From contig NZ_FXZB01000001.1 in assembly GCF_900169065.1 (NCBI RefSeq), forward strand, positions 186,001 through 250,000: a stretch of DNA of 64,000 nt. The letters are read 5' to 3'. Positions 1 through 64,000 of this stretch are shown here, piece after piece. Position 1 is the first letter of the stretch, and each line of letters starts with the position of its first letter. A model generated the notes under the pieces. That model was not told the DNA's origin. It ran no database searches and saw only the letters and a program-made list of their open reading frames with translations. Made by a program: the position numbers and the translations under genes. This DNA comes from Brevibacterium aurantiacum (lineage in GTDB: Bacteria > Actinomycetota > Actinomycetes > Actinomycetales > Brevibacteriaceae).

Positions 1-773
1 AAGCCGAGTCCGGCATTGAGGAACTTCCGACCGATGCGATCATCCATTCCGATCGCATCCGCCAGCTGAGTCACGTCCGCGCCCGAGGCTTCACACAGTT
101 CGGCCATGGCGTTGATGAATGAGATCTTCGTGGCCAGGAACGAGTTCGCTGCGGTCTTGACCAGCTCGGCCGTCGCGAAGTCTGTGACCAGTCGAGGCGT
201 CTGCTCCTCGAGCATCGTCGCATAGACCTCATCAAGGTTTTCTGTGGCCCGTTCACCGGCTTCGCCCTCGGCAACGCCGTAGACCAGACGGTTCGGGTGC
301 AGGGTGTCCTCGACAGCATGGCCTTCGCGCAGGAACTCGGGGTTCCACATCAGGCTCGCTCCGGTGGGAGCGAGGATCGCGGCCAGACGCTCAGCGGTGC
401 CGACTGGAACGGTGGACTTGCCGACAACCACAGACGTCGACGACAAGTGCGGAACCAGCGAATTCACTGCAGCATCGACATAGGTGACATCGGCGGCGAA
501 CTCTCCTGGCTTCTGCGGAGTCCCGACACACACGAAGTGCATCTGCGAGTCTGCGACACGCGAGACGTCGGTGGTGAACTCGAGGCTGCCGAGATCCTGA
601 CCCTTCACCAGCAATTCACTCAGTCCCGGCTCGAAGAAGGGCGGCCGGCCGGAGGTCAGCGCCGCAACCTTGTCTGCGTCGACGTCGACGCCGACGACTT
701 CGTGTCCCAGTGTTGCCATGGCCGCCGCGTGTACTGCGCCCAGATATCCGCATCCGATGACTGAAATCTTCAA
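1..773 (-). CDS. UDP-glucose 6-dehydrogenase (3' end outside the window)
   Basis: The reverse strand reads without a stop from a TTG at 773 to the window edge, about 257 codons. The N-terminus carries a Rossmann dinucleotide motif (VIGCGYLG), followed by the family segments FVCVGTPQKPG, GKSTVPVGT and NPEFLREG and the helix AELVKTAANSFLATKISFIN. This is the UDP-glucose/GDP-mannose dehydrogenase family, which makes UDP-glucuronate for cell-surface polysaccharide. The catalytic Cys region lies outside the window, so substrate choice cannot be confirmed. The TTG start is supported by a ribosome binding site AGGGAG 8 bases upstream, and ACTATA at 812-817 read on this strand gives a plausible -10 (TATAGT). 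Confidence 0.9.
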   Translation of the reverse strand, partial: MKISVIGCGYLGAVHAAAMATLGHEVVGVDVDADKVAALTSGRPPFFEPGLSELLVKGQDLGSLEFTTDVSRVADSQMHFVCVGTPQKPGEFAADVTYVDAAVNSLVPHLSSTSVVVGKSTVPVGTAERLAAILAPTGASLMWNPEFLREGHAVEDTLHPNRLVYGVAEGEAGERATENLDEVYATMLEEQTPRLVTDFATAELVKTAANSFLATKISFINAMAELCEASGADVTQLADAIGMDDRIGRKFLNAGLG

Positions 774-867
774 CCCGTGTTCTCCCTGCTTCGTCCCGGC
801 ATTTCAGCCACACTATATGCCACTAGGTTCCACGATATCTGCAGGTTGAAACAGTACCCTTGTAAAT

Positions 868-1563
868 GTGAAGCGTTTCTTGGATTTCCTGACCAACTCC
901 CCCGCCGCGGTGACGTTCGCGGTGCTCAGCGTGCTGGGCATCGTGGCCTTCGCCATTCCCGGTCTGCACCCGTTCGCCTGGATCATCGGCCTCGTGCTGT
1001 GCCTGGGCGTCATCATTGCCCTGCTCCTCTTCCACGGTGAGTGGCGGCGTGCGCAGATCCAGATCGATTCGCTGCGCCAACTGCTCAGCACCGAGCGCGG
1101 ACGTCTCGACACACTGGGACTGACACACGTCGATGAGGAGGTCACTGCACTGCCCGACGAGGAGCGAGCACAGCGGATCCTGGGTCTGCTCCCGGACTCG
1201 GCCGGTCTGGTGCAGTCACTGCGTCTTGATGCGACCTTCGGATCTCTCGAGGTCGACGAGCTCGAACCTCTGCACACGTTCAGGCAGGAATTCGCGAAGT
1301 CCAGCTTCGACAATCCGCGTTCGCACACCGCTTTCATGAATCTCTATCGGGCAGCTGAGGCCCTGTCGATCTGGGTCAACGAAGAGACACGGCAGCTTGC
1401 CAGCGATAAGACGAAGCGAGAGATCCGGCCCGGTGACTCCCGCAAGGGCGGATGGAGAGAGTACACGGAGGCACGCAGTCGCGGCGAGAGCCTCGGCGAC
1501 CGGTTCGTCTACGCCCGCTGGGAGTTCAACCAGACAGCTTTGGAGCTCGGGCTCGTCGCCTGA
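868..1563 (+). CDS. Hypothetical two-helix membrane protein
   Basis: A 231-residue protein with a GTG start. Two hydrophobic helices lie at about residues 14-33 and 37-55, followed by a hydrophilic, partly helical cytoplasmic domain with many charged residues. I do not recognise the family. It is divergent from the UDP-glucose dehydrogenase gene and has no Shine-Dalgarno sequence; the sequence TACCCT about 6 bases before the GTG would fit a leaderless transcript. It ends just before a strong hairpin shared with the convergent nadE. A role in envelope biology is only a guess from the neighbour. Confidence 0.7.
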   Translation: MKRFLDFLTNSPAAVTFAVLSVLGIVAFAIPGLHPFAWIIGLVLCLGVIIALLLFHGEWRRAQIQIDSLRQLLSTERGRLDTLGLTHVDEEVTALPDEERAQRILGLLPDSAGLVQSLRLDATFGSLEVDELEPLHTFRQEFAKSSFDNPRSHTAFMNLYRAAEALSIWVNEETRQLASDKTKREIRPGDSRKGGWREYTEARSRGESLGDRFVYARWEFNQTALELGLVA

Positions 1564-1578
1564 GTCAAACACAGCCGA

Positions 1579-1628
1579 AATACACTGCTGGCGACGAACT
1601 CGATTGAGTTCGTCGCCAGCAGTGTATT
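1579..1628. terminator. Bidirectional terminator hairpin
   Basis: A perfect 23-bp inverted repeat (1579-1601 and 1606-1628) with a GATT loop lies between the convergent gene at 868-1563 and nadE. There is no clear T-run, as is common for actinobacterial terminators. It serves both strands. Confidence 0.85.
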
Positions 1629-1633
1629 CACCG

Positions 1634-2467
1634 TCAGTGGCGAATCCACCACGAATCTGTCGGAGCCACAGGGGTGCGACGCTTGTGCTCGGTGGCGCGG
1701 TACTTCTCAATGAGGAGAGAGGCGGCCGCCTTCTCGATGTCTCTGCCCTCAAGGAAGTCATCGATCTGGTCGTAGCTGAGTCCCAGAGATGATTCATCGG
1801 TCTGGCCCGGTGCATCGTCGAGCAGATCGGCTGTCGGAACTTTCCGCACCAGATGTTCTGGGGCGCCGAGGTGGTCGAGCAGTGCACGGCCCTGCCGTTT
1901 GTTCAGCCCGGCCAGCGGCACCACATCGGCGGCTCCGTCACCGAATTTGGTGAAGAAGCCGGTGACGGCTTCGGCGGCATGATCGGTGCCTGCGACGAGG
2001 AGTCGCTTCTCCCCTGCCAGTTCGAATTGTGCGATCATCCGCATCCGAGCCTTCACGTTGCCCTTGCCGAAGTCGGTGATGGCCTCTCCGGTCGCGGTAT
2101 TGTATTCGGCTGCGGCTGCGTCTGTGGCGGATCCGATGTTGATGACGAGTTCATGATCGGCTCGGATGAATTCCAACGCGTCCTGAGCATCACTCTCATC
2201 GGCCTGCACATGATGCGGCAAACGGATCGCCCAGAATTCGGCGGCTGCCCCCCGCCGCCGCAGCTCCTCGACCGCCAACTGGCACAGGCGTCCGGCCAGA
2301 GTCGAATCCTGTCCGCCGCTGATGCCCAAGGTGAGCCCCCTGACACCGGTGGTCAGGATGTAGTCGGCGAGGAACTCGACCCGCCGGGCGATCTCCGTCG
2401 CCGGATCGATTGTCGGTCTCACACCCAGTGCGTGCCGGATCTGGTCCCGAGTAGCTTCCATTGACAT
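1634..2467 (-). CDS. nadE: NH3-dependent NAD+ synthetase
   Basis: A 277-residue protein that amidates nicotinic acid adenine dinucleotide to NAD+ in the last step of NAD synthesis. The ATP pyrophosphatase P-loop SGGQDSTLAGRL is at about residues 45-56. Further family motifs are GNVKARMRM, GTDHAAEAVTGFFTKFGDG and the lysine-rich C-terminus EHKRRTPVAP. The length matches the E. coli enzyme (275 residues), and there is no glutaminase domain, so it uses ammonia. The open frame runs further upstream into leuS, but the ATG at 2467 has GGAAGGG 12 bases upstream and fits the family N-terminus. It follows leuS by 35 bases, probably as one transcript. Confidence 0.94.
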   Translation of the reverse strand: MSMEATRDQIRHALGVRPTIDPATEIARRVEFLADYILTTGVRGLTLGISGGQDSTLAGRLCQLAVEELRRRGAAAEFWAIRLPHHVQADESDAQDALEFIRADHELVINIGSATDAAAAEYNTATGEAITDFGKGNVKARMRMIAQFELAGEKRLLVAGTDHAAEAVTGFFTKFGDGAADVVPLAGLNKRQGRALLDHLGAPEHLVRKVPTADLLDDAPGQTDESSLGLSYDQIDDFLEGRDIEKAAASLLIEKYRATEHKRRTPVAPTDSWWIRH

Positions 2468-2502
2468 ATGTGTTTTCAACCCTTCCGGACAGACGCCGTA
2501 TC

Positions 2503-5427
2503 TCAGGCGTCGGGGACGATATTGACCAGTTTGGGCGCACGCACGATGACCTTGCGCACTCCGGCCCCGTCGAGCGCCTTGAGCGCGTTCGGCGATTCCA
2601 GTGCCAGCTTCTCCAGCTCCTCGGCAGAGATATCGGGGTCGACCTCCAGTCGTGCCCGCACCTTGCCCTTGACCTGGACGACACAGGTGACCTGGTCGGC
2701 GACCAGATACTGTAGGTCGACCTCGGGGAAGGACGCGTAGGTCAGCGTCGAAGTGTGGCCCAGTTTCGCCCACAGCTCTTCGCCCAAGTGCGGCGCGAAC
2801 GGAGAGAGCATGATGGTCAGCGGCTCGAGCACGTCGGCCGTGACACCGCCCTGCTTCGTCGCATGATTCGTGAGCACGATCAGCTTCGAGATCGCGGTGT
2901 TGAAACGCAGGTGGTCCATGTCCTCACGGACACCGTCGATGACCTGGTGGAGGACCTTGAGAGTCTCAGGATCGGCGACACCGTCCTTGATCACAGACTC
3001 ACCCGTGGTCTCGTCCACGAAGAGACGCCACACGCGCTGCAGGAACCTCTGCGCACCGACGACTGCTCGTGTTTCCCAGGGGCGGGCCTGTTCGATGGGT
3101 CCCATCGACATCTCATACACGCGGAAGGTGTCGGCACCGTAGGCGTCGTACATCTCATCGGGCGAGACGGAGTTCTTCAGCGACTTGCCGATCTTGCCGT
3201 ACTCACGGTTGACCTGCTCACCGTCGTACCAGAACGTCGACTCACCGTTGTCAGCGACGGTCTCTTCCACCTCGGCGGCGGGAACGTAGACGCCACGCGC
3301 ATCGGTGTAGGCATAGGCCTGGATATAGCCCTGGTTGACCAGGCGGTGGAATGGCTCCGAGGAGGAGACATGCCCCAGGTCGAACAGAATCTTGTGCCAG
3401 AACCTGGAGTAGAGCAGGTGCAGAACCGAGTGCTCGGCGCCGCCGACGTAGAGGTCGGCTCCGCCGCGCGGCTTGGACTCGCGGGGCCCCAGCCAGTACT
3501 GCTCGTTCTCCGGATCGACCAGGCGTTCGGAGTTGTGCGGATCGGCGTAGCGCAGCTGATACCAAGACGATCCGGCCCAGTTGGGCATCGTGTTCGTCTC
3601 GCGGTAGTACTTCTGCGGCCCGTCGCCCAGGTCGAGTTCGACCTCGACCCAGTCGCGGTTGCGGCCCAGGGCCGGTTCCGGCTCACTGTCGGCGTCATCG
3701 GCGGCGAAGGTCCGCGGAGCGAATTCGTCGACCTCCGGCAGTTCGACGGGCAGCATAGAATCAGGCAGCGCGATGGGAGTCCCGGCCTCGTTGTAGACGA
3801 TCGGGAACGGTTCGCCCCAGTAGCGCTGGCGTGAGAACAGCCAATCCCGCAGCCGGTACTGGGTCGATTCCGTGGCCAGCCCCTGGTCTGCCAGCCACGC
3901 TGTGATCTTGGCCTTGGCCGCTTCGACGTCGAGACCGTTGATGTCGATCTCGTCATTGGCTGAGTTGATCATGACGCCGGTGCCGGTGAACGGGGTGTCT
4001 TCGTCGTGGTCGGCAGGCGGCTGCACGGTGCGCACATAGGGCAGTCCGAAGGACTTCGCGAAGTCCCAGTCGCGGGCGTCCTCGGCAGGCACTGCCATGA
4101 TCGCACCGGTGCCGTAGCCCATCAAGACGTAGTCGGCGATGAAGATCGGGATCTGTTCACCGGTTGCAGGGTTGACCGCGAATGAACCGGTGAAGATGCC
4201 GGTCTTGTCCTTGCTCTGCTGACGATCCGCGTCGGTCTTGGCCGCCGCATTGCGCTGGTAGGCGGAGATCGCCTCGGCGGGGGTGGATTCTCCACCGCGC
4301 CAGCCTTCGGGAGTCTGCTCGTCCCACTGGGCCGCGGTCAGCTGCTCCACCTGCGGATGTTCGGGGCTGAGCACGAGGTAGGTGGCACCGAACAGGGTGT
4401 CGGGTCGGGTCGTGTAGACCTCGACCTGAGTCTCCGAGGCGGCCACGGGCAGTCGCAGCAGGGCACCCTTGGACCGGCCGATCCAGTTGGTCTGCATACT
4501 GCGCACCGCGCTCGGCCAGTCCAGCGAGTCCAGATCGTCGATGAGACGGTCGGCATAGGCTGTGATGCGCATGTTCCACTGCCGCAGGCGGCGAGTGTAG
4601 ACGGGGAAGTTGCCGCGTTCGGACAGTCCCTCGGCGGTGACCTCTTCGTTTGCGAGCACGGTGCCCAGACCGGGGCACCAGTTGACCGGCGACTCCGAGA
4701 CGTAAGCCAGGCGGTAGCCCTGCAGGACATCTTCCTGCTCGGCGGGGCTCAGCTGAGTCCAGGGGCGGCCGTCGGGTGTCTGTCGGGTGCCCTGGGCGAA
4801 CTGGTCGATCAGGGTTCCGATCGGTCGCGCCGCACCACGTGAGTTCTCACCTGCGGTACTTGCCTCCGGGTCATACCAGGAGTTGAAGATCTGCAGGAAG
4901 ATCCACTGGGTCCACCGAACGAAGTCGTCGTCAGTGGTCGCGAAGCTGCGGCGGGCATCATGGGCCAGGCCCAGGCGTCGCAGCTGTCGGGTCATGTTGG
5001 TGATGTTGGCATCGGTGGTGATGCGCGGGTGCTGCCCGGTCTGGACGGCGTACAGATCGGCGGGCAGACCGAAGGCGTCGTAGGACAGTGCGTGCATGAC
5101 GTTGTGCCCGCGCATCCGCTGATACCGCCCGTAGACATCCGTGCCCAGGTATCCCAGGGGGTGGCCGACGTGCAGCCCCGCTCCCGAGGGGTAGGGGAAC
5201 ATGTCCATGATGTAGAGGGACTCACGCTCGCCGAGGTTCTTAGGCGGTCCGTAGCTGGAGTCGACGTCCTGCAGACCGAGACCTGCACCAGCCTGGCTGA
5301 GATCACCGGTGGGATTCGGGGCGTGGAATGTTCCCGCCTGTTCCCATGTGTGCTGCCATGACTTCTCGATCTTTTCGGCCAGCCCCGCATCGTAGCGGAA
5401 ACCGGTCTCTTCAGGGTTCGTCGTCAT
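2503..5427 (-). CDS. leuS: Leucyl-tRNA synthetase
   Basis: A class I aminoacyl-tRNA synthetase of 974 residues, longer than the E. coli enzyme (860), as is usual in Actinobacteria. The HIGH signature appears as HVGH in the segment [18 protein letters not shown] near residues 76-93. The KMSKS loop is present as KIGKSLKN near residue 747. The connective editing domain lies between them, with the T-rich segment [20 protein letters not shown]. The C-terminal anticodon-binding domain ends with the actinobacterial leucine-specific tail. The gene is the first of a leuS-nadE pair and is divergent from the acyl-CoA ligase gene. I saw no T-box in its short upstream region. Confidence 0.97.
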
Positions 5428-5617
5428 TACCTTCCTTCACTGAATGGACGTGAGCGGGTTTCGACCATCGTACTCTGAACAATCCCCGCTTCGGCTTGAC
5501 TAGACTGGCCCAGAGAGCCGCGATGAGGGTTTGAGCTGCAAAACGTGAGCGATTTCACCTCACAGCCCAGGACCAGTAGTATGACCGGGCAGTAACTTAT
5601 GCCCCAAAGGAGAGCTC

Positions 5618-7426
5618 ATGAGCCCAGCGACAATGCCCCAATCGACCACTCCAGTTGTCGGCTTCAAGGTTGATACGACGTCATCGACGACCGATGTCTT
5701 CCTCGCGAAGGCTGCCGAAGACCCGAACCTGCCGCTGCTGGCCAAACCGGTTGACAACGGCTGGGACGAAGTCAGCGCCGGAGAATTCCTGACCCAGGTC
5801 CGAACCGCAGCCAAGGGGCTCATCGCCTCCGGCGTCGAGGTCGGAGACCGGATCGCCATCTTCGGCCCCACCTCCTTCGAATGGACTCTCAGCGACTATG
5901 CCGTGTGGTTCGCCGGTGGAATCTCCGTGCCGTTCTACGACACCTCCTCGGAATCTCAGCTTGCCTGGATGATCAAGGACGCCGCGGTCGGACGCGGTCT
6001 CGTCAGCACCCGTGAGCATGCCGACCGAGTTGAAGCCGCCGCAGCCGCTGCCGGAGTTGCCGCCCCACAGCTGTGGGTCTGGGACCAGGGCGCTTTCTCC
6101 GAACTCGAAACCACCGGACGACAGATCAGTGATGATGTGCTCGAGGCCGCACGCTCACAGGTCACCGGCGACTCGGTTGCCACTCTCATCTACACCTCCG
6201 GCACCACAGGTAAGCCCAAGGGCTGTGTCCTCACACATGGGAACTTCGTCCAGACCGTGCAGGCTGCCCAGGAACAGATCCCCGAGATCTTCTCGCACGG
6301 CATGCGCGCCCTGCTGTTCCTGCCTCAGGCACACGTCTTCGCCCGCTTCATCGAGGTCCTCTCGGTCAGCTCCGGTGCCCTGTTGGCCCACCAGTCCGAC
6401 CTGACGAAGCTCACAGACGCACTCGGCAGCTTCCGACCCTCGTTCATCCTCGGAGTCCCCCGCGTCTTCGAGAAGGTCTTCAACTCCGCACTGGCCACGG
6501 CCGAATCCGGCGGCAAGGAGAAGATCTTCCGTCAGGCGGAGCGGGTCGCAGTCGCCTACTCCAAGGCCATGGATGCCGAGAAGATCCCCGTCTCACTCAA
6601 GCTCCAGCACGCACTCTTCGACAAGCTCGTGTATTCGAAGCTCCGTACGGTAATGGGCAACAACGTCAGCGCCGCTGTCTCCGGTGGCGGTCCTCTCGGC
6701 GCCCACCTCGGCCACTTCTTCCGGGGCGTCGGCCTCGTCGTCCTCGAAGGTTACGGTCTTACGGAAACGACAGCTCCGATCACCGTCAACGTGCCTGAGA
6801 AGGCCAAGATCGGCACCGTCGGCGTTCCCCTGCCCGGTGTGAGCGTGGCCATCGCCCCTGACGGCGAGATCCTCGCCAAGGGCGTCCCCGTCTTCCGCGA
6901 GTACTGGAACAACCAGGAGGCCACCGACAAGGAGTTCCACGACGGCTGGTTCTCCACCGGCGATCTCGGTTCGCTCGATGAAGACGGATACCTCACGATC
7001 AGCGGACGTAAGAAGGAGATCATCGTCACTTCGAGCGGAAAGAACATCGCACCGGCACCACTTGAAGATGCCCTGCGTCGCCACCCGCTCATCGGCCAGC
7101 CCGTCGTCGTCGGCGACAACCGCAAGTACATCTCAGCGCTGATCTTCCTCGACTCGGAGATGCTGCCCACCTGGTTGAAGAACAACGGTCTGCCCGAGAT
7201 GGATCTGCCTCAGGCAGCGGACGACGAAACAGTGCGAGCCGCCGTCGAAAAGGCAGTCGAAACCGTCAACAGAACGGTGTCACGGGCCGAAGGCATCAAG
7301 AAGTTCACCATCCTGCCCGTCGAGCTCTCCGAAGACAACGGATACCTGTCGGCGAAGCAGTCGGTCAAGCGCCACCTCGTCGGCAAAGACTTCGCAGCCG
7401 ACATCGACGGACTCTATGCCGACTGA
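5618..7426 (+). CDS. Long-chain fatty acid-CoA ligase (AMP-binding, FadD type)
   Basis: A 602-residue adenylate-forming enzyme that activates fatty acids to acyl-CoA. The ATP-binding P-loop LIYTSGTTGKPKG lies at about residues 189-201. The motif GYGLTETTAP follows in the middle of the protein. The A8 hinge region (GWFSTGDLGSLDEDGYLTISGRKKEIIVTSSGKNI) and the C-terminal catalytic-Lys domain follow. It is close to the FadD15-like group of Actinobacteria and does not carry an extra carrier-protein domain. The ATG is preceded by AAAGGAG (5606-5612) with a 5-base gap. TAGTAT near 5577 with TTTCAC 18 bases upstream is a possible promoter. Confidence 0.92.
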   Translation: MSPATMPQSTTPVVGFKVDTTSSTTDVFLAKAAEDPNLPLLAKPVDNGWDEVSAGEFLTQVRTAAKGLIASGVEVGDRIAIFGPTSFEWTLSDYAVWFAGGISVPFYDTSSESQLAWMIKDAAVGRGLVSTREHADRVEAAAAAAGVAAPQLWVWDQGAFSELETTGRQISDDVLEAARSQVTGDSVATLIYTSGTTGKPKGCVLTHGNFVQTVQAAQEQIPEIFSHGMRALLFLPQAHVFARFIEVLSVSSGALLAHQSDLTKLTDALGSFRPSFILGVPRVFEKVFNSALATAESGGKEKIFRQAERVAVAYSKAMDAEKIPVSLKLQHALFDKLVYSKLRTVMGNNVSAAVSGGGPLGAHLGHFFRGVGLVVLEGYGLTETTAPITVNVPEKAKIGTVGVPLPGVSVAIAPDGEILAKGVPVFREYWNNQEATDKEFHDGWFSTGDLGSLDEDGYLTISGRKKEIIVTSSGKNIAPAPLEDALRRHPLIGQPVVVGDNRKYISALIFLDSEMLPTWLKNNGLPEMDLPQAADDETVRAAVEKAVETVNRTVSRAEGIKKFTILPVELSEDNGYLSAKQSVKRHLVGKDFAADIDGLYAD

Positions 7427-7464
7427 CCGCTCCGCGGTGGACTGACTCCGTGCCGACTGACCGC
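7417..7464 (+). repeat. Direct repeat spanning the acyl-CoA ligase stop codon
   Basis: TGCCGACTGACCGC occurs at 7417-7430 and 7451-7464. The first copy contains the last codons and the stop TGA (7424-7426). The second copy leads into a small hairpin (GACCGC-GTT-GCGGTC, 7459-7473) that may help end the transcript. Confidence 0.8.
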
Positions 7465-7531
7465 GTTGCGGTCGACGGAAGTAGGCTGGGACTGTGCGAG
7501 ATGAACAAGGCACTTTCCGAAGGAGATGACA

Positions 7532-8569
7532 ATGTCCGATGACAGCAGCCAGATGAACAGCTATGTGGCCAAGGGCGAGGCATTCGACCGGGACACGAAC
7601 TACATCGAGGACCGAATCCTTGCCGATCCCGACTCCCAGTGGCCGGTCGAGCCGGGTCGATACCGACTCATCGCCGCGCGAGCCTGCCCGTGGGCGAATC
7701 GAACGATCATCGTCCGCAGGCTGTTGGGCCTTGAAGACGTCATCTCCATCGGCATGCCGGGGCCCACACACGATGCACGGTCGTGGACCTTCGACCTCGA
7801 TCCCGGCGGCGTCGACCCGGTGCTGGGCATCGAGCGCCTGCAGCAGGCGTTCTTTGCCCGGTTCCCGGACTACCCGCGCGGAATCACGGTTCCTGCCATG
7901 GTCGACATCGCCAGCGGCGCAGTCGTGACCAACGACTTCCCACAGATCACCGAAGACTTCTCCTCACAGTGGAAGCAGTATCACCGCGCCGGCGCCCCTG
8001 ATCTCTGGCCCGAGGAGTCTCGGGACGAGATGGAGAAGGTCATGCGCCTGATCTACACCGAGATCAACAACGGCGTCTACCGCTGCGGCTTCGCGGGGTC
8101 GCAGGAGGCCTACGAAGCCGCCTTCGACCGACTGTTCACTGCCCTGGACACCATCGAAGAGCGTCTGAGCCATTCCCGGTATCTCATGGGAGGCTCCATC
8201 ACCGAGGCGGATGTCCGTCTCTTCACCACTCTGGTTCGCTTCGACCCGGTCTACTTCGGTCATTTCAAGTGCAACCGTCAGACCCTGCGCGATTTCGAGA
8301 ATCTCTGGGGCTATGCCCGCGATCTCTACCAGACGCCGGGATTCGGCGACACTGTGGACTTCACCCAGATCAAACAGCACTACTACATCGTCCACGTCGA
8401 TGTGAACCCGACGCAGGTCGTCCCCAAGGGCCCTGACCTCTCCGGCTGGCTCTCGCCTCACGGTCGGGAGAAGCTGGGCGGTTCACCCTTCGGCGAAGGC
8501 ACCGCACCCGGGCCGGTGCGCGCCGGTGAGGAAGTTCCTGAGGAACACACCGCAGCAGCCTGGCTGTGA
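7532..8569 (+). CDS. Glutathionyl-hydroquinone reductase family protein (Xi-class GST-like)
   Basis: A 345-residue protein with a thioredoxin-fold N-terminus carrying the active-site segment ARACPWANR (Cys at about residue 52) and a helical GST C-terminal domain ending in a long HVDVNPTQVVPKGP tail. That is the layout of the YqjG/ECM4/PcpF family, which reductively removes a thiol from quinone conjugates. Actinobacteria of this kind normally use mycothiol instead of glutathione, so mycothiol is the likely natural thiol (inference). The ATG at 7526 touches the ribosome binding site AGGAG (7521-7525), so the ATG at 7532, 6 bases beyond it, is preferred. Confidence 0.88.
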   Translation: MSDDSSQMNSYVAKGEAFDRDTNYIEDRILADPDSQWPVEPGRYRLIAARACPWANRTIIVRRLLGLEDVISIGMPGPTHDARSWTFDLDPGGVDPVLGIERLQQAFFARFPDYPRGITVPAMVDIASGAVVTNDFPQITEDFSSQWKQYHRAGAPDLWPEESRDEMEKVMRLIYTEINNGVYRCGFAGSQEAYEAAFDRLFTALDTIEERLSHSRYLMGGSITEADVRLFTTLVRFDPVYFGHFKCNRQTLRDFENLWGYARDLYQTPGFGDTVDFTQIKQHYYIVHVDVNPTQVVPKGPDLSGWLSPHGREKLGGSPFGEGTAPGPVRAGEEVPEEHTAAAWL

Positions 8570-8594
8570 TGGCCGCAGCTGCGAACTGAACCTA

Positions 8595-8636
8595 ACCGAA
8601 GGCTCAGCCCCCGTACGGGTCGGCTGGGCCTTCGGT
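8595..8636. terminator. Bidirectional terminator overlapping the end of the DedA gene
   Basis: A 15-bp stem with one G-U pair (8595-8609 and 8622-8636) around a loop that contains the palindrome CCCGTACGGG. It lies between the converging reductase and DedA genes. Its left arm covers the DedA stop codon at 8604-8606, so the last DedA codons are part of the stem. Confidence 0.75.
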
Positions 8637-9350
8637 GTCTTCGCCGGCGGCATCGGTGCGATCCGCGGCCTTGGCTCGTGAGCGCTTGCGGATCTTGAGC
8701 ACGATCCACACCACAACGAAGACGACCACAGCAACGATGACCAGAGTCTGGAAGTAACCGGCGTAGGTCTCCACGATCGACCAGTTCTCACCGAGGTAGA
8801 AGCCGGCGACGATGAGAATGGTGTTCCAGATCGCGCTGCCGGCCGTGGTCAGCACCAGGAACTTGATGATCGACATGTTCCGCATGCCGGCGGGGATGGA
8901 GATCAGAGACCGGAAGATCGGAACCATCCGACCGAAGAACACGGCCTTGTCACCGTGCTTGTCGAACCAGCCGACCGTCTTGTGCACATCGTCGACGTCG
9001 ACGAGCGGCATCTTCACTGCGATGCGAGAGATGCGCTCAAGACCGATCCATTTGCCCAGGGCCCACAAGATCACCGCGCCGACGACGGAGCCCACTGTTG
9101 CGAAGATGATCGCCAAGACGATGTTCATGCTTCCCTGGCTGGCGGTGAAGCCCGCCAGCGGCAGCACCAGCTCACTGGGAATGGGTGGGAAGATATTGTC
9201 CAAGAACACCAAGAACCCGACGCCGAGAGGACCCAGCGCCTCCATGAGCCTCACCGCCCAGCCGGAGAAGCCACTGAGATTCTCCGCCGCTGAGGAGCCA
9301 GCGGAGAGCAGCAGATCTGTGGACGGGACAGTCGAAAACAATGTCGGCAT
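8604..9350 (-). CDS. DedA family membrane protein (SNARE-associated/VTT domain)
   Basis: A 248-residue integral membrane protein. The family marks are NIFPPIPSELVLPLAG with the conserved Glu near residue 50, and FGRMVPIFRSLISIPAG with the conserved Arg residues near residues 140-156. The C-terminus is a charged cytoplasmic tail. DedA proteins are lipid carriers or scramblases, some of them recycling undecaprenyl phosphate; which lipid this one moves cannot be told. Start choice is open: TTG at 9356 lies two codons upstream of the ATG at 9350, and neither has a Shine-Dalgarno sequence. Confidence 0.88.
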   Translation of the reverse strand: MPTLFSTVPSTDLLLSAGSSAAENLSGFSGWAVRLMEALGPLGVGFLVFLDNIFPPIPSELVLPLAGFTASQGSMNIVLAIIFATVGSVVGAVILWALGKWIGLERISRIAVKMPLVDVDDVHKTVGWFDKHGDKAVFFGRMVPIFRSLISIPAGMRNMSIIKFLVLTTAGSAIWNTILIVAGFYLGENWSIVETYAGYFQTLVIVAVVVFVVVWIVLKIRKRSRAKAADRTDAAGEDTEGPADPYGG

Positions 9351-9452
9351 GGTCAAAAGTCTAGATTGGAGGCGCGGCCCACCCCTCTCAGGACGCTCCC
9401 AGCGGTTAGTGTTGAAACAGACACCTGCGGGTCAAGATCGAAGGAGCACGAA

Positions 9453-10493
9453 GTGGCACCAGCCAAAGTACTGGCCTCACGCAACACCGTCGCCGAAGTC
9501 GGCCACAACGCCATCACCCAGCCGGGACCCGCCCACCTGAAGCGGGCCGTCAAGCGCTTCGGCGAACGGTTGGGCAACCAGTTCGGTGCAGCCATCACCT
9601 ACTTCCTGGTCCTCGCAGTCATGCCCATCGCGATGTTCACCTTCGCGAGCCTCGGTTTCGTCCTCGATGTCCTCAAACCCGAGCTCCTCCCCGTCGTCGT
9701 CGAGCAGATCGAGACTCAGGTAGGCGGCAACTCGTCGCTGACAGAACAGCTTGAGAGCTTCCTCACCAGTTGGCAGTCGGTCGGCATCATCGCCATCCTG
9801 GCTGCCCTCTACACAGGACAGGGATTCATCGGCAACCTCGGTGCTGCTGTGCGAGCTCAACTCCACGCGGACTTCGACGATGTCATCGAAGACAAGTCGT
9901 TCGTCAAGAAGGTCCTCAACAACGTCGTGACTTTGCTGGGGCTTATCATCGGCCTGCTGCTCACCGTGGCGTTGACTGTCGTCGGCGCCGGCTTAGGGTC
10001 CGTCATCAGCGACCTGCTCAGCCTTCCCGGCTGGGCGAGGGCCCTCTTGGTCATCATCCCGCCCCTCATCACCTTCGGTGCCGCGTGGTTGATCTTCATG
10101 TTCCTCTTCACCATGCTGCCCGACCACCCGGTGGGCAAAAGGGCCAAGATCCGGGGCTCCCTCATCGGTGCTCTGGCCTTCACCATTCTCATCAACTTCG
10201 CCACGGTCCTCGTCGACCTCTTCTCCGGCAACAAGGCTGCTGGTGCCTTCGGTTCGATCATCGCGATCATGCTCACGATGAATGTCTTCGCCCGCATCAT
10301 CCTCTTCGTCGCCGCTTGGATCGGCACCGCGACGCCACCGCGCCCGCAGGAGGATTCCACGCCCGAATACCGCTTCGTCGAACCGAGAGTCCAGATCCAG
10401 AGCCTGGGTGCGCTGCTGGCCGGCGCCGGCATCATCGCGCTGACTCTGCTCGGATTCCGACGACTCGATGAGCGCCAGACGAAACACGAGTAG
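9453..10493 (+). CDS. YihY/BrkB family inner membrane protein
   Basis: A 346-residue protein with about six membrane helices. The N-terminal segment RFGERLGNQFGAAITYFLVLAVMPI and the FIGNLGAAVRAQLH region match the YihY (formerly ribonuclease BN) family, whose function is unknown. The frame is open back to 9366, but the GTG at 9453 has AAGGAG at 9441-9446 and starts the family-like sequence, so the shorter form is given. It is divergent from the DedA gene, and the GAPDH gene follows after 53 bases. Confidence 0.85.
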   Translation: MAPAKVLASRNTVAEVGHNAITQPGPAHLKRAVKRFGERLGNQFGAAITYFLVLAVMPIAMFTFASLGFVLDVLKPELLPVVVEQIETQVGGNSSLTEQLESFLTSWQSVGIIAILAALYTGQGFIGNLGAAVRAQLHADFDDVIEDKSFVKKVLNNVVTLLGLIIGLLLTVALTVVGAGLGSVISDLLSLPGWARALLVIIPPLITFGAAWLIFMFLFTMLPDHPVGKRAKIRGSLIGALAFTILINFATVLVDLFSGNKAAGAFGSIIAIMLTMNVFARIILFVAAWIGTATPPRPQEDSTPEYRFVEPRVQIQSLGALLAGAGIIALTLLGFRRLDERQTKHE

Positions 10494-10546
10494 ACAACGC
10501 GTTAGACTGAGCGAGAATTCGCCAACTGACCGAGGAGACACGACCT

Positions 10547-11974
10547 TTGACTGATGCAACGACGGCTCGCCTGAACGAATGGGCGAACAAGCAGACTGCC
10601 GCCGAAGAACTCATTCCACTGACCGGACGACTTTACCGCGAGAACGATGTGCTGCTGACGCTGTTCGGCCGTTCTCTGCTGAATAAGTCGGTGACCGGGA
10701 TGATCAAGGCTCACCGCTATGCCCGCCACTTCCTCGGCGAGGATCTCGACATCGAAGAGACCCTGAAGATCGTCCGCGCTCTGATCGAACTCGATCTCGG
10801 TCCCACTCGAATCGACTTGGGTCGCCTCATCCAGAAGCTGCAGGACCAGTCGGCCTCGGTCGAGGACTTCCTCTCCACGGAGCTGGCATCGGTCACCGGA
10901 GGCAATGCTGAAGAAGGCGCCGTTCGCGATGTCGTCCTCTACGGCTTCGGTCGCATCGGTCGCCTGCTCGCCCGCATCCTCATCGATCGTGCCGGCGGCA
11001 CGGGGATGCGCCTGCGTGCGATCGTCGTCCGCAAGGGCAGCGATGATGACATCGTCAAGCGTGCCTCGCTCCTGCGCCGCGATTCCGTTCACGGCAGCTT
11101 CGACGGCAGCATCGTCGTCGACGAAGAGGCCAACACGATCCAGGCCAACGGAACCCTGATCCAGGTCATCTACTCCAACGATCCTTCTCAGGTCGACTAC
11201 ACCGAATACGGCATCAACGATGCGATCATCGTCGACAACACGGGAATCTGGCGTGACGAGGAGAGCCTGTCCAAGCACCTGGCCTGCCCGGGTGCCTCGA
11301 AGGTCCTCCTCACCGCGCCCGGCAAGGGCGAGGTCAAGAACATCGTCTACGGCGTCAATGACGCGGCCATCCTCGAAGAGGACACGGTCATGTCAGCGGC
11401 TTCGTGCACCACGAACGCGATCACCCCTGTGCTCAAGGCCCTCCATGACAAGTACGGGGTCCGAAACGGTCACGTCGAGACGGTGCATTCGTTCACCAAC
11501 GACCAGAACCTCATCGACAACTTCCACAAGGGCTCCCGTCGTGGTCGTGCCGCCGGACTCAATATGGTGCTCACAGAGACCGGTGCTGCCAAGGCAGTGG
11601 CGAAGGCTCTTCCCGAGCTCAAGGGCAAGCTCTCGGGCAATGCGATCCGCGTTCCCACTCCGAACGTGTCGATGGCGATCCTCAACCTCAACCTTGAGAA
11701 AGCCACGAGCGTCGATGAGCTCAACGCATTCCTGCGTGAGACCTCGATGAATTCGGAACTGCGCAACCAGATCGACTATGTCTCCTCCCCCGAGCTCGTC
11801 TCCAGCGACCTCGTCGGCTCGAAGCGGGCCGGTGTCGTCGATGGTCTGGCCACGATCGTCGACGATGACCGTGTCGTCGTCTACGTCTGGTACGACAACG
11901 AGTTCGGCTACAGCTGCCAGGTGATCCGCTGCGTGGCCAAGATGGCCGGGGTCGACGTTCCCGCCTTCCCCTGA
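10547..11974 (+). CDS. gap: Glyceraldehyde-3-phosphate dehydrogenase, long form
   Basis: A 475-residue protein. Residues 125-475 form a full GAPDH: nucleotide-binding GFGRIGR, the catalytic segment SAASCTTNAITP with its active-site Cys, HSFTNDQ, and WYDNEFGYSCQV at the end. A helical extension of about 120 residues precedes it, rich in charged residues. The same layout is known from the second GAPDH (GapB type) of Corynebacterium, linked there to gluconeogenesis and NADP; coenzyme choice here is inferred only. The TTG start has GAGGAG (10532-10537) 9 bases upstream. The usual glycolytic gap-pgk-tpi cluster is not in this window. Confidence 0.93.
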   Translation: MTDATTARLNEWANKQTAAEELIPLTGRLYRENDVLLTLFGRSLLNKSVTGMIKAHRYARHFLGEDLDIEETLKIVRALIELDLGPTRIDLGRLIQKLQDQSASVEDFLSTELASVTGGNAEEGAVRDVVLYGFGRIGRLLARILIDRAGGTGMRLRAIVVRKGSDDDIVKRASLLRRDSVHGSFDGSIVVDEEANTIQANGTLIQVIYSNDPSQVDYTEYGINDAIIVDNTGIWRDEESLSKHLACPGASKVLLTAPGKGEVKNIVYGVNDAAILEEDTVMSAASCTTNAITPVLKALHDKYGVRNGHVETVHSFTNDQNLIDNFHKGSRRGRAAGLNMVLTETGAAKAVAKALPELKGKLSGNAIRVPTPNVSMAILNLNLEKATSVDELNAFLRETSMNSELRNQIDYVSSPELVSSDLVGSKRAGVVDGLATIVDDDRVVVYVWYDNEFGYSCQVIRCVAKMAGVDVPAFP

Positions 11975-12027
11975 TCTGATCGTCAGCGGTCCGTTCCTCT
12001 GATCTGATCGTCAGCGGTCCGTTCCTC
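11972..12027 (+). repeat. Perfect 28-bp tandem duplication starting at the gap stop codon
   Basis: Two identical 28-base units, 11972-11999 and 12000-12027, lie head to tail. The first begins exactly with the stop codon TGA of the GAPDH gene. The unit contains CTGATCTGATCGTCAGCGG-type sequence with no frame of its own. A terminator follows 13 bases later. Confidence 0.95.
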
Positions 12028-12040
12028 CGATCGGAAGATG

Positions 12041-12073
12041 AAACGCCCGCAGCCTGAATGGCTGCGGGCGTTT
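12041..12073. terminator. Bidirectional terminator after gap
   Basis: A 14-bp perfect stem AAACGCCCGCAGCC / GGCTGCGGGCGTTT with a 5-base loop TGAAT. The T-rich end after the right arm on the plus strand and the mirrored T-run on the minus strand make it usable by the GAPDH gene and by the membrane protein gene ending at 12108. Confidence 0.92.
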
Positions 12074-12107
12074 GTTCGTCTCTGAGTCTTTGGTGATGGA
12101 TGCGCGC

Positions 12108-12707
12108 TCAGGCTCGGTCCTGGCCTGCCTTCTCATTCTCCATCGCTTCGTGGAGCCAGATAGGGGTGTAGGTGCTGAACCGTTTGGCCAGTTCGTCGTC
12201 GCTGTCGAGGATGACGGCGAAGCGATCATCGGCGGTGGAGAGCTCATTGGCCCAGATCGGACCCAGGCAGGCCAGAACGGCACACGCCAGAACGATGGCG
12301 ATGGCCAGGATCGGTGTCGCCGTGAACAGCATCCATCCGAACAGAAGCCCGAGCACCGCGAAGCCGATCGCGACCGCCATTCCCGTATTGCGGGTTCTCG
12401 GAGCTTTGGCGCGGGCGGGTTTGGCCGAGGCCGCCGAGTCAAGGACGTCACGATTGATCCTCGTCCAGGCGAGGATCGCCCCCAGTGCACAGACGATTCC
12501 GATCATGATGAGGCTGAACGCGGAGAACAGCAGGACCGTGTCCACCCGAGTCCCCTGCGCCTGCATCGCCGCACCGATTCCGGCGACGAGCATGGCCAGA
12601 GCCAAGACCAGCATGCTCAGCAGTCGCGCTCGGCGCACCGCGATGAGCTCGCTGACGACTCGAGCGAGGTACGCCCGTTCGTCAGCATGGTCAGACTTCT
12701 CGCTCAT
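12108..12707 (-). CDS. Hypothetical four-helix membrane protein
   Basis: A 199-residue protein with two pairs of hydrophobic helices (about residues 29-50 and 58-82, then 110-127 and 130-150) separated by a basic loop. A hydrophilic C-terminus follows. No family is recognised. Its ATG overlaps the stop of the hydroxyacid dehydrogenase gene by ATGA (12704-12707), so it is the last gene of the TetR-MFS-dehydrogenase operon and probably translationally coupled. Confidence 0.75.
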   Translation of the reverse strand: MSEKSDHADERAYLARVVSELIAVRRARLLSMLVLALAMLVAGIGAAMQAQGTRVDTVLLFSAFSLIMIGIVCALGAILAWTRINRDVLDSAASAKPARAKAPRTRNTGMAVAIGFAVLGLLFGWMLFTATPILAIAIVLACAVLACLGPIWANELSTADDRFAVILDSDDELAKRFSTYTPIWLHEAMENEKAGQDRA

Positions 12708-13669
12708 CGCACGTATCCCGCTGCTTTGTCGACCGTGTGCGGGAATGCCTCACCTGCCATGTGCTTGTCGAAGAGGTCGACGAACTGGTTGGCCAGACGC
12801 ATGCGCCATCCGTCGGTGTCCCCGCTCATGTGCGGGGTGACGATGACGTTGTCCGCCTGCCACAGCGGATGATCGGCAGGCAGAGGCTCTTCGTCGAAGA
12901 CGTCGAGTCCGGCGCCGGCGATCTGGCCCGTCTCAAGTGCGTTCACGAGGTCGGAGGTGACGACTCCCTCCCCACGACCGACATTGACAAAGTAGGCATC
13001 CGAGTCCATGGCGGCGAACACCTCGGCGTCGATGAGGTTCCTCGTCTTCTCCGTCAGCGGTGCAATGTTGATCACCCAGTCGACTCCCGACAGATGCGAA
13101 CTCAGCTGAGCCGAGTCGATGACGGTTCCGAAGTCGGCGTCACCGGTCCGAGCACGGCTGCCGGCGCCGGTGACGTTGACGTCGAGCGCGCTCAGTACTC
13201 TGGCGATCTCTCTCCCGATCGACCCGGTTCCGACGACCATGGCATGAGATCCGGCGAGGTTCTTCGTCGAGCGACGGTTCCAGGTCGATGTTTTCTGGTC
13301 CTGGAGCGAACCCAGCGAGTTCTTCGCATGGATGAGGATGTAGTTGAGCACGAACTCCGCGATCGGCCGGTCGAAGATCCCCCGCGCATTGGTGACGACG
13401 ACATCCGAGGCCGACAGCTCATCGAAGAGCAGCGAGTCGACTCCGGCCGCGGCCGCATGGATCCACTTCAGGCTGTCAGCACGGTCGAACTCGCTGCGCA
13501 GCGCTTTGGAGAAGAAGTCCCAGAGCAGGAGAACATCAGTGCCGGGGAGAGCAGAGCCGAGATCCTGTGCCTCGACGATCCGAAGTTCGACTCCCTCCCT
13601 GTGACCGAGGTCAGTCAGCTGGTCGGGAATCTCCGTCCCCGGGGCGTTGAGTAATGTCAGTACCGTCAT
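12704..13669 (-). CDS. D-isomer-specific 2-hydroxyacid dehydrogenase
   Basis: A 321-residue NAD(P)-dependent dehydrogenase. The nucleotide-binding motif is VVGTGSIGREIARVLS near residue 140. The catalytic Arg lies in FVNVGRGEGVV, the Glu in GAGLDVFDEEPLP and the His in NVIVTPHMSGDTDG. The substrate is unknown; the closest families are glyoxylate/hydroxypyruvate reductase-like enzymes. The ATG is well supported by GAAGGAG 7 bases upstream, although this makes the gene overlap the 3' end of the MFS gene by 59 bases. It lies in the TetR-MFS operon, so its substrate may be related to the exported compound. Confidence 0.88.
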   Translation of the reverse strand: MTVLTLLNAPGTEIPDQLTDLGHREGVELRIVEAQDLGSALPGTDVLLLWDFFSKALRSEFDRADSLKWIHAAAAGVDSLLFDELSASDVVVTNARGIFDRPIAEFVLNYILIHAKNSLGSLQDQKTSTWNRRSTKNLAGSHAMVVGTGSIGREIARVLSALDVNVTGAGSRARTGDADFGTVIDSAQLSSHLSGVDWVINIAPLTEKTRNLIDAEVFAAMDSDAYFVNVGRGEGVVTSDLVNALETGQIAGAGLDVFDEEPLPADHPLWQADNVIVTPHMSGDTDGWRMRLANQFVDLFDKHMAGEAFPHTVDKAAGYVR

Positions 13670-15392
13670 GAGTCGACTCCTTCAGCCTAGCCTTCTCCGC
13701 CAGACTATCGGATGTGACGGCGTGAGAGGCGGACGAATCCGCGTGGCTTGCAGAGGAGTCGGCCCCGACAGTGACAAGCTCGCGCTTTGCAGGGTCGGCC
13801 TTGAGCGTCTGCGCCAATGGCGTGTTGGGCAGGAAGCACAGGAAGACGAACCCGAGGACTGCCAGTGGGGCGACCCACAGGAACAGCGGCACCAGGGCGT
13901 CGTTGTACGACGTGATGATGAGACTGTGCAGCGGCTCAGGCAGGTCGGCGACGATCTGGGGTGTGAGCCCCGTCGAGGAGACCTTCGGCAGCGGCTGTGA
14001 GGGTGCGGCCTTGGCGAGCTCACCCATCCCGTCCTTGATGTTGTCCAGGAGGCGCTGAGTAAAGACCGACCCGATGAAGGCCATGCCCAGGGTCGCTCCG
14101 ACCTGGCGGAAGTAGTTGTTCGACGCGGTGGCTGTGCCGACCATGGCAACGGGGAAGGCATTCTGGACGACGAGCACGAGCGTCTGCATGCTCAGACCCA
14201 GTCCGAGTCCCAGCAGAGCCAAGCAGCCCATGGTCTCCCACGCGGCGCTTTCGGCCTTGAGCTGCGAGAGCAGCACCAGAGAGGCGGCCATGATCAGGAT
14301 GCCCATGAGCGGGTACTTTTTGTACTTGCCGGTGCGCGAGACGACGAAGCCGATGAGGGTCGAGGAGATGAGCATCGTGCCCATCATGGGAACCATCATC
14401 AGTCCGGCCACTGTGGCGTCGATTCCGTGGACCATCTGCAGGTAGGTGGGCATGTAGGACAGGACACCGAACATGCCGATGCCGATGAACAGGCCAGCGA
14501 TGGTGCACAGCAGGAAGTCACGGTTCTTGAACAGGTACATCGGGATGACCGGTTCGCTGACCTTGAGCTCGACGAAGATGAAACCGACGATGGAGAGTGC
14601 TCCGACGATGATGAGTCCGTTGATCTGCCATGAGCCCCATTCGTAGTCGTGCCCGCCCCAGGCGGAGACGAGGACGATGCAGGAAGTGACGATCGAGATC
14701 AGGGCCATACCGATGACGTCGATCTTCGGGCGTGGTCCGGGGGCACGCTTGGGCACCTTGAGGAAGATGGCGGCAGCGAAGAGAGCGATGATGCCGAGTG
14801 GGAAGTTGATGGCGAAGGCCCAGCGCCAGCCGGGTCCTTCTGTCAGCCAGCCGCCGATGAGGGGACCTGCGACCGAGGACACTGCGAAGGCGGATCCCAT
14901 GATTCCCATGTACTTGCCGCGTTCACGTGCGGGAACCACGGAGGCGATGATGGACTGCGAGAGGATCATCATGCCACCGCCGCCGATGCCCTGGAGCACA
15001 CGACCGAAGATGAGCATGCCCATATCGTTGGCGATGAGCGCGAAGACCGAGCCGAGCAGGAAGCAGCTGATCGCGAACATGAACAGCGGCTTGCGACCGA
15101 ACAGGTCCCCGACCTTGCCGTAGATGGGCATCATGATCGTCGAGGCGAGCATGAATGCGGTGGAGACCCACAGCATCTGGTCGACGCCGTCGAGTTCACC
15201 GACAATTGTCGGCAGGGCGGTCGCCAGCACCGTCTGGTTGAGGGAGAACATGAACATGGCGATCATGAGTCCCACGAAGAGCAGGATGATCGCAGATGTC
15301 TTCATCTGCTCTGGCTCGCTGCTGTCTTCCGGGGTCTTCGGCATCTCCCCGGTTCGCAGTCCTTGATTGCTTCTCATTTCAGCCTTTGTCAT
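13611..15392 (-). CDS. MFS drug exporter, DHA2 family (EmrB/QacA, 14 helices)
   Basis: A 593-residue transporter. The N-terminal half holds MFSLNQTVLATALPTIVGEL, motif A (GKVGDLFGRKPLFM) and motif C (GSAFAVSSVAGPLIGGWL), which mark drug/H+ antiporters of the 14-helix group. Helices continue to about residue 530. The cytoplasmic tail contains the duplicated segment DSSASHADSSASHA. Its ATG overlaps the TetR stop by ATGA (15389-15392), so regulator and pump are one unit. Substrate is unknown. Confidence 0.92.
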   Translation of the reverse strand: MTKAEMRSNQGLRTGEMPKTPEDSSEPEQMKTSAIILLFVGLMIAMFMFSLNQTVLATALPTIVGELDGVDQMLWVSTAFMLASTIMMPIYGKVGDLFGRKPLFMFAISCFLLGSVFALIANDMGMLIFGRVLQGIGGGGMMILSQSIIASVVPARERGKYMGIMGSAFAVSSVAGPLIGGWLTEGPGWRWAFAINFPLGIIALFAAAIFLKVPKRAPGPRPKIDVIGMALISIVTSCIVLVSAWGGHDYEWGSWQINGLIIVGALSIVGFIFVELKVSEPVIPMYLFKNRDFLLCTIAGLFIGIGMFGVLSYMPTYLQMVHGIDATVAGLMMVPMMGTMLISSTLIGFVVSRTGKYKKYPLMGILIMAASLVLLSQLKAESAAWETMGCLALLGLGLGLSMQTLVLVVQNAFPVAMVGTATASNNYFRQVGATLGMAFIGSVFTQRLLDNIKDGMGELAKAAPSQPLPKVSSTGLTPQIVADLPEPLHSLIITSYNDALVPLFLWVAPLAVLGFVFLCFLPNTPLAQTLKADPAKRELVTVGADSSASHADSSASHAVTSDSLAEKARLKESTHDGTDITQRPGDGDSRPAD

Positions 15393-16033
15393 AGTCGGTC
15401 CAGAACCTTGAGGAAGAGTCCCAATGATTCTTCGAAGAGTGGTTGTGTGCCGGTTTTCTCGTCAATGCGCTCGGGTGAGCGTTTGACCGTCTGTCCAGCA
15501 TGGTTCAGGGGCACCCGGCACAGTTGGGTGAGCATCCTGGCGCTGCGCCAGGCCGATTCTTCAGTGGAGAACTCTTGGCCCAGAAAGCGCAGACGCGCCA
15601 GCACGTGTTCGGCCACGAGCTCTTCCAGGGCCTCGGCCCGGTCAAAGCGCTTGCTGACAAGCTCCGGATAGCGGGCGAACAGCTTCCTGCGACGGGCCGG
15701 CAGGCTGGGATCCATCGATCCCATGAGCAGCACCTCGCGGACGAAGCGGGCAGTGTCCTCGGCCAGATTCTCCACCCCGGAATCGGAGTGGACGTAGTCA
15801 TCGACCAGTGTGGCGTCGATGTTGGATTCGTCGAGGCCGACGATGGCGTCTTCCTTCGTCGCGTAGTAGTTGAAGAAGGTTCGTGTGGAGACGCCGACGT
15901 CGGCGGCGATGTTCGCCACCGTCGCGCATTCGAGTCCTTCATCGAGAACCCGAGTGATCGCCGCGTCATGCAGCGCATGACGCGTCTGGCGGGCCTTTTT
16001 GGCACGGAGGGATTCGGGTTCGGATTCACGCAT
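15389..16033 (-). CDS. TetR family transcriptional regulator
   Basis: A 214-residue repressor with an N-terminal helix-turn-helix (ITRVLDEGLECATVANIAADVGVSTRTFFNYYATKEDAIVG, residues 25-65) and a divergent ligand-binding C-terminus. It most likely controls its own operon, which continues into the MFS pump. The frame stays open to 16075, but ATG 16033 gives the usual N-terminal length. No Shine-Dalgarno sequence is seen. Two palindromes lie just upstream at 16044-16082. Confidence 0.92.
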   Translation of the reverse strand: MRESEPESLRAKKARQTRHALHDAAITRVLDEGLECATVANIAADVGVSTRTFFNYYATKEDAIVGLDESNIDATLVDDYVHSDSGVENLAEDTARFVREVLLMGSMDPSLPARRRKLFARYPELVSKRFDRAEALEELVAEHVLARLRFLGQEFSTEESAWRSARMLTQLCRVPLNHAGQTVKRSPERIDEKTGTQPLFEESLGLFLKVLDRL

Positions 16034-16043
16034 GAGACCATTT

Positions 16044-16082
16044 TTGCATCTCATGCAACATTTCATCAACTGCAAAATTGCA
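16044..16082. promoter_or_regulatory. Two palindromes upstream of the TetR operon (candidate operator)
   Basis: TTGCATCTCATGCAA (16044-16058) is a 6-bp inverted repeat with a 3-base centre, and TGCAAAATTGCA (16071-16082) is a 12-base perfect palindrome. Both contain TGCA half-sites and lie 10 to 50 bases before the TetR start. They suit autoregulation by the TetR protein, which is inferred from position. Confidence 0.6.
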
Positions 16083-16137
16083 ATTGTGCACTATTTCACG
16101 TTCTCAGGCGAGAATCGCAGCCCTCACATCGGTGTCT

Positions 16138-18357
16138 TCACATGAGAGTCTTCAGCCGCGCCCGGTGCTGTTCGAGCACCTGGAGCTGCCCCAGAAGAGT
16201 CGTCTGCGCAGCTGTGTCAGTGGTGTCCTGGCGCTGCAGTCGCGAGTGCAGCTCCTTGGCGATGCGTTCGAGATCGTAGTCGAAGAGACGGGCCACGATG
16301 CCGCGGGCAAACCCTTCCGCGCTGACGCCGTCTGCCACCGGCAAGGGCGTCACCAGCAGCTGTGTGACGTAGGGCTTAAGGTCCTCGGCGCTGGCGGAGA
16401 GGACCGCGTCGGCCCAACGTGTAGCGGCGGCGGTTCCCGCTGTCTGCGCACCACCGGCCGACTTCAGGCCGCCGGCAGCCTTCACCGCGGCTTGGATCCG
16501 TCGATAGCCGGGGTGTTCGAAGGCTCGTGCGGACAGGGAATCGAACAGTTTGGCGTTGACGAACTCGGGATGCTGCAGCGCCACCATCAGGGCGCCCTTC
16601 TCTGTCTTCAGGCGAGCGGGGCTGATCGGTGCTGACAAGTTCGACACGTCGGGGCGCTCATCGTAGACGTACTCGATGGCGGTGTCGTCTCCCCCAGCAC
16701 CTCCCCCTGCGGGTGCGAATCCCGTGGACGGCCGCTGTGCGTCCGCCCCCTGCTGCTGGCCCTGTCCCGATGCGGGCTGGCCGGAAAGCTGCTGTCCCTG
16801 TGTCGGCTGGCCGGATGGCTGTTGACCCCGTGCCTGCTGTCCCGGCGCGTACTGGCCCGAGGACTGTGGCCTCGATGCAGGATGACCCGACCTCTGCTGG
16901 CCCTGAGATCCGTACCTCTGCGCCTGCGACGCGCCTGCTTGCCCCGGCGGACCCGATGCGACTGGCGGGGCACCGGGCGGGGTCTGGGACGGGGCAGGCT
17001 GAGGCTGACGAGACTGGTTCGCCTGCGGTCTGCTGGGACGTTTCCGGGCATCTCTGACCGCAGATTCCACCTCGTCGATGTCGACACCGATGCGACCGGC
17101 GACGAAACGGTAGTAGTGGCTGAGACTATTGCGGTCCCGGATGTCAGCGAGCACCTCGGCGCTGGCCTTGACTGCTGCGATCCGACCTTCGACCGAGTCG
17201 AGGTCGTAGCGAGAGATTGCGGTGGTGATGACGAACTCGAAGAGCGGCTTTCGACCGTCGATGAGCTCGCGCAGGGCCCCATCGCCCTTCTGCATCCGCA
17301 GATCGCAGGGGTCGAGCCCATCGGGTTCGACGGCGACGAAGGTCTGAGCGGTGAACTCGCTTTCGAATTCGAAGGCCCGCAGAGCCGCCTTCTGTCCGGC
17401 CGCGTCGCCGTCGAAGGTGAAGATCACCTGGCCTGTCGGATCATCGCCGAGCAGACGCCGAACGATCTTCACATGCTCAGGCCCGAAAGCCGTTCCACAG
17501 GTCGCCACCGCCTGTGTGACGCCGGCCAGATGCGCGGCCATGACGTCGGTATAGCCTTCGACGATGACCACGCGCTTGGTCTTCGCGATGTCCTTCTTGG
17601 CCAGATCCAGACCGTAGAGAACCTGGTTCTTGTGATAGAGAGCCGTCTCCGGAGTGTTCAGGTACTTCGGCCCCTTGTCATCGTCGTACAGTCGCCTGGC
17701 ACCGAAGCCGATGGTCCGAGAGGTCATGTCCTTGATGGGCCAGACAACCCGGCCGCGGAAACGATCGTAGATGCCGCGGCCGCCTTCACTGGCCAGACCT
17801 CCGGCGAGGATCTCCTCCTCGGTGAAGCCGGCCCGCTTGAGCTGGCTGGTCAGAGAATCCCAGGACTTGGGGGCGAAGCCGAGGCCGAACTCCTTGCTCG
17901 AACTCAGTGGGAAGCCACGACCCTCGAGGAACTCCCGACCGATCTGCCCCTGCTCGGATTCCAGGCACTGGGTGAAGAAGCGCTGTGCGACTTCGTGCAT
18001 CTCCAGCAGCCGCTGTCGTCGGCTGGCCTGCTCACGGTCGGGGCCCTTGCCGTCCTCGTAGCGCAGATGCATCCCGATCTTGCCGGCCAGCGCCTCGACC
18101 GTCTCAACGAAGCTGAGCTGTTCGACCTTCTGCAGAAACGAGAACACGTCGCCGGACTCACCACAGCCGAAGCAGTGATACATCCCGACTTGGGGGCGAA
18201 CCGTGAACGAGGGAGTCTTCTCATCGTGGAAGGGGCACAACCCCTTGAGTGAGCCGATTCCCGCGGTCTTGAGCGTGACGAACTCACCGACGACCTCGTC
18301 GATGCGGGTTCGACTGCGCAGCTCGTCGATGTCCTCACGTTTGATCAGTCCGGCCAT
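16138..18357 (-). CDS. dnaG: DNA primase
   Basis: A 739-residue primase. The N-terminal zinc finger is CPFH...YHCFGCG (residues 41-68), the TOPRIM acidic motifs are VIVEGYTDVMA near residue 262 and FTFDGDAAGQKA near 310, and the C-terminus holds the DnaB-helicase binding domain. Between the core and the C-terminal domain there is an unusual stretch of about 105 residues rich in Gln, Gly, Pro and Ser with repeated GQQ/SGQ units. Bacterial DnaG proteins are usually near 600 residues, so the insert accounts for the extra length. The gene follows dgt after 3 bases. Confidence 0.96.
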   Translation of the reverse strand: MAGLIKREDIDELRSRTRIDEVVGEFVTLKTAGIGSLKGLCPFHDEKTPSFTVRPQVGMYHCFGCGESGDVFSFLQKVEQLSFVETVEALAGKIGMHLRYEDGKGPDREQASRRQRLLEMHEVAQRFFTQCLESEQGQIGREFLEGRGFPLSSSKEFGLGFAPKSWDSLTSQLKRAGFTEEEILAGGLASEGGRGIYDRFRGRVVWPIKDMTSRTIGFGARRLYDDDKGPKYLNTPETALYHKNQVLYGLDLAKKDIAKTKRVVIVEGYTDVMAAHLAGVTQAVATCGTAFGPEHVKIVRRLLGDDPTGQVIFTFDGDAAGQKAALRAFEFESEFTAQTFVAVEPDGLDPCDLRMQKGDGALRELIDGRKPLFEFVITTAISRYDLDSVEGRIAAVKASAEVLADIRDRNSLSHYYRFVAGRIGVDIDEVESAVRDARKRPSRPQANQSRQPQPAPSQTPPGAPPVASGPPGQAGASQAQRYGSQGQQRSGHPASRPQSSGQYAPGQQARGQQPSGQPTQGQQLSGQPASGQGQQQGADAQRPSTGFAPAGGGAGGDDTAIEYVYDERPDVSNLSAPISPARLKTEKGALMVALQHPEFVNAKLFDSLSARAFEHPGYRRIQAAVKAAGGLKSAGGAQTAGTAAATRWADAVLSASAEDLKPYVTQLLVTPLPVADGVSAEGFARGIVARLFDYDLERIAKELHSRLQRQDTTDTAAQTTLLGQLQVLEQHRARLKTLM

Positions 18358-18360
18358 GGT

Positions 18361-19668
18361 CTAGAGACGATCCCCCGCCCCTGCTTTGAGCTGGTGGTAC
18401 AGGGCCCAGGCAGAATGGTCGGTCAGTGATGCGATCTGGTCGACGACGACACGCAGCCGTGCCGCATCGTCGGCAGCTTCGAAGTAGTCGGCTCTGAACA
18501 TCGGGTCGAGCTTGGTCGGCATCGCGGAGTACCACTGGGCCAACTCGGTGATGACGGCAGACTGGATGTCATGGAGTCGCAGACGGTCTTCGGCGACCAT
18601 CACCGTCAACGTCGCCATACCCTTGAGGACGGCGATCTCGACGACCGTGGGCTCGGGGACGACCAGCGAGGCCGCGTAACGGGCCAGGGGCTCCCAGCCG
18701 AACTCCTCACGTGTTGCGGCTTCGGCCGCACCGACGAACCGCCCGATGAGCTGACTCGTCATGTGCTTGAGCGTGGCCTGGGCCTTCCTGGAACCGTCAT
18801 AGACATCCGCGGGCCAGTACGCGGCCGCCTGCAGCCGCGACAGCGCCTTGTCCATCTCTTCGTCGCTCGTGGTCGGCAGATACCATTTGCGGGTGATGTC
18901 GAAGAGCTCAGCCCGACGGCTCTCCGCAGCGAATTCACCCAGATGCAGGTGGCCCCCGGCGATCGCGTCCTCAACATCGTGGACGGAGTAGGAGATGTCA
19001 TCGGCGAGATCCATCACCTGGGCTTCGATACACCGTTTGCCGTTCTCGATCCCGTCGCGGTAGAAGTCGAAGACTCCCCTGTCGTCATCGTAGACACCGA
19101 ATTTCCGCACGCCGGAGTCACGCCGCCCCGCGGACGCTTCGCTCCGTGACCAGGGATATTTCGTAAGTGCGTCGAGGCTGGCCCGCGTGAGGTTGAGTCC
19201 TGCCGGTCGGCCGTCATCGGCGATCACCTTCGGCTCGATCCGGGTGACCAGGCGCAGCGTCTGCGCATTGCCCTCGAATCCGCCGATGTCGATGCACAGG
19301 GCGTCGAGGATGGTCTCGCCGTGGTGACCGAAGGGCGGATGGCCGAGGTCATGGCTCAGGCACGCGGTGTCGACGATGTCGGGATCGCAGCCTAAGTATC
19401 GGGCAAGTTCGCGCCCGACCTGAGCGACTTCGAGAGAGTGGGTGAGCCGGGTGCGGACGAAATCATCAGTGCCTGGTGACACGACCTGAGTCTTGGCGCC
19501 CAGACGCCGCAGTCCCGCGGAGTGCAGCACCCGGGCCCGGTCACGTTGAAAGGCCGAGCGGCGTGGATTCTTCGCCGGTTCGCTCACCCATCGTTCCTCG
19601 TCCCACGGCGTGTAGACCGCCACGGTCCCCGAGCGCACCGAGGTGCGTGGGTGAGTTTCGAATGGCAT
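18361..19668 (-). CDS. dgt: Deoxyguanosinetriphosphate triphosphohydrolase-like protein
   Basis: A 435-residue HD-domain enzyme that splits dNTPs to nucleoside and triphosphate. The metal ligands are in RLTHSLEVAQVG and in ACLSHDLGHPPFGHHGE, and AQVMDLADDISYSVHDVEDA is the third HD motif. The dusB stop and an ATG at 19674 overlap as ATGA, but GGGAGG touches that ATG directly, so the ATG two codons later (19668) has the better spacing. The order dus-dgt-dnaG is common in Actinobacteria. Confidence 0.93.
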   Translation of the reverse strand: MPFETHPRTSVRSGTVAVYTPWDEERWVSEPAKNPRRSAFQRDRARVLHSAGLRRLGAKTQVVSPGTDDFVRTRLTHSLEVAQVGRELARYLGCDPDIVDTACLSHDLGHPPFGHHGETILDALCIDIGGFEGNAQTLRLVTRIEPKVIADDGRPAGLNLTRASLDALTKYPWSRSEASAGRRDSGVRKFGVYDDDRGVFDFYRDGIENGKRCIEAQVMDLADDISYSVHDVEDAIAGGHLHLGEFAAESRRAELFDITRKWYLPTTSDEEMDKALSRLQAAAYWPADVYDGSRKAQATLKHMTSQLIGRFVGAAEAATREEFGWEPLARYAASLVVPEPTVVEIAVLKGMATLTVMVAEDRLRLHDIQSAVITELAQWYSAMPTKLDPMFRADYFEAADDAARLRVVVDQIASLTDHSAWALYHQLKAGAGDRL

Positions 19669-19670
19669 TG

Positions 19671-20861
19671 TCATCCTCCCGAGATGTCGAGTTCCGCCTC
19701 GGAGAGCAGTGACTTTCCGCTCACATCGAAGATGCGGGAGTCGAGCCACCCTTCGGGCAGATGCGGCTTCTTCGGGCGGGTCGTCCGCCCCCGGGAGCCT
19801 TCCGCGTCCGTACCAGGATACGGTGCGTCCTGATCAAGCTGAGCCAGCAGGCCCGCGAGCTCCTCGAGCGAGGAGACCATCGCCAGCTGACGCCGCAGGT
19901 CTCCCCCAACCGGATAGCCCTTGAAATACCAGGCAATGTGTTTGCGCAGGTCACGAACGCCGTAGAACTCGTCCTCGTAGTATTCGGCCAGGTACTCGCC
20001 GTGCTTGTAGACGGCGCGAGCCACCTCGGCGAGACCCGGCCGGAAGCGTTCATCGCTGCCGTTGAGGGCATTGGCGAGGTCGCCGAACAGCCAAGGTCGT
20101 CCCTGGCATCCGCGTCCGATGACGACGCCGTCGCAGCCCGTGCGGCGCATCATCTCAAGTGCATCCTCTGCCGCGAAGATGTCACCGTTGCCCAGAACCG
20201 GAACGGTGTCGCCGAGGTGGTCCTTGAGTCGGGCGATGGCGTCCCAGTCCGCCTGGCCCGAGTACAGATCCGCCGCGGACCGACCGTGGAGGGCGACCGC
20301 TGCCACACCCGCATTGCGGGCAGTCTCACCCGCGTCGAGGAAGGTCTGGTGGTCCTTGTCGATGCCTTTGCGCATCTTCACGGTCAGGGGGATGCCGCCG
20401 CGATCTGCCTCGGTCACGGCTGTGGTGACGATGGACTCGAACAGGTCCTTCTTCCACGGCAGGGCAGAGCCGCCGCCCTTCCGGGTGACCTTGGGCACGG
20501 GGCATCCGAAGTTGAGGTCGATGTGGTCGGCCCGGTCCTCCTCGACGAGCATGCGCACGGCCTGCCCGATCGTCACCGGGTCGACGCCGTAGAGCTGGAC
20601 CGAGCGCGGTGTCTCATACGGCTCGTGCCGGATGATGCGCATGCTCTTGGGGCTGCGTTCGACCAGCGCCCTGGACGTCACCATCTCTGTCACATACAGG
20701 CCGGCTCCGTACTCGCGGCACAGGCGCCTGAAGGCGGTGTTGGTGATTCCGGCCATCGGCGCGAGCACGACCGGCGAGGACAGCTCGATGGGACCGATGC
20801 GCAGGGGCTCGGCAGCGGCTGGGGATACTGATTCTGGGGCAGGGCTGATGACACTCACCAT
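19671..20861 (-). CDS. dusB: tRNA-dihydrouridine synthase
   Basis: A 396-residue FMN enzyme that reduces uridines in the tRNA D-loop. Its TIM barrel begins with VVLAPMAGITNTAFRRLCREYG, the catalytic Cys is in NFGCPVPKVTRKGGG, and the phosphate-binding segment is VIGRGCQGRPWLF. A C-terminal helical domain follows, with a short acidic and basic tail. It is translated before dgt, which nearly overlaps it. Confidence 0.94.
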   Translation of the reverse strand: MVSVISPAPESVSPAAAEPLRIGPIELSSPVVLAPMAGITNTAFRRLCREYGAGLYVTEMVTSRALVERSPKSMRIIRHEPYETPRSVQLYGVDPVTIGQAVRMLVEEDRADHIDLNFGCPVPKVTRKGGGSALPWKKDLFESIVTTAVTEADRGGIPLTVKMRKGIDKDHQTFLDAGETARNAGVAAVALHGRSAADLYSGQADWDAIARLKDHLGDTVPVLGNGDIFAAEDALEMMRRTGCDGVVIGRGCQGRPWLFGDLANALNGSDERFRPGLAEVARAVYKHGEYLAEYYEDEFYGVRDLRKHIAWYFKGYPVGGDLRRQLAMVSSLEELAGLLAQLDQDAPYPGTDAEGSRGRTTRPKKPHLPEGWLDSRIFDVSGKSLLSEAELDISGG

Positions 20862-20918
20862 GCCATTATCCCCGAGCAGTCAAATGATGGATCACTGGCA
20901 CGGGCGGCTGGCTCCCGC

Positions 20919-22586
20919 TCACGATCGCGCATGTGAGGCCTCCTCAAACTCGTTCCTGTCTCCATCAACCTGCTCGTCTCCTTCAACCTGTTCGGGGAGA
21001 AGAAATTCCCGAATGTCCCATTCGACGTCGAGGCGCAGCTCCTCGGCGAGACGATCATCGTGGGTGATGACGATCATCGCTCCGCCGAATCCGTCCAGGG
21101 CGGTCACCAACGCAGTCAGCGAGGAAAGGTCGAGGTTGTTGCCTGGTTCGTCGAGGATGAGCAGCTGGGGCGCGGGGTTTTGGAGCAGACTCTTCGCCAG
21201 AGCCACTCGAAAGCGCTCCCCTCCCGACAATGTCGAACACAGCTGCTCGGTCCGTCCGGCCCTCAGCCCCATCGCGGCCAACACCTCATGAACTCGGTGT
21301 GGTCCGAGACCAGGGTTGTCCTCCCTCACGGCTTCCATGACGGTCAGCGTCGGCGGCAGCCTGTACTGCTGGTCGAGGAAGCCGCTGGACACGGGAACGG
21401 TGAAGGTCAGATCGGGGAACAGCTCGTTGATCGGGGCACCGGTGTCGTATCGCCCGGCGATCGCCGACAGCATGGTCGACTTCCCGGAGCCGTTGGCACC
21501 GGTCAGCCTGATCCGCTCGGGACCGACGATCGTACGTGGCTGCTCGAGCACCGGACCTGAGACCTCAAGGACACGCTTCGCCGAGTGGATCACGGTCTCG
21601 GGCAGGTCCAGGCGGATGCTTGAGTCCCTGCGCAGAGCGTCCTTGGCGGTGCGCACCGAGGAACGGGCGGCCTCCTCGTCGTCAGCCTTGTCTCCGCGTC
21701 GCTTCGCCGCGCTCTTCTGGGCGAAGTCGGTCAGACCATTCATGACGATCTTGGGTCGGCGTTTGTTCTCCTTGTCCTTGGCAGCCTTGCGATCGGCCCT
21801 GGCCAGCTTCGTCTCGAGTTCGATGCGCTGGCGCTTCTCGATCGCCAGGGACTTCTTGGCGTCGACGAGGTGAGCGAGCTTCGCCTCCTCTTCGGCGGCG
21901 ACCATGCGTTCGTAGTCGTCGAAGTCTCCACCGTAGATGCGCAGCTGGTCCGTCATCTCGACGATCGTCGTCACTTCCGCCAGCAGTGCACGATCGTGGG
22001 AGATCACGAGTGTCGGCCCCGTCCGGTCCCGCAGCAGGGAGGCCAGCCGGCGACGTCCCACCTCGTCGAGGTTGTTGCTCGGTTCGTCGAGAATCAGCCA
22101 GCGATCACCGGCCAGAGCCGCCCGCGCCAGTCCGATGCGCATGGCCTGACCGCCGGAGAAGGTCGACAGTCGCCGGTCAAGGGCCGCGGCATCGAGTGTG
22201 AGTCCGAGATCGGCCAGGGCGCTCAGCGCCCGTTCCTCGATGTCCCAGTCATCGCCGATGACGTCTAAGTCGGCGAAATCGGCGTCACCGGCCAGGGCCT
22301 TCGACAGTGCCGATCTGATCTCGCTGATTCCCAGGGTCGAGGCGACGCTGAGGTCGGTATGGGGCAGCAGCTGATCGATGTACACCGCGTCCTCGGCGCC
22401 GGTGACGGAGCCCGCGCTGGGGCGAAGCTGTCCGGCGATGATTCTGGCGAGGGTGGATTTGCCGATCCCGTTGTCACCGACCAGTCCGACAAGGGAGGCA
22501 GGGATCGATGCAGTGAGAGCAGTGAAGATCTCGGTGTCATCGCCGAGGCGGTAGCCGAGTTTCGAGAGAGATATGGCAGCAGTCAT
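20919..22586 (-). CDS. ABC-F family ATP-binding protein (ribosome-associated, possible antibiotic resistance)
   Basis: A 555-residue protein with two ABC domains and no membrane part. Domain 1 has GDNGIGKST, the signature FSGGQAMRIGL and Walker B WLILDEPSNNLD. Domain 2 has GANGSGKST, LSGGERFRVAL and LLILDEPGNNLD. The linker between them is long, charged and helical (interdomain region with KLARADRKAAKDKENKRR), as in ABC-F proteins that enter the ribosomal E site. These either adjust translation or protect ribosomes from antibiotics. The ATG at 22586 has AGGA 6-7 bases upstream, and an alternative in-frame ATG at 22598 overlaps the stop of the leader ORF as ATGA. Confidence 0.9.
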   Translation of the reverse strand: MTAAISLSKLGYRLGDDTEIFTALTASIPASLVGLVGDNGIGKSTLARIIAGQLRPSAGSVTGAEDAVYIDQLLPHTDLSVASTLGISEIRSALSKALAGDADFADLDVIGDDWDIEERALSALADLGLTLDAAALDRRLSTFSGGQAMRIGLARAALAGDRWLILDEPSNNLDEVGRRRLASLLRDRTGPTLVISHDRALLAEVTTIVEMTDQLRIYGGDFDDYERMVAAEEEAKLAHLVDAKKSLAIEKRQRIELETKLARADRKAAKDKENKRRPKIVMNGLTDFAQKSAAKRRGDKADDEEAARSSVRTAKDALRRDSSIRLDLPETVIHSAKRVLEVSGPVLEQPRTIVGPERIRLTGANGSGKSTMLSAIAGRYDTGAPINELFPDLTFTVPVSSGFLDQQYRLPPTLTVMEAVREDNPGLGPHRVHEVLAAMGLRAGRTEQLCSTLSGGERFRVALAKSLLQNPAPQLLILDEPGNNLDLSSLTALVTALDGFGGAMIVITHDDRLAEELRLDVEWDIREFLLPEQVEGDEQVDGDRNEFEEASHARS

Positions 22587-22591
22587 GTGTG

Positions 22592-22672
22592 TCCTCATTT
22601 CGTGCACAGAAGTGCGTTGCGGGTCCGTAGCACCCGCATGATGCGGAAATGAGGAATTACTTCACGAAATGA
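22592..22672 (-). promoter_or_regulatory. Putative translational attenuator of the ABC-F gene
   Basis: Transcript order is arm A TCATTTCGTG (22672-22663), arm B TCCTCATTTC (22655-22646), a 14-codon ORF, then the target CACGAAATGAGGA (22604-22592) that contains the ribosome binding site of the ABC-F gene. Arm A pairs with 10 bases of the target, and arm B pairs with 10 overlapping bases including AGGA; the two pairings exclude each other. A 7-bp hairpin (22618-22638) lies inside the leader ORF. This layout suits ribosome-controlled access to the start. TTGACA at 22692-22697 is a possible -35. If transcription begins close to it, arm A may not be in the RNA. Confidence 0.6.
22595..22639 (-). 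CDS. Leader peptide upstream of the ABC-F gene
   Basis: A 14-codon ORF reading MRVLRTRNALLCTK, whose stop TGA (22595-22597) overlaps a possible ABC-F start (ATG 22596-22598) and lies 8 bases before the preferred ABC-F ATG. There is no good Shine-Dalgarno sequence before its own ATG. Short peptides with basic residues in front of ABC-F genes are known sensors of ribosome-targeting drugs; the function of this one is inferred from position and RNA structure only. Confidence 0.55.
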   Translation of the reverse strand: MRVLRTRNALLCTK

Positions 22673-22746
22673 CTGTCTTTCGCCGGGAATGTGTCAAGTC
22701 AAGGATGCCGGAGGTCGGCCGTCCTCGTCAAGGGCTGTTGCGAATC

Positions 22747-23295
22747 TCAGACGATGATGAGCATGAGCTCCGCCGGCTCGTTTCCGGGGTTGGACAGCTG
22801 GTGCGGAACATCGCCGGGCGCCTGCGCACAGTCTCCGACCCGCAGGGTGGTCCGGCGATCGATCGTGACGATTTCGATGGTGCCGGCGAGCACGAAGAAG
22901 GTCTCACGGGAGCCGCTGCGGTGAGCGGCGAAGGATGCTGTTTCGCAGTGCGGATCAAGCTTGTAGTGCACGACCTCCATGTTCTCCTGCGGAGCGGGGA
23001 GGTCTCGGCGCAGAGTGCCTCTGCCGTATGCGCTGTGAGCGGGAATGGCAGCACTGGAGGTGATGACCACTTCGGGCGGGGCGAGGAGCTCTCCCACATC
23101 CACGCCGAGGGCACGGGAGAGCCCCATGGCGTTCGAGACCGATGTGTCCTGTTCCCCACGTTCGATCTTCGACAAGGCCGCTCGGGAGATTCCGGCGCGC
23201 ACAGCAAGTTCGTTGAGCGTCAGGTCGTTGTACTTGCGGCGCGCCCTGATGCGCGCGCCGAATACTCGAGCTCCGAGGTCCTCTGTGTTCACCAT
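22747..23295 (-). CDS. XRE-family regulator with C-terminal cupin domain
   Basis: A 182-residue protein. A helix-turn-helix of the Cro/XRE type fills residues 9-65 (LTLNELAVRAGISRAALSKIERG), and residues 105-182 form a small cupin barrel (HRSGSRETFFVLAGTIEIV, APGDVPHQLSNPGNEPAE). Such regulators sense small metabolites and often control neighbouring catabolic or transport genes. It is divergent from the LctP-family permease, the most likely target. The ATG is 6 bases after TATGAT (minus strand), which suggests a leaderless message. Confidence 0.88.
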   Translation of the reverse strand: MVNTEDLGARVFGARIRARRKYNDLTLNELAVRAGISRAALSKIERGEQDTSVSNAMGLSRALGVDVGELLAPPEVVITSSAAIPAHSAYGRGTLRRDLPAPQENMEVVHYKLDPHCETASFAAHRSGSRETFFVLAGTIEIVTIDRRTTLRVGDCAQAPGDVPHQLSNPGNEPAELMLIIV

Positions 23296-23322
23296 GGTGA
23301 CATCATAGATTGTTCTTGAATA

Positions 23323-23338
23323 GTAGAGTGAATTCTAC
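23323..23338. promoter_or_regulatory. Inverted repeat between the XRE-cupin and permease genes
   Basis: GTAGA-GTGAAT-TCTAC forms a 5-bp inverted repeat in the 78-base divergent region. It lies close to both starts and is a candidate operator for the XRE regulator. Confidence 0.4.
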
Positions 23339-23373
23339 CAAGTCTTACTTCTTCACACGATGGAACTGTTCCC

Positions 23374-24762
23374 ATGACTCCACTGCTGGCGCTGACGCCG
23401 ATTGTGCTCGCGATCGCTCTGCTCGTATTCAAACAGAGCTCCTGGATCGCCGCTGCCGCCGGGGTCATCGCCGCCTGCCTGGCTGTCATTCTCTTCTTCC
23501 CGACGCCGATATCCGTTCTCCTCGAATCCGGGGCGGACTACTTCCCACTCATCCTCGAAGTCGCCCTCATCCTTCTCTTCGGCATGGTCCTGGCACGCCT
23601 GCTCGAGTCGTCAGGATCGATGGGCGAGATCTCCGCCTGGGTCGAAGCAGCGGCGCCCAGTCGCGCTCTCGGAGTCGGACTCGTCGTGTTCGGACTCGTG
23701 CCCTTCGCCGAGTCGGTCACCGGGTTCGGCATCGGTGTGACGATCGGAGTCCCGGTCCTGCGGCTGCTCGGCTGTTCACTGCGGCAGTCGGCGATTCTCG
23801 GACTGCTGGGCCTCATCGCCGTCCCCTGGGGCGCGCTCGGCCCAGGAACCACGGTCGCCGCCGCGCTCACCGGCATCAACGTCGACGATCTCGGCGTCGC
23901 AACGGCCTGGATCAATGCGATCCCCGTCATCATCGTGGCCACCTCGGTGATTCTCGTCATGCGCCCCGCCCTGTCTTCCTGTCTCGGAATCATTGCCGCC
24001 GCGGCTCTGATGTGGACCGGCATCCTCGCTGCGAACATCCTCATCGGCATGGCCCCGGCCGGCATCATCGGCTCACTCCTCGTCATCGCCGTCATGGGCA
24101 CCCTCTTCATCATCCGCCGCCGCAGAACCGGCTTCACCCGTCAGCTGGGTCTCGCGGTCCTGCCGTACACGACCCTCACAGTGGGCCTGCTCTTGGCCCG
24201 TGCACTGGAATCTGCAGTCCCGTCACTGGTGACACAGATCGTGGCCTCTCCCCCGTTCTGGTTGGCCGCCGCCTGTGTCATCGCCGCGCTCAGGGTCACT
24301 TCTCGCGGTGCTGTCACCTCCGCCGCCCTTCGATCCTGGCTGCCGATCGGCGCCGGCACAGCCGCCTTCATGCTCATGGGCTGGATCATGACGACGACGG
24401 GGATGAGCGCGTCCATCGGGACCTTGGTGCCCGCCGGACTCGTTCTCTTCACGCCCTGGCTGACTGCGGTCGGAGCCATCGTGACCGGATCGAACACCGG
24501 CGCCAACTCCATGTTCACCGGCACCATCGACGCGGTCGCCACGGCCTCCCACGTCTCCTCACTGCCGGTGGTGGCAGCAGGAAACGCCGCCGCCTCGCTT
24601 GCGGCACTAGCCGCTCCCCCACGGGTGGCGATGTCAGTGCAGATGGCAGACCCCTCAAGCCCCGCCTCGGCGAATGACATCGCCTGGGTCCAGGGACGGG
24701 CACTGACCGTCGCAGGGATCAACGCGGTGGCCCTCGGCCTCTGGATTCAGTTCATGGCCTGA
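23374..24762 (+). CDS. L-lactate permease (LctP/LldP) family transporter
   Basis: A 462-residue protein with about 13 hydrophobic helices. Family marks are ILLFGMVLARLLESSGSM, PFAESVTGFGIGVTIGVPVL, APWGALGPGTT-type sequence (here AVPWGALGPGTT) and GAIVTGSNTGANSMF with AAGNAAASLAALAAPPRVAM near the end. It is shorter than the E. coli lactate permease (551). The family moves lactate, glycolate and related 2-hydroxy acids with protons. Context with the M24 amidohydrolase and aminotransferase leaves room for another organic acid. No Shine-Dalgarno sequence is visible. Confidence 0.85.
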   Translation: MTPLLALTPIVLAIALLVFKQSSWIAAAAGVIAACLAVILFFPTPISVLLESGADYFPLILEVALILLFGMVLARLLESSGSMGEISAWVEAAAPSRALGVGLVVFGLVPFAESVTGFGIGVTIGVPVLRLLGCSLRQSAILGLLGLIAVPWGALGPGTTVAAALTGINVDDLGVATAWINAIPVIIVATSVILVMRPALSSCLGIIAAAALMWTGILAANILIGMAPAGIIGSLLVIAVMGTLFIIRRRRTGFTRQLGLAVLPYTTLTVGLLLARALESAVPSLVTQIVASPPFWLAAACVIAALRVTSRGAVTSAALRSWLPIGAGTAAFMLMGWIMTTTGMSASIGTLVPAGLVLFTPWLTAVGAIVTGSNTGANSMFTGTIDAVATASHVSSLPVVAAGNAAASLAALAAPPRVAMSVQMADPSSPASANDIAWVQGRALTVAGINAVALGLWIQFMA

Positions 24763-24779
24763 GCTACCAAGCGTGGACC

Positions 24780-26108
24780 TCAGACGCGGATGATCTCGCG
24801 CGGGAAGTCGGTGAACGTGTCACAGCCGGTATCCGTGATGAGGACGGACTCGGAGAGCTCGTAACCGTAGCCGTTCATCCACATGCCGCAGATGAGGTGG
24901 AAGGTCATTCCTGCCTCGAGGATCTGGTCGTCCTCGGTCCTGATCGAGATCGTGCGCTCGCCCCAGTCGGGCGGGTACCCGATGCCGATGGAGTAGCCCA
25001 GCCGGCTCGGCTTCTCCAGACCGGCCAGCGCCAGCACCCGGTTCCAGGTGCGGGCCAATTCGGCGGTGGGCACCTCTGGTGCGGCGACGTCGAGAACCGC
25101 GGCCAGCGCCTCGGAGACGACACCCTCGAGTCGGATGAGCTCCTGCTTCGGCTTTCCCACGACGGCGGTGCGCGCCAGGGGCACGTGATAGCGACGGTGG
25201 ACGCCTGCCAGCTCGATGCTCACCGACTCATCGGCAACGAACTTCCGATTCGTCCAGCTCAGGTGCGGGGTGTCCGCGCTCTCCCCCGTGGGCAGGAGCG
25301 GAACGATGGCCGGATAGTCACCCCAGGCACTGCCGCGTCCGCGGGCCTGAGCAGCGGCGATCTCAGCCGCCACCTCATTCTGTGCGACACCGTCGCCGAT
25401 GGTCGCCAGGGCAGCGTTCATCGACTCCGTGGTCACCTCGGCGGCCTTGTGCATCAGTGCGACTTCGGCTGGGGACTTGATCGCGCGGATCCAATTGACC
25501 AGCTCGAAGGAATCCACCAGGCGCCACTCCGGGACACCGTTGACCAGTGAACGGAAGGCGCGCGGAGAGAAGAAATGCGAGTCCATCTCGACCCCGACCG
25601 GCGAGGAGGAGGCACGGGCGACTTCCCAGCGCTGCCGCAGCGCGAAGGACACCCAATCGAAGGGATGGATGTGAGGGCGCTGCACGTAGCGTTCCGGATA
25701 GCCCACGATGTCCTCCGGGGGCAGCCATGAGGTGTGCATAGCGCCTCGGGCATCCATGTCGCGCATGAACAGAGTCAGCGGTCCCGAGGCCGGGACGAAG
25801 AGGAGCTGAGGGGTGTAGAACGACCAGGCGTTGTACCCGGTGAGGTAATAGATGTTGGCGGGGTCGGTGACGATGAGTGCAGACAGACCCTGGTCGATCA
25901 TGCGATTGCGCACCGAAGCGATGCGCCCCAGGTACTCATCCGGGGAGAACGACAGCTCGTTCGCGTCGATCGTGTCGACCTCGCCGGGACGCGGCTGTGG
26001 GCGAGCCCTGACTTCCTGTCCTGCCCGGCCCTGCTCGGCTCCGGGCCGCATTCCCTGCACGTCCGGCCGGTTGTCTTCACCGGCGTAGAACAGCTCACCC
26101 TCATTCAT
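24780..26108 (-). CDS. M24-fold hydrolase, ectoine hydrolase (DoeA/EutD)-like
   Basis: A 442-residue protein with a creatinase N-terminal domain (RNRMIDQGLSALIVTDPANIYYLTGYNAWSFYTPQ) and an M24 pita-bread C-terminal domain. The segments DYPAIVPLLPTGESADTPHLSW and RLGYSIGIGYPPDWGERT match my memory of Halomonas DoeA. The canonical M24 metal ligands are lost: the usual Asp positions read IELAG and VPLART, as in creatinase and ectoine hydrolases, which act without metal. Reaction inferred: opening the ectoine ring to N-acetyldiaminobutyrate. A residue 1-12 extension before ATG 26108 is open but unsupported. A palindrome sits upstream. Confidence 0.78.
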   Translation of the reverse strand: MNEGELFYAGEDNRPDVQGMRPGAEQGRAGQEVRARPQPRPGEVDTIDANELSFSPDEYLGRIASVRNRMIDQGLSALIVTDPANIYYLTGYNAWSFYTPQLLFVPASGPLTLFMRDMDARGAMHTSWLPPEDIVGYPERYVQRPHIHPFDWVSFALRQRWEVARASSSPVGVEMDSHFFSPRAFRSLVNGVPEWRLVDSFELVNWIRAIKSPAEVALMHKAAEVTTESMNAALATIGDGVAQNEVAAEIAAAQARGRGSAWGDYPAIVPLLPTGESADTPHLSWTNRKFVADESVSIELAGVHRRYHVPLARTAVVGKPKQELIRLEGVVSEALAAVLDVAAPEVPTAELARTWNRVLALAGLEKPSRLGYSIGIGYPPDWGERTISIRTEDDQILEAGMTFHLICGMWMNGYGYELSESVLITDTGCDTFTDFPREIIRV

Positions 26109-26120
26109 GATTACAGTGTG

Positions 26121-26144
26121 GTGAGCCAGCTCACACCGTGTCAA
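26121..26144 (-). promoter_or_regulatory. Candidate promoter with palindromic operator before the M24 gene
   Basis: TTGACA on the minus strand (26139-26144) could be the -35. The perfect palindrome arms GTGAGC/GCTCAC (26121-26134, 2-base centre) lie right after it, between it and the start. The ATG at 26108 follows without a Shine-Dalgarno sequence. The regulator could be the neighbouring Lrp protein or the XRE-cupin protein (inference). Confidence 0.45.
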
Positions 26145-26210
26145 TCACTGTCACACGCGTGTTGTCAGGGGTGAAAATGCCAATTCATGACGAATCCAGA
26201 ATGAATGTTC

Positions 26211-26238
26211 TTCGTATTCGACTGAATTCGCATACGAA
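26211..26238. promoter_or_regulatory. Inverted repeat upstream of the Lrp gene
   Basis: TTCGTAT (26211-26217) and ATACGAA (26232-26238) form 7-bp arms around a 14-base spacer that holds GAATTC. The region 26180-26260 is AT-rich with repeated GAAT/ATTC units, as in autoregulated Lrp/AsnC promoters. Confidence 0.45.
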
Positions 26239-26300
26239 TCTGCGCATTCCGACGGAATCAATGGTAGATTGTGTTGAGACCCAAATCACGGAGGTGAAGA

Positions 26301-26786
26301 ATGGCCCACTTGATGCCGAGCGGAAGCAATCACCGCCTGGGTAATCTCGATGAGAAGTCGAAAGCGATCATCGTCGAATTGCAGCACGACGGGCGCAAGT
26401 CCTACTCCGCCATCGGCAAGTCCGTGGGGCTGTCCGAGGCTGCCGTCCGTCAGCGGGTCTCCAGGCTCATCGATTCCGGCGTGATGGAAATCGTCGCCGT
26501 GACCGATCCCTTGAGCCTGGGCTTCGCCCGACAGGCCATGGTGGGCGTCAAGGTTCGGGGCGATATCTCCAAGGTCGCCGATCGACTGCACGGCTACGAC
26601 GAGATCGACTATCTCGTGGTCACCGCAGGGTCGTTCGACATCTTGGTCGAGATCGTCTGCGAATCGGATCGCCACCTGATCGAATTCGTCAATGAAGAGC
26701 TGCGTTCGATCGACGCCGTCGTGGACACCGAGCTCTTCATGTACCTCTCACTCGAAAAGCAAAAATACAATTGGGGGACGCGATGA
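26301..26786 (+). CDS. Lrp/AsnC family transcriptional regulator
   Basis: A 161-residue regulator: an N-terminal winged helix (LQHDGRKSYSAIGKSVGLSEAAVRQRVSRLIDSGVM, residues 26-61) and a C-terminal RAM ligand-binding domain (FARQAMVGVKVRG to the end). The start has GGAGG at 26290-26294 with 6 bases to the ATG. Its last codon overlaps the aminotransferase ATG, so it most likely controls that gene. In ectoine catabolic clusters an AsnC-type regulator (DoeX) has the same position, and the same pairing occurs in putrescine/GABA-type clusters of Actinobacteria. Confidence 0.9.
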   Translation: MAHLMPSGSNHRLGNLDEKSKAIIVELQHDGRKSYSAIGKSVGLSEAAVRQRVSRLIDSGVMEIVAVTDPLSLGFARQAMVGVKVRGDISKVADRLHGYDEIDYLVVTAGSFDILVEIVCESDRHLIEFVNEELRSIDAVVDTELFMYLSLEKQKYNWGTR

Positions 26787-28174
26787 CAGAGAATGTCACC
26801 AGAGCTGGCACCAGCTATCAGGATGCCATCCGCAACAACGTGTGGATGCATATGGCTCCGCACCAGTCACTGTTCAACGGTGGTGAAGCACCGATCATCA
26901 CTCGTGGTGAAGGCCACCACATCTTCGACGACAAGGGCAAGAAGTACCTTGACGGACTGGCCGGACTGTTCACCGTCCAGGTGGGCCACGGTCGCGAGGA
27001 GATCGCGAAGGCGATGTCGGATCAGGCGATGAAGCTGCCCTTCATGCCCCTGTGGTCCTTCGCCCATCCGCAGGCCATCGAGGTTTCGGAGCGCCTGGCC
27101 AGCTATGCCCCGGGTGACCTCAACCGTGTCTTCCTCACCTCCGGTGGCGGTGACTCGGTCGAGTCCGCGATGAAGCTGGCGAAGAACTACTTCAAGGTCA
27201 CGGGCAAGCCGGGCAAGCACAAGATCATCTCGCGTGCCACGGCCTACCACGGCACACCTCACGGCGCGCTGTCCGTGACTTCGCTGCCGGATCTGCGTGA
27301 GCAGTTCGCTCCCCTGGTCCCCGGTGCGATCAAGGTGCCCAACACGAACTTCTACCGCTCACCCGAGCCCTACGCCCACGATGAGAAGGCCTTCGGCCGT
27401 TGGGCAGCGGACCGCATCGGTGAGGCCATCGAGTTCGAGGGTGCCGATTCGGTTGCGGCAGTCTTCCTCGAACCGGTGCAGAACTCCGGCGGCTGCTTCC
27501 CGCCGCCTCCCGGCTACTTCGAACGTGTCCGCGAGATCTGCGACGAGTACGACGTGCTTCTGGTCTCGGACGAGACGATCTGTGCCTACGGCCGTATCGG
27601 CGACATGTTCGCCTGCAACGACTTCGGCTACGTGCCCGACATCATCACGAGCGCCAAGGGCATCACCTCCGGTTATGCTCCGCTCGGTGCGATGATCGCC
27701 TCGGATCGTCTGTTCGAGCCCTTCGGTCCCGGCGGGGACGAGACCTTCTACCACGGCTACACCTTCGGCGGACATCCCGTCTCCTGTGCGGCCGCCATGG
27801 CGAACTTCGATGTGTTCGAGAAGGAGAAGCTCAACGATCACGTGCATGAGAACGCTGCTGCGTTCAAGTTCACGCTTGAGAAGCTCAAGGACCTGCCGAT
27901 CGTCGGCGACGTCCGCGGTGAGGGCTTCTTCTACGGCATCGAACTGGTCAAGGATCGCGACACCAAGGAGTCCTTCACCGAGGAGGAGTCGGAGCGCATC
28001 CTCAAGAACTTCGTCTCAGCGAAGATGTTCGACGACGGCCTGTACTGCCGCGCCGATGACCGTGGCGACCCTGTCATCCAGCTCTCGCCTCCACTGACCG
28101 TCGGTCAGAAGGAGTTCGACGAGATGGAGCAGATCATCCGCGGAACTCTGACCGAAGCCTGGACCAAGCTCTGA
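26783..28174 (+). CDS. Class III PLP-dependent aminotransferase
   Basis: A 463-residue omega-amino acid transaminase. The pattern is class III: AIEVSERLASYAPGDLNRVFLTSGGGDSVESAMKLAK, the SRATAYHGTPHGALS loop, VAAVFLEPVQNSGG, and the PLP lysine in TSAKGITSGYAPLGAM. The start ATGA overlaps the Lrp stop (26783-26786), and GGGGGA lies upstream; an upstream TTG at 26771 is in frame but less likely. Candidate donors are diaminobutyrate (DoeD-like), putrescine, GABA or beta-alanine. The M24 neighbour favours diaminobutyrate, but the sequence alone does not decide. Confidence 0.9.
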   Translation: MTENVTRAGTSYQDAIRNNVWMHMAPHQSLFNGGEAPIITRGEGHHIFDDKGKKYLDGLAGLFTVQVGHGREEIAKAMSDQAMKLPFMPLWSFAHPQAIEVSERLASYAPGDLNRVFLTSGGGDSVESAMKLAKNYFKVTGKPGKHKIISRATAYHGTPHGALSVTSLPDLREQFAPLVPGAIKVPNTNFYRSPEPYAHDEKAFGRWAADRIGEAIEFEGADSVAAVFLEPVQNSGGCFPPPPGYFERVREICDEYDVLLVSDETICAYGRIGDMFACNDFGYVPDIITSAKGITSGYAPLGAMIASDRLFEPFGPGGDETFYHGYTFGGHPVSCAAAMANFDVFEKEKLNDHVHENAAAFKFTLEKLKDLPIVGDVRGEGFFYGIELVKDRDTKESFTEEESERILKNFVSAKMFDDGLYCRADDRGDPVIQLSPPLTVGQKEFDEMEQIIRGTLTEAWTKL

Positions 28175-28221
28175 TCTGCTGATCTCGGCCAGGGCTCCCG
28201 CAACAACGGCCCGCCAGAGAC

Positions 28222-28259
28222 AACGGCCCCGATTCCTCATACGAGGAATCGGGGCCGTT
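28222..28259. terminator. Terminator after the aminotransferase gene
   Basis: A perfect 17-bp stem (28222-28238 and 28243-28259) with loop ATAC, followed by TTTCG on the plus strand. It ends the Lrp-aminotransferase transcript. Confidence 0.92.
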
Positions 28260-28274
28260 TCGCGTCTCCGCTCA

Positions 28275-28302
28275 GGCCCCGGCAGCAGATTCTGCCGGGG
28301 CC
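28275..28302 (-). terminator. Terminator after glyS
   Basis: An 11-bp perfect stem GGCCCCGGCAG / CTGCCGGGGCC with a 6-base loop lies just downstream of the glyS stop (28313), opposite the aminotransferase terminator. No T-run is seen. Confidence 0.75.
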
Positions 28303-28312
28303 CAGGCGAGCC

Positions 28313-29692
28313 TCAGACGCCGAGGTGCTCGGCCAGGTAGTTCTCCACCTGATCGATGCTCACGCGCTCCTGGCTCATGTCGTCGCGCTTGCGGATCGTG
28401 ACCGCATTGTCGTCGAGTGAGTCGAAGTCGAACGTGATGCACAACGGAGTGCCGACCTCGTCCTGACGACGGTAGCGACGTCCGATCGCACCGGCATCAT
28501 CGAAGTCGATGTTCCAGCGCTTGCGCAGACGAGCCGCGAGCTCCTTGGCCTGCGGGGACAGCTTCTCGTTGCGGCTCAGCGGCAGGACTGCGGCCTTGAC
28601 CGGAGCCAGACGCGGATCGAGCTTGAGCACGATGCGCTTGTCGACGCCGCCCTTGGTGTTCGGTGCCTCGTCCTCGGTGTAGGCGTCGATGAGGAAGGCC
28701 ATCATCGAGCGGGTGAGTCCGAAGGACGGTTCGATGACATAGGGGGTGAAGCGTTCACCGCTGGCCTGGTCGAAGTACTGCAGCTTCGCGCCGGAGGCCT
28801 CGGTGTGGGTGCCGAGATCGTAGTCCGTGCGGTTGGCCACACCCATGAGCTCTCCCCATTCGGAGCCCTGGAAGCCGAAGCGGTACTCGACGTCGATCGT
28901 GCCCGACGAGTAGTGTGCCCGGTCATCTTCGGGGACGTCGAGGCGACGCACGTTGTCCTCGGAGATGCCGAGGTCGAGGAACCAGTTCCAGCAGGCCTCA
29001 ACCCATTCGCGGTAGTAGTCGTCTGCCTCGTCGGGACGAACGAAGTACTCGAGCTCCATCTGCTCGAACTCACGGGTGCGGAAGATGAAGTTTCCGGGAG
29101 TGATCTCGTTGCGGAAGGCCTTGCCGATCTGGCCGATGCCGAACGGCGGCTTCTTCCGTGCAGCGGTCACGACGTTGTTGAAGTTGACGAAGATCCCCTG
29201 CGCGGTCTCAGGCCGCAGGTAGTTCAGACCCGCTTCTGATTCCACTGGACCCAGGAAGGTCTTGACCAGCCCGGAGAACTCCTGCGGCTCGGTCCACTGA
29301 CCGCGGTTTCCGCAGTCGGGGCAGACGATGTCGGCCATGCCGTTCTCGGGTGCCTTGGAGTGCTTGGCCTCGTAGGCTTCGACGAGGTGGTCCTCACGGT
29401 GGCGCTTGTGGCAGCTGAGGCATTCGACGAGCGGGTCGACGAAGGTAGCCACGTGGCCCGAGGCTTCCCAGACCCGTTTGGGCAGGATCACCGAGGAGTC
29501 GAGTCCGACGACGTCTTCGCGTCCGCGGACGAAGGTCTGCCACCACTGGGCCTTGATGTTGTCCTTGAGCTCAACACCCAACGGCCCGTAGTCCCAGGCC
29601 GAACGGGAACCGCCATAGATCTCTCCGGCTTGGAAGACGAATCCTCTGCGTTTGGCCAGGGCGATGACGGCATCCAACTTGGACTGTGCCAC
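28313..29692 (-). CDS. glyS: Glycyl-tRNA synthetase (alpha2 type)
   Basis: A 459-residue class II synthetase of the single-chain dimeric kind. Motif 2 is [25 protein letters not shown], and [15 protein letters not shown] marks motif 3. The N-terminal segment [25 protein letters not shown] and the zinc-like cysteine set [15 protein letters not shown]...[10 protein letters not shown] are typical. The frame stays open to 29863, but GTG 29692 with AAGGAG 7 bases upstream gives the family N-terminus [10 protein letters not shown]. Confidence 0.96.
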
Positions 29693-30029
29693 GTTTATTC
29701 TCCTTGAGGTAGTTCGCCGACGGCCGGCTGCCGTGGCTCGCAGGTACAGCCTATCGGTTCGCCTGCGATCGGTGGCTGTCGACTCCTGGGCGACGGAACT
29801 CACACTTAAAGCGGGCCGCAGAGCCACCTCGGCGGGCGAGTGGCATGTAGGATTGAGGTACACCCAAACCTTTCTCCGTACTGACGGTTTTCAAGTCTGT
29901 CCAAGCAAGCCTTGGATCTCATACGGTTTCGGCCCGGATTGCTCACGATGATTGCACAAGCGGCCGCAGGGTAGATCGCCACTACAGTCATCTGCGATCA
30001 AGTGTGTGCCGACGTGAGAGAGAAAACTC
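29693..30029. other. 337-base divergent intergenic region glyS/helicase
   Basis: No gene is visible. It holds the glyS ribosome binding site (AAGGAG, near 29702), one copy of the intergenic 17-mer GCAGAGCCACCTCGGCG (29818-29834), and a long leader before the DEAD-box gene. Long leaders are common for cold-regulated RNA helicases. I see no clear hairpin or riboswitch. Confidence 0.5.
29818..29834 (-). repeat. Copy of the CGCCGAGGTGG intergenic repeat
   Basis: GCAGAGCCACCTCGGCG is identical to the reverse complement of 35610-35626. It contains the reverse complement of CGCCGAGGTGG, which recurs in several intergenic places in this window. Confidence 0.6.
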
Positions 30030-31850
30030 ATGACCGATGTGTCCTCATCCGACGACCCGACAACACCGAAGTTCTCCGAGCTGGGTCTCCACCCGCTCGT
30101 CCTCCAGGCAGTTCAGGCTCAGGGTTACGAAACCCCGACCCCGATCCAGGCCGAAACGATTCCCGCACTGGTCGAAGGCCGCGACGTCATCGGACTCGCC
30201 CAGACCGGTACCGGCAAGACAGCCGCTTTCGCCCTGCCGGCACTGTCCGACCTCGCCGAGGCGGGTCGCGCCAATGACGGCCCCTTCGCTCTCGTACTGA
30301 CCCCCACCCGTGAGCTTGCAATCCAGGTCGCCGAGGCGTTCACCTCCTATGCGACGAACCTCGACGACTTCTCCGTCCTCCCGATCTACGGCGGCCAGGC
30401 CTACGGCCCGCAGCTGTCCGGGCTCAAGCGCGGCGCTCAGGTCGTCGTGGGAACGCCCGGTCGTGTCATCGACCACCTCAAGAAGGGCTCCCTCAGGCTC
30501 GGCAGCCTCCGTCACCTCATCCTCGATGAGGCCGACGAGATGCTCAAGATGGGCTTCGCCGAAGACATCGAAGAGATCTTCAGCCAGTCCGGTGACTCAC
30601 GTCAGGTGGCTCTGTTCTCCGCCACCATGCCGACCTCGATCCACCGCCTGACCGGCAAATACCTCAACAACCCCAAAGAGGTGCGGGTCGCGTCGAAGTC
30701 GCAGACCGGATCGAACATCCGTCAGCGCTACCACATGGTCCAGCACTCCCATAAGCTCGACGCCCTGACCCGGATCCTCGAGGTCGAGGAGTACGAGGGC
30801 ATCATCATGTTCGTCCGCACCAAGCAGGCCACGGAGGAGCTCGCGGAGAAGCTGCGTGCCCGCGGCTTCAAGGCTTCGGCAATCAACGGCGACATTCCCC
30901 AGCAGGCTCGTGAGCGCACGATCGACATGCTGCGCAACGGCAAGGTCGACATCCTCGTCGCCACCGACGTCGCAGCCCGTGGCCTCGACGTCGAGCGCAT
31001 CACCCTGGTCGTCAACTTTGACATTCCTCACGACACCGAGTCCTACGTCCACCGCATCGGCCGCACCGGCCGCGCCGGACGCTCAGGTGAGGCCATTCTC
31101 TTCGTCACCCCGCGTGAGCAGCGTCTGCTCGGTTCCATCGAGCGCGCAACGAAGCAGAAGGTCGAACAGCTGAAGATGCCCAGCGTCGAAGAGCTGACGA
31201 ACACCCGTGTGGAGAAGTTCACGAAGCGCATCGACGGTGTGCTCGCAACGACCGAGCTGACCGAGCTCGCGACCGTCATCGAACAGTACGAGCTCTCCCG
31301 CAACGTGCCTGCGACCGACATCGCCGCAGCGCTGGCGTCGCTGGTGCTCGAGTCGAACACCCTCAAGGCCGATCCCATGCCGGAGCCTTCGCGCGGCAAG
31401 CCAGCTCGTGACCGTGACAGCGGCGGACGCGACGGCAAGCCCGGCCGTGAACGCTCATCCCGTCCGCGTGATGAGAACATGACCACCTACCGTCTGGCGA
31501 TCGGACGCAATGAGCGTCTGCAGCCCGGTGCGGTCGTCGGCGCCATCGCCAACGAGGGTGGTCTCACCTCGAAGGAGATCGGCCACATCGACATCCGGTC
31601 GAACCACACCCTTGTCGATCTGCCCAAGGATCTCGATTCTTCGGTCATGCGCAAGCTCTCCAACACCCAGATCCAGGGTCGCCCGATCGACATCCGTCCG
31701 GATTCGGGCCGTCCGGCTCGTCCGTTCAAGAAGCGCAACTTCGACAAGCAGCCCGGTGACAGCCGCAACTTCCGCAATGATCGTCGCGGAGGCGCCAAGA
31801 AGTTCAGCAATGACCGCTTCGGCGGCGAACGCTCACACGACCGCTACTGA
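30030..31850 (+). CDS. deaD: DEAD-box ATP-dependent RNA helicase (DeaD/CsdA type)
   Basis: A 606-residue helicase. The Q motif is TPIQAETIPALVEGRD, motif I is AQTGTGKTAAF, motif II is LDEADEML, motif III is SAT and motif VI is HRIGRTGRAGRSG. The C-terminal part has a DbpA-like RNA-binding fold (AIGRNERLQPGAVVGAIANEGGLTSKEIGHIDIRSNHTLVDLP) and an Arg/Lys/Gly-rich tail. It unwinds structured RNA in ribosome assembly and cold growth. The ATG at 30030 has a weak GAGAGAG upstream. Confidence 0.94.
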   Translation: MTDVSSSDDPTTPKFSELGLHPLVLQAVQAQGYETPTPIQAETIPALVEGRDVIGLAQTGTGKTAAFALPALSDLAEAGRANDGPFALVLTPTRELAIQVAEAFTSYATNLDDFSVLPIYGGQAYGPQLSGLKRGAQVVVGTPGRVIDHLKKGSLRLGSLRHLILDEADEMLKMGFAEDIEEIFSQSGDSRQVALFSATMPTSIHRLTGKYLNNPKEVRVASKSQTGSNIRQRYHMVQHSHKLDALTRILEVEEYEGIIMFVRTKQATEELAEKLRARGFKASAINGDIPQQARERTIDMLRNGKVDILVATDVAARGLDVERITLVVNFDIPHDTESYVHRIGRTGRAGRSGEAILFVTPREQRLLGSIERATKQKVEQLKMPSVEELTNTRVEKFTKRIDGVLATTELTELATVIEQYELSRNVPATDIAAALASLVLESNTLKADPMPEPSRGKPARDRDSGGRDGKPGRERSSRPRDENMTTYRLAIGRNERLQPGAVVGAIANEGGLTSKEIGHIDIRSNHTLVDLPKDLDSSVMRKLSNTQIQGRPIDIRPDSGRPARPFKKRNFDKQPGDSRNFRNDRRGGAKKFSNDRFGGERSHDRY

Positions 31851-31930
31851 GTCGCTGCCGCTGTGCAGTCGCCCAGCCGTGTTGGTCCACCGGCACTGCT
31901 GAGCCGGCTTCGGCGCAGCGAGCACACATG

Positions 31931-31970
31931 ACACGAGGTCCCGCAACGTTTTCGTTGCGGGACCTCGTGT
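31931..31970. terminator. Bidirectional terminator between deaD and uppS
   Basis: A perfect 18-bp stem (31931-31948 and 31953-31970) with a TTTT loop and T-rich flanks, placed between the convergent helicase and uppS genes. Confidence 0.93.
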
Positions 31971-32013
31971 TTGCCTCTGGGCTGTCGTGTTTGCTCAGAC
32001 CGTGCGCGACCGG

Positions 32014-32790
32014 CTAGGAGCCTGAGCGGTCCACGGCGCCGCCGAAGCGACGATCACGGCGTGCGTATTCTTCGATCGCCGACCACAGGGTGCGACGGTC
32101 GACGTCGGGCCAGAGCACGTCTTGGAAGACCATCTCGGCGTAAGCGGACTGCCACAGCAGGAAGTTCGAAGTCCGCTGCTCCCCCGATGAGCGCAGGAAC
32201 AGGTCCACGTCGGGAACCTCGGCGGCGTAGAGACGGGAGCGAACGGTCTTCTCGCTGACCTTGCCCGGTTTCAGCTTCCCGGCGGCCACATCGGCGGTGA
32301 TCTGGTTGACCGCATCGACGATCTCCGAGCGTCCCCCGTAGTTGACGCAGAACTGGAGGACCAGTCCGGTGTTGTGCTTGGTCATCTCCGCTGCGGTCTC
32401 AAGCTCGTCGATGACCGAGCGCCACAGGCGACCACGACGCCCGGCCCATACGATGCGCACGCCCAAAGCGTTGAGCTCATCGCGGCGCCGGCGGATGACA
32501 TCACGGTTGAAGCCCATGAGGAAACGAACCTCGTCGGGTGACCGTTTCCAGTTCTCGGTAGAGAAGGCGTAGGCGGACAGGTAGTCGACGCCCATCTCGA
32601 TGGCACCGTGGATGACTTCGAGAAGCGAGGCCTCTCCGGCCTTGTGTCCTTCGGTGCGCGGCAGACCGCGGTCGTTGGCCCAGCGGCCGTTGCCGTCCAT
32701 GACCACGGCCACGTGATTCGGGACGAATTTCGACTCGATGCGCGGGGGTCGGGCTCCGCTGGGGTGCGGAGGTGGTGCGGGATAGCTCAT
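32014..32790 (-). CDS. uppS: Isoprenyl transferase (undecaprenyl/decaprenyl diphosphate synthase type)
   Basis: A 258-residue cis-prenyltransferase that extends polyprenyl diphosphates for cell-wall lipid carriers. Marks are [27 protein letters not shown] near residue 25, [12 protein letters not shown], and the C-terminal [25 protein letters not shown]. The start ATG overlaps the recO stop by ATGA and has GGAGAGCAG upstream, so it is preferred over the upstream in-frame ATG at 32838. It forms a translationally coupled pair with recO. Confidence 0.95.
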
Positions 32791-33515
32791 CTGCTCTCCA
32801 GAACTCTCAGTGATCGGATATTGCGCTCCAGATGCCACGACACCCAGTCCGAGACGAGTTTGGAACCGTCGATCTGGTCGTGGAGATCAGAGGATTCCGC
32901 GCGCTCCCAGTCACCGGAGAGCAGCGCCGCCATGTGTTCGAGTGCGTCGGTGTCCGGCAGGGCCGCGCCGCTGGGGCGACAGGTGGTGCACACGGCACCG
33001 CCCAGGGAAGCCGAGAACGCACGGTGGGGTCCAGGACTGCCGCACTGTGCGCAGTCGAGCAGGCTCGGCGCCCAGCCGGCCACGGACATGGCCCGCAGCA
33101 GATACGCGTCGAGGGCCAACCTCGGCGGATGCTCGCCGTTGCACAAGGACCGGATGGCCGAGACGAGGAGCAGGAAATGGGTCCGTGATTGGGGTTCGAC
33201 CTCGGTGATCCGAGCGGCGGTCTCCGCCATCACACTCGCGGCCGAGTAAGCGTCATAGTCGGCGCCGATGCCGCGGGCAAAGGGTTCGATGAGTTCGACC
33301 TGGGTGACGATGTCGAGGCTGCGGCCGACGTGGCACTGCAGATCGACGAGCATGAAGGGCTCGAGTCGGGAACCGAAGCGTGACTTGGTGCGGCGAATGC
33401 CCTTCGCAACTGCTCGGATCAGCCCGTGGCTGCGGGTGAGAACAGTGACGATGCGGTCGGCTTCGCCGAGTTTGTGCCCCTGGAGCACGATGCCTTCATC
33501 ACGATAGTTGTGCAC
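32787..33515 (-). CDS. recO: DNA repair protein RecO
   Basis: A 242-residue recombination mediator that helps RecA load on single-stranded DNA. The N-terminal OB fold starts [43 protein letters not shown] zinc-type cysteine set CAQCG...CTTCR lies near residues 155-180. GTG start. Terminator of leuA precedes it by 16 bases. Confidence 0.93.
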
Positions 33516-33530
33516 CCGCCCATTATCGCA

Positions 33531-33562
33531 GAGTGCGGCGGGGAATCATCCCCGCCGCACTC
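33531..33562 (-). terminator. Terminator between leuA and recO
   Basis: A perfect 14-bp stem GAGTGCGGCGGGGA / TCCCCGCCGCACTC with loop ATCA. It lies downstream of leuA (stop 33635) and just before recO. Confidence 0.88.
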
Positions 33563-33634
33563 AGACATCAGTTGTGAGATTGCACCCTGCCGGCCCTCGA
33601 TCCGACCGGCAGACACAGTCTCGAGAGTCAGACC

Positions 33635-35401
33635 TCAGCGCTCTCCGTCACGGTCGCGTGCCGCTCGATTGACCGCCGAGACGACGGCCTTGAGAGAGGC
33701 CTTGGTGATGTTGGAGTGCAGTCCGGCACCCCAGACCACACGGTCCTCGACAGCGAGTTCGACGTAGGCTGCGGCCATGGTGTCGGCACCCGATCCGATG
33801 GCGTGCTCGGTGTAGTCCTGGAGTCGGAGATCCACGTCGAAGTTCTCGACGAGGATCTTCACCAGCGCATCGATCGGACCCTTGCCGTGTCCTTCGTAGG
33901 TACGTTCCTGGCCGTCGACGATGAGGTCGACCTCGACGCGCTCGGCAGACCCGGAGTCATCGACCGTGCCGGAGTCTGTGCGCAGGCCCACGATCTGGAA
34001 GCGGCCCCAGACGTTGTCCGGATCATCGCTGGGCAGGTATTCGTGGTTGAAGATGCGGCGGATCTCTTCGGCCGAGACCTCTCCCCCGCCTTCGGTGTGT
34101 GCCTGGACGGCGCGGGAGAATTCGACCTGCATGCGGCGCGGCAGATCCAGGCCGTACTCGCTCTTGAGCAGGTAGGTGACTCCGCCCTTGCCGGACTGCG
34201 AGTTCACGCGGATGATCGCCTCGTACGAGCGCCCCAGATCCTTCGGGTCGACCGGCAGGTAGGGCATGTCCCACTCCATCAGGTCCACGGGCACGCCCTG
34301 CTCGTTGGCCCTCTTCTCACGGTCGGCGAACGCTTTGTTGATGGCGTCCTGGTGCGAGCCGGAGAACGAGGTGAAGACGAGGTCGCCGCCGTATGGATGG
34401 CGCTCGTGGACGCCGATCTGGTTGCATTCGGTGACGGTATGGATGACTTCGTCGATGTCGGAGAAGTCCAGTTCGGGGTCAACACCCTGCGTGTAGAGGT
34501 TGAGTGCCACGGTGACCAGGTCGAGGTTGCCCGTGCGTTCGCCGTTGCCGAAGAGGCAGCCTTCGATGCGGTCGGCACCGGCCATGATGCCCATCTCTGC
34601 GGCGGCCACACCGGTGCCACGGTCGTTGTGGGGGTGCAGGGACACCGCCACCTCGTCGCGGTAGGGCATGTTGCGGCAGAACCATTCGATCTGGTCGGCG
34701 TAGGTGTTCGGGGTGCCGCGCTCGACGGTGGCAGGCAGGTTGACGACCGTTTCGCGATCGGTGGCCGGCTGCCACATGTCGAGGACGCTGCCGACGATGT
34801 CGAGAGCGAATTCGGGTTCGGTGTCGACGAAGATCTCCGGGGAGTACTGGTAGCCGAAGTCAGCGTCGCCGAGGAGTGACTCGGCGTGCTTCATGACCGC
34901 CTGGGTGCCGCGGGTGGCGATTTCGCGAGTCTGGTCGAAGCCCTCACCGTCGAAGCCGAACACGACCTTGCGGAAGACCGGTGCGGTGGCGTTGTAGAGG
35001 TGGACGGTCGGCTTCTTGGCACCGACGAGGGACTCCACGGTGCGCTCGATGAGATCTTCACGCGCCTGGGTGAGCACGGAGATGCGCACATCGTCAGGAA
35101 TCGCGTCCTGTTCGATGATCTCGCGGACGAAATCGAAGTCGACCTGGCTGGCAGCGGGGAAACCGACCTCGATCTCCTTGAAGCCCAGCTTGACGAGGAG
35201 GTCGAACATCTTGCGCTTGCGATCGGGTGTCATCGGATCAATGAGGGCCTGGTTGCCGTCACGCAGATCCGTGCTCAGCCAGCGCGGGGCCTTGCGAATC
35301 AGTTGGTCTGGCCAGGTGCGGTCGCGCATATCGAGGGCGATCCGGTCCTGAAAGGACTTGTATTTGCTGAACGGCATGGGAGTGGGCTTCTGCAGTTTCA
35401 T
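33635..35401 (-). CDS. leuA: 2-isopropylmalate synthase
   Basis: A 588-residue enzyme condensing acetyl-CoA and 2-oxoisovalerate, the first committed step of leucine synthesis. The HMGL TIM barrel starts with WLSTDLRDGNQALIDPM and carries the metal site SLHPHNDRGTG. The C-terminal regulatory LeuA dimer domain follows (residues 440-588), the site of leucine feedback. It is about the size of actinobacterial long-form LeuA. Its leader encodes a Leu-rich peptide and a terminator, so leucine supply is also likely sensed by attenuation. Confidence 0.96.
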   Translation of the reverse strand: MKLQKPTPMPFSKYKSFQDRIALDMRDRTWPDQLIRKAPRWLSTDLRDGNQALIDPMTPDRKRKMFDLLVKLGFKEIEVGFPAASQVDFDFVREIIEQDAIPDDVRISVLTQAREDLIERTVESLVGAKKPTVHLYNATAPVFRKVVFGFDGEGFDQTREIATRGTQAVMKHAESLLGDADFGYQYSPEIFVDTEPEFALDIVGSVLDMWQPATDRETVVNLPATVERGTPNTYADQIEWFCRNMPYRDEVAVSLHPHNDRGTGVAAAEMGIMAGADRIEGCLFGNGERTGNLDLVTVALNLYTQGVDPELDFSDIDEVIHTVTECNQIGVHERHPYGGDLVFTSFSGSHQDAINKAFADREKRANEQGVPVDLMEWDMPYLPVDPKDLGRSYEAIIRVNSQSGKGGVTYLLKSEYGLDLPRRMQVEFSRAVQAHTEGGGEVSAEEIRRIFNHEYLPSDDPDNVWGRFQIVGLRTDSGTVDDSGSAERVEVDLIVDGQERTYEGHGKGPIDALVKILVENFDVDLRLQDYTEHAIGSGADTMAAAYVELAVEDRVVWGAGLHSNITKASLKAVVSAVNRAARDRDGER

Positions 35402-35440
35402 GGTTCCTCAATCATTCATCGTGTGCTAAATCAGCATATG

Positions 35441-35485
35441 AAAAACTCCGCGACGAGGGTGCTGTCCGATCAGGACTCGTCGCGG
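35441..35485 (-). terminator. leuA attenuator terminator
   Basis: CCGCGACGAG (35485-35476) and CTCGTCGCGG (35457-35448), read on the minus strand, form a 10-bp GC-rich stem. It is followed directly by AGTTTTT. The left arm overlaps the end of the leader-peptide ORF. This is a standard intrinsic terminator about 40 bases before the leuA start. Confidence 0.85.
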
Positions 35486-35514
35486 CAAGGAAGGAGGAGC
35501 AACCTGTGAGCCAC
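35470..35514 (-). CDS. leuA leader peptide with four consecutive leucine codons
   Basis: A 14-codon ORF from GTG 35514 reading MAHRLLLLPCRDES, with TTG CTC CTC CTT in the middle. No Shine-Dalgarno sequence is seen, but TATGTT lies 6 bases upstream on the minus strand and would make a leaderless message. Ribosome stalling at the four Leu codons when leucyl-tRNA is short would expose an alternative fold and prevent the terminator. An inverted repeat GGAGCAACC/GGTTGCTCC (35496-35504, 35532-35540) also lies here and may take part in an alternative pairing if it is transcribed. Confidence 0.8.
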   Translation of the reverse strand: MAHRLLLLPCRDES

Positions 35515-35585
35515 ACCATCAACATAGCCCTGGTTGCTCCGTCCGCCCCAAATCTGTCCAAATCCTAAGATCGTAGTCCTGATCT

Positions 35586-35620
35586 CGCCGAGGTGGTGGG
35601 TCCTTGCAACGCCGAGGTGG
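35586..35620 (+). repeat. Two copies of intergenic 11-mer CGCCGAGGTGG
   Basis: CGCCGAGGTGG occurs at 35586-35596 and 35610-35620, 24 bases apart, right after the stop of the Pro/Gly-rich membrane protein gene. The same word recurs in other intergenic places (see the findings). Confidence 0.75.
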
Positions 35621-35626
35621 CTCTGC

Positions 35627-36880
35627 CTAGTCGAGGAAATCGACCGAGGCTCGTCGCATGTTGAAGCCGACGCCGGACTCATCGGACTTGCATGTCATGC
35701 CCTCTCGGGTGGAGGTGCAGGTCATTCCCTCAGCGGTGATCGATTCGCCGTAGCCGAGGACTCGAGCGGGGCCGGAATTCTCAGGCGCCTGCGCGCAGGA
35801 GAAGCCCGCGCCCTCGGAATTGGCCACGACGACAGCGCCCCAATTCTCCAGTTCGCAGTCATCGGGTTTCTCCGGAGCCTTGTAGTCAAAGGACGTGATC
35901 ACGCACCTGGTGCGGTCTGCATCGATCGTGCAGGAGATGTTGCCCGACGGTGACTTGAACGACTCTGCCGCGGCCGGTGGCGTCGAAGCACCCGGGTCCT
36001 CGGTCTCGGAGCCCGCACCCTCGGACGGTCCCTGGGAGGACGTGCCGGTGGCATCGTCGTCCTTGCCCTGTGTTGCGTCCCACGCGATGTATCCGACGAT
36101 GCCGAGTGCGAGGATCAAAGCGATGGCAGCCAGCGCCCAGAGCCAGCCTGGGACCTTCCTGGTATCGGGGTCCCGTCGATAGGGGCCTCCCGGACCACCT
36201 GGCCCGCCCGGACCATATCCGCCTGGACCGCCGGGACCGTACCCGCCGGGCCCACCCGGACCGCCCGGCCCATATCCACCGGGTCCGCCAGGACCACCGG
36301 GGCCATAGCCTCCGTTCGTGGGTCCGGGACCGCCGGTTCCCGCGTAGGCGGCTGCGGCATGTGGGGCGTAGGCTGATGCGCCGTTGGGCACGTGCGACTC
36401 ACTTCCGGGGTGTTCAGAGGGATGTGGTTGAGGGATCGGCTGCTGTGGTGGGGGTCCGGCTGGAGGGCCGGGTGCACCGAATTCCGGCACCCACTGCTCG
36501 GGCTGCGGCGGGGTCGGGGCCGAGGCACCCTGCGGGTTCCACTGTTTCGGTGCCGAAGCGGCTTGGGCTTCGGCGATGTCCTCGGAACTTGCCTTTCGAG
36601 GTACCGGATCGCTGCTGCCGGTGGATGCGTCGTTCTCTGCTGCGGCCAGCTGGCGCAGCTCGTCGAGGCTGAGCACCTCGGTGGCCTCGGCGCCGTCGGA
36701 GGACACCATCGACCGGAGCCTGGCCAGCTCCTCGGAGCTGAGTGCTTGGGTTGAACCATCAGCAGCCGGGGATTTGTCCTGACCGATGAACAACTGCGTC
36801 GTGATCGAATCTGGAGACTCCTCGGCCGGCTTCCGACGCCCGGGGCGCGGAGGGTGGTTCGGCACAGGTGGAATGCTCAT
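35627..36880 (-). CDS. Pro/Gly-rich single-pass membrane protein with cysteine-containing extracellular domain
   Basis: A 417-residue protein, not assigned to a named family. Residues 1-180 are Pro- and Ser-rich and include two related segments, TQALSSEELARLRSM and TEVLSLDELRQLAAA. Residues 180-235 are repeats of GPGGPGGY units. A membrane helix lies at about 243-266 (GWLWALAAIALILALGIVGY). The outer domain (residues 290-417) has several Cys in pairs (ISCTID...RCVIT, CELENWG...FSCAQAP, MTCTST...MTCKSD), as in small secreted domains of mycobacterial proteins. Possible envelope or signalling role. Confidence 0.8.
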   Translation of the reverse strand: MSIPPVPNHPPRPGRRKPAEESPDSITTQLFIGQDKSPAADGSTQALSSEELARLRSMVSSDGAEATEVLSLDELRQLAAAENDASTGSSDPVPRKASSEDIAEAQAASAPKQWNPQGASAPTPPQPEQWVPEFGAPGPPAGPPPQQPIPQPHPSEHPGSESHVPNGASAYAPHAAAAYAGTGGPGPTNGGYGPGGPGGPGGYGPGGPGGPGGYGPGGPGGYGPGGPGGPGGPYRRDPDTRKVPGWLWALAAIALILALGIVGYIAWDATQGKDDDATGTSSQGPSEGAGSETEDPGASTPPAAAESFKSPSGNISCTIDADRTRCVITSFDYKAPEKPDDCELENWGAVVVANSEGAGFSCAQAPENSGPARVLGYGESITAEGMTCTSTREGMTCKSDESGVGFNMRRASVDFLD

Positions 36881-36940
36881 GGGGTCATTTTCGCATAGTC
36901 ATTACCACGGCGTTCTCAAGGTTCGTGAGAAGATGACCCC

Positions 36941-37756
36941 ATGTTCAGTGGTGGAACCCGGACCGGGACCAGCCTGACGGTTGCTGTTCTGGCTCTGACG
37001 CTGTCGTCGTGCGGGACACCGACCGACAGCGAAGACGATGACGGCGCCGCCGTTCCCTCCGGTGTGGTCGCGGCCCCCGCACAGCAGAACGACCTCGGTG
37101 ATTTCGCCGCCCCTGCTCAGATGACCCCGCCCGGAACAGCACCCAAAGAAGAAACCGGGCCCGCCCACTCTGTACCGGTGCCAGGACTCGGACCGGAGAC
37201 TGCGTCGCAGATCCCTGCCGAGACCTCACAGGTCCTTGTTGCCAGCGGCTCGGATGCGAGCTCCGATTCAGGACAGCTGAGCTTCTACACCTTCGACGAC
37301 GGCGACTGGAAGAAGCGCAAGACCTTCGACATCCACAACGGGAAGAAGGGGTGGTTGGCCGATCGGCGGGAAGGCGACAAGACCTCACCGATAGGAGTCT
37401 TCACTCTCAGCGATGCCGGCGGGTACAAAAAGGATCCGGGGACCCAGCTCCCCTACTCCCAGGATGATCGGCTCCCCTCATCGGCGACGGTGGCCTACGG
37501 GTCCGAGTACGAACGGGTCTTCGACTACATCATCGCCATCGACTACAACCGCGTCCCGGGGACACCGCCGACCGACAGGACACGCCCCCTGGGGTGGGAC
37601 AAGGGCGGTGGGATCTGGCTGCACCTCGACCATGATTCGGGGACCAACGGCTGCGTGACCCTCAAGGAGAAGGACCTCACGTGGATCCTTGAGACCATCG
37701 ACCCCGACGCCCACCCGCGCATCGCCATGGGACCTGAGTCCCAGCTGCAGAAATAG
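36941..37756 (+). CDS. L,D-transpeptidase (YkuD) family lipoprotein
   Basis: A 271-residue secreted protein. The signal peptide ends in a lipobox LTLSSC with Cys 24. A disordered Pro/Ala linker (residues 30-95) follows, then a YkuD-type catalytic domain ending HLDHDSGTNGCVTL, with the expected active-site Cys 238 and nearby His. Such enzymes cross-link peptidoglycan through meso-diaminopimelate; a YafK-like substrate cannot be excluded. It lies divergent from the Pro/Gly-rich membrane protein gene, with 60 bases between them. Confidence 0.85.
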   Translation: MFSGGTRTGTSLTVAVLALTLSSCGTPTDSEDDDGAAVPSGVVAAPAQQNDLGDFAAPAQMTPPGTAPKEETGPAHSVPVPGLGPETASQIPAETSQVLVASGSDASSDSGQLSFYTFDDGDWKKRKTFDIHNGKKGWLADRREGDKTSPIGVFTLSDAGGYKKDPGTQLPYSQDDRLPSSATVAYGSEYERVFDYIIAIDYNRVPGTPPTDRTRPLGWDKGGGIWLHLDHDSGTNGCVTLKEKDLTWILETIDPDAHPRIAMGPESQLQK

Positions 37757-37763
37757 AGGCACA

Positions 37764-38315
37764 GTGACGCGCAAGCTCATCATCTCCCTGGTGCAGTCGA
37801 TCAACGGCTCCTATGCCCAGGACGGCTGGTCAACGGGTGTGTCCACCAAGGCCGACTTCGCCTATTTCACGTCGCTCCGCAAGCAGGCGGGTGCCATCAT
37901 CATCGATCGCCGGACCGCGCTGAATCCCGCATTGCCGGTCATCAACGCACCGGGCAAGGCACTCGAGCACACCCCCGTGCATGTCCTCACCGAATCAGAT
38001 CCGAAGGCACTGACCCAGCAGCTCGCCGAGGCGGGCCTCGACTACCGGGCCCAGCACTTCACTCCCGAGGCTGCCGCCGCCACCATCGAGGCTCTCGAGG
38101 CCACGAATGAGACCCTGGTGTGCGAATCGGGGCCCAATCTGGCTTTCCGTCTCCTCGACGCCGTCCCCGGTGCCGAACTGCATCTGAGTCTCAGTCCGCT
38201 CTACAGCCGCACCCCCGGCAGCCACTTCTCCCAGCTCGAGGCCACCCTCGATCTGCGACTCATCGATGTGCGGGCCGTCGATGACCAGGTCTTCGTCCGC
38301 TACGGTCGAGCCTGA
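37764..38315 (+). CDS. Dihydrofolate reductase family protein (RibD C-terminal-like)
   Basis: A 183-residue reductase with the fold start KLIISLVQSINGSYAQDGWSTGVSTKADFAYF, resembling the bacterial RibD C-terminal/DHFR family of NADPH-dependent reductases. Substrate not known. The GTG start has GAGG 5 bases upstream and comes 7 bases after the transpeptidase stop, so the two are probably cotranscribed. Confidence 0.8.
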   Translation: MTRKLIISLVQSINGSYAQDGWSTGVSTKADFAYFTSLRKQAGAIIIDRRTALNPALPVINAPGKALEHTPVHVLTESDPKALTQQLAEAGLDYRAQHFTPEAAAATIEALEATNETLVCESGPNLAFRLLDAVPGAELHLSLSPLYSRTPGSHFSQLEATLDLRLIDVRAVDDQVFVRYGRA

Positions 38316-38320
38316 GCTCA

Positions 38321-38352
38321 ACGTCGAGCTGCGAGCTACACGTTGAGCTGCG
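38321..38352. repeat. Short imperfect duplication spanning a stop codon
   Basis: ACGTCGAGCTGCG (38321-38333) and ACGTTGAGCTGCG (38340-38352) differ by one base with a 19-base period. The second copy contains the last codons of the NAD(P)-binding protein gene, whose stop is at 38336-38338. Confidence 0.65.
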
Positions 38353-38983
38353 TGCTCAGTTCGTGATCCTCCGGCCTGCTCACGATGTCGATGACAGCCT
38401 CGGCGACGGTCGTCAGTCCGATCGTCTCCACTCCCCCGCTGAGGTCGTTGCGGTCGTCGCCGGCGATGGGCGCCATGACCTTGAGTTCGCGGTAGTGCAC
38501 CGAGTCCGTCTCTTCCGCGGCGACCCTGAGCAGCATCTCCTGGGCCGCACCGAAGACGCTGATGGCTCCGGACCCGGCACAGGGTTCGACGCTGGCGACG
38601 CCGTTGAGAGTCAGGTGGCGGATTCGGTCACTGCCACCCGCCTCGGCGAGCGCCTCCGACACGGCACAGGCCGCGAAATGACCACGCAGGTATGAACCGT
38701 AGTCCGCGTCGAAGGAGTCGACGCCGCGGGCAATCATCGAGATGTCGACGTACCAACCGCCGACCGCGGCGATGACAGCGTCGACCGGTGGTGTTCCCAC
38801 GCGGCCGAGTTCGTCGACGACGGTCTGCGGTCGCTCCACCCATTCGGGCACAACGACCGGAGTGTAGGGAGTCTTGGCCTCCGGCTGTGAACGGACGATT
38901 CCGGTGATGCGGTGGTCGGCGGACAGGTGCTGAGCAAGTCCCGAGCCGACATGGCCCGAGGCTCCGAAGATGAGGATGTGCAT
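38336..38983 (-). CDS. NAD(P)-binding Rossmann-fold protein (NmrA/SDR-like)
   Basis: A 215-residue protein with the N-terminal motif ILIFGASGHVGSGLAQHL and mid-protein AAVGGWYVD and YLRGHFAACAVSEAL. This is the extended short-chain dehydrogenase or NmrA-like fold; the Tyr-x-x-x-Lys catalytic pair is not obvious, so it may be a sensor or reductase with an unusual active site. The frame remains open upstream to 39727, but ATG 38983 gives the true N-terminus. It converges with the DHFR-family gene. Confidence 0.8.
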   Translation of the reverse strand: MHILIFGASGHVGSGLAQHLSADHRITGIVRSQPEAKTPYTPVVVPEWVERPQTVVDELGRVGTPPVDAVIAAVGGWYVDISMIARGVDSFDADYGSYLRGHFAACAVSEALAEAGGSDRIRHLTLNGVASVEPCAGSGAISVFGAAQEMLLRVAAEETDSVHYRELKVMAPIAGDDRNDLSGGVETIGLTTVAEAVIDIVSRPEDHELSTQLNV

Positions 38984-39106
38984 GTCTCGAAGTCTATTTG
39001 ACGAAGGCCTCGACGCGTTCGCCCAGACGAATTCCGGCGCGGGTCGATCGCCGCGCCGGCCGCGATAGAATCGTCCTCGACCGCTTCCCACCCGGACAAG
39101 GACCTC

Positions 39107-39976
39107 ATGGCCGATCAGCACGAGCTCACTCGTCGCGAACGCGTCCTCGACGATCTGGCCAATCGGCATCTGGCTCGGATCCCTGCCGGCCTGAGAGAGT
39201 TCCTCGTCTTCGGAATCAAGCAGGCGTGGGCGTGCCTGTTCGGAGCCCTCATGCTGCTGGCCATCATCGCCACAGCGTGGTGGTACCCCGACGATGCGAG
39301 CCTGGCCCGCAATGACCTCCTCGTCATCCTGGCTGTCCTCATCCAAGCCCTCATGCTCATCTTCCGTCTGGAGACCGGGCGCGAGCTCTGGGTCATCGTG
39401 CTCTTCCACATCGTGGGCACCGGCATGGAGATCTTCAAGACTTCGGTGGGTTCGTGGAACTACGCGGAAGGCGGTGTCCTCCACATCGGGGCCGTCCCCC
39501 TGTTCACGGGGTTCATGTATGCCGCCGTCGGCTCCTATATCGTCCGCGTCTACCGACTCTTCGATCTGCGCTTCAGTCATTACCCGCCGAGGTGGATCAC
39601 CGCAGTCATCGCCGCAGCGATCTACATCAACTTCTTCACCCACCACTTCATGGTCGACGTGCGGCTGGTCCTCGTCCTGGCTGTGGCCGTGGTCTTCCTC
39701 CGCTGCAGCATGCATTTCCATGTGCACAGGCTCACGTTGCGCATGCCGGTGCTTCTCGCCTTTGTGCTGGTGGCGTTCTTCATCTGGATCGCTGAGAACA
39801 TCGGCACCGTCACCGGCGCCTGGCTCTACCCCTCTCAGGTCGACGACTGGGAGCTGGTGCCGGTGACCAAGCTCGTGGCGTGGTTCCTGCTGATGATGAT
39901 CTCCGTCGTTCTCGTCACGTTCGTCTACCCGCCCAAACCCCCTGATGAGGTCACTTCACCTGATAATCTGAGCTGA
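39107..39976 (+). CDS. DUF817 family membrane protein (YoaT-like)
   Basis: A 289-residue protein with about nine membrane helices. The segments GTGMEIFKTSVGSWNY, FTGFMYAAVGSYIVRVYRLFDL and WIAENIGTVTGAWLYP recall DUF817 (Bacillus YoaT); its function is unknown. A weak AAGGA precedes the ATG. TAGAAT at 39066-39071 could be a -10. The penicillin acylase-family gene follows 26 bases later and may be cotranscribed. Confidence 0.75.
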   Translation: MADQHELTRRERVLDDLANRHLARIPAGLREFLVFGIKQAWACLFGALMLLAIIATAWWYPDDASLARNDLLVILAVLIQALMLIFRLETGRELWVIVLFHIVGTGMEIFKTSVGSWNYAEGGVLHIGAVPLFTGFMYAAVGSYIVRVYRLFDLRFSHYPPRWITAVIAAAIYINFFTHHFMVDVRLVLVLAVAVVFLRCSMHFHVHRLTLRMPVLLAFVLVAFFIWIAENIGTVTGAWLYPSQVDDWELVPVTKLVAWFLLMMISVVLVTFVYPPKPPDEVTSPDNLS

Positions 39977-40002
39977 AACTCAGACTTGGCCGAAGGAGAC
40001 AC

Positions 40003-42717
40003 ATGGCAGACGCGGATCCCGAGGATTCCAGTGCACTGGTGGCGGCGGTCCGCCGCCCATCGGGATCGCATCGCTTCGTGAGCATGAAGGTCCTCATCCG
40101 CGTCCTCGCCGCAGTCCTCGTCCTGCTGCTGATCCTCACCCTGCTCGGTGTCTTCATCATGCGTCGGTCGTTTCCCACCACGGACGGTGACATGTCGTTG
40201 CCTGGCCTCGATGCCGAGGTCAGCGTCACACGAGATGAATCGGGAGTCCCGACCGTGGAAGCCAGCACCTCCCATGACCTCTTCATGGCCCAGGGCTTCG
40301 TCCATGCCCAGGACCGCTTCTGGGAGATGGACTTCCGCCGGCATGTCACCTCGGGTCGGCTCTCGGAGCTCTTCGGAGAATCACAGTTCGGCACCGACTC
40401 GTTCATTCGCACTCTGGGCTGGCGCAAGGTCGCCGAGGCGGAGGTCGCGGCACTCGATGACAAAACGCGCGCATACTACGAAGCCTATGCCGAAGGCGTG
40501 AACGCCTATCTGCACGACAAGTCCCCTACCGAGGTGTCCCTCGAGTACGGAATCGTCGGCCTGCAGAACGGTGGGGTCGAGATCGAGGAGTGGACACCCG
40601 TCGACAGCGTGTCCTGGCTCAAGGCCATGGCCTGGGACCTGCGTTCGAACGTTGAGGACGAAATCGACCGCGCCATCAGCACAACCGGACTCGACGACGA
40701 GCAGATGGCCGATATCTACCCCGACTACCCCTATGACACCCGACCGACGATCACCGGCGGCAACGCCGGAGCTAAAGCGCCCGCGACAAGCCGCAAGAGC
40801 GGAGCGGGTAAACCCGGTGGCAGCACAGCAGGTGGCGGTGACGCGCCCAGAGCCGACTCCGGCGAGGACGAAGCACGAGCCGGCGGCGAAGTGGCCGGCG
40901 TCAACGCACCACGAACGGACGCCGAGGTGGACGGCCAGACTCCGGGCAACCTCGGCGAGCTCAAGCAGCAGCTGAAGTCGCTGCCCACACTGTTGGGGGT
41001 CAACAGTCATGACATCGGATCGAATTCCTGGGTCGTCTCCGGTGAGCACACGGCCACCGGCGCCCCGCTTCTGGCCAACGATCCGCACCTGTCTCCGTCC
41101 ATGCCCTCGGTATGGCATCAGATCGGTCTGCGCTGCACCGAGATCACGCCCGAATGCCCCTTCGACGTGTCCGGCTTCTCCTTTTCCGGACTGCCCGGGG
41201 TCGTCATCGGACACAACCAGAACATCGCCTGGGGGCTGACGAATCTGGGACCCGACGTCGCCGACCTCGTGGTGGAGAGGATCCGCGACGGCGAAGCAGT
41301 TCGTGACACCGGCGACGAAGCGGTCACCACCCGCAAAGAGACCGTGAAGATCGCGAAGCAGGAACCGCGCGAGATCACGATCCGCTCGACGAGCAATGGT
41401 CCGCTTATCTCAGACCTCGAGGGCCCTTACCGGGGTGTCCTCGATGCTGCGACGGGAGCCGACACCTCCGATACGAAATCGGGTCCGGCGGAGGAGCACT
41501 ACCAGCTGGCGCTGCAGTGGACGGCTCTGCAGCCGGGCAATACTGCCTCCGCGATCTTCGGACTCAACGCGGCCAGGAACTGGGGCGAATTCCGTCAGGC
41601 CGCCTCGCTCTTCGACGTGCCGTCCCAGAACCTCATCTACGCGGACACCGCCGGCAACATCGGCTACCAGGCACCGGGCAAGATCCCCAAACGGGGCAAG
41701 GGCGACGGCATGCTGCCCCGACACGGGTGGAAGACCGACGAAAACTGGCAGGGATACCTCGACTTCAAGGACCTGCCGAGTCTCTACAACCCCGAACGCG
41801 GGTGGATCGTGACGGCCAACAACCCGGTCACTCCCCCTGGGGATTCCGTCCAGCTGAGCAATGACTTCGACGATGGGGACCGGGCTCGGCGAATCACGAA
41901 GCTGGTCCAGGACACCATTGCCGACGGAGACGTCACGACTGACGACATGTCTCGGATTCAGGGCGATGACCTCAATCCACTTGCCCTGACCCTGATCCCT
42001 CTGTTGGAGGACCTTGAGGCAGAGGAAGGCAGCGACATCGCCGAAGCGCAGGAGCTGCTCTCGTCATGGGACGGCCGCGATGATGCCAACAGTGCCGCCG
42101 CAGCCTATTTCAACGTGCTCACGAAGACGATCCTCGACGAGGTCTTCGCTCCCAAGCTGCCCGACGCTGTGCCGCCTGGAGGCGGGTCACGCTGGTACCT
42201 CATCATCAAGAACCAGCTCAAGGACCCCGACTCCGATTGGTGGGCCGATTCCGAGGTCGATGATCGGGACGAGGCACTGACTCGGGCCATGGACTCGGCG
42301 TGGGAGACGACTGAGGATCTGCTCGGCTCCGAGCCCGTGACCTGGCGCTGGGGCATTCTGCACAGACTGACCATCCGCAACGCCAGCCTCGGCGAATCGG
42401 GGATCAAACCCATCGAGCAGCTGTTCAACCGTGGCCCCTATGAGGTCGCGGGCGGTTCCGGAGAGGTCAACGCCACCGGCTGGGATGCCTCGGTCGGATT
42501 CGAGACGAACTGGGTGCCTTCGATGAGGCAGATCATCGACCTCAAGGACTTCAACCACTCGCAGTGGATCAACCTCACGGGTGCCTCTGGTCATGCCTTC
42601 CACCCGCATTATGCGGATCAGACCGAGGACTGGGCAGCCAATAAGACCCGGCCCTGGCCCTACACTCCGGATGCCTTGGACCGGCATACCGAGGACACTC
42701 TGGTGCTGCGGCCCTGA
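40003..42717 (+). CDS. Penicillin acylase family protein (Ntn hydrolase)
   Basis: A 904-residue amidohydrolase. A membrane or signal helix lies at about residues 27-50. The autoprocessing site GSNSW places the catalytic N-terminal Ser near residue 340, so the chain splits into alpha (1-339) and beta parts. The C-terminal half shows FSFSGLPGVVIGHNQNIAWGLTNL and WIVTANNPV. A low-complexity insert of about 60 residues (about 252-315) rich in Gly, Ala and Asp lies before the Ser. The true substrate may be an acyl-homoserine lactone or another N-acyl compound. Confidence 0.9.
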   Translation: MADADPEDSSALVAAVRRPSGSHRFVSMKVLIRVLAAVLVLLLILTLLGVFIMRRSFPTTDGDMSLPGLDAEVSVTRDESGVPTVEASTSHDLFMAQGFVHAQDRFWEMDFRRHVTSGRLSELFGESQFGTDSFIRTLGWRKVAEAEVAALDDKTRAYYEAYAEGVNAYLHDKSPTEVSLEYGIVGLQNGGVEIEEWTPVDSVSWLKAMAWDLRSNVEDEIDRAISTTGLDDEQMADIYPDYPYDTRPTITGGNAGAKAPATSRKSGAGKPGGSTAGGGDAPRADSGEDEARAGGEVAGVNAPRTDAEVDGQTPGNLGELKQQLKSLPTLLGVNSHDIGSNSWVVSGEHTATGAPLLANDPHLSPSMPSVWHQIGLRCTEITPECPFDVSGFSFSGLPGVVIGHNQNIAWGLTNLGPDVADLVVERIRDGEAVRDTGDEAVTTRKETVKIAKQEPREITIRSTSNGPLISDLEGPYRGVLDAATGADTSDTKSGPAEEHYQLALQWTALQPGNTASAIFGLNAARNWGEFRQAASLFDVPSQNLIYADTAGNIGYQAPGKIPKRGKGDGMLPRHGWKTDENWQGYLDFKDLPSLYNPERGWIVTANNPVTPPGDSVQLSNDFDDGDRARRITKLVQDTIADGDVTTDDMSRIQGDDLNPLALTLIPLLEDLEAEEGSDIAEAQELLSSWDGRDDANSAAAAYFNVLTKTILDEVFAPKLPDAVPPGGGSRWYLIIKNQLKDPDSDWWADSEVDDRDEALTRAMDSAWETTEDLLGSEPVTWRWGILHRLTIRNASLGESGIKPIEQLFNRGPYEVAGGSGEVNATGWDASVGFETNWVPSMRQIIDLKDFNHSQWINLTGASGHAFHPHYADQTEDWAANKTRPWPYTPDALDRHTEDTLVLRP

Positions 42718-42723
42718 GACCCG

Positions 42724-43926
42724 TTATCCGCTCTTGGGCAGGACCTTCGCCTCGAGGAAGTTCGCCACATCGTCTTCCCAGCGGACGGGGTCGACGTTCC
42801 ATTCCTTGGTGTGGCGGGCCTTCTCGTAGACGGGCATCGTCACCAGGTCACGGCGCACCGATGCCAGCGCGTGAGATGGCGAAGAAGGTACGAACTCGTC
42901 ATCGTCGGAGTGGATGAGCAGCACCGGAACGTCAAGCTCAGCGGCACGGGTCACCCAGTCCAATCGGCCCAGGTCCAGCGGCGTCTGCAGCCCGGTGATC
43001 GGACGCGCCCACGGCTGGGTGATCATCTCCAAGGTGAGTTTCGCGATCGGGGTCGGCAGCATGTTGAGGCGGGCCTGGTTATCGAGGACATTCACCCAGT
43101 CGACGACTGGTCCGTCGAGGACGAGTGCCTTGACAAAACGTCTGTTGCGTCCGCGGGAAGCGGCCTGGAGCGCGATGGCTCCACCCATCGACCAGCCGAT
43201 GAGAACGACGTCGCTGGCACCGTGTGAGAGCGCGAAGTCGATCGCGGCGTCCACGTCGATCCATTCGGTGTCGCCGAGTCCGTAGCGAGAGGTGGTCTCG
43301 ACCCGCACCTCGGCGTCGTTGCGATAGGACATGGCGATCGCAGGAATCCCCAGCGTGTTGAGGATCGGTGCGGCACGCAGGCCCTCGGCACGGGTGCTGG
43401 CACGACCGTGGACGAGGATCGCCCAGGTGCTCTGCGGCTCGGGATGGTCGGTGAGCAGAAGCCAGGCCGGGAGCTTGCCTGCATCGGACTCGATCTCGAT
43501 GTCCTTCGCGTCGACTCCAGCCGCCAGCGGCTCCGGGTACACGATGCCCGTCCAACGGCCGTGAGCGGCACGTTTGATGTCGCCGCGAGTCACCGAGAGG
43601 ATCTCCCGGGACACGGTTCTCGATCGCGGATCGTATTCGACGATGTCACCGATCACGGCATGTCCGGCACCCTGGTTGAAGTAGAGGCCATAGGTGCCGC
43701 GCACCGTCGTCTCTTCGGTGGCGGGCAGATGAATGCGCATATTGGGCGAGAATCCATCGATGTGGAGAATCTCGAGCTCTTCCGGCGCATTCTCGGGCAC
43801 CACGATCTTACGTGCGAAGTAGACGGCCAGCCCCGAGGACGCCACCGAGATCACAGCGCCGATCCCAGCACCGACACCCACCGAAGCCAGAAGCAGGCGA
43901 GTCGGGAATTTAGTGTCGCGAACCAT
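42724..43926 (-). CDS. Membrane-anchored alpha/beta hydrolase
   Basis: A 400-residue protein with an N-terminal membrane helix (LLLASVGVGAGIGAVISVASSGLAVYFA). The nucleophile elbow is GWSMGGAIAL. The catalytic Asp is probably in LLIHSDDDEF and the His in KARHTKEW. The fold resembles dipeptidyl-peptidase or acyl-hydrolase types. Substrate not known. The start has AGGAGG 5 bases upstream. It converges with the penicillin acylase-family gene, with 6 bases between stops. Confidence 0.85.
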   Translation of the reverse strand: MVRDTKFPTRLLLASVGVGAGIGAVISVASSGLAVYFARKIVVPENAPEELEILHIDGFSPNMRIHLPATEETTVRGTYGLYFNQGAGHAVIGDIVEYDPRSRTVSREILSVTRGDIKRAAHGRWTGIVYPEPLAAGVDAKDIEIESDAGKLPAWLLLTDHPEPQSTWAILVHGRASTRAEGLRAAPILNTLGIPAIAMSYRNDAEVRVETTSRYGLGDTEWIDVDAAIDFALSHGASDVVLIGWSMGGAIALQAASRGRNRRFVKALVLDGPVVDWVNVLDNQARLNMLPTPIAKLTLEMITQPWARPITGLQTPLDLGRLDWVTRAAELDVPVLLIHSDDDEFVPSSPSHALASVRRDLVTMPVYEKARHTKEWNVDPVRWEDDVANFLEAKVLPKSG

Positions 43927-44112
43927 GAAAACCTCCTGCCTTCATTGTCGCCCAAGGAATGAGCAGTCTCCAAACGCTGTTGTGCAGGTGAGAAGGCTTC
44001 CCAGAGTCCGCGCGCTGCCACACCACGCATCGTCCGCAGCCGGACTGCCGGTGTGTCAGGCGGCGGTGGGACAATGGGAGACACGAGAAACCGACAAGGC
44101 CCGGAGGTCGCG

Positions 44113-44538
44113 ATGAGTCAGTCACCGAATGCCAATGCAGAAGCCAATCCCGAGGAAGTCCGCTGGCAGGATGTGCTCACTCCTGCCGAATTCGCGGTGT
44201 TGAGGCAGGGCGGTACGGAACGTCCGTTCACGGGCGAATACGTCGACACGACGACTGTCGGAATGTACCAGTGCCGTGCCTGCGGCGCGGATCTGTTCCC
44301 CTCCGACACCAAGTTCTCCTCCCACTGCGGTTGGCCCTCGTTCTATGCACCACTGGCCGAGGACCGGGTGCGCTACCTCCGCGATTCTTCGTTGGGCATG
44401 GAGCGCATCGAGGTCCGGTGCGCGAACTGCGATTCGCACATGGGTCACCTGTTCGAGGGCGAAGGCTACGACACGCCCACCGACCTGCGTTACTGCCTGA
44501 ACTCGGTGTCGCTGCGGCTCACCGAGGGACAGGAGTGA
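44113..44538 (+). CDS. msrB: Peptide-methionine (R)-S-oxide reductase
   Basis: A 141-residue enzyme that reduces methionine-R-sulfoxide in oxidised proteins. The zinc cysteines are CRAC and CANC, and the catalytic Cys lies in RYCLNSVSLR near the end. CGWPSF is also a family motif. The frame is open from 44053, but the ATG at 44113 has GGAGG (44103-44107) 5 bases upstream. Confidence 0.95.
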   Translation: MSQSPNANAEANPEEVRWQDVLTPAEFAVLRQGGTERPFTGEYVDTTTVGMYQCRACGADLFPSDTKFSSHCGWPSFYAPLAEDRVRYLRDSSLGMERIEVRCANCDSHMGHLFEGEGYDTPTDLRYCLNSVSLRLTEGQE

Positions 44539-45053
44539 GCGAAGACTCCCAGCTCGTCGTCAAGACCTTCGACGAACTCACCCTCGCCGAGCTCTACGGG
44601 ATCATGCAGCTGCGCTCCCAGGTCTTCGTCGTCGAGCAGAGCTGCATCTTCCTCGACCAGGACGGTGTAGACACTCTGCCGCGGACCCTGCACGCTTTCT
44701 TCCCCGGAGACGTTCGAACCATGCAGGATTCTCACGGCGCCGAGGTGGGCCGGAGTCTGGCCCCCAATGCCTACGCTCGTATGCTGCCGCCCGATTTCCC
44801 GGACGGGCCGGCGTTCGAGCCCGGTGCCCGCAGCATCGGTCGCGTCGTGACCAATCCCGAGGTCCGCGGCGGTGGCTGGGGGCGACGGCTCATCAGTGAG
44901 CTCGTCGCCGGTCACAGTCACGGACTGTTGACGCTCAACGCTCAATCTCACCTTGAGGGCTTCTACGCCGGCTTCGGGTTCAGCCCGAATGGTCCACGAT
45001 TCTTCGAGGACGGGATCGAGCACACTCCGATGTCACGCCCGGCGACCGCCTGA
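44535..45053 (+). CDS. GNAT family acetyltransferase, ElaA type
   Basis: A 172-residue protein starting at a GTG that overlaps the msrB stop (44535-44538). ElaA-like pieces are IMQLRSQVFVVEQSCIFLDQDGVD, RSIGRVVTNPEVRGGGWGRRLISEL (acetyl-CoA loop RGGGWGR) and LNAQSHLEGFYAGFGF. Substrate unknown. It is translationally coupled to msrB. Confidence 0.88.
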   Translation: MSEDSQLVVKTFDELTLAELYGIMQLRSQVFVVEQSCIFLDQDGVDTLPRTLHAFFPGDVRTMQDSHGAEVGRSLAPNAYARMLPPDFPDGPAFEPGARSIGRVVTNPEVRGGGWGRRLISELVAGHSHGLLTLNAQSHLEGFYAGFGFSPNGPRFFEDGIEHTPMSRPATA

Positions 45054-45067
45054 GGCTTCGGGACACA

Positions 45068-45541
45068 CTAGGCTTGGGCCGAACTGTCCTGCTGCTGCGC
45101 CTGAGAGGCGTCGACTGCCTCGATGAGGCGTGTCATCGTTGAGTGGAGTTCACGCAGATCTCCCTCGCCCATATCGAGCTTGGCCATCATCTGCCCGGGA
45201 ATCGCCTCAGCCGTCTTCCGCAGATTCGCACCAGTCTCGGTCAGGGAGACTTCGACGATCCTCTCGTCGTGGCTGCTGCGTCGCTTCTCCACGTAGTCCA
45301 ATGCTTCGAGACGTTTGATCAGCGGCGACACCGTTGCCGCCTCGAGTCGCAGCAGCTCGGCGATCTTTCGCACCGGCAGCCTCTCATGCTGCCAGAGAGC
45401 CAACATGACCAGATACTGCGGGTGGGTGAGATTGATGGGCTCGAGCACCGAGCGATAGGCGGAGATCACTCCGCGAGAGGCCACGGCCAGGGCGAAGCAG
45501 ATCTGGCTCTCCAGAGCCAGAGGATCGTTTCTGGTCTGCAT
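45068..45541 (-). CDS. MarR family regulator, OhrR-like
   Basis: A 157-residue winged-helix repressor. The N-terminal LESQICFALAVASRGVISAYR carries the redox-sensing Cys (Cys 15) at the position used by OhrR, and the winged helix LPVRKIAELLRLEAATVSPLIKRLEALDYVEKRRSSHDERIVEVSLTETG follows. OhrR proteins respond to organic hydroperoxides by oxidation of this Cys. No ohr gene is next to it here. It converges on the GNAT gene and is divergent from a small unknown gene; two palindromes lie between. Confidence 0.88.
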   Translation of the reverse strand: MQTRNDPLALESQICFALAVASRGVISAYRSVLEPINLTHPQYLVMLALWQHERLPVRKIAELLRLEAATVSPLIKRLEALDYVEKRRSSHDERIVEVSLTETGANLRKTAEAIPGQMMAKLDMGEGDLRELHSTMTRLIEAVDASQAQQQDSSAQA

Positions 45542-45578
45542 CTCTTCTTTGTCCTTCCACCGGCGACGCCATTTAGTT

Positions 45579-45605
45579 AGTGCACTAATGATTAGTGTAC
45601 ACTGT
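45579..45605. promoter_or_regulatory. Two palindromes between ohrR and a small gene
   Basis: TTAGTGCACTAA (45579-45590) is a perfect 12-base palindrome, and AGTGTACACT (45596-45605) is a perfect 10-base palindrome. Their centres are 16 bases apart and both contain AGTG-CACT half-sites. They lie between the divergent OhrR-like and small genes and are likely operators for the MarR protein (inference). Confidence 0.7.
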
Positions 45606-45668
45606 ATGTATTGCGTTCATCTCAGCCCGACGCCAGCTGTCCGGCTCCACATCACCGAATGGAATCAC

Positions 45669-45881
45669 ATGTCAGACTCCCACGATCCTCAGCGACGCGT
45701 TGCCTGGCTCAATCGCTTCTTCCGCAAGATCGTCGGCCCTGCACAAGTCGACAACTCCCGTCCCGGTGGCTATTACGAAGATGAGCACCTGCGCCATGAG
45801 CGCCTCGACGCGATGGGCCTGGAGATGCGCACCGACGCCAACGGCCATTCCTATGTGGTGAAGAAGCAGAACCCCGAATAG
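45669..45881 (+). CDS. Small hypothetical protein (70 residues)
   Basis: A 70-residue soluble protein starting MSDSHDPQRRVAWLNRFFRK, with a basic helix in the first half and a second part YYEDEHLRHERLDAMGL followed by MRTDANGHSYVVKKQNPE. No family is recognised. It is divergent from the OhrR-like regulator and lies downstream of the two palindromes, so its expression is probably under OhrR control. The upstream frame is open to 45549; ATG 45669 is chosen for composition. Confidence 0.6.
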   Translation: MSDSHDPQRRVAWLNRFFRKIVGPAQVDNSRPGGYYEDEHLRHERLDAMGLEMRTDANGHSYVVKKQNPE

Positions 45882-45910
45882 TCAGCGCGGGGTGCGCGTC
45901 CCGGAACGCA

Positions 45911-45953
45911 CTCGGGGCCGCGCCGAGGTGGTCTCCCCCGTCGCGGCCCCGAG
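45911..45953. terminator. Hairpin between the small gene and hemQ
   Basis: CTCGGGGCCGCG (45911-45922) and CGCGGCCCCGAG (45942-45953) form a perfect 12-bp stem. The loop holds one copy of CGCCGAGGTGG (45921-45931, overlapping the arm). It lies between converging genes and is a likely bidirectional terminator. Confidence 0.75.
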
Positions 45954-45961
45954 CCGAAAAA

Positions 45962-46672
45962 TCAGCGCCAGTCGGTGATGATATCGACGAGTTCGCGCAG
46001 CGGCCCGGTGTAGAACGGAACCTCTTCGCGCACGTGCAGGCGCGCCTCGGTGTTGCGCAGATCGCGCATGAGGTCGACGATGCGGTGAAGTTCGGGGGCT
46101 TCGAAGGCCAGCAGCCATTCGTAGTCACCAAGAGCGAAGGAAGCGATCGTATTGGCCTTGATGTCCTTGTAGCCAGCGGCGGCCATGCCATGATCGCGCA
46201 GCATCTTCGAGCGCTCCGCGGGATCAAGGAGATACCAGTCGTAGGAGCGGACGAACGGGTACACGCAGATGTACTTGCCTGGTTCGTCATCGGTGAGCAG
46301 TGCAGGCAGGTGCGCCTTGTTGAACTCGGCCGGACGGTGAAGTCCCACGACTGACCACACAGGTTCGAGGACTCCGCCCAGCATGCTGCGGCGCACTGCC
46401 GAGTAGGCGGCCTGGACCAGTTCGATGGTCGGCGCATGCCACCAGAACATCACGTCGGCATCTGCGCGCAGGGCGGAGACATCGTAGATTCCGCGAACGA
46501 CGAGACCCTGCTCCTTCAACGGGGCGAGTGCTTCGTGGACCTCGTCGGCGAGTTCGGCGCGATCGGCGTCACCGAGTTCGCCGGCGGAGGCGAAGACCGA
46601 ATACGCGATATAGCGCGTCTCGTTGTTCGCCTGATCGATCTGCTCGTCGGTGGGGTGAGAGTATTCGCTCAT
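45962..46672 (-). CDS. hemQ: Coproheme decarboxylase (HemQ/ChdC, chlorite dismutase-like)
   Basis: A 236-residue protein that decarboxylates coproheme to heme b, using peroxide, in the coproporphyrin pathway of Gram-positive bacteria. Family parts are [65 protein letters not shown] and [27 protein letters not shown] 46672 has AAGGAG 5 bases upstream. It is the last of the hemE-hemY-hemQ operon. Confidence 0.94.
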
Positions 46673-46730
46673 TCCTGCTCCTTCTTCTGTGTGTCGGTGC
46701 TTGTGCACGATTCTGTGTAGCGGTCGAGCC

Positions 46731-46761
46731 TGCGAGGTGGTCGGGGCTGCGAAGTGGTCGC
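46731..46761 (+). repeat. Degenerate copies of the CGCCGAGGTGG repeat
   Basis: CTGCGAGGTGGTCGGGG (near 46730) and CTGCGAAGTGGTCG (near 46748) are degenerate copies of the intergenic 11-mer, in the 104-base gap between hemY and hemQ. Confidence 0.4.
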
Positions 46762-46776
46762 GCCCGTCTGGAGTGT

Positions 46777-48180
46777 TCAGGTCTGCATCGATGTGATTCT
46801 CTGGGCTACGGTCTCTGCCCGGCTGATGCAGGCAGGAATGCCCACACCGAAGTAGGCCGAACCGGCCAGTTCGAGTCCGGCGATGTCGTTGATCTCCTCA
46901 TCGATTCTCGCCACCATCTCACCATGCCCCGGCAGGTACTGCGGCAGAGCACGTTCCCAGCGATGCGCCTCGGCCGCGATCAGCCGATCCGAACTCCGGC
47001 CGACGGTGGCCTGCCAGTCGTCGAAGGCCTGTGAGATGAGCTCTTCGTCCGTACAGTCCTGCCAGACCCCGGGCTCGTCCCCGTATCGTCCGATGCTCAT
47101 CCTGATCAGGGCGGTTCCTGCGGGGATGCGCTCCCCCGTCCAGGGCCACTTGTTCGACACGAAGGTCGACGCCTTGATGAATGATTTCTCCGTCGGCGGG
47201 ATGAGGAAGCCGGAGCCGTCGAGTTCACCCTCTCTGAGCTCGACAAGTGCAGGGATCAGAGCGGTGGACGCGTAGGGCACGGAGGCCAGCATCGATGCGG
47301 ACCGAGGGGCCACCTCGGCGATGAGATCCTTCGTCACGTGTGCGGGGGTGGCCAGCACCAGACCGTCGGATTCCAGGCTGAAGTCCTCGGTTTCAACGGT
47401 CCAGCGACCGTTGTCGACGTGAACCGAGTTCACTCGTGTGTCGGTGTGGATGGTGCCGTTGTGCTCGCGGATGCCCTCCACGAGGGCGGGAACCAGACGG
47501 TTGATCCCGCCGATGAGGCTCATGAACACCGGCCGCGGGGTCTTCCCGTCAGCCAGCGCTGCCGACTGCGCGTCACGGGCTGCGAGCAGGGTCTCGACCA
47601 GTTCGAGCACCGAGGTACCTTCTGCTGCGGCTGGCAGCAGGGCAGGCACCGTCGCCGCCAGCGACAGGTCACGGCATCGTCCCGCATACACGCCCCCAAG
47701 CAGAGGGTCGACGAGTGTGTCGACGAGGTCAGCGCCGAGGCGGTCGCTGAGGAAGTCCCCCAATGACACATCGCCGCCGTCGATCGGTGCGGTGATGACC
47801 TCATGTGCGACGCGCTCGCTGGCGGCCGGCCCGAGGAGGTCACTGACCTCGGAGCCGTTGCCAGGCACTCCCATGACGGTGCGTTTGGGAATCGGGTGGA
47901 GGCGTCCCTTCGACAGGACTCGCGAACTGTGCTTCGTGGAGGGGAATTCGACGTCGAGCCCGAGTTCGGCAGCCAGGTCCTTCGTCTCGGGGCGACGGTA
48001 CAGGCTGGCTTCGGCACCGGTGTCGAGGCCCACTGGCACAGTCCCGTTCAAGGTCGTCGAATGCAGGCAGCCGCCGAGGCGGGAGTCAGCTTCGATGAGT
48101 GTGACCCGATGATCAGGGGCCAGTCGATGGGCGGTGACGAGACCGGAGATTCCTCCCCCGACGATCGTGATGTGACGCAT
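46777..48180 (-). CDS. hemY: Protoporphyrinogen/coproporphyrinogen oxidase (HemY/CgoX type)
   Basis: A 467-residue flavoprotein that oxidises coproporphyrinogen III. The N-terminal FAD motif is [34 protein letters not shown]. Internal marks are [19 protein letters not shown] and [16 protein letters not shown]. The C-terminal [18 protein letters not shown] closes the FAD site. With hemQ and hemE it points to the coproporphyrin branch, so the CgoX reaction is likely. It starts 4 bases after the hemE stop. Confidence 0.93.
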
Positions 48181-48184
48181 CGCC

Positions 48185-49231
48185 TCAGCCTCGTGCGGCC
48201 AGGATCTCTGCGGAGACGCGGTGGACTTCGTCCACGATCCGTCCGGGCACGTCCGGGTCGGTGTAGGGCAGGACGCCGTGGCCGAGGTTGAAGACGAAGC
48301 CTGCTTCATGGTTGAGGCCCTGTTTCACGATCTCCTCGATTCGCGGTGCCAGAGCCTCCCAAGGGGCGAAGAGCAGCGCCGGATCGAGATTGCCCTGCAG
48401 CGGTTGGCCCGGCTGCACTCGCGTTGAGGCATCGTCCAGGTCGACTCGGAAGTCTACGCCGACTGCGGTGGAGCCGGCGCGTGACATGGAGGTCAGGAGC
48501 TCACCGGTCTGGACACCGAAGTGGATGCTCGGCACCTCGTGGTGGCGCAGCGATTCGAAGACCGCGCTGGAGTGCTCGACGACGTGAGCCTCGTAGTCGC
48601 GGCGGGACAGGTAGCCTGCCCAGGAGTCGAAGAGCTGGAACGCTGAGGCTCCGGCGCCGAGCTGGACGTCGAGGAAGGTCGAGGAGATCCGAGCGAGCTT
48701 GCTCAGCAGCAGGGAGAAGGTCTCCGGGTCGGAGGCCATGAGGGATTTGGTCTTCTCATGGTTCTTGCTCGGTCCGCCCTCGATGAGGTAGCTGGCCAGC
48801 GTAAAGGGAGCACCGGCGAATCCGATCAGCGGAGTCTCCTGGCCCAGCTCTTCGAGGATCCGGCCGATGGATTCCGCAATATCGGGAATCTGCTCGGGTT
48901 CGAGCTCGGCCAGTGCGTTGACATCGGCACGGCTGCGGATCGGGTTCGCGATCACGGGACCGGTGCCGGGGACGATCTCCACATCGACTCCGGCCGCCTG
49001 CAGCGGCACCACGATGTCGGAGAAGAAGATGGCGGCATCCACACCGTGACGGCGCACCGGCTGCAGGGTGATCTCGGAGACGAGCTCCGGGGTCCGGCAG
49101 GCATCAAGCATTGCGGTGCCGGCACGCAGTTCGCGGTATTCGGGAAGTGAGCGGCCTGCCTGTCGCATGAACCAGACGGGAGTGTGCGCAATCTGCTCTC
49201 CGCGCAGGGCGGGCAACAAGGTTGAAGTCAT
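48185..49231 (-). CDS. hemE: Uroporphyrinogen decarboxylase
   Basis: A 348-residue enzyme that converts uroporphyrinogen III to coproporphyrinogen III. N-terminal PVWFMRQAGRSLPEYRELR contains the active-site signature, and FSDIVVPLQAAGVDVEIVPGTGPVI, FAGAPFTLASYLIEGG and LFDSWAGYLS follow. The start has GGGAGG 9 bases upstream. First gene of the heme operon. Confidence 0.97.
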   Translation of the reverse strand: MTSTLLPALRGEQIAHTPVWFMRQAGRSLPEYRELRAGTAMLDACRTPELVSEITLQPVRRHGVDAAIFFSDIVVPLQAAGVDVEIVPGTGPVIANPIRSRADVNALAELEPEQIPDIAESIGRILEELGQETPLIGFAGAPFTLASYLIEGGPSKNHEKTKSLMASDPETFSLLLSKLARISSTFLDVQLGAGASAFQLFDSWAGYLSRRDYEAHVVEHSSAVFESLRHHEVPSIHFGVQTGELLTSMSRAGSTAVGVDFRVDLDDASTRVQPGQPLQGNLDPALLFAPWEALAPRIEEIVKQGLNHEAGFVFNLGHGVLPYTDPDVPGRIVDEVHRVSAEILAARG

Positions 49232-49372
49232 GTCTCCATCCTCCCATGCTCCACGGACTGATGCCCACCGGATGCCGGTTTCAAGACTCCGAGTCTTGCT
49301 CGCGGGTGCGGGCGAAAACTCTTGGTTCCGCCACGGCGTGGACGGTTCACCTCTACCGTGGCCTGATCTATC

Positions 49373-49996
49373 GTGGCAGGTGTGGTCAACACCTCACCTC
49401 TCAATCGCATTCCGCCGGAGTTCTCCGCCGTGACCTCGGTTCTGCGCGAAGCCCGGAACACGAACAACGTCTCGATCTCTGAAATCCCGGCGCCGGCTCG
49501 TCTGGCGCCGTACTCCTATGCGCTGGGAGCCGAGGTCAGCGCCGATGAGACCTTCCTGCGTGCCAGCGGAGAGGCCATCGACGAATTGGCCACCGGCCGC
49601 ATCGTCGTCCTCTTCGACCCCAGCTCCCCCGAGGAGTGGGAAGGGCGATTCCGGGTCGTGTCCTATATACGTGCCGAACTCGAACACGAACTCGGCAATG
49701 AGACGATGCTCGGTCCGGTCGCCTGGACCTGGCTCGAAGAAGCTCTGGAATCCAATAACTGCGAGGTCGTCGCCGCCGGAGGCACGACCACCCGCGTCCT
49801 CTCCGAGAGCTTCGGCACGCTTGCCGATCGGCCGTCCACGATAGACTTGGAGCTGCGCGCTTCATGGACCCCCGTGATCGCGGAGCCGGAACTGATCGGC
49901 GATCACTTCGAAGCGTGGATCGATCTGCTGTGTACAGTTGCCGGACTGCCACCGCTTCCTGAAGGAGTTTCAGCCCTGCCCGGGCGACGTCGATGA
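49373..49996 (+). CDS. DUF3000 family protein
   Basis: A 207-residue actinobacterial protein of unknown function. The segments IPPEFSAVTSVLREAR, PYSYALGAEVS, SYIRAELEHELGNETMLGPVAWTWLEEAL and SSFG...DLELRASWTP match what I recall of DUF3000. GTG 49373 or GTG 49382 may start it; neither has a Shine-Dalgarno sequence. Its stop overlaps the RNase D start (49993-49996). This order is conserved in Mycobacterium (Rv2680-Rv2681). Confidence 0.88.
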   Translation: MAGVVNTSPLNRIPPEFSAVTSVLREARNTNNVSISEIPAPARLAPYSYALGAEVSADETFLRASGEAIDELATGRIVVLFDPSSPEEWEGRFRVVSYIRAELEHELGNETMLGPVAWTWLEEALESNNCEVVAAGGTTTRVLSESFGTLADRPSTIDLELRASWTPVIAEPELIGDHFEAWIDLLCTVAGLPPLPEGVSALPGRRR

Positions 49997-51168
49997 CAAC
50001 CGAACTACCGCTCTTGGCCACACCCGCAGACGGCGTACCGCCACTCGTCGACACCCCAGCCGAATTCTCCTCGGCCTGTGCCGAGCTCGCGCAGGGATCC
50101 GGTCCCATCGCCATCGACGCCGAGCGTGCCTCGGGTATCAGATACGGCCAACGAGCCTTCCTGGTGCAGCTGCGTCGCGCGAACGCCGGCACCTACCTCC
50201 TCGACTCCGAGGTGCTTGCTGACCTCAGCCCGCTCAATGACGCATTCGCCGGGGCGGAGTGGGTCATTCACTCTGTGACCCAGGATCTGCCGTGTCTGCA
50301 GGAACGCGGCATGCAGCCCGAGGTGCTCTTCGACACCGAGCTTGCTGCCAGAATGCTCGGGTGGGAGAAGTTCGGTCTCGCCGCCGTGGCAGAGAGGACT
50401 CTCGGAGTCCGTCTGGCCAAGGAGCACTCGGCAGCCGACTGGTCGAAGCGGCCGTTGCCGAAGGAGTGGCTCAACTACGCAGCCCTTGACGTCGAGGTGC
50501 TGCTGCCCATCCGCGACATTCTCCACGAGGCTCTCATCGAGGCCGACAAGTGGGAGTTCGCCAGGCAGGAGTTCGAGCATCTCCTCGATTTCCAGCCCAA
50601 GCACTTCACCGAACCCTGGCGTCGGACCCATGGGCTGACCAAGCTCAAATCGCGCAAGGACATCGCCAAGGTGCGCGAACTGTGGACGTCTCGTGATGAG
50701 ATGGCCGCCGAGTCTGACATCGCGCCCTCACGCATCCTCCGCGATCGCGATCTTGTCGCCCTCGCCCAGTCACGGGTGCAGTCGAGCGACGACATCATGG
50801 CGACGTGGCCCAAGCTCTCCCGCGCGAACTCCGGTCGACTGTACCGGGCCTTCCGCAAAGCGACGCGGCTCACAACAGAAGAATTGCCTGCGCGCAAGGA
50901 AATGCACGCAACGCAGTCGCGGTCTCCTTTCAGCCACACTGATATCAAGGACCGGGTCTCTGCCCTCAAGGCGGCAATGGCCGAGCTGTCCGAGGAGCAC
51001 ACGATTCCCCACGATGTGCTGCTGCAGCCGGCCATCGTCAAGGCGCTCGGCGCGCAGTCGAGGGTCAACGTCGAGGAGTTCCTCTTCGAAAGGGGAGCTC
51101 GGAGATGGCAGGTCGAACTGAGCGCACCGGTGCTCAGAAGCACCCTCGAGTCACTGCCCCGAGCCTGA
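49993..51168 (+). CDS. rnd: Ribonuclease D
   Basis: A 391-residue DEDD exonuclease for tRNA 3' trimming. The acidic residues sit in PIAIDAERA (D, E), HSVTQDLPCL and YAALDVEVL. An HRDC domain follows the nuclease domain, and a further C-terminal region is typical. ATGA overlap with DUF3000 suggests coupling. Confidence 0.93.
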   Translation: MTTELPLLATPADGVPPLVDTPAEFSSACAELAQGSGPIAIDAERASGIRYGQRAFLVQLRRANAGTYLLDSEVLADLSPLNDAFAGAEWVIHSVTQDLPCLQERGMQPEVLFDTELAARMLGWEKFGLAAVAERTLGVRLAKEHSAADWSKRPLPKEWLNYAALDVEVLLPIRDILHEALIEADKWEFARQEFEHLLDFQPKHFTEPWRRTHGLTKLKSRKDIAKVRELWTSRDEMAAESDIAPSRILRDRDLVALAQSRVQSSDDIMATWPKLSRANSGRLYRAFRKATRLTTEELPARKEMHATQSRSPFSHTDIKDRVSALKAAMAELSEEHTIPHDVLLQPAIVKALGAQSRVNVEEFLFERGARRWQVELSAPVLRSTLESLPRA

Positions 51169-51200
51169 GAAGTTCTCTGCCCGGCTCAGCAGCTCATAGG

Positions 51201-51229
51201 GTCAGACGGCTCTTCGAGTCAGACGGCTC
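51201..51229. repeat. Short duplication spanning the dxs stop codon
   Basis: GTCAGACGGCTC occurs at 51201-51212 and 51218-51229, a 17-base period. The dxs stop (TGA on the minus strand, 51219-51221) lies in the second copy, which is the first in the reading direction of dxs. Confidence 0.8.
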
Positions 51230-53159
51230 GGCGTGAGCTCTGCTGAGCGCGTTCCCTGACCTCTGCGGGCAGGATATGAACGATCTCGGAGACGATGGTG
51301 GCCACATCGAGGCCCGCGTATTCAAGGATCTCATCGCGAGTGCCCTGTGGCAGGAACTCATCGGGTGCTCCGAGTTCGAGGACACCGACACGAGAGTCAG
51401 CGGCGCGCAGATCACTGCGGATCTGTGAACCGACGCCACCGACCTTGACGCCGTCTTCGATGACTGCGACGAGACTGTGCTCAACGGCCATGTCGATGAC
51501 ACCGCCTGGCACAGGCAGCACCCAACGCGGGTCGACGATCGTTGACGCAATGCCCTGGTCAGCCAACTCTTCGGCCACTTCCTGAGCACGTCCGGCAAAT
51601 GGCCCGACGGACACGATGAGTACGTCTTTGGGAGTGCCTGCCGGCACCTCTCGCAGAACGTCGACGCCATCGTCGAGACGACGCAGCGCCGGAATGTCCG
51701 TACCCACACTTCCGCGCGGGAACCGGATCACGGTCGGTGCGTCCTCGATGGCAACGGCCTCGGCCAGTTCCTCAGTCAGACGCGCCGCATCACGAGGGGC
51801 GGCCAGCTTGAGGCCGGGCACGATGCGCAGCATCGCCATGTCCCAGATTCCGTGGTGGCTGGCGCCATCGGGTCCAGTGATTCCTGCCCGGTCCAGGACG
51901 AAGGTGACTCCCTGACCGTGCAGGGCCACGTCCATGAGTATCTGGTCGAACGCGCGGTTGAGGAACGTCGCGTAGATGCACACGATGGGGTGCAGTCCGC
52001 CGTAGGAGAGCCCGGCTGCGGACGTCACTGCGTGCTGTTCGGCGATGCCGACGTCGAAGACCCGCTCCGGATACACCTCGGCGAACTTCGCGAGACCCAC
52101 GGGCAGGAGCATTGCAGCGGTGACTGCGACGATATCGTCGCGGTTCTTCGCGATCTCGAGCACTTCGCTGCCGAAGACCGAGGTCCATGAAGTCTGCTTC
52201 GACGGGGTCGACTTGCCGGTCAGCGGGTCGATGACTCCGACGGAGTGGAACTGATCGGCATCGTCATTGAGCGCCGGGTCGTAGCCCTGGCCCTTCTGAG
52301 TGATCATGTGCACGATGACGGGGCCGCCGTCGTACTGCTTGGCACGCTGCAGCGCCTTCTCGACCATCGGCAGGTCGTGGCCGTCGACAGGACCCAGATA
52401 TTTGATCCCGAGTTCGTCGAACATTCCGGCCTGCTCAGCGGAGACCATGTCCTTGAGGCCTCGTTTGACCCCGTGGATGGCGCTGTAGGCGGCCCGTCCG
52501 GGTGCGCCCGACTGCCGCAGCGTCGATTTGCCCCAGGACAGCAGCTTTTCGTATCCGGTGGTGGTGCGCAGTTCATCGAGGTGCTCGGCGAATCCGCCGA
52601 CGGTCGGGGCGTAGGAGCGTCCGTTGTCGTTGACGACGATGATGAGCTTGCGTGGTGGTGTCGACTTGTCGGCCGCGATGGTGTTGAGGGCCTCCCAGGC
52701 CATACCGCCGGTCAGTGCACCGTCACCGATGACGGCGACGACATGACGGTCGCTTTCACCTTTGAGTTGATGAGCCTTCGCGATTCCGTCGGCCCAGGAC
52801 AGTGAGGCCGAGGCATGGGAGTTCTCGATGACGTCGTGTTCGCTCTCGGCCCGGCTCGGGTATCCCGAAAGCCCATCGCGCTGGCGCAGACTCGAGAAGT
52901 CCCCCATGCGTCCGGTGAGGAGTTTGTGCACATAGGTCTGGTGGCCGACGTCGAAGAGGATCGTGTCGTGCGGGGACTCGAACACGCGGTGGAGACCGAC
53001 TGTGAGTTCGACCACGCCGAGGTTGGGCCCCAGGTGACCACCTGTGCCGGCGACCGTGGTGACCAGGTAGTCCCTGATCTCCTTCGCCAGGACCTCGCAC
53101 TCGGCGTCGTCGAGTTCACGCAGCTGTGATGGCGAGTTCATCGACTCGAGGAATGTCAT
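51219..53159 (-). CDS. dxs: 1-deoxy-D-xylulose-5-phosphate synthase
   Basis: A 646-residue thiamin diphosphate enzyme, first of the MEP isoprenoid pathway. [22 protein letters not shown] and the ThDP motif [16 protein letters not shown] mark the first domain. [41 protein letters not shown] and the C-terminal transketolase domain follow. ATG 53159 has AGGAG about 10 and GAGG 5 bases upstream; an upstream in-frame ATG at 53219 is weak. Its 5' region is unusually long. Confidence 0.96.
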
Positions 53160-53621
53160 TCGACCTCGCTCCTGAATGCACAATAGATGGTCTGATACTG
53201 CAATTTCCGCTCGAATCATCTTAACGCTTCACGGCCCAGAGTTCGCCTTCAGGCGAGCTCATCCGCCATTGAGTGTGTCTGGATCCACAGCCACCCCGGT
53301 GTCTGGGGCACGGACACCCGAGCATCTGGCACGCGGGCTCCGGGTTGTCAGCGCGTCCGAGCTCAGCGGCGCAGAGTCCCCCGCGGCACCCAACACCGCC
53401 ACTCGCAAATCCACTCTCAGCAGAGGTTGCTTAAGACACTGACGGTCAGCATTGCGCTGCCAAGGGTATGAGTTGGCAGCAACGGTGGGCATAGGCGGCG
53501 CGGGGAGGACTTCACACCTGCAGGAGGCCTTGGCGCCAACGGTAGGGCTTGGCGCAATCCGGCATCTCCTGCCCGACCGTACACAAAGGGTATGGACACC
53601 CAGCTATAGCCACCCGAGCAC

Positions 53622-53658
53622 GACGAAGGCCGGCGGGATGTTCCCACCGGCCTTCGTC
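53622..53658. terminator. Terminator hairpin downstream of acnA
   Basis: GACGAAGGCCGG (53622-53633) and CCGGCCTTCGTC (53647-53658) form a 12-bp stem with a further inner GGG/CCC. It lies 40 bases beyond the acnA stop, in the right position to end that transcript. Confidence 0.8.
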
Positions 53659-53692
53659 AATCAGTCCTGATTACCGTTCAATCAGTCCTGAT
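53657..53692. repeat. Direct repeat TCAATCAGTCCTGAT after the acnA stop
   Basis: TCAATCAGTCCTGAT occurs at 53657-53671 and 53678-53692. Each copy contains the short palindrome ATCAG-TC-CTGAT. The block starts 6 bases past the acnA stop codon (53698-53700, minus strand). Confidence 0.75.
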
Positions 53693-53697
53693 AATTA

Positions 53698-56382
<2,685 letters not shown>

Positions 56383-56475
56383 CGTGATTCTCCTGTTTCA
56401 TCCGACACTCATCCAAGAAACCGGGCAAGCCCGTGAGCCGCGCACCGATTTACGCGACACAAATGTTTCCAAAAG

Positions 56476-56493
56476 TATCTTGACGTCAAGATA
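56476..56493 (-). promoter_or_regulatory. Perfect 18-bp palindrome in the acnA promoter
   Basis: TATCTTGACGTCAAGATA reads the same on both strands. It lies about 95 bases before the acnA start and holds TTGACG, which could be the -35, so a bound regulator would block polymerase. By memory it resembles operators of the MarR-family aconitase regulator TamR of Streptomyces; that link needs checking. Confidence 0.7.
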
Positions 56494-56657
56494 AATTCTA
56501 TCTCATTTGGCCGCCCTTGACCACCTTCTGACGGTGGCCTGTCGGTGAACTGAGAATCGGGTTTTCCCCAAGCGAGCGTCCGGACAACTCCAGCGCGGAG
56601 CGGCGTCGAAGAACCCTAATCTGGAGTCATCTCAACAGCAGCGAGCAAGGAGCTCTC

Positions 56658-56849
56658 ATGGACCCGTTCACACTCGGAGCCGGATTCGGATTCGGCGCAC
56701 TCCTCGTGGGCATCATCTTCGCCGTCATCTGCCGTTCCCTAGCCGACGAGAAGGGCCGCTCCTCCGGATGGTGGGGGCTGTGGGGCTTCCTGACCACTTT
56801 CATCGCCCTCATCGTCCTCATCCTCCTCCCACAGCGGTCCCAAGTCTGA
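56658..56849 (+). CDS. Small two-helix membrane protein
   Basis: A 63-residue protein with a Gly-rich first helix (LGAGFGFGALLVGIIFAVICRSLADEKGRS) and a second hydrophobic helix (GLWGFLTTFIALIVLILL). The GRSSGWWGLWGF loop looks like other small bacterial membrane proteins. No function known. AAGGAG lies upstream of the ATG (56649-56654). It is divergent from acnA across about 275 bases. Confidence 0.65.
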   Translation: MDPFTLGAGFGFGALLVGIIFAVICRSLADEKGRSSGWWGLWGFLTTFIALIVLILLPQRSQV

Positions 56850-56856
56850 CCTCCCC

Positions 56857-56900
56857 CGCCGAGGTGGGAACGCGTCAACCCCTCACCCTCGCCGAGGTGG
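56857..56900 (+). repeat. Two copies of intergenic 11-mer CGCCGAGGTGG
   Basis: CGCCGAGGTGG occurs at 56857-56867 and 56890-56900, between the small membrane gene and the RNA methyltransferase gene (3' ends facing). Confidence 0.75.
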
Positions 56901-56913
56901 GCCGTCGTCCCGC

Positions 56914-56943
56914 AACTGTCACCGTCTGAGGACGGTGACAGTT
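56914..56943. terminator. Bidirectional terminator covering the methyltransferase stop
   Basis: AACTGTCACCGTC (56914-56926) and GACGGTGACAGTT (56931-56943) form a perfect 13-bp stem with loop TGAG. The methyltransferase gene ends inside it: the stop codon and the last three sense codons lie in the stem or loop. Confidence 0.8.
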
Positions 56944-58232
56944 TCCACGTGTGAGGTGAGTGGGAACAGGTCGAAGCCGGAGAGGCTGTCAATGGCGAAT
57001 CCACCGTTGACCAGGACCGCGAGGTCCCGAGCCAGGGTGGCGGCGTCGCAGGAGACGTAGACGATCGTTGTCGCGCTCGATTCGATGAGTGCCCTGGTGA
57101 CGGCTTTACCGGCGCCGGCACGCGGCGGGTCGAGGATGATGACGTCTGAGTTCGGGATCTTCGCCCGATCTGCCCGGGACGCATCGAAGTTCGCGGTGAG
57201 GCCCTTCGCGTTGACTTTTGCGTTCTCGATGGCGGACTTCGCACCTTCGACCCCATAGAGTCGTGCACCGGTGGCGGTGGCGGCACTGATTCCCAACAGC
57301 CCGACACCACAGTAGAGATCCGTGATCATCTGCGTCTGGTCGCTGAGAGCGGAGTTGACCTTCTTACTCAGCAGCCCCGGAGACTGTTCATGGACCTGCC
57401 AGAATCCGTCGGCCGCGACCCGGTAGTCACGCCCGGAGACCGTTTCGATCAGCTGGTCCTCTCCCCTGACCACGGCCAGCTTCGAGTGTCCGCCCTTCGT
57501 TCCGGCTCCCTTGCGGCCGGTGCCGTTTCGCGCGTCTGCGAGAACTGACCACTGCGAGGGCAGGATCTGCGCCAGCTCGGAGAGCCCGGAGGGATCACAG
57601 TCACCGCGCACGATGGCGGCTCCACGATCACCGGCCCAAGCGAACTCAAGTCGATCGGCACCGGGCAGGCGCAGTGAGGACAGGGCCACCTCGGCGATGG
57701 CAGACGTTGCCAGTGGAGCGGCGGTCAGCGGCACGATGTCGTGGGAGCGCGGTGCCAGCATGCCGAGGCGACCGTTGCCGTCGACGGCCAGCTGCACGCG
57801 GGTCCGCCAGTTCAGGCCGGTGGTCTCCCCCGGTGCGGCCGCCACCTCGACGCTGCGGTCGATGTGGCCGATCCGGGAGAGCTGATCGCGGAGGACTTCG
57901 GCCTTGAGCTCACGACTGTGGGCGAGGTCGACATGGGCGAACTCCATCCCGCCGAAGAGCGCCCCGGCGTCGGCGCCTTCTGTGAGGAACTGCGAGCGAC
58001 GGTCATCGACTCGGAATTCCGAGGCGTCGAGGACCTCGGTGACATCGGCGCGCAGGAACTTCGCCTTCGGCCCGGCTTCGGTGCGAGCACGCACTGTCTC
58101 CCCCGGGATCGCACCGGTGACGAAGACGACCTGCCCCTCGTGGCGAGCGATGCTGCTGCCTCCGGCAGCGGGGCTCTCGATGTGCAGGGTCAGATCCATG
58201 GCCGGGATCTCTTCGGCTGAAGGTGCGCTCAT
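56919..58232 (-). CDS. 23S rRNA (uracil-5-)-methyltransferase family protein (TRAM domain)
   Basis: A 437-residue SAM-dependent RNA methyltransferase of the RlmD/TrmA family. The TRAM domain is at residues 12-70, the SAM fold shows ITDLYCGVGLLGISAATA, VIILDPPRAGAGKAV and IVYVSCDAATLARDL (catalytic Cys in the last). No iron-sulfur cysteine set is present, as in several actinobacterial members. It starts 6 bases after the permease stop. Start choice: ATG 58232 or ATG 58199 (MDLTLHIES). Confidence 0.88.
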   Translation of the reverse strand: MSAPSAEEIPAMDLTLHIESPAAGGSSIARHEGQVVFVTGAIPGETVRARTEAGPKAKFLRADVTEVLDASEFRVDDRRSQFLTEGADAGALFGGMEFAHVDLAHSRELKAEVLRDQLSRIGHIDRSVEVAAAPGETTGLNWRTRVQLAVDGNGRLGMLAPRSHDIVPLTAAPLATSAIAEVALSSLRLPGADRLEFAWAGDRGAAIVRGDCDPSGLSELAQILPSQWSVLADARNGTGRKGAGTKGGHSKLAVVRGEDQLIETVSGRDYRVAADGFWQVHEQSPGLLSKKVNSALSDQTQMITDLYCGVGLLGISAATATGARLYGVEGAKSAIENAKVNAKGLTANFDASRADRAKIPNSDVIILDPPRAGAGKAVTRALIESSATTIVYVSCDAATLARDLAVLVNGGFAIDSLSGFDLFPLTSHVETVTVLRR

Positions 58233-58238
58233 CGGTGT

Positions 58239-60254
58239 TCAGGCCTGTCTGTACAGTGGATTGTCGTTTTCGGGTCCATCGCCCTCGTACTGCCGGGAGA
58301 AGGAACGCAGCCGCCAGGGCACGGAGACCACGACGACGTTGGGGACCAGCAGCAGACGAGTGCGCAGCTTCAAGGCTACTTGGTTGTGCAGGATGTGCTC
58401 CCACCAGCGCCCGACGATGAACTGGGGAATGTAGACGATGACGAGGTCGCGTGGGGATCTGCGCCGGATGGCCAGCACATGCGCCAGCAGAGGCCTGACG
58501 AGCTCTCGGTAGGGAGAGTCGAGGACCGTCAGCGGCACGGGCAGCGCCATCTCGTTCCATTGCCGCTGCAGGGCCGCGGCAGAGTCCTCATCGACGGCGA
58601 CGGTGATGGCCTCGAGCTGGCTCGAGCGTGTCACCCGTGCATAGGACAGGGCTCGCAGGGTCGGTTTGTTGATCTCATTGACGACGACGATCGCGTGGGT
58701 GTTCGACGGGATCGTGCGGGATTCGCTGTCCGTCTCCGGTGCCAGTTCCCGTGCCACGCGGGAGTAGTGGCGATGGATCGCACCCATGATCATGAACAGT
58801 CCGGCCATCGCCGCGACCGCGAGCCAGGCACCGGCGAGGAACTTGGAAACGATCACGACGAGCAGGACGCCGGAGGCGATGACGCAGCCGGCGCCGTTGA
58901 CGAGACGGTTGAGGTGCATCCGCACGCGCGCCTTGGACTCGATGACCAGGCGCAGCCGTTTGTTCCAGTGGAGGACCATGCCTGCCTGACCCACGACGAA
59001 GCTGGCGAAGACGCCGACGAGATAGAGCTGGATCAGTGTCGTCGCCGAGGCTCGCGTGGCGACGACGAGGAGGATCGCGGCGAAGGCCAAGAGCAAGATG
59101 CCGTTGGAGAACGTCAGCCGATCGCCCTTCGTCGCCAGCTGCCTGGGCAGGAATCCGTCGCGTGCCAGCCGGGAGGCGAGGCCGGGGAATCCTTCGACCG
59201 CGGTGTTCGCGGCGACGATGAGCACGAGCGCTGCGACGAGCACAACGAGGTAGAACATCACGGGTGCATTGTCGAAGATGGCATGGGCCAGCTGCGCGAG
59301 CACCGGTTCCTGTTCGTATTCGGCGCTGACCGCACTGCCGTCGGGTCGCATCAGGTAGAGATGCGGATCGTCGACGTATTTGACCCCGGTCACCGACGCC
59401 AGATAGGTCAGGCCGGTGAGCATCAGGGCCGCCAGCAGGCCAGAGAGCAGCAGGGTGTTGCCGGCATTCTTGCCGCGCGGCTTCTTGAATGCGGGCACCG
59501 CTGTGGCCACCGTCTGCACACCGGCCAATGCCACCGACCCCGAGGAGAAGGCGCGCAGGACGATGAGGACCGTCGCCAGTCCGAGGGTGGCCTCGTCGTT
59601 GATCCCCGTGTGGGCAACGGTGTAATCGGCCGTCTCCGCCTGCGGGAGGTCGCCGGCGCCGACCCGCAGCAGGCCCACGCACATGGTGAGGAATACAGCG
59701 CCGAGGAACAGGTAGGTCGGGACGGCAAGCAGCACAGGGGTGGCGCGTGAACCACGCAGTCCGGCCAGGGTGATGAGCAGAATCCCGATGATCGCCACGG
59801 GGACACGGTATGGGGCCAGAACTGGGAAGGCCGTGGTGATGTAGGCGGCGAAGACCGTCATCGACACGGCCAGGGTCAGCACATAGTCAACCAGCAGGGC
59901 CGCGGCGACGACCAGACCGGCACGGGGCCCGAGGTTCTTCGACGCGACCTCGTAGTCGCCGCCGCCCGAGGGGTAGGCCTTGACGTTGATGCGATAGCAG
60001 GCGACGATCACCAAGATCACCGCGCCGACGGCTACACCGATCCAGGGCGCCACAGTCAGAGCGACAAGAGATGTCAGGGACAGCGCCAGTAGGATCTCGT
60101 CGGGGGCATAGGCCACGGACGAGAGCATGTCGGAGGCGAAGACGGGCATTGCGATGCGCTTCTTCAGCGCAGGCGCACGCCTGTCCTCACTGCGGAAGGG
60201 CCGTCCAACGAGTAGTCTTTTGACGGCATCAGAAAAACTGCTGGCCACGGGCAC
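58239..60254 (-). CDS. APC family amino acid permease with C-terminal soluble domain
   Basis: A 671-residue transporter. The N-terminus FSDAVKRLLVGRPFRSEDRR and MPVFASDMLSSVAYAPDEI is family-typical, followed by about 12 membrane helices and a soluble C-terminal region (residues 510-671) containing THAIVVVNEINKPTLRALSYAR. The GTG at 60254 is the likeliest start; the frame is open further, but the next gene starts on the other strand at 60286. By memory it is equivalent to M. tuberculosis Rv2690c, next to the two TrkA-like genes. Confidence 0.82.
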   Translation of the reverse strand: MPVASSFSDAVKRLLVGRPFRSEDRRAPALKKRIAMPVFASDMLSSVAYAPDEILLALSLTSLVALTVAPWIGVAVGAVILVIVACYRINVKAYPSGGGDYEVASKNLGPRAGLVVAAALLVDYVLTLAVSMTVFAAYITTAFPVLAPYRVPVAIIGILLITLAGLRGSRATPVLLAVPTYLFLGAVFLTMCVGLLRVGAGDLPQAETADYTVAHTGINDEATLGLATVLIVLRAFSSGSVALAGVQTVATAVPAFKKPRGKNAGNTLLLSGLLAALMLTGLTYLASVTGVKYVDDPHLYLMRPDGSAVSAEYEQEPVLAQLAHAIFDNAPVMFYLVVLVAALVLIVAANTAVEGFPGLASRLARDGFLPRQLATKGDRLTFSNGILLLAFAAILLVVATRASATTLIQLYLVGVFASFVVGQAGMVLHWNKRLRLVIESKARVRMHLNRLVNGAGCVIASGVLLVVIVSKFLAGAWLAVAAMAGLFMIMGAIHRHYSRVARELAPETDSESRTIPSNTHAIVVVNEINKPTLRALSYARVTRSSQLEAITVAVDEDSAAALQRQWNEMALPVPLTVLDSPYRELVRPLLAHVLAIRRRSPRDLVIVYIPQFIVGRWWEHILHNQVALKLRTRLLLVPNVVVVSVPWRLRSFSRQYEGDGPENDNPLYRQA

Positions 60255-60285
60255 TAATGGTAGATCAATGCGGAGAGGATTACCC

Positions 60286-60957
60286 ATGCACTTCGTGATT
60301 ATGGGCTGCGGCCGAGTCGGAGCGTCCTTGGCCAAAGCCCTCGATGCCAACGGGCACTCGGTGGCTGTAGTCGATCGCAACCCCGATGCGTTCCTCAAGC
60401 TCGGCAGGGAATTCAGCGGTTCCACCATCACCGGCATCGGGTTCGATCGTGAGACCCTCTCCCAGGCGAAGACGTCGGACGCCTACGCCTTCGCCGCCGT
60501 CTCCAGCGGAGACAATTCCAATATCCTTGCCGCGCGTGTCGCCCGGGAGACCTTCGGCGTGGTCAACGTCGCGGCCAGAATCTACGATCCCAACCGCGCC
60601 CAGGTGTTCGAACGACTGGGCATTCCGACCGTTCCCACAGTGAGGTGGACGGCCGACCAGGTGATGCGCAAACTCGTTCCGCAGGGATCCATCACCGAAT
60701 TCCGCGAGCCTTCAGGCAGGCTCGTGCTCGCCGAAGTCCATCTCGATCCCGGCTGGGTGGCCAGGCCGATCAAGGAGATCGAGACCAGGACCAAGGCACG
60801 AGTCGCCTACGTCACACGCCTGTCCGAGGGCATCCTCGCTCACGAGGATCTGCTCCTCCAGGACGGGGATCTGGTCCATCTGATGTGCCCGGTGGACCGC
60901 CTCGGCGAGATCGAGAAGATCCTGGACCAGCCGGTGCGAGCAATGGAGGAAGAATGA
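60286..60957 (+). CDS. TrkA family potassium uptake regulatory protein (CeoB-like)
   Basis: A 223-residue RCK protein: Rossmann domain starting HFVIMGCGRVGASLAKALDANGHSV, and a C-terminal TrkA-C domain (WVARPIKEIETRTKARVAYVTRLSEG). It binds NAD(H) and gates the membrane part of a potassium transporter. GGAGAGG precedes the ATG by 7 bases. It is the first of two TrkA genes; the second starts with an ATGA overlap. Confidence 0.9.
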   Translation: MHFVIMGCGRVGASLAKALDANGHSVAVVDRNPDAFLKLGREFSGSTITGIGFDRETLSQAKTSDAYAFAAVSSGDNSNILAARVARETFGVVNVAARIYDPNRAQVFERLGIPTVPTVRWTADQVMRKLVPQGSITEFREPSGRLVLAEVHLDPGWVARPIKEIETRTKARVAYVTRLSEGILAHEDLLLQDGDLVHLMCPVDRLGEIEKILDQPVRAMEEE

Positions 60958-61619
60958 GAGTCGTCATCGCAGGGGCCGGATCCGTCGGTCGTTCAGTGGC
61001 TCGGGAACTCCTCGACAAGAAGCACACGGTCATGCTCATCGATCAGAGCAAGGAGGCTCTGGGCCATGAGCGCATACCGGGGGCCGAATGGCTGCTTTCG
61101 GATGCGTGCGAGCTGGCGGGATTGGGTGAGGCCAAGCTCGAGGAGGCCGATGTCGTCGTGGCCGCGACCGGTGACGACAAGACCAATCTCGTTCTGTCTC
61201 TGCTGGCGAAGACGGAGTTCGGTGTGCCGCGCACCGTTTCGCGGGTGAACAACCCGAAGAACGAGTGGCTCTTCGACGAGAACTGGGGAGTCGACGTGGC
61301 AGTGTCGACTCCACGACTGATGACCGCACTTGTCGAGGAGGCCGTCGAGGTCGGCGGCCTGGTGCATCTGATGAGCTTCGAACGCGGTCAGGCTGGTCTG
61401 ATGGAGTTCACCGTTCATGAGTCGTCCGCGCTCGTCGCCTCACGGATCGGCGAAATCGCCTTCCCGCTGGACACGGTGCTCGTCGCGATCATCCGCAACT
61501 CGAGAGCCTTCGCGCCCAGCGCCGATGACGTGATCGAGGCCGGGGACGAATTGTTCTTCCTCTCCTCACCCGATCAGGAGGGCGCACTGCTGAGCCTGCT
61601 GCAGGCTCCGGCGACTTGA
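60954..61619 (+). CDS. TrkA family potassium uptake regulatory protein (CeoC-like)
   Basis: A 221-residue protein with RVVIAGAGSVGRSVARELLDKKHTVMLIDQ and a TrkA-C domain. Its start overlaps the stop of the first TrkA gene by ATGA. The two are the CeoB/CeoC type pair of Actinobacteria. A Trk membrane subunit is not in the window. Confidence 0.9.
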   Translation: MRVVIAGAGSVGRSVARELLDKKHTVMLIDQSKEALGHERIPGAEWLLSDACELAGLGEAKLEEADVVVAATGDDKTNLVLSLLAKTEFGVPRTVSRVNNPKNEWLFDENWGVDVAVSTPRLMTALVEEAVEVGGLVHLMSFERGQAGLMEFTVHESSALVASRIGEIAFPLDTVLVAIIRNSRAFAPSADDVIEAGDELFFLSSPDQEGALLSLLQAPAT

Positions 61620-61658
61620 GCTGAAGATCTCAGGCCTTGGCCTCGTCGCCAGAAAGAA

Positions 61659-62033
61659 TTATTCGTGGTCGTCGCGGGTCTGGATCAGCTCATAGACGGG
61701 GTTATGGGCCTTCAAAGCACCGTCGTGTGCGCAGAAGCGCCCCTCGAGGACGATGAGTGCACCGGGCTTGATTCCGCTGATCTCGCGGCGGCCCAGGAAC
61801 TGCGCATGGACCTCGCCGGTCCCGTCAGCAACCGTGATGTGCAGACGGGGACTGTCGCCGCTGCATGACTGCGTCACAGCGCTGACGACTCCGGCGATAC
61901 GTGAGAGCTGCCGTGGGCTGAGGTCCTGCACACTGATGACGCCGGGAATCTGGGACACCAGTCTCAGATCGGCCCGCGCCTCAGCGTCTCTGGACCCGAA
62001 GTCACGCACGAGGCGTGTGATGAGATCCAGCAT
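61659..62033 (-). CDS. OB-fold nucleic acid-binding domain protein
   Basis: A 124-residue protein. The OB-fold segment RIAGVVSAVTQSCSGDSPRLHITVADGTGEVHAQFLGRREI and the IKPGALIVLEGRF loop are typical of the small OB protein found next to DUF3710 genes in Actinobacteria. It is convergent with the second TrkA gene and 5 bases downstream of DUF3710. Function unknown; nucleic acid binding is inferred. Confidence 0.82.
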   Translation of the reverse strand: MLDLITRLVRDFGSRDAEARADLRLVSQIPGVISVQDLSPRQLSRIAGVVSAVTQSCSGDSPRLHITVADGTGEVHAQFLGRREISGIKPGALIVLEGRFCAHDGALKAHNPVYELIQTRDDHE

Positions 62034-62038
62034 GGATC

Positions 62039-62902
62039 TCAGCGAACCTCGGTGATTTCCGGGCCGCGTTCGAACGGGTTGAGTTCGTCCTTGTCTTCGT
62101 CCTCAGTCTCGGAATCTCCGTTGACCTCGGGTGCTGTGAGCACGATGAGCTCACGCGGAGCCATCGCCTCCTGGCCCCTGTCGACGATGACGCCGCGGAA
62201 GAGTGCGCTGAGTTCGGACCGGATCTCATCGTTGGTCACCGCCTTGCCGGAGAACACCGCGCGTACGAACCAGCGTGGTCCGTCAACGCCTGCGAAACGC
62301 ATGGCGCGCTTGCCGGGACGACCGTCCTCGGTCTTGGCTGGAACTTCGACGGCCAGTTCCCTGCCCAGCGCGGTGTGCAGCTCCGAGGCTTCCCCACCCT
62401 GTGAGGTGACGCCGCTGGCCAGCTGTTTGCGGACCGTGTTCCACAGTCCCTCTGATCGCGGTGTAGCAAAGGCCTGCAGCTGGATTCCGCCACCTTCGTG
62501 GATGAGCGTCACCGCCAGCACGCGCTGGGACTCGTCGTCGGTGTCCAGGCGCACCTGCATACCGTCGACGACTGGCACCTTGAGAGCACCCAGGTCGAGC
62601 CTGTTGAGCTCGGGGTAGTCTTCCGAAGCGTCGAAGGGACCCTTCTCCGAACGGTCGTAGGGAGCGGACTTCTCGAGCAGGGCGTCCTCGTCGAGTTCGT
62701 CGACATCTTCATCTTCGGCGGCGTCTTCGTCATCGGTGGAGTTGTCGGCGTCGCTCGGTTCGGCTTCGTCTGAATCGATGTCAGTCGATTCTTCGGCCTC
62801 GGTGTCTTCTGTCGCAACGTCATCGACGTCGCGCTCCTCGTCGACGGTGTCGTCGATCTTCTCAGCGGAGGATTTCTTGGAGAATCGAGAGAACAGTCCC
62901 AT
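62039..62902 (-). CDS. DUF3710 family protein
   Basis: A 287-residue actinobacterial protein. The N-terminal part (residues 1-85) is a strongly acidic Asp/Glu-rich tail; residues 90-260 hold the conserved part YPELNRLDLGALKVPVVDGMQVRL and RELAVEVPAKTEDGRPGKRAMRFAGVDGPRWFVRAVFSGKAV. By memory it corresponds to Rv2696c. It lies 6 bases downstream of dut. Confidence 0.88.
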   Translation of the reverse strand: MGLFSRFSKKSSAEKIDDTVDEERDVDDVATEDTEAEESTDIDSDEAEPSDADNSTDDEDAAEDEDVDELDEDALLEKSAPYDRSEKGPFDASEDYPELNRLDLGALKVPVVDGMQVRLDTDDESQRVLAVTLIHEGGGIQLQAFATPRSEGLWNTVRKQLASGVTSQGGEASELHTALGRELAVEVPAKTEDGRPGKRAMRFAGVDGPRWFVRAVFSGKAVTNDEIRSELSALFRGVIVDRGQEAMAPRELIVLTAPEVNGDSETEDEDKDELNPFERGPEITEVR

Positions 62903-62908
62903 GGTCGT

Positions 62909-63382
62909 TCACACCTCTTTCTCTGTCAGACCTGCTTTTACCCCACCAGTGGAGCCGAAGCCCCCTGCGCCGCGATCGCTGTCGTCCAGCGATTCGACGA
63001 GGGTGAAGTCTGCTTGTTTGATTTCTTGGATGACGAGCTGTGCAATGCGGTCTCCGCGCGAGATGCGCACCGGGGTCCGCGCGTCGAGGTTGATCAGCGG
63101 CACTTTGATCTCACCGCGATAGCCGGCGTCGATCGTGCCTGGGGCGTTGATCACAGTCACGCCGTGTTTGCTGGACAGCCCAGAGCGCGGATGGACGAAT
63201 CCTGCGGTACCGATCGGGAGGGCGATTGCAATGCCGGTGGGCACAACCTTGCGCTCAAATGGTTCGAGAACGAAGTCGATCGCTGAGCATAGATCTGCTC
63301 CCGCGTCGGACGCATGCGCGTACGAAGGAGGAGTGATGCCTGCGTCGAGCAGTTTGAGGTCAATTTTCAGGATTTCTGCCAC
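62909..63382 (-). CDS. dut: dUTP diphosphatase
   Basis: A 157-residue trimeric dUTPase that hydrolyses dUTP to dUMP. The five motifs are visible: HASDAGADL, HPRSGLSSKHGVTVINAPGTIDAGYRGE, RGDRIAQLVI and RGAGGFGSTG. GTG start at 63382. First of a dut-DUF3710-OB operon. Confidence 0.96.
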   Translation of the reverse strand: MAEILKIDLKLLDAGITPPSYAHASDAGADLCSAIDFVLEPFERKVVPTGIAIALPIGTAGFVHPRSGLSSKHGVTVINAPGTIDAGYRGEIKVPLINLDARTPVRISRGDRIAQLVIQEIKQADFTLVESLDDSDRGAGGFGSTGGVKAGLTEKEV

Positions 63383-63446
63383 AAAGATGCACTCTAACGC
63401 CGAAGCCTGAGCGCTTCCAAAAAGTCCGTTATGGGAGAATGGCCCT

Positions 63447-63902
63447 ATGGCAACGACTCAACCCGAAACACGTGTGGTCTACACGGAAAAACTCGGCCCC
63501 TCGATCGGTATGTGGATTCTCATTGTGATCGCTGCGGCCTCGACCGCACTGATGGTGTTCCCCGTGTGGACGGCAGGCACCATCATCCTCCCAGTGGTCA
63601 GCTTCGTCCTTCTGGCCTGGTGGCTGCGCTCGCTCGGTATTTCGATCATCGTCACCGAACAACAGCTCTTCGTCGGGGACGCGCATATTGATCGCCGTTA
63701 CGTCACCGATGCCACGGGGTACGACGCTGAATCTGCACGAACCGCGCGGGGAACGGGCCTCGACGCCCGAGCCTTTTTGATGCTGCGTCCTTGGGCCAAA
63801 TGCGCGGTGCGCATCGACATCCACGATGAGTCCGATCCGACTCCCTATTGGCTGGTGTCGAGCAAACGTCCGATGGAACTCGCCGCCGCACTCAAACCCT
63901 GA
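63447..63902 (+). CDS. DUF3093 family membrane protein
   Basis: A 151-residue protein with two membrane helices (residues 18-40 and 45-64) and a soluble C-terminal part ending KRPMELAAALKP. The motif LRSLGISIIVTEQQLFVGDAHI agrees with DUF3093, which by memory is Rv2698 next to dut. It is divergent from dut across 64 bases. Confidence 0.85.
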   Translation: MATTQPETRVVYTEKLGPSIGMWILIVIAAASTALMVFPVWTAGTIILPVVSFVLLAWWLRSLGISIIVTEQQLFVGDAHIDRRYVTDATGYDAESARTARGTGLDARAFLMLRPWAKCAVRIDIHDESDPTPYWLVSSKRPMELAAALKP

Positions 63903-63971
63903 GACCAGCTGCACCGCTCGGAGACGGCAGACACGTTCACAGGCAGGGATACCAGGTGCCAGAGATACAGA

Positions 63972-63995
63972 AACGCGCCCCGACAAGGGCGCGTT
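63972..63995. terminator. Terminator after the DUF3093 gene
   Basis: AACGCGCCC (63972-63980) and GGGCGCGTT (63987-63995) form a perfect 9-bp stem with loop CGACAA, followed by CTTGT at the window edge. Confidence 0.75.
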
Positions 63996-64000
63996 CTTGT

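Follow-up and report, generated by a model that had tools for sequence, protein, structure and literature searches.

Described leaders of ABC-F genes and the Brevibacterium locus

In translational attenuators of the ermC type, a stalled ribosome masks one arm of the leader and the SD of the resistance gene is freed; these attenuators require that a longer nascent peptide occupy the exit tunnel. For the ARE5 ABC-F genes tiaA and are5sc of Streptomyces coelicolor, LSAP drugs stall the ribosome at the start codon of a short uORF of nine (MVGDDDISG) or three (MLV) codons, respectively, within leaders of 194–232 bp that contain predicted terminators; tiaA looks translationally controlled (PMC12421871). 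PLSA-type ABC-F genes of Firmicutes have leaders that, according to the accessible parts of the sources, encode MR[I/M] (cplR), MIN (vmlR), MK[L/Q] (vmlR2), and MAGN (lsaA) (PMC10201436, PMC9226507), and lmrC is described in the accessible part of its source as a transcription attenuator (PMC8546547). Two-codon minigenes that act in cis to alter how the following gene is expressed are reported for axe-txe and for LEE1 of EHEC in the accessible part of another source (PMC8708949).

The window (the whole 64,000-nucleotide stretch of Brevibacterium aurantiacum DNA that was analyzed) contains an ABC-F gene whose leader, from the predicted transcript start to the ABC-F ATG, spans about 110 nt (Table 1). 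We consider it likely that this leader is a translational attenuator in which a two-codon ORF (hereafter the mini-ORF) senses arrest at the start codon, and it would thereby respond to drugs. As in tiaA and are5sc, a short uORF lies upstream of an actinobacterial ABC-F gene and stalling at the start codon is proposed; unlike those leaders with nine or three codons and predicted terminators, the Brevibacterium leader has two codons, yielded no terminator in our scan, and is shorter. Likewise, the cplR, vmlR, vmlR2, and lsaA leaders, as far as the accessible parts of the sources describe them, use a very short uORF for initiation-stage drugs and keep the ABC-F SD sequestered until the ribosome stalls, whereas they have three to four codons and combine this with transcription attenuation. 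The proposed masking logic is shared with the ermC type, with the difference that a dipeptide cannot act via the exit tunnel. The axe-txe and LEE1 minigenes also place a two-codon ORF upstream and act in cis on the next gene; in the accessible part of that source, however, their effects follow distance and mRNA stability, and neither drug sensing nor an anti-SD arm is described. A search of the open literature, supplementary files excluded, found no two-codon drug-sensing leader. Translational attenuation of ABC-F genes is already known, and the two-codon leader would be a novel form of it.

Table 1. Features of the ABC-F leader and neighboring genes (positions count from the first base of the window)
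Feature	Position	Strand	Remark
-35-like hexamer TTGACG, predicted promoter	22726-22731	minus	lenient pattern, 36/36 leaders
-10-like hexamer CATCCT, predicted promoter	22702-22707	minus	lenient pattern
Weak SD-like GAAAGAC ahead of mini-ORF	22675-22681	minus	in the window, AAG is the only match
Arm A, TCATTTCGTG	22672-22663	minus	last three bases are the start codon of the mini-ORF
Mini-ORF, GTG AAG TAA (fMet-Lys-stop), proposed sensor	22657-22665	minus	kept in 36/36 leaders
Arm B, TCCTCATTTC, anti-SD	22655-22646	minus	pairs with SD region in 36/36 leaders
Apical hairpin GCGGGT...ACCCGC	22619-22637	minus	five of six pairs near-invariant
Small hairpin GCAC-TTCT-GTGC	22604-22615	minus	variable in relatives; shorter in G006, G050
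14-codon ORF, MRVLRTRNALLCTK and stop	22639-22595	minus	start and frame in 19/36 leaders
Target, CACGAAATGAGGA	22604-22592	minus	22592-22601 part is GAAATGAGGA; ABC-F SD GAGG 22596-22593
ABC-F ATPase gene	20919-22586	minus	555 aa; ABC_tran E 4.1e-38; NF000355 is best NCBIfam model
Cupin-type helix-turn-helix gene	22747-23295		precedes ABC-F gene
dusB-like gene	19671-20861		comes after ABC-F gene

The ABC-F protein has two ABC_tran stretches, and its match to NF000355 scores 272 bits, below the cut-off of the model (380). Judged from its sequence, it is probably of the ribosome-protection type, and the gene an antibiotic-resistance gene; the closest named homologs are from Brevibacterium species (up to 87% identical). 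The most likely start codon is the ATG at 22586–22584. A second ATG (22598) does overlap the TGA of the 14-codon ORF, as the original prediction had it, and is in frame in the window; as a possible ABC-F start it fared worse, one extra leader base between the two codons putting it out of frame in G020.

Under a lenient pattern, with the best pair taken, all 36 leaders compared (see below) contain TTGACN and xAxxxT at a spacing of 17–18, 36–38 nt before the mini-ORF start; a stricter consensus scan of 22500–22800 returned no sigma-70-like promoter. Transcription would start near 22695, upstream of both arms, so that, if the predicted promoter is right, arms A and B are both transcribed. Between promoter and mini-ORF, most leaders share a CATTYCCG block (22684–22691) of no obvious role. 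In G048 (L144:213-290), a palindrome with arms of 39 nt (92% complementary, no spacer) immediately precedes the ABC-F promoter, and similar text occurs in some other leaders; the palindrome may be a repeat element or may terminate the preceding gene. An attenuator of the vmlR/lmrC type, acting on transcription, was set aside: the scan of 22500–22800 gave no terminator-like site between leader ORF and gene, though a non-canonical terminator may be present.

Pairing of the leader with the ABC-F ribosome binding site

Of the 57 Brevibacterium genomes in the genus sample, 45 carry an ABC-F homolog (E up to 1e-60), and complete leaders were counted in 36 of those 45 (34 distinct sequences). G051 (contig end) and G013 (match from residue 138, no leader read) were left out of the leader counts; in G013 (L159) the assembled gene lacks its N-terminal part and the upstream stretch contains the helix-turn-helix gene, and the absence of a leader there may reflect a deletion or an assembly fault. 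Seven genomes (G001, G009, G019, G022, G032, G033, and G054) carry only more distant ABC-F genes (39–50% identical) and were handled separately. The leader search used the hairpin that follows arm B as its anchor rather than the mini-ORF, and one alignment held 48 rows (some strains twice), the other the 34 distinct leaders; the 36 leaders were chosen by similarity to the window leader, and related species among them are not independent. A covariance model of the leader gave one match per genome in 36 of the 57 genomes, adjoining the ABC-F gene by coordinates, and under strict filters it matched nothing outside Brevibacterium among 297 genomes of the order (24 Brevibacterium).

The original prediction, drawn from the window alone, held that two upstream arms can each pair perfectly over 10 bases with one target containing the ABC-F ribosome binding site, that a 14-codon ORF ends on this target, and that such alternative pairings are unlikely by chance. 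On the minus strand, arms A and B are indeed perfectly complementary to the target over 10 bases each, and the ORF is present at its place in the window. The arms are the sole perfect 10-nt upstream complements of the 25 nt directly preceding the ABC-F ATG, the next best being 4 nt. One 10-nt arm arose in 19 of 5000 dinucleotide shuffles of the upstream part and in 16 of 4000 segments of 104 nt drawn at random from the window, and two arms arose in none of either, which bears out the judgment on chance.

RNA 22580–22690 folds at −39.2 kcal/mol (z = −4.04; none of 200 shuffles equally stable), and the predicted fold has arm B paired with the SD region. Among the relatives, this pairing comprises 7–10 contiguous bp (G-U allowed) in all 36 leaders. 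Compensatory changes, which the original prediction proposed to seek by ortholog alignment, were found on both sides at none of the 13 predicted pairs; since the core pairs between arm B and the SD region hardly vary among orthologs, covariation offers no proof of the pairing. Comparison and folding together support a translational attenuator before the ABC-F gene well, and as a conserved sequence element the attenuator is genuine.

Its named parts did not all hold up. Arm B was retained, as just described, whereas the 10-bp pairing of arm A with the target occurs in only two of the 36 leaders (one with a G-U pair), and arm A was rejected as a conserved alternative partner of the SD; the 14-codon ORF keeps its start and frame in 19 of the 36, and the conserved coding element is the mini-ORF, which the original prediction did not name.

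Of the six pairs in the apical hairpin, five are identical in 33 or 34 of the 34 distinct leaders. The letters of GCGGGTGCHACGGRCCCGC, which forms this hairpin (loop 22624–22637), are almost invariant across the 34 leaders, loop included, and the attenuator model gives no reason for this.

The two-codon ORF and simulated ribosome masking

The sequence GTG/ATG-AAG-TAA/TAG/TGA stands at a fixed place in 36/36 leaders and 34/34 distinct ones, with GTG (34) or ATG (2) as start and TGA (20), TAA (12), or TAG (4) as stop, and never TGG (GTGAAGTGA 18, GTGAAGTAA 12, GTGAAGTAG 4, ATGAAGTGA 2). When start–stop pairs of one to five codons were sought at 33 offsets upstream of arm B, the mini-ORF alone recurred in at least 3 of the 34 distinct leaders. 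Within the leader, no stretch longer than 3–5 nt is complementary to the 9-mer, and because the changes keep the ORF and the complements are so short, a reading frame fits the mini-ORF changes better than a paired element. At least four SD-matching bases precede the mini-ORF in 21 of the 36 leaders, and AAG only in 15, the window included; these SD-like bases lie 9–12 nt before the start codon, and their weakness in those 15 leaders counts against the proposed sensor. The CCTC of arm B occupies positions +12 to +15 of the mini-ORF (22654–22651), with one base changed in a few leaders. Most probably, the mini-ORF is the sensor.

In the proposed mechanism, fMet-Lys would be made on the mini-ORF when no drug is present, the ribosomes would leave, arm B would pair with the SD, and the ABC-F gene would hardly be translated. 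Lincosamides, pleuromutilins, and streptogramin A, which prevent formation of the first peptide bonds and arrest ribosomes at the start codons of longer ABC-F leaders, would hold the ribosome on the mini-ORF start codon; the front edge of the held ribosome, at about +15/+16, would then cover the CCTC of arm B and free the ABC-F SD, and the ABC-F protein so made would clear the drug from ribosomes. In the accessible part of the vmlR study, the 30S toeprint lies 16 nt beyond the first start-codon base (PMC9226507). The basis of this proposal is the conservation seen in the sequences for three features: the mini-ORF, its distance to arm B, and the pairing between arm B and the SD. Translation of the mini-ORF, the identity of the inducing drugs, altered expression, and the role of the ABC-F protein are predicted. 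Macrolides are predicted not to induce, because a dipeptide is too short to extend into the exit tunnel.

We simulated masking by folding each leader free or with a ribosome footprint held unpaired, and took the cost of opening the stretch from the SD through the start codon. In these simulations the ABC-F start site opens on masking: with a footprint on the start codon of the mini-ORF, the opening cost goes from 15.3 to 3.1 kcal/mol in the window, and its median over the leaders from 13.5 to 5.5 kcal/mol; the reduction is at least 3.0 in 36/36 leaders and takes place while the front edge of the ribosome moves past +11 to +15. The unpaired probability of the SD is a less favorable measure, by which the modeled effect is smaller (median 0.00 to 0.25 with the mini-ORF masked; 0.38 in the window; a rise of at least 0.3 in 9/36). 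Within a second subgroup, a local hairpin, ATGAG-GACC-CTCAT, still covers the SD and start codon in many leaders. This hairpin lies just before the ABC-F start (L053–L063, L144–L149) and is a possible second lock.

Competing readings, related leaders, and history

The original prediction cast the 14-codon ORF as the leader peptide and arms A and B as alternative partners of the SD, which we now regard as very unlikely. In the window, neither the ORF nor the arms are disrupted; 32 of the 36 leaders keep the frame to the target TGA (it is broken in G006, G050, G034, and G042), and 31 could have an ORF that runs into this TGA from codon 1 or from a GTG at codon 3. In simulation, a ribosome held on the first codon of the ORF would likewise open the start site (from 15.3 to 5.8 kcal/mol in the window, with a median of 6.3). 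Yet a usual start together with the frame is found in only 19 leaders, the first codon being ATG in 6 and ATG, GTG, or TTG in 21, so that the start of the peptide failed the conservation check set by the original prediction; residue 4 may be Leu, Gln, Pro, His, Lys, or Ile, no SD was seen before the ORF, and arm A fails to pair in most relatives. A ribosome at codon 6 leaves the simulated opening cost at 17.4 kcal/mol in the window and lowers it by at most 1.6 in any of the 36 leaders, and the peptide was rejected as the main sensor on these grounds. Its Arg-Thr-Arg resembles the macrolide-arrest motif +X+; a macrolide-arrest leader peptide was rejected given the same start-and-frame count and a codon 6 stall that frees nothing.

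It is also highly improbable that the mini-ORF serves as a relay, in which ribosomes that have made fMet-Lys reinitiate on the 14-codon ORF or at the ABC-F start and in which termination or reinitiation is read, not drug arrest. The start of the 14-codon ORF does lie 17 nt past the mini-ORF stop in the window, and two-codon minigenes acting in cis on the next gene are known, as far as the accessible part of the source goes (PMC8708949); such a relay, however, needs no fixed +12 spacing to an anti-SD arm, the start of the second ORF is not kept among the leaders, and the mixture of three stop codons speaks against a single release-factor signal. Unlikely, too, is a leader that merely lowers basal translation by burying the SD, whether constitutively or as a ligand or protein site, with GTGAAGTRA as an RNA or protein motif: the apical hairpin, conserved as well as the mini-ORF and with a role that the best model leaves unexplained, would fit, whereas all changes in GTGAAGTRA preserve start and stop, the 9-mer lacks a pairing partner in the leader, and Rfam gave no match at E up to 1 within 22400–22900.

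The proposed start-codon sensing by the mini-ORF can be set beside the leaders of related ABC-F genes. Among the more distant Brevibacterium genes, those of G054 and G032 have GTG GAG TGA and GTG AAC TGA, with CCTC likewise at +12, and those of G001 and G033 have GTG AAG TCA and onward, encoding MKSRLVLA and MKSRLATA. Simulated masking works in the two longer leaders (12.1 to 5.0 and 7.6 to 4.2 kcal/mol, respectively) and fails in the dipeptide leaders ME (9.7 to 10.5) and MN (7.9 to 7.3), to which the masking behavior was therefore not extended despite equal spacing. A further genus, g9 (20 genomes with a match), has three-codon ORFs (MKI, MKK, MKH, MEL) in all 17 leaders fetched; in the longer leaders of related ABC-F genes, such as the MKI leader of g9, the anti-SD lies at +9 to +12, about the mini-ORF distance. 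MEI, MKI, or MRI leaders occur in Planobispora, Nonomuraea, and Nocardiopsis, MKLAGSL in Kocuria, and an M-DDISG leader (tiaA type) with Streptomyces, Micromonospora, and Mycolicibacterium homologs whose ABC-F proteins are about 38–41% identical. An automated leader-ORF survey of other genera, which required at least four SD bases and chose by score, served as a guide only, as it missed the MK/ME/MN-type leaders L150, L151, and L153 and mis-picked L152.

A tree of 42 proteins places the 12 dipeptide-led rows in one Brevibacterium clade (100/99), with two MKSRL rows also inside, and Brevibacterium ABC-F proteins with other leaders elsewhere; the tree is unrooted, and five rows, all four M-DDISG rows among them, fill less than half of the columns. 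The simplest history, on this unrooted tree, is that an MKI-like leader lost its third codon. Evenly poised, in our estimate, is the stronger proposal that the leader is the shortest drug-sensing one described, a pure initiation-arrest sensor that reads only the time of the ribosome on the start codon and that arose inside Brevibacterium from the three-codon M-[K/E/R]-I of related genera by third-codon loss; the encoded peptide could not then matter, because only that time is read. If so, the lower limit for an antibiotic-sensing leader ORF would be one peptide bond, initiation arrest would be separated from nascent-peptide arrest in a natural system, inducer classes would be predicted by ORF length alone, and Brevibacterium, a genus of cheese and skin, would have a defined inducible ABC-F switch. 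The default minimum leader ORF of uORF4u is nine nucleotides, three codons, according to the accessible part of its source (PMC10219788), which suggests that minimum-length searches of this kind may miss two-codon elements.

Downstream of the three-codon ORFs of genus g9 (L170–L219), alternating copies of CCAGAC and GTCTGG were observed that could form mutually exclusive hairpins.
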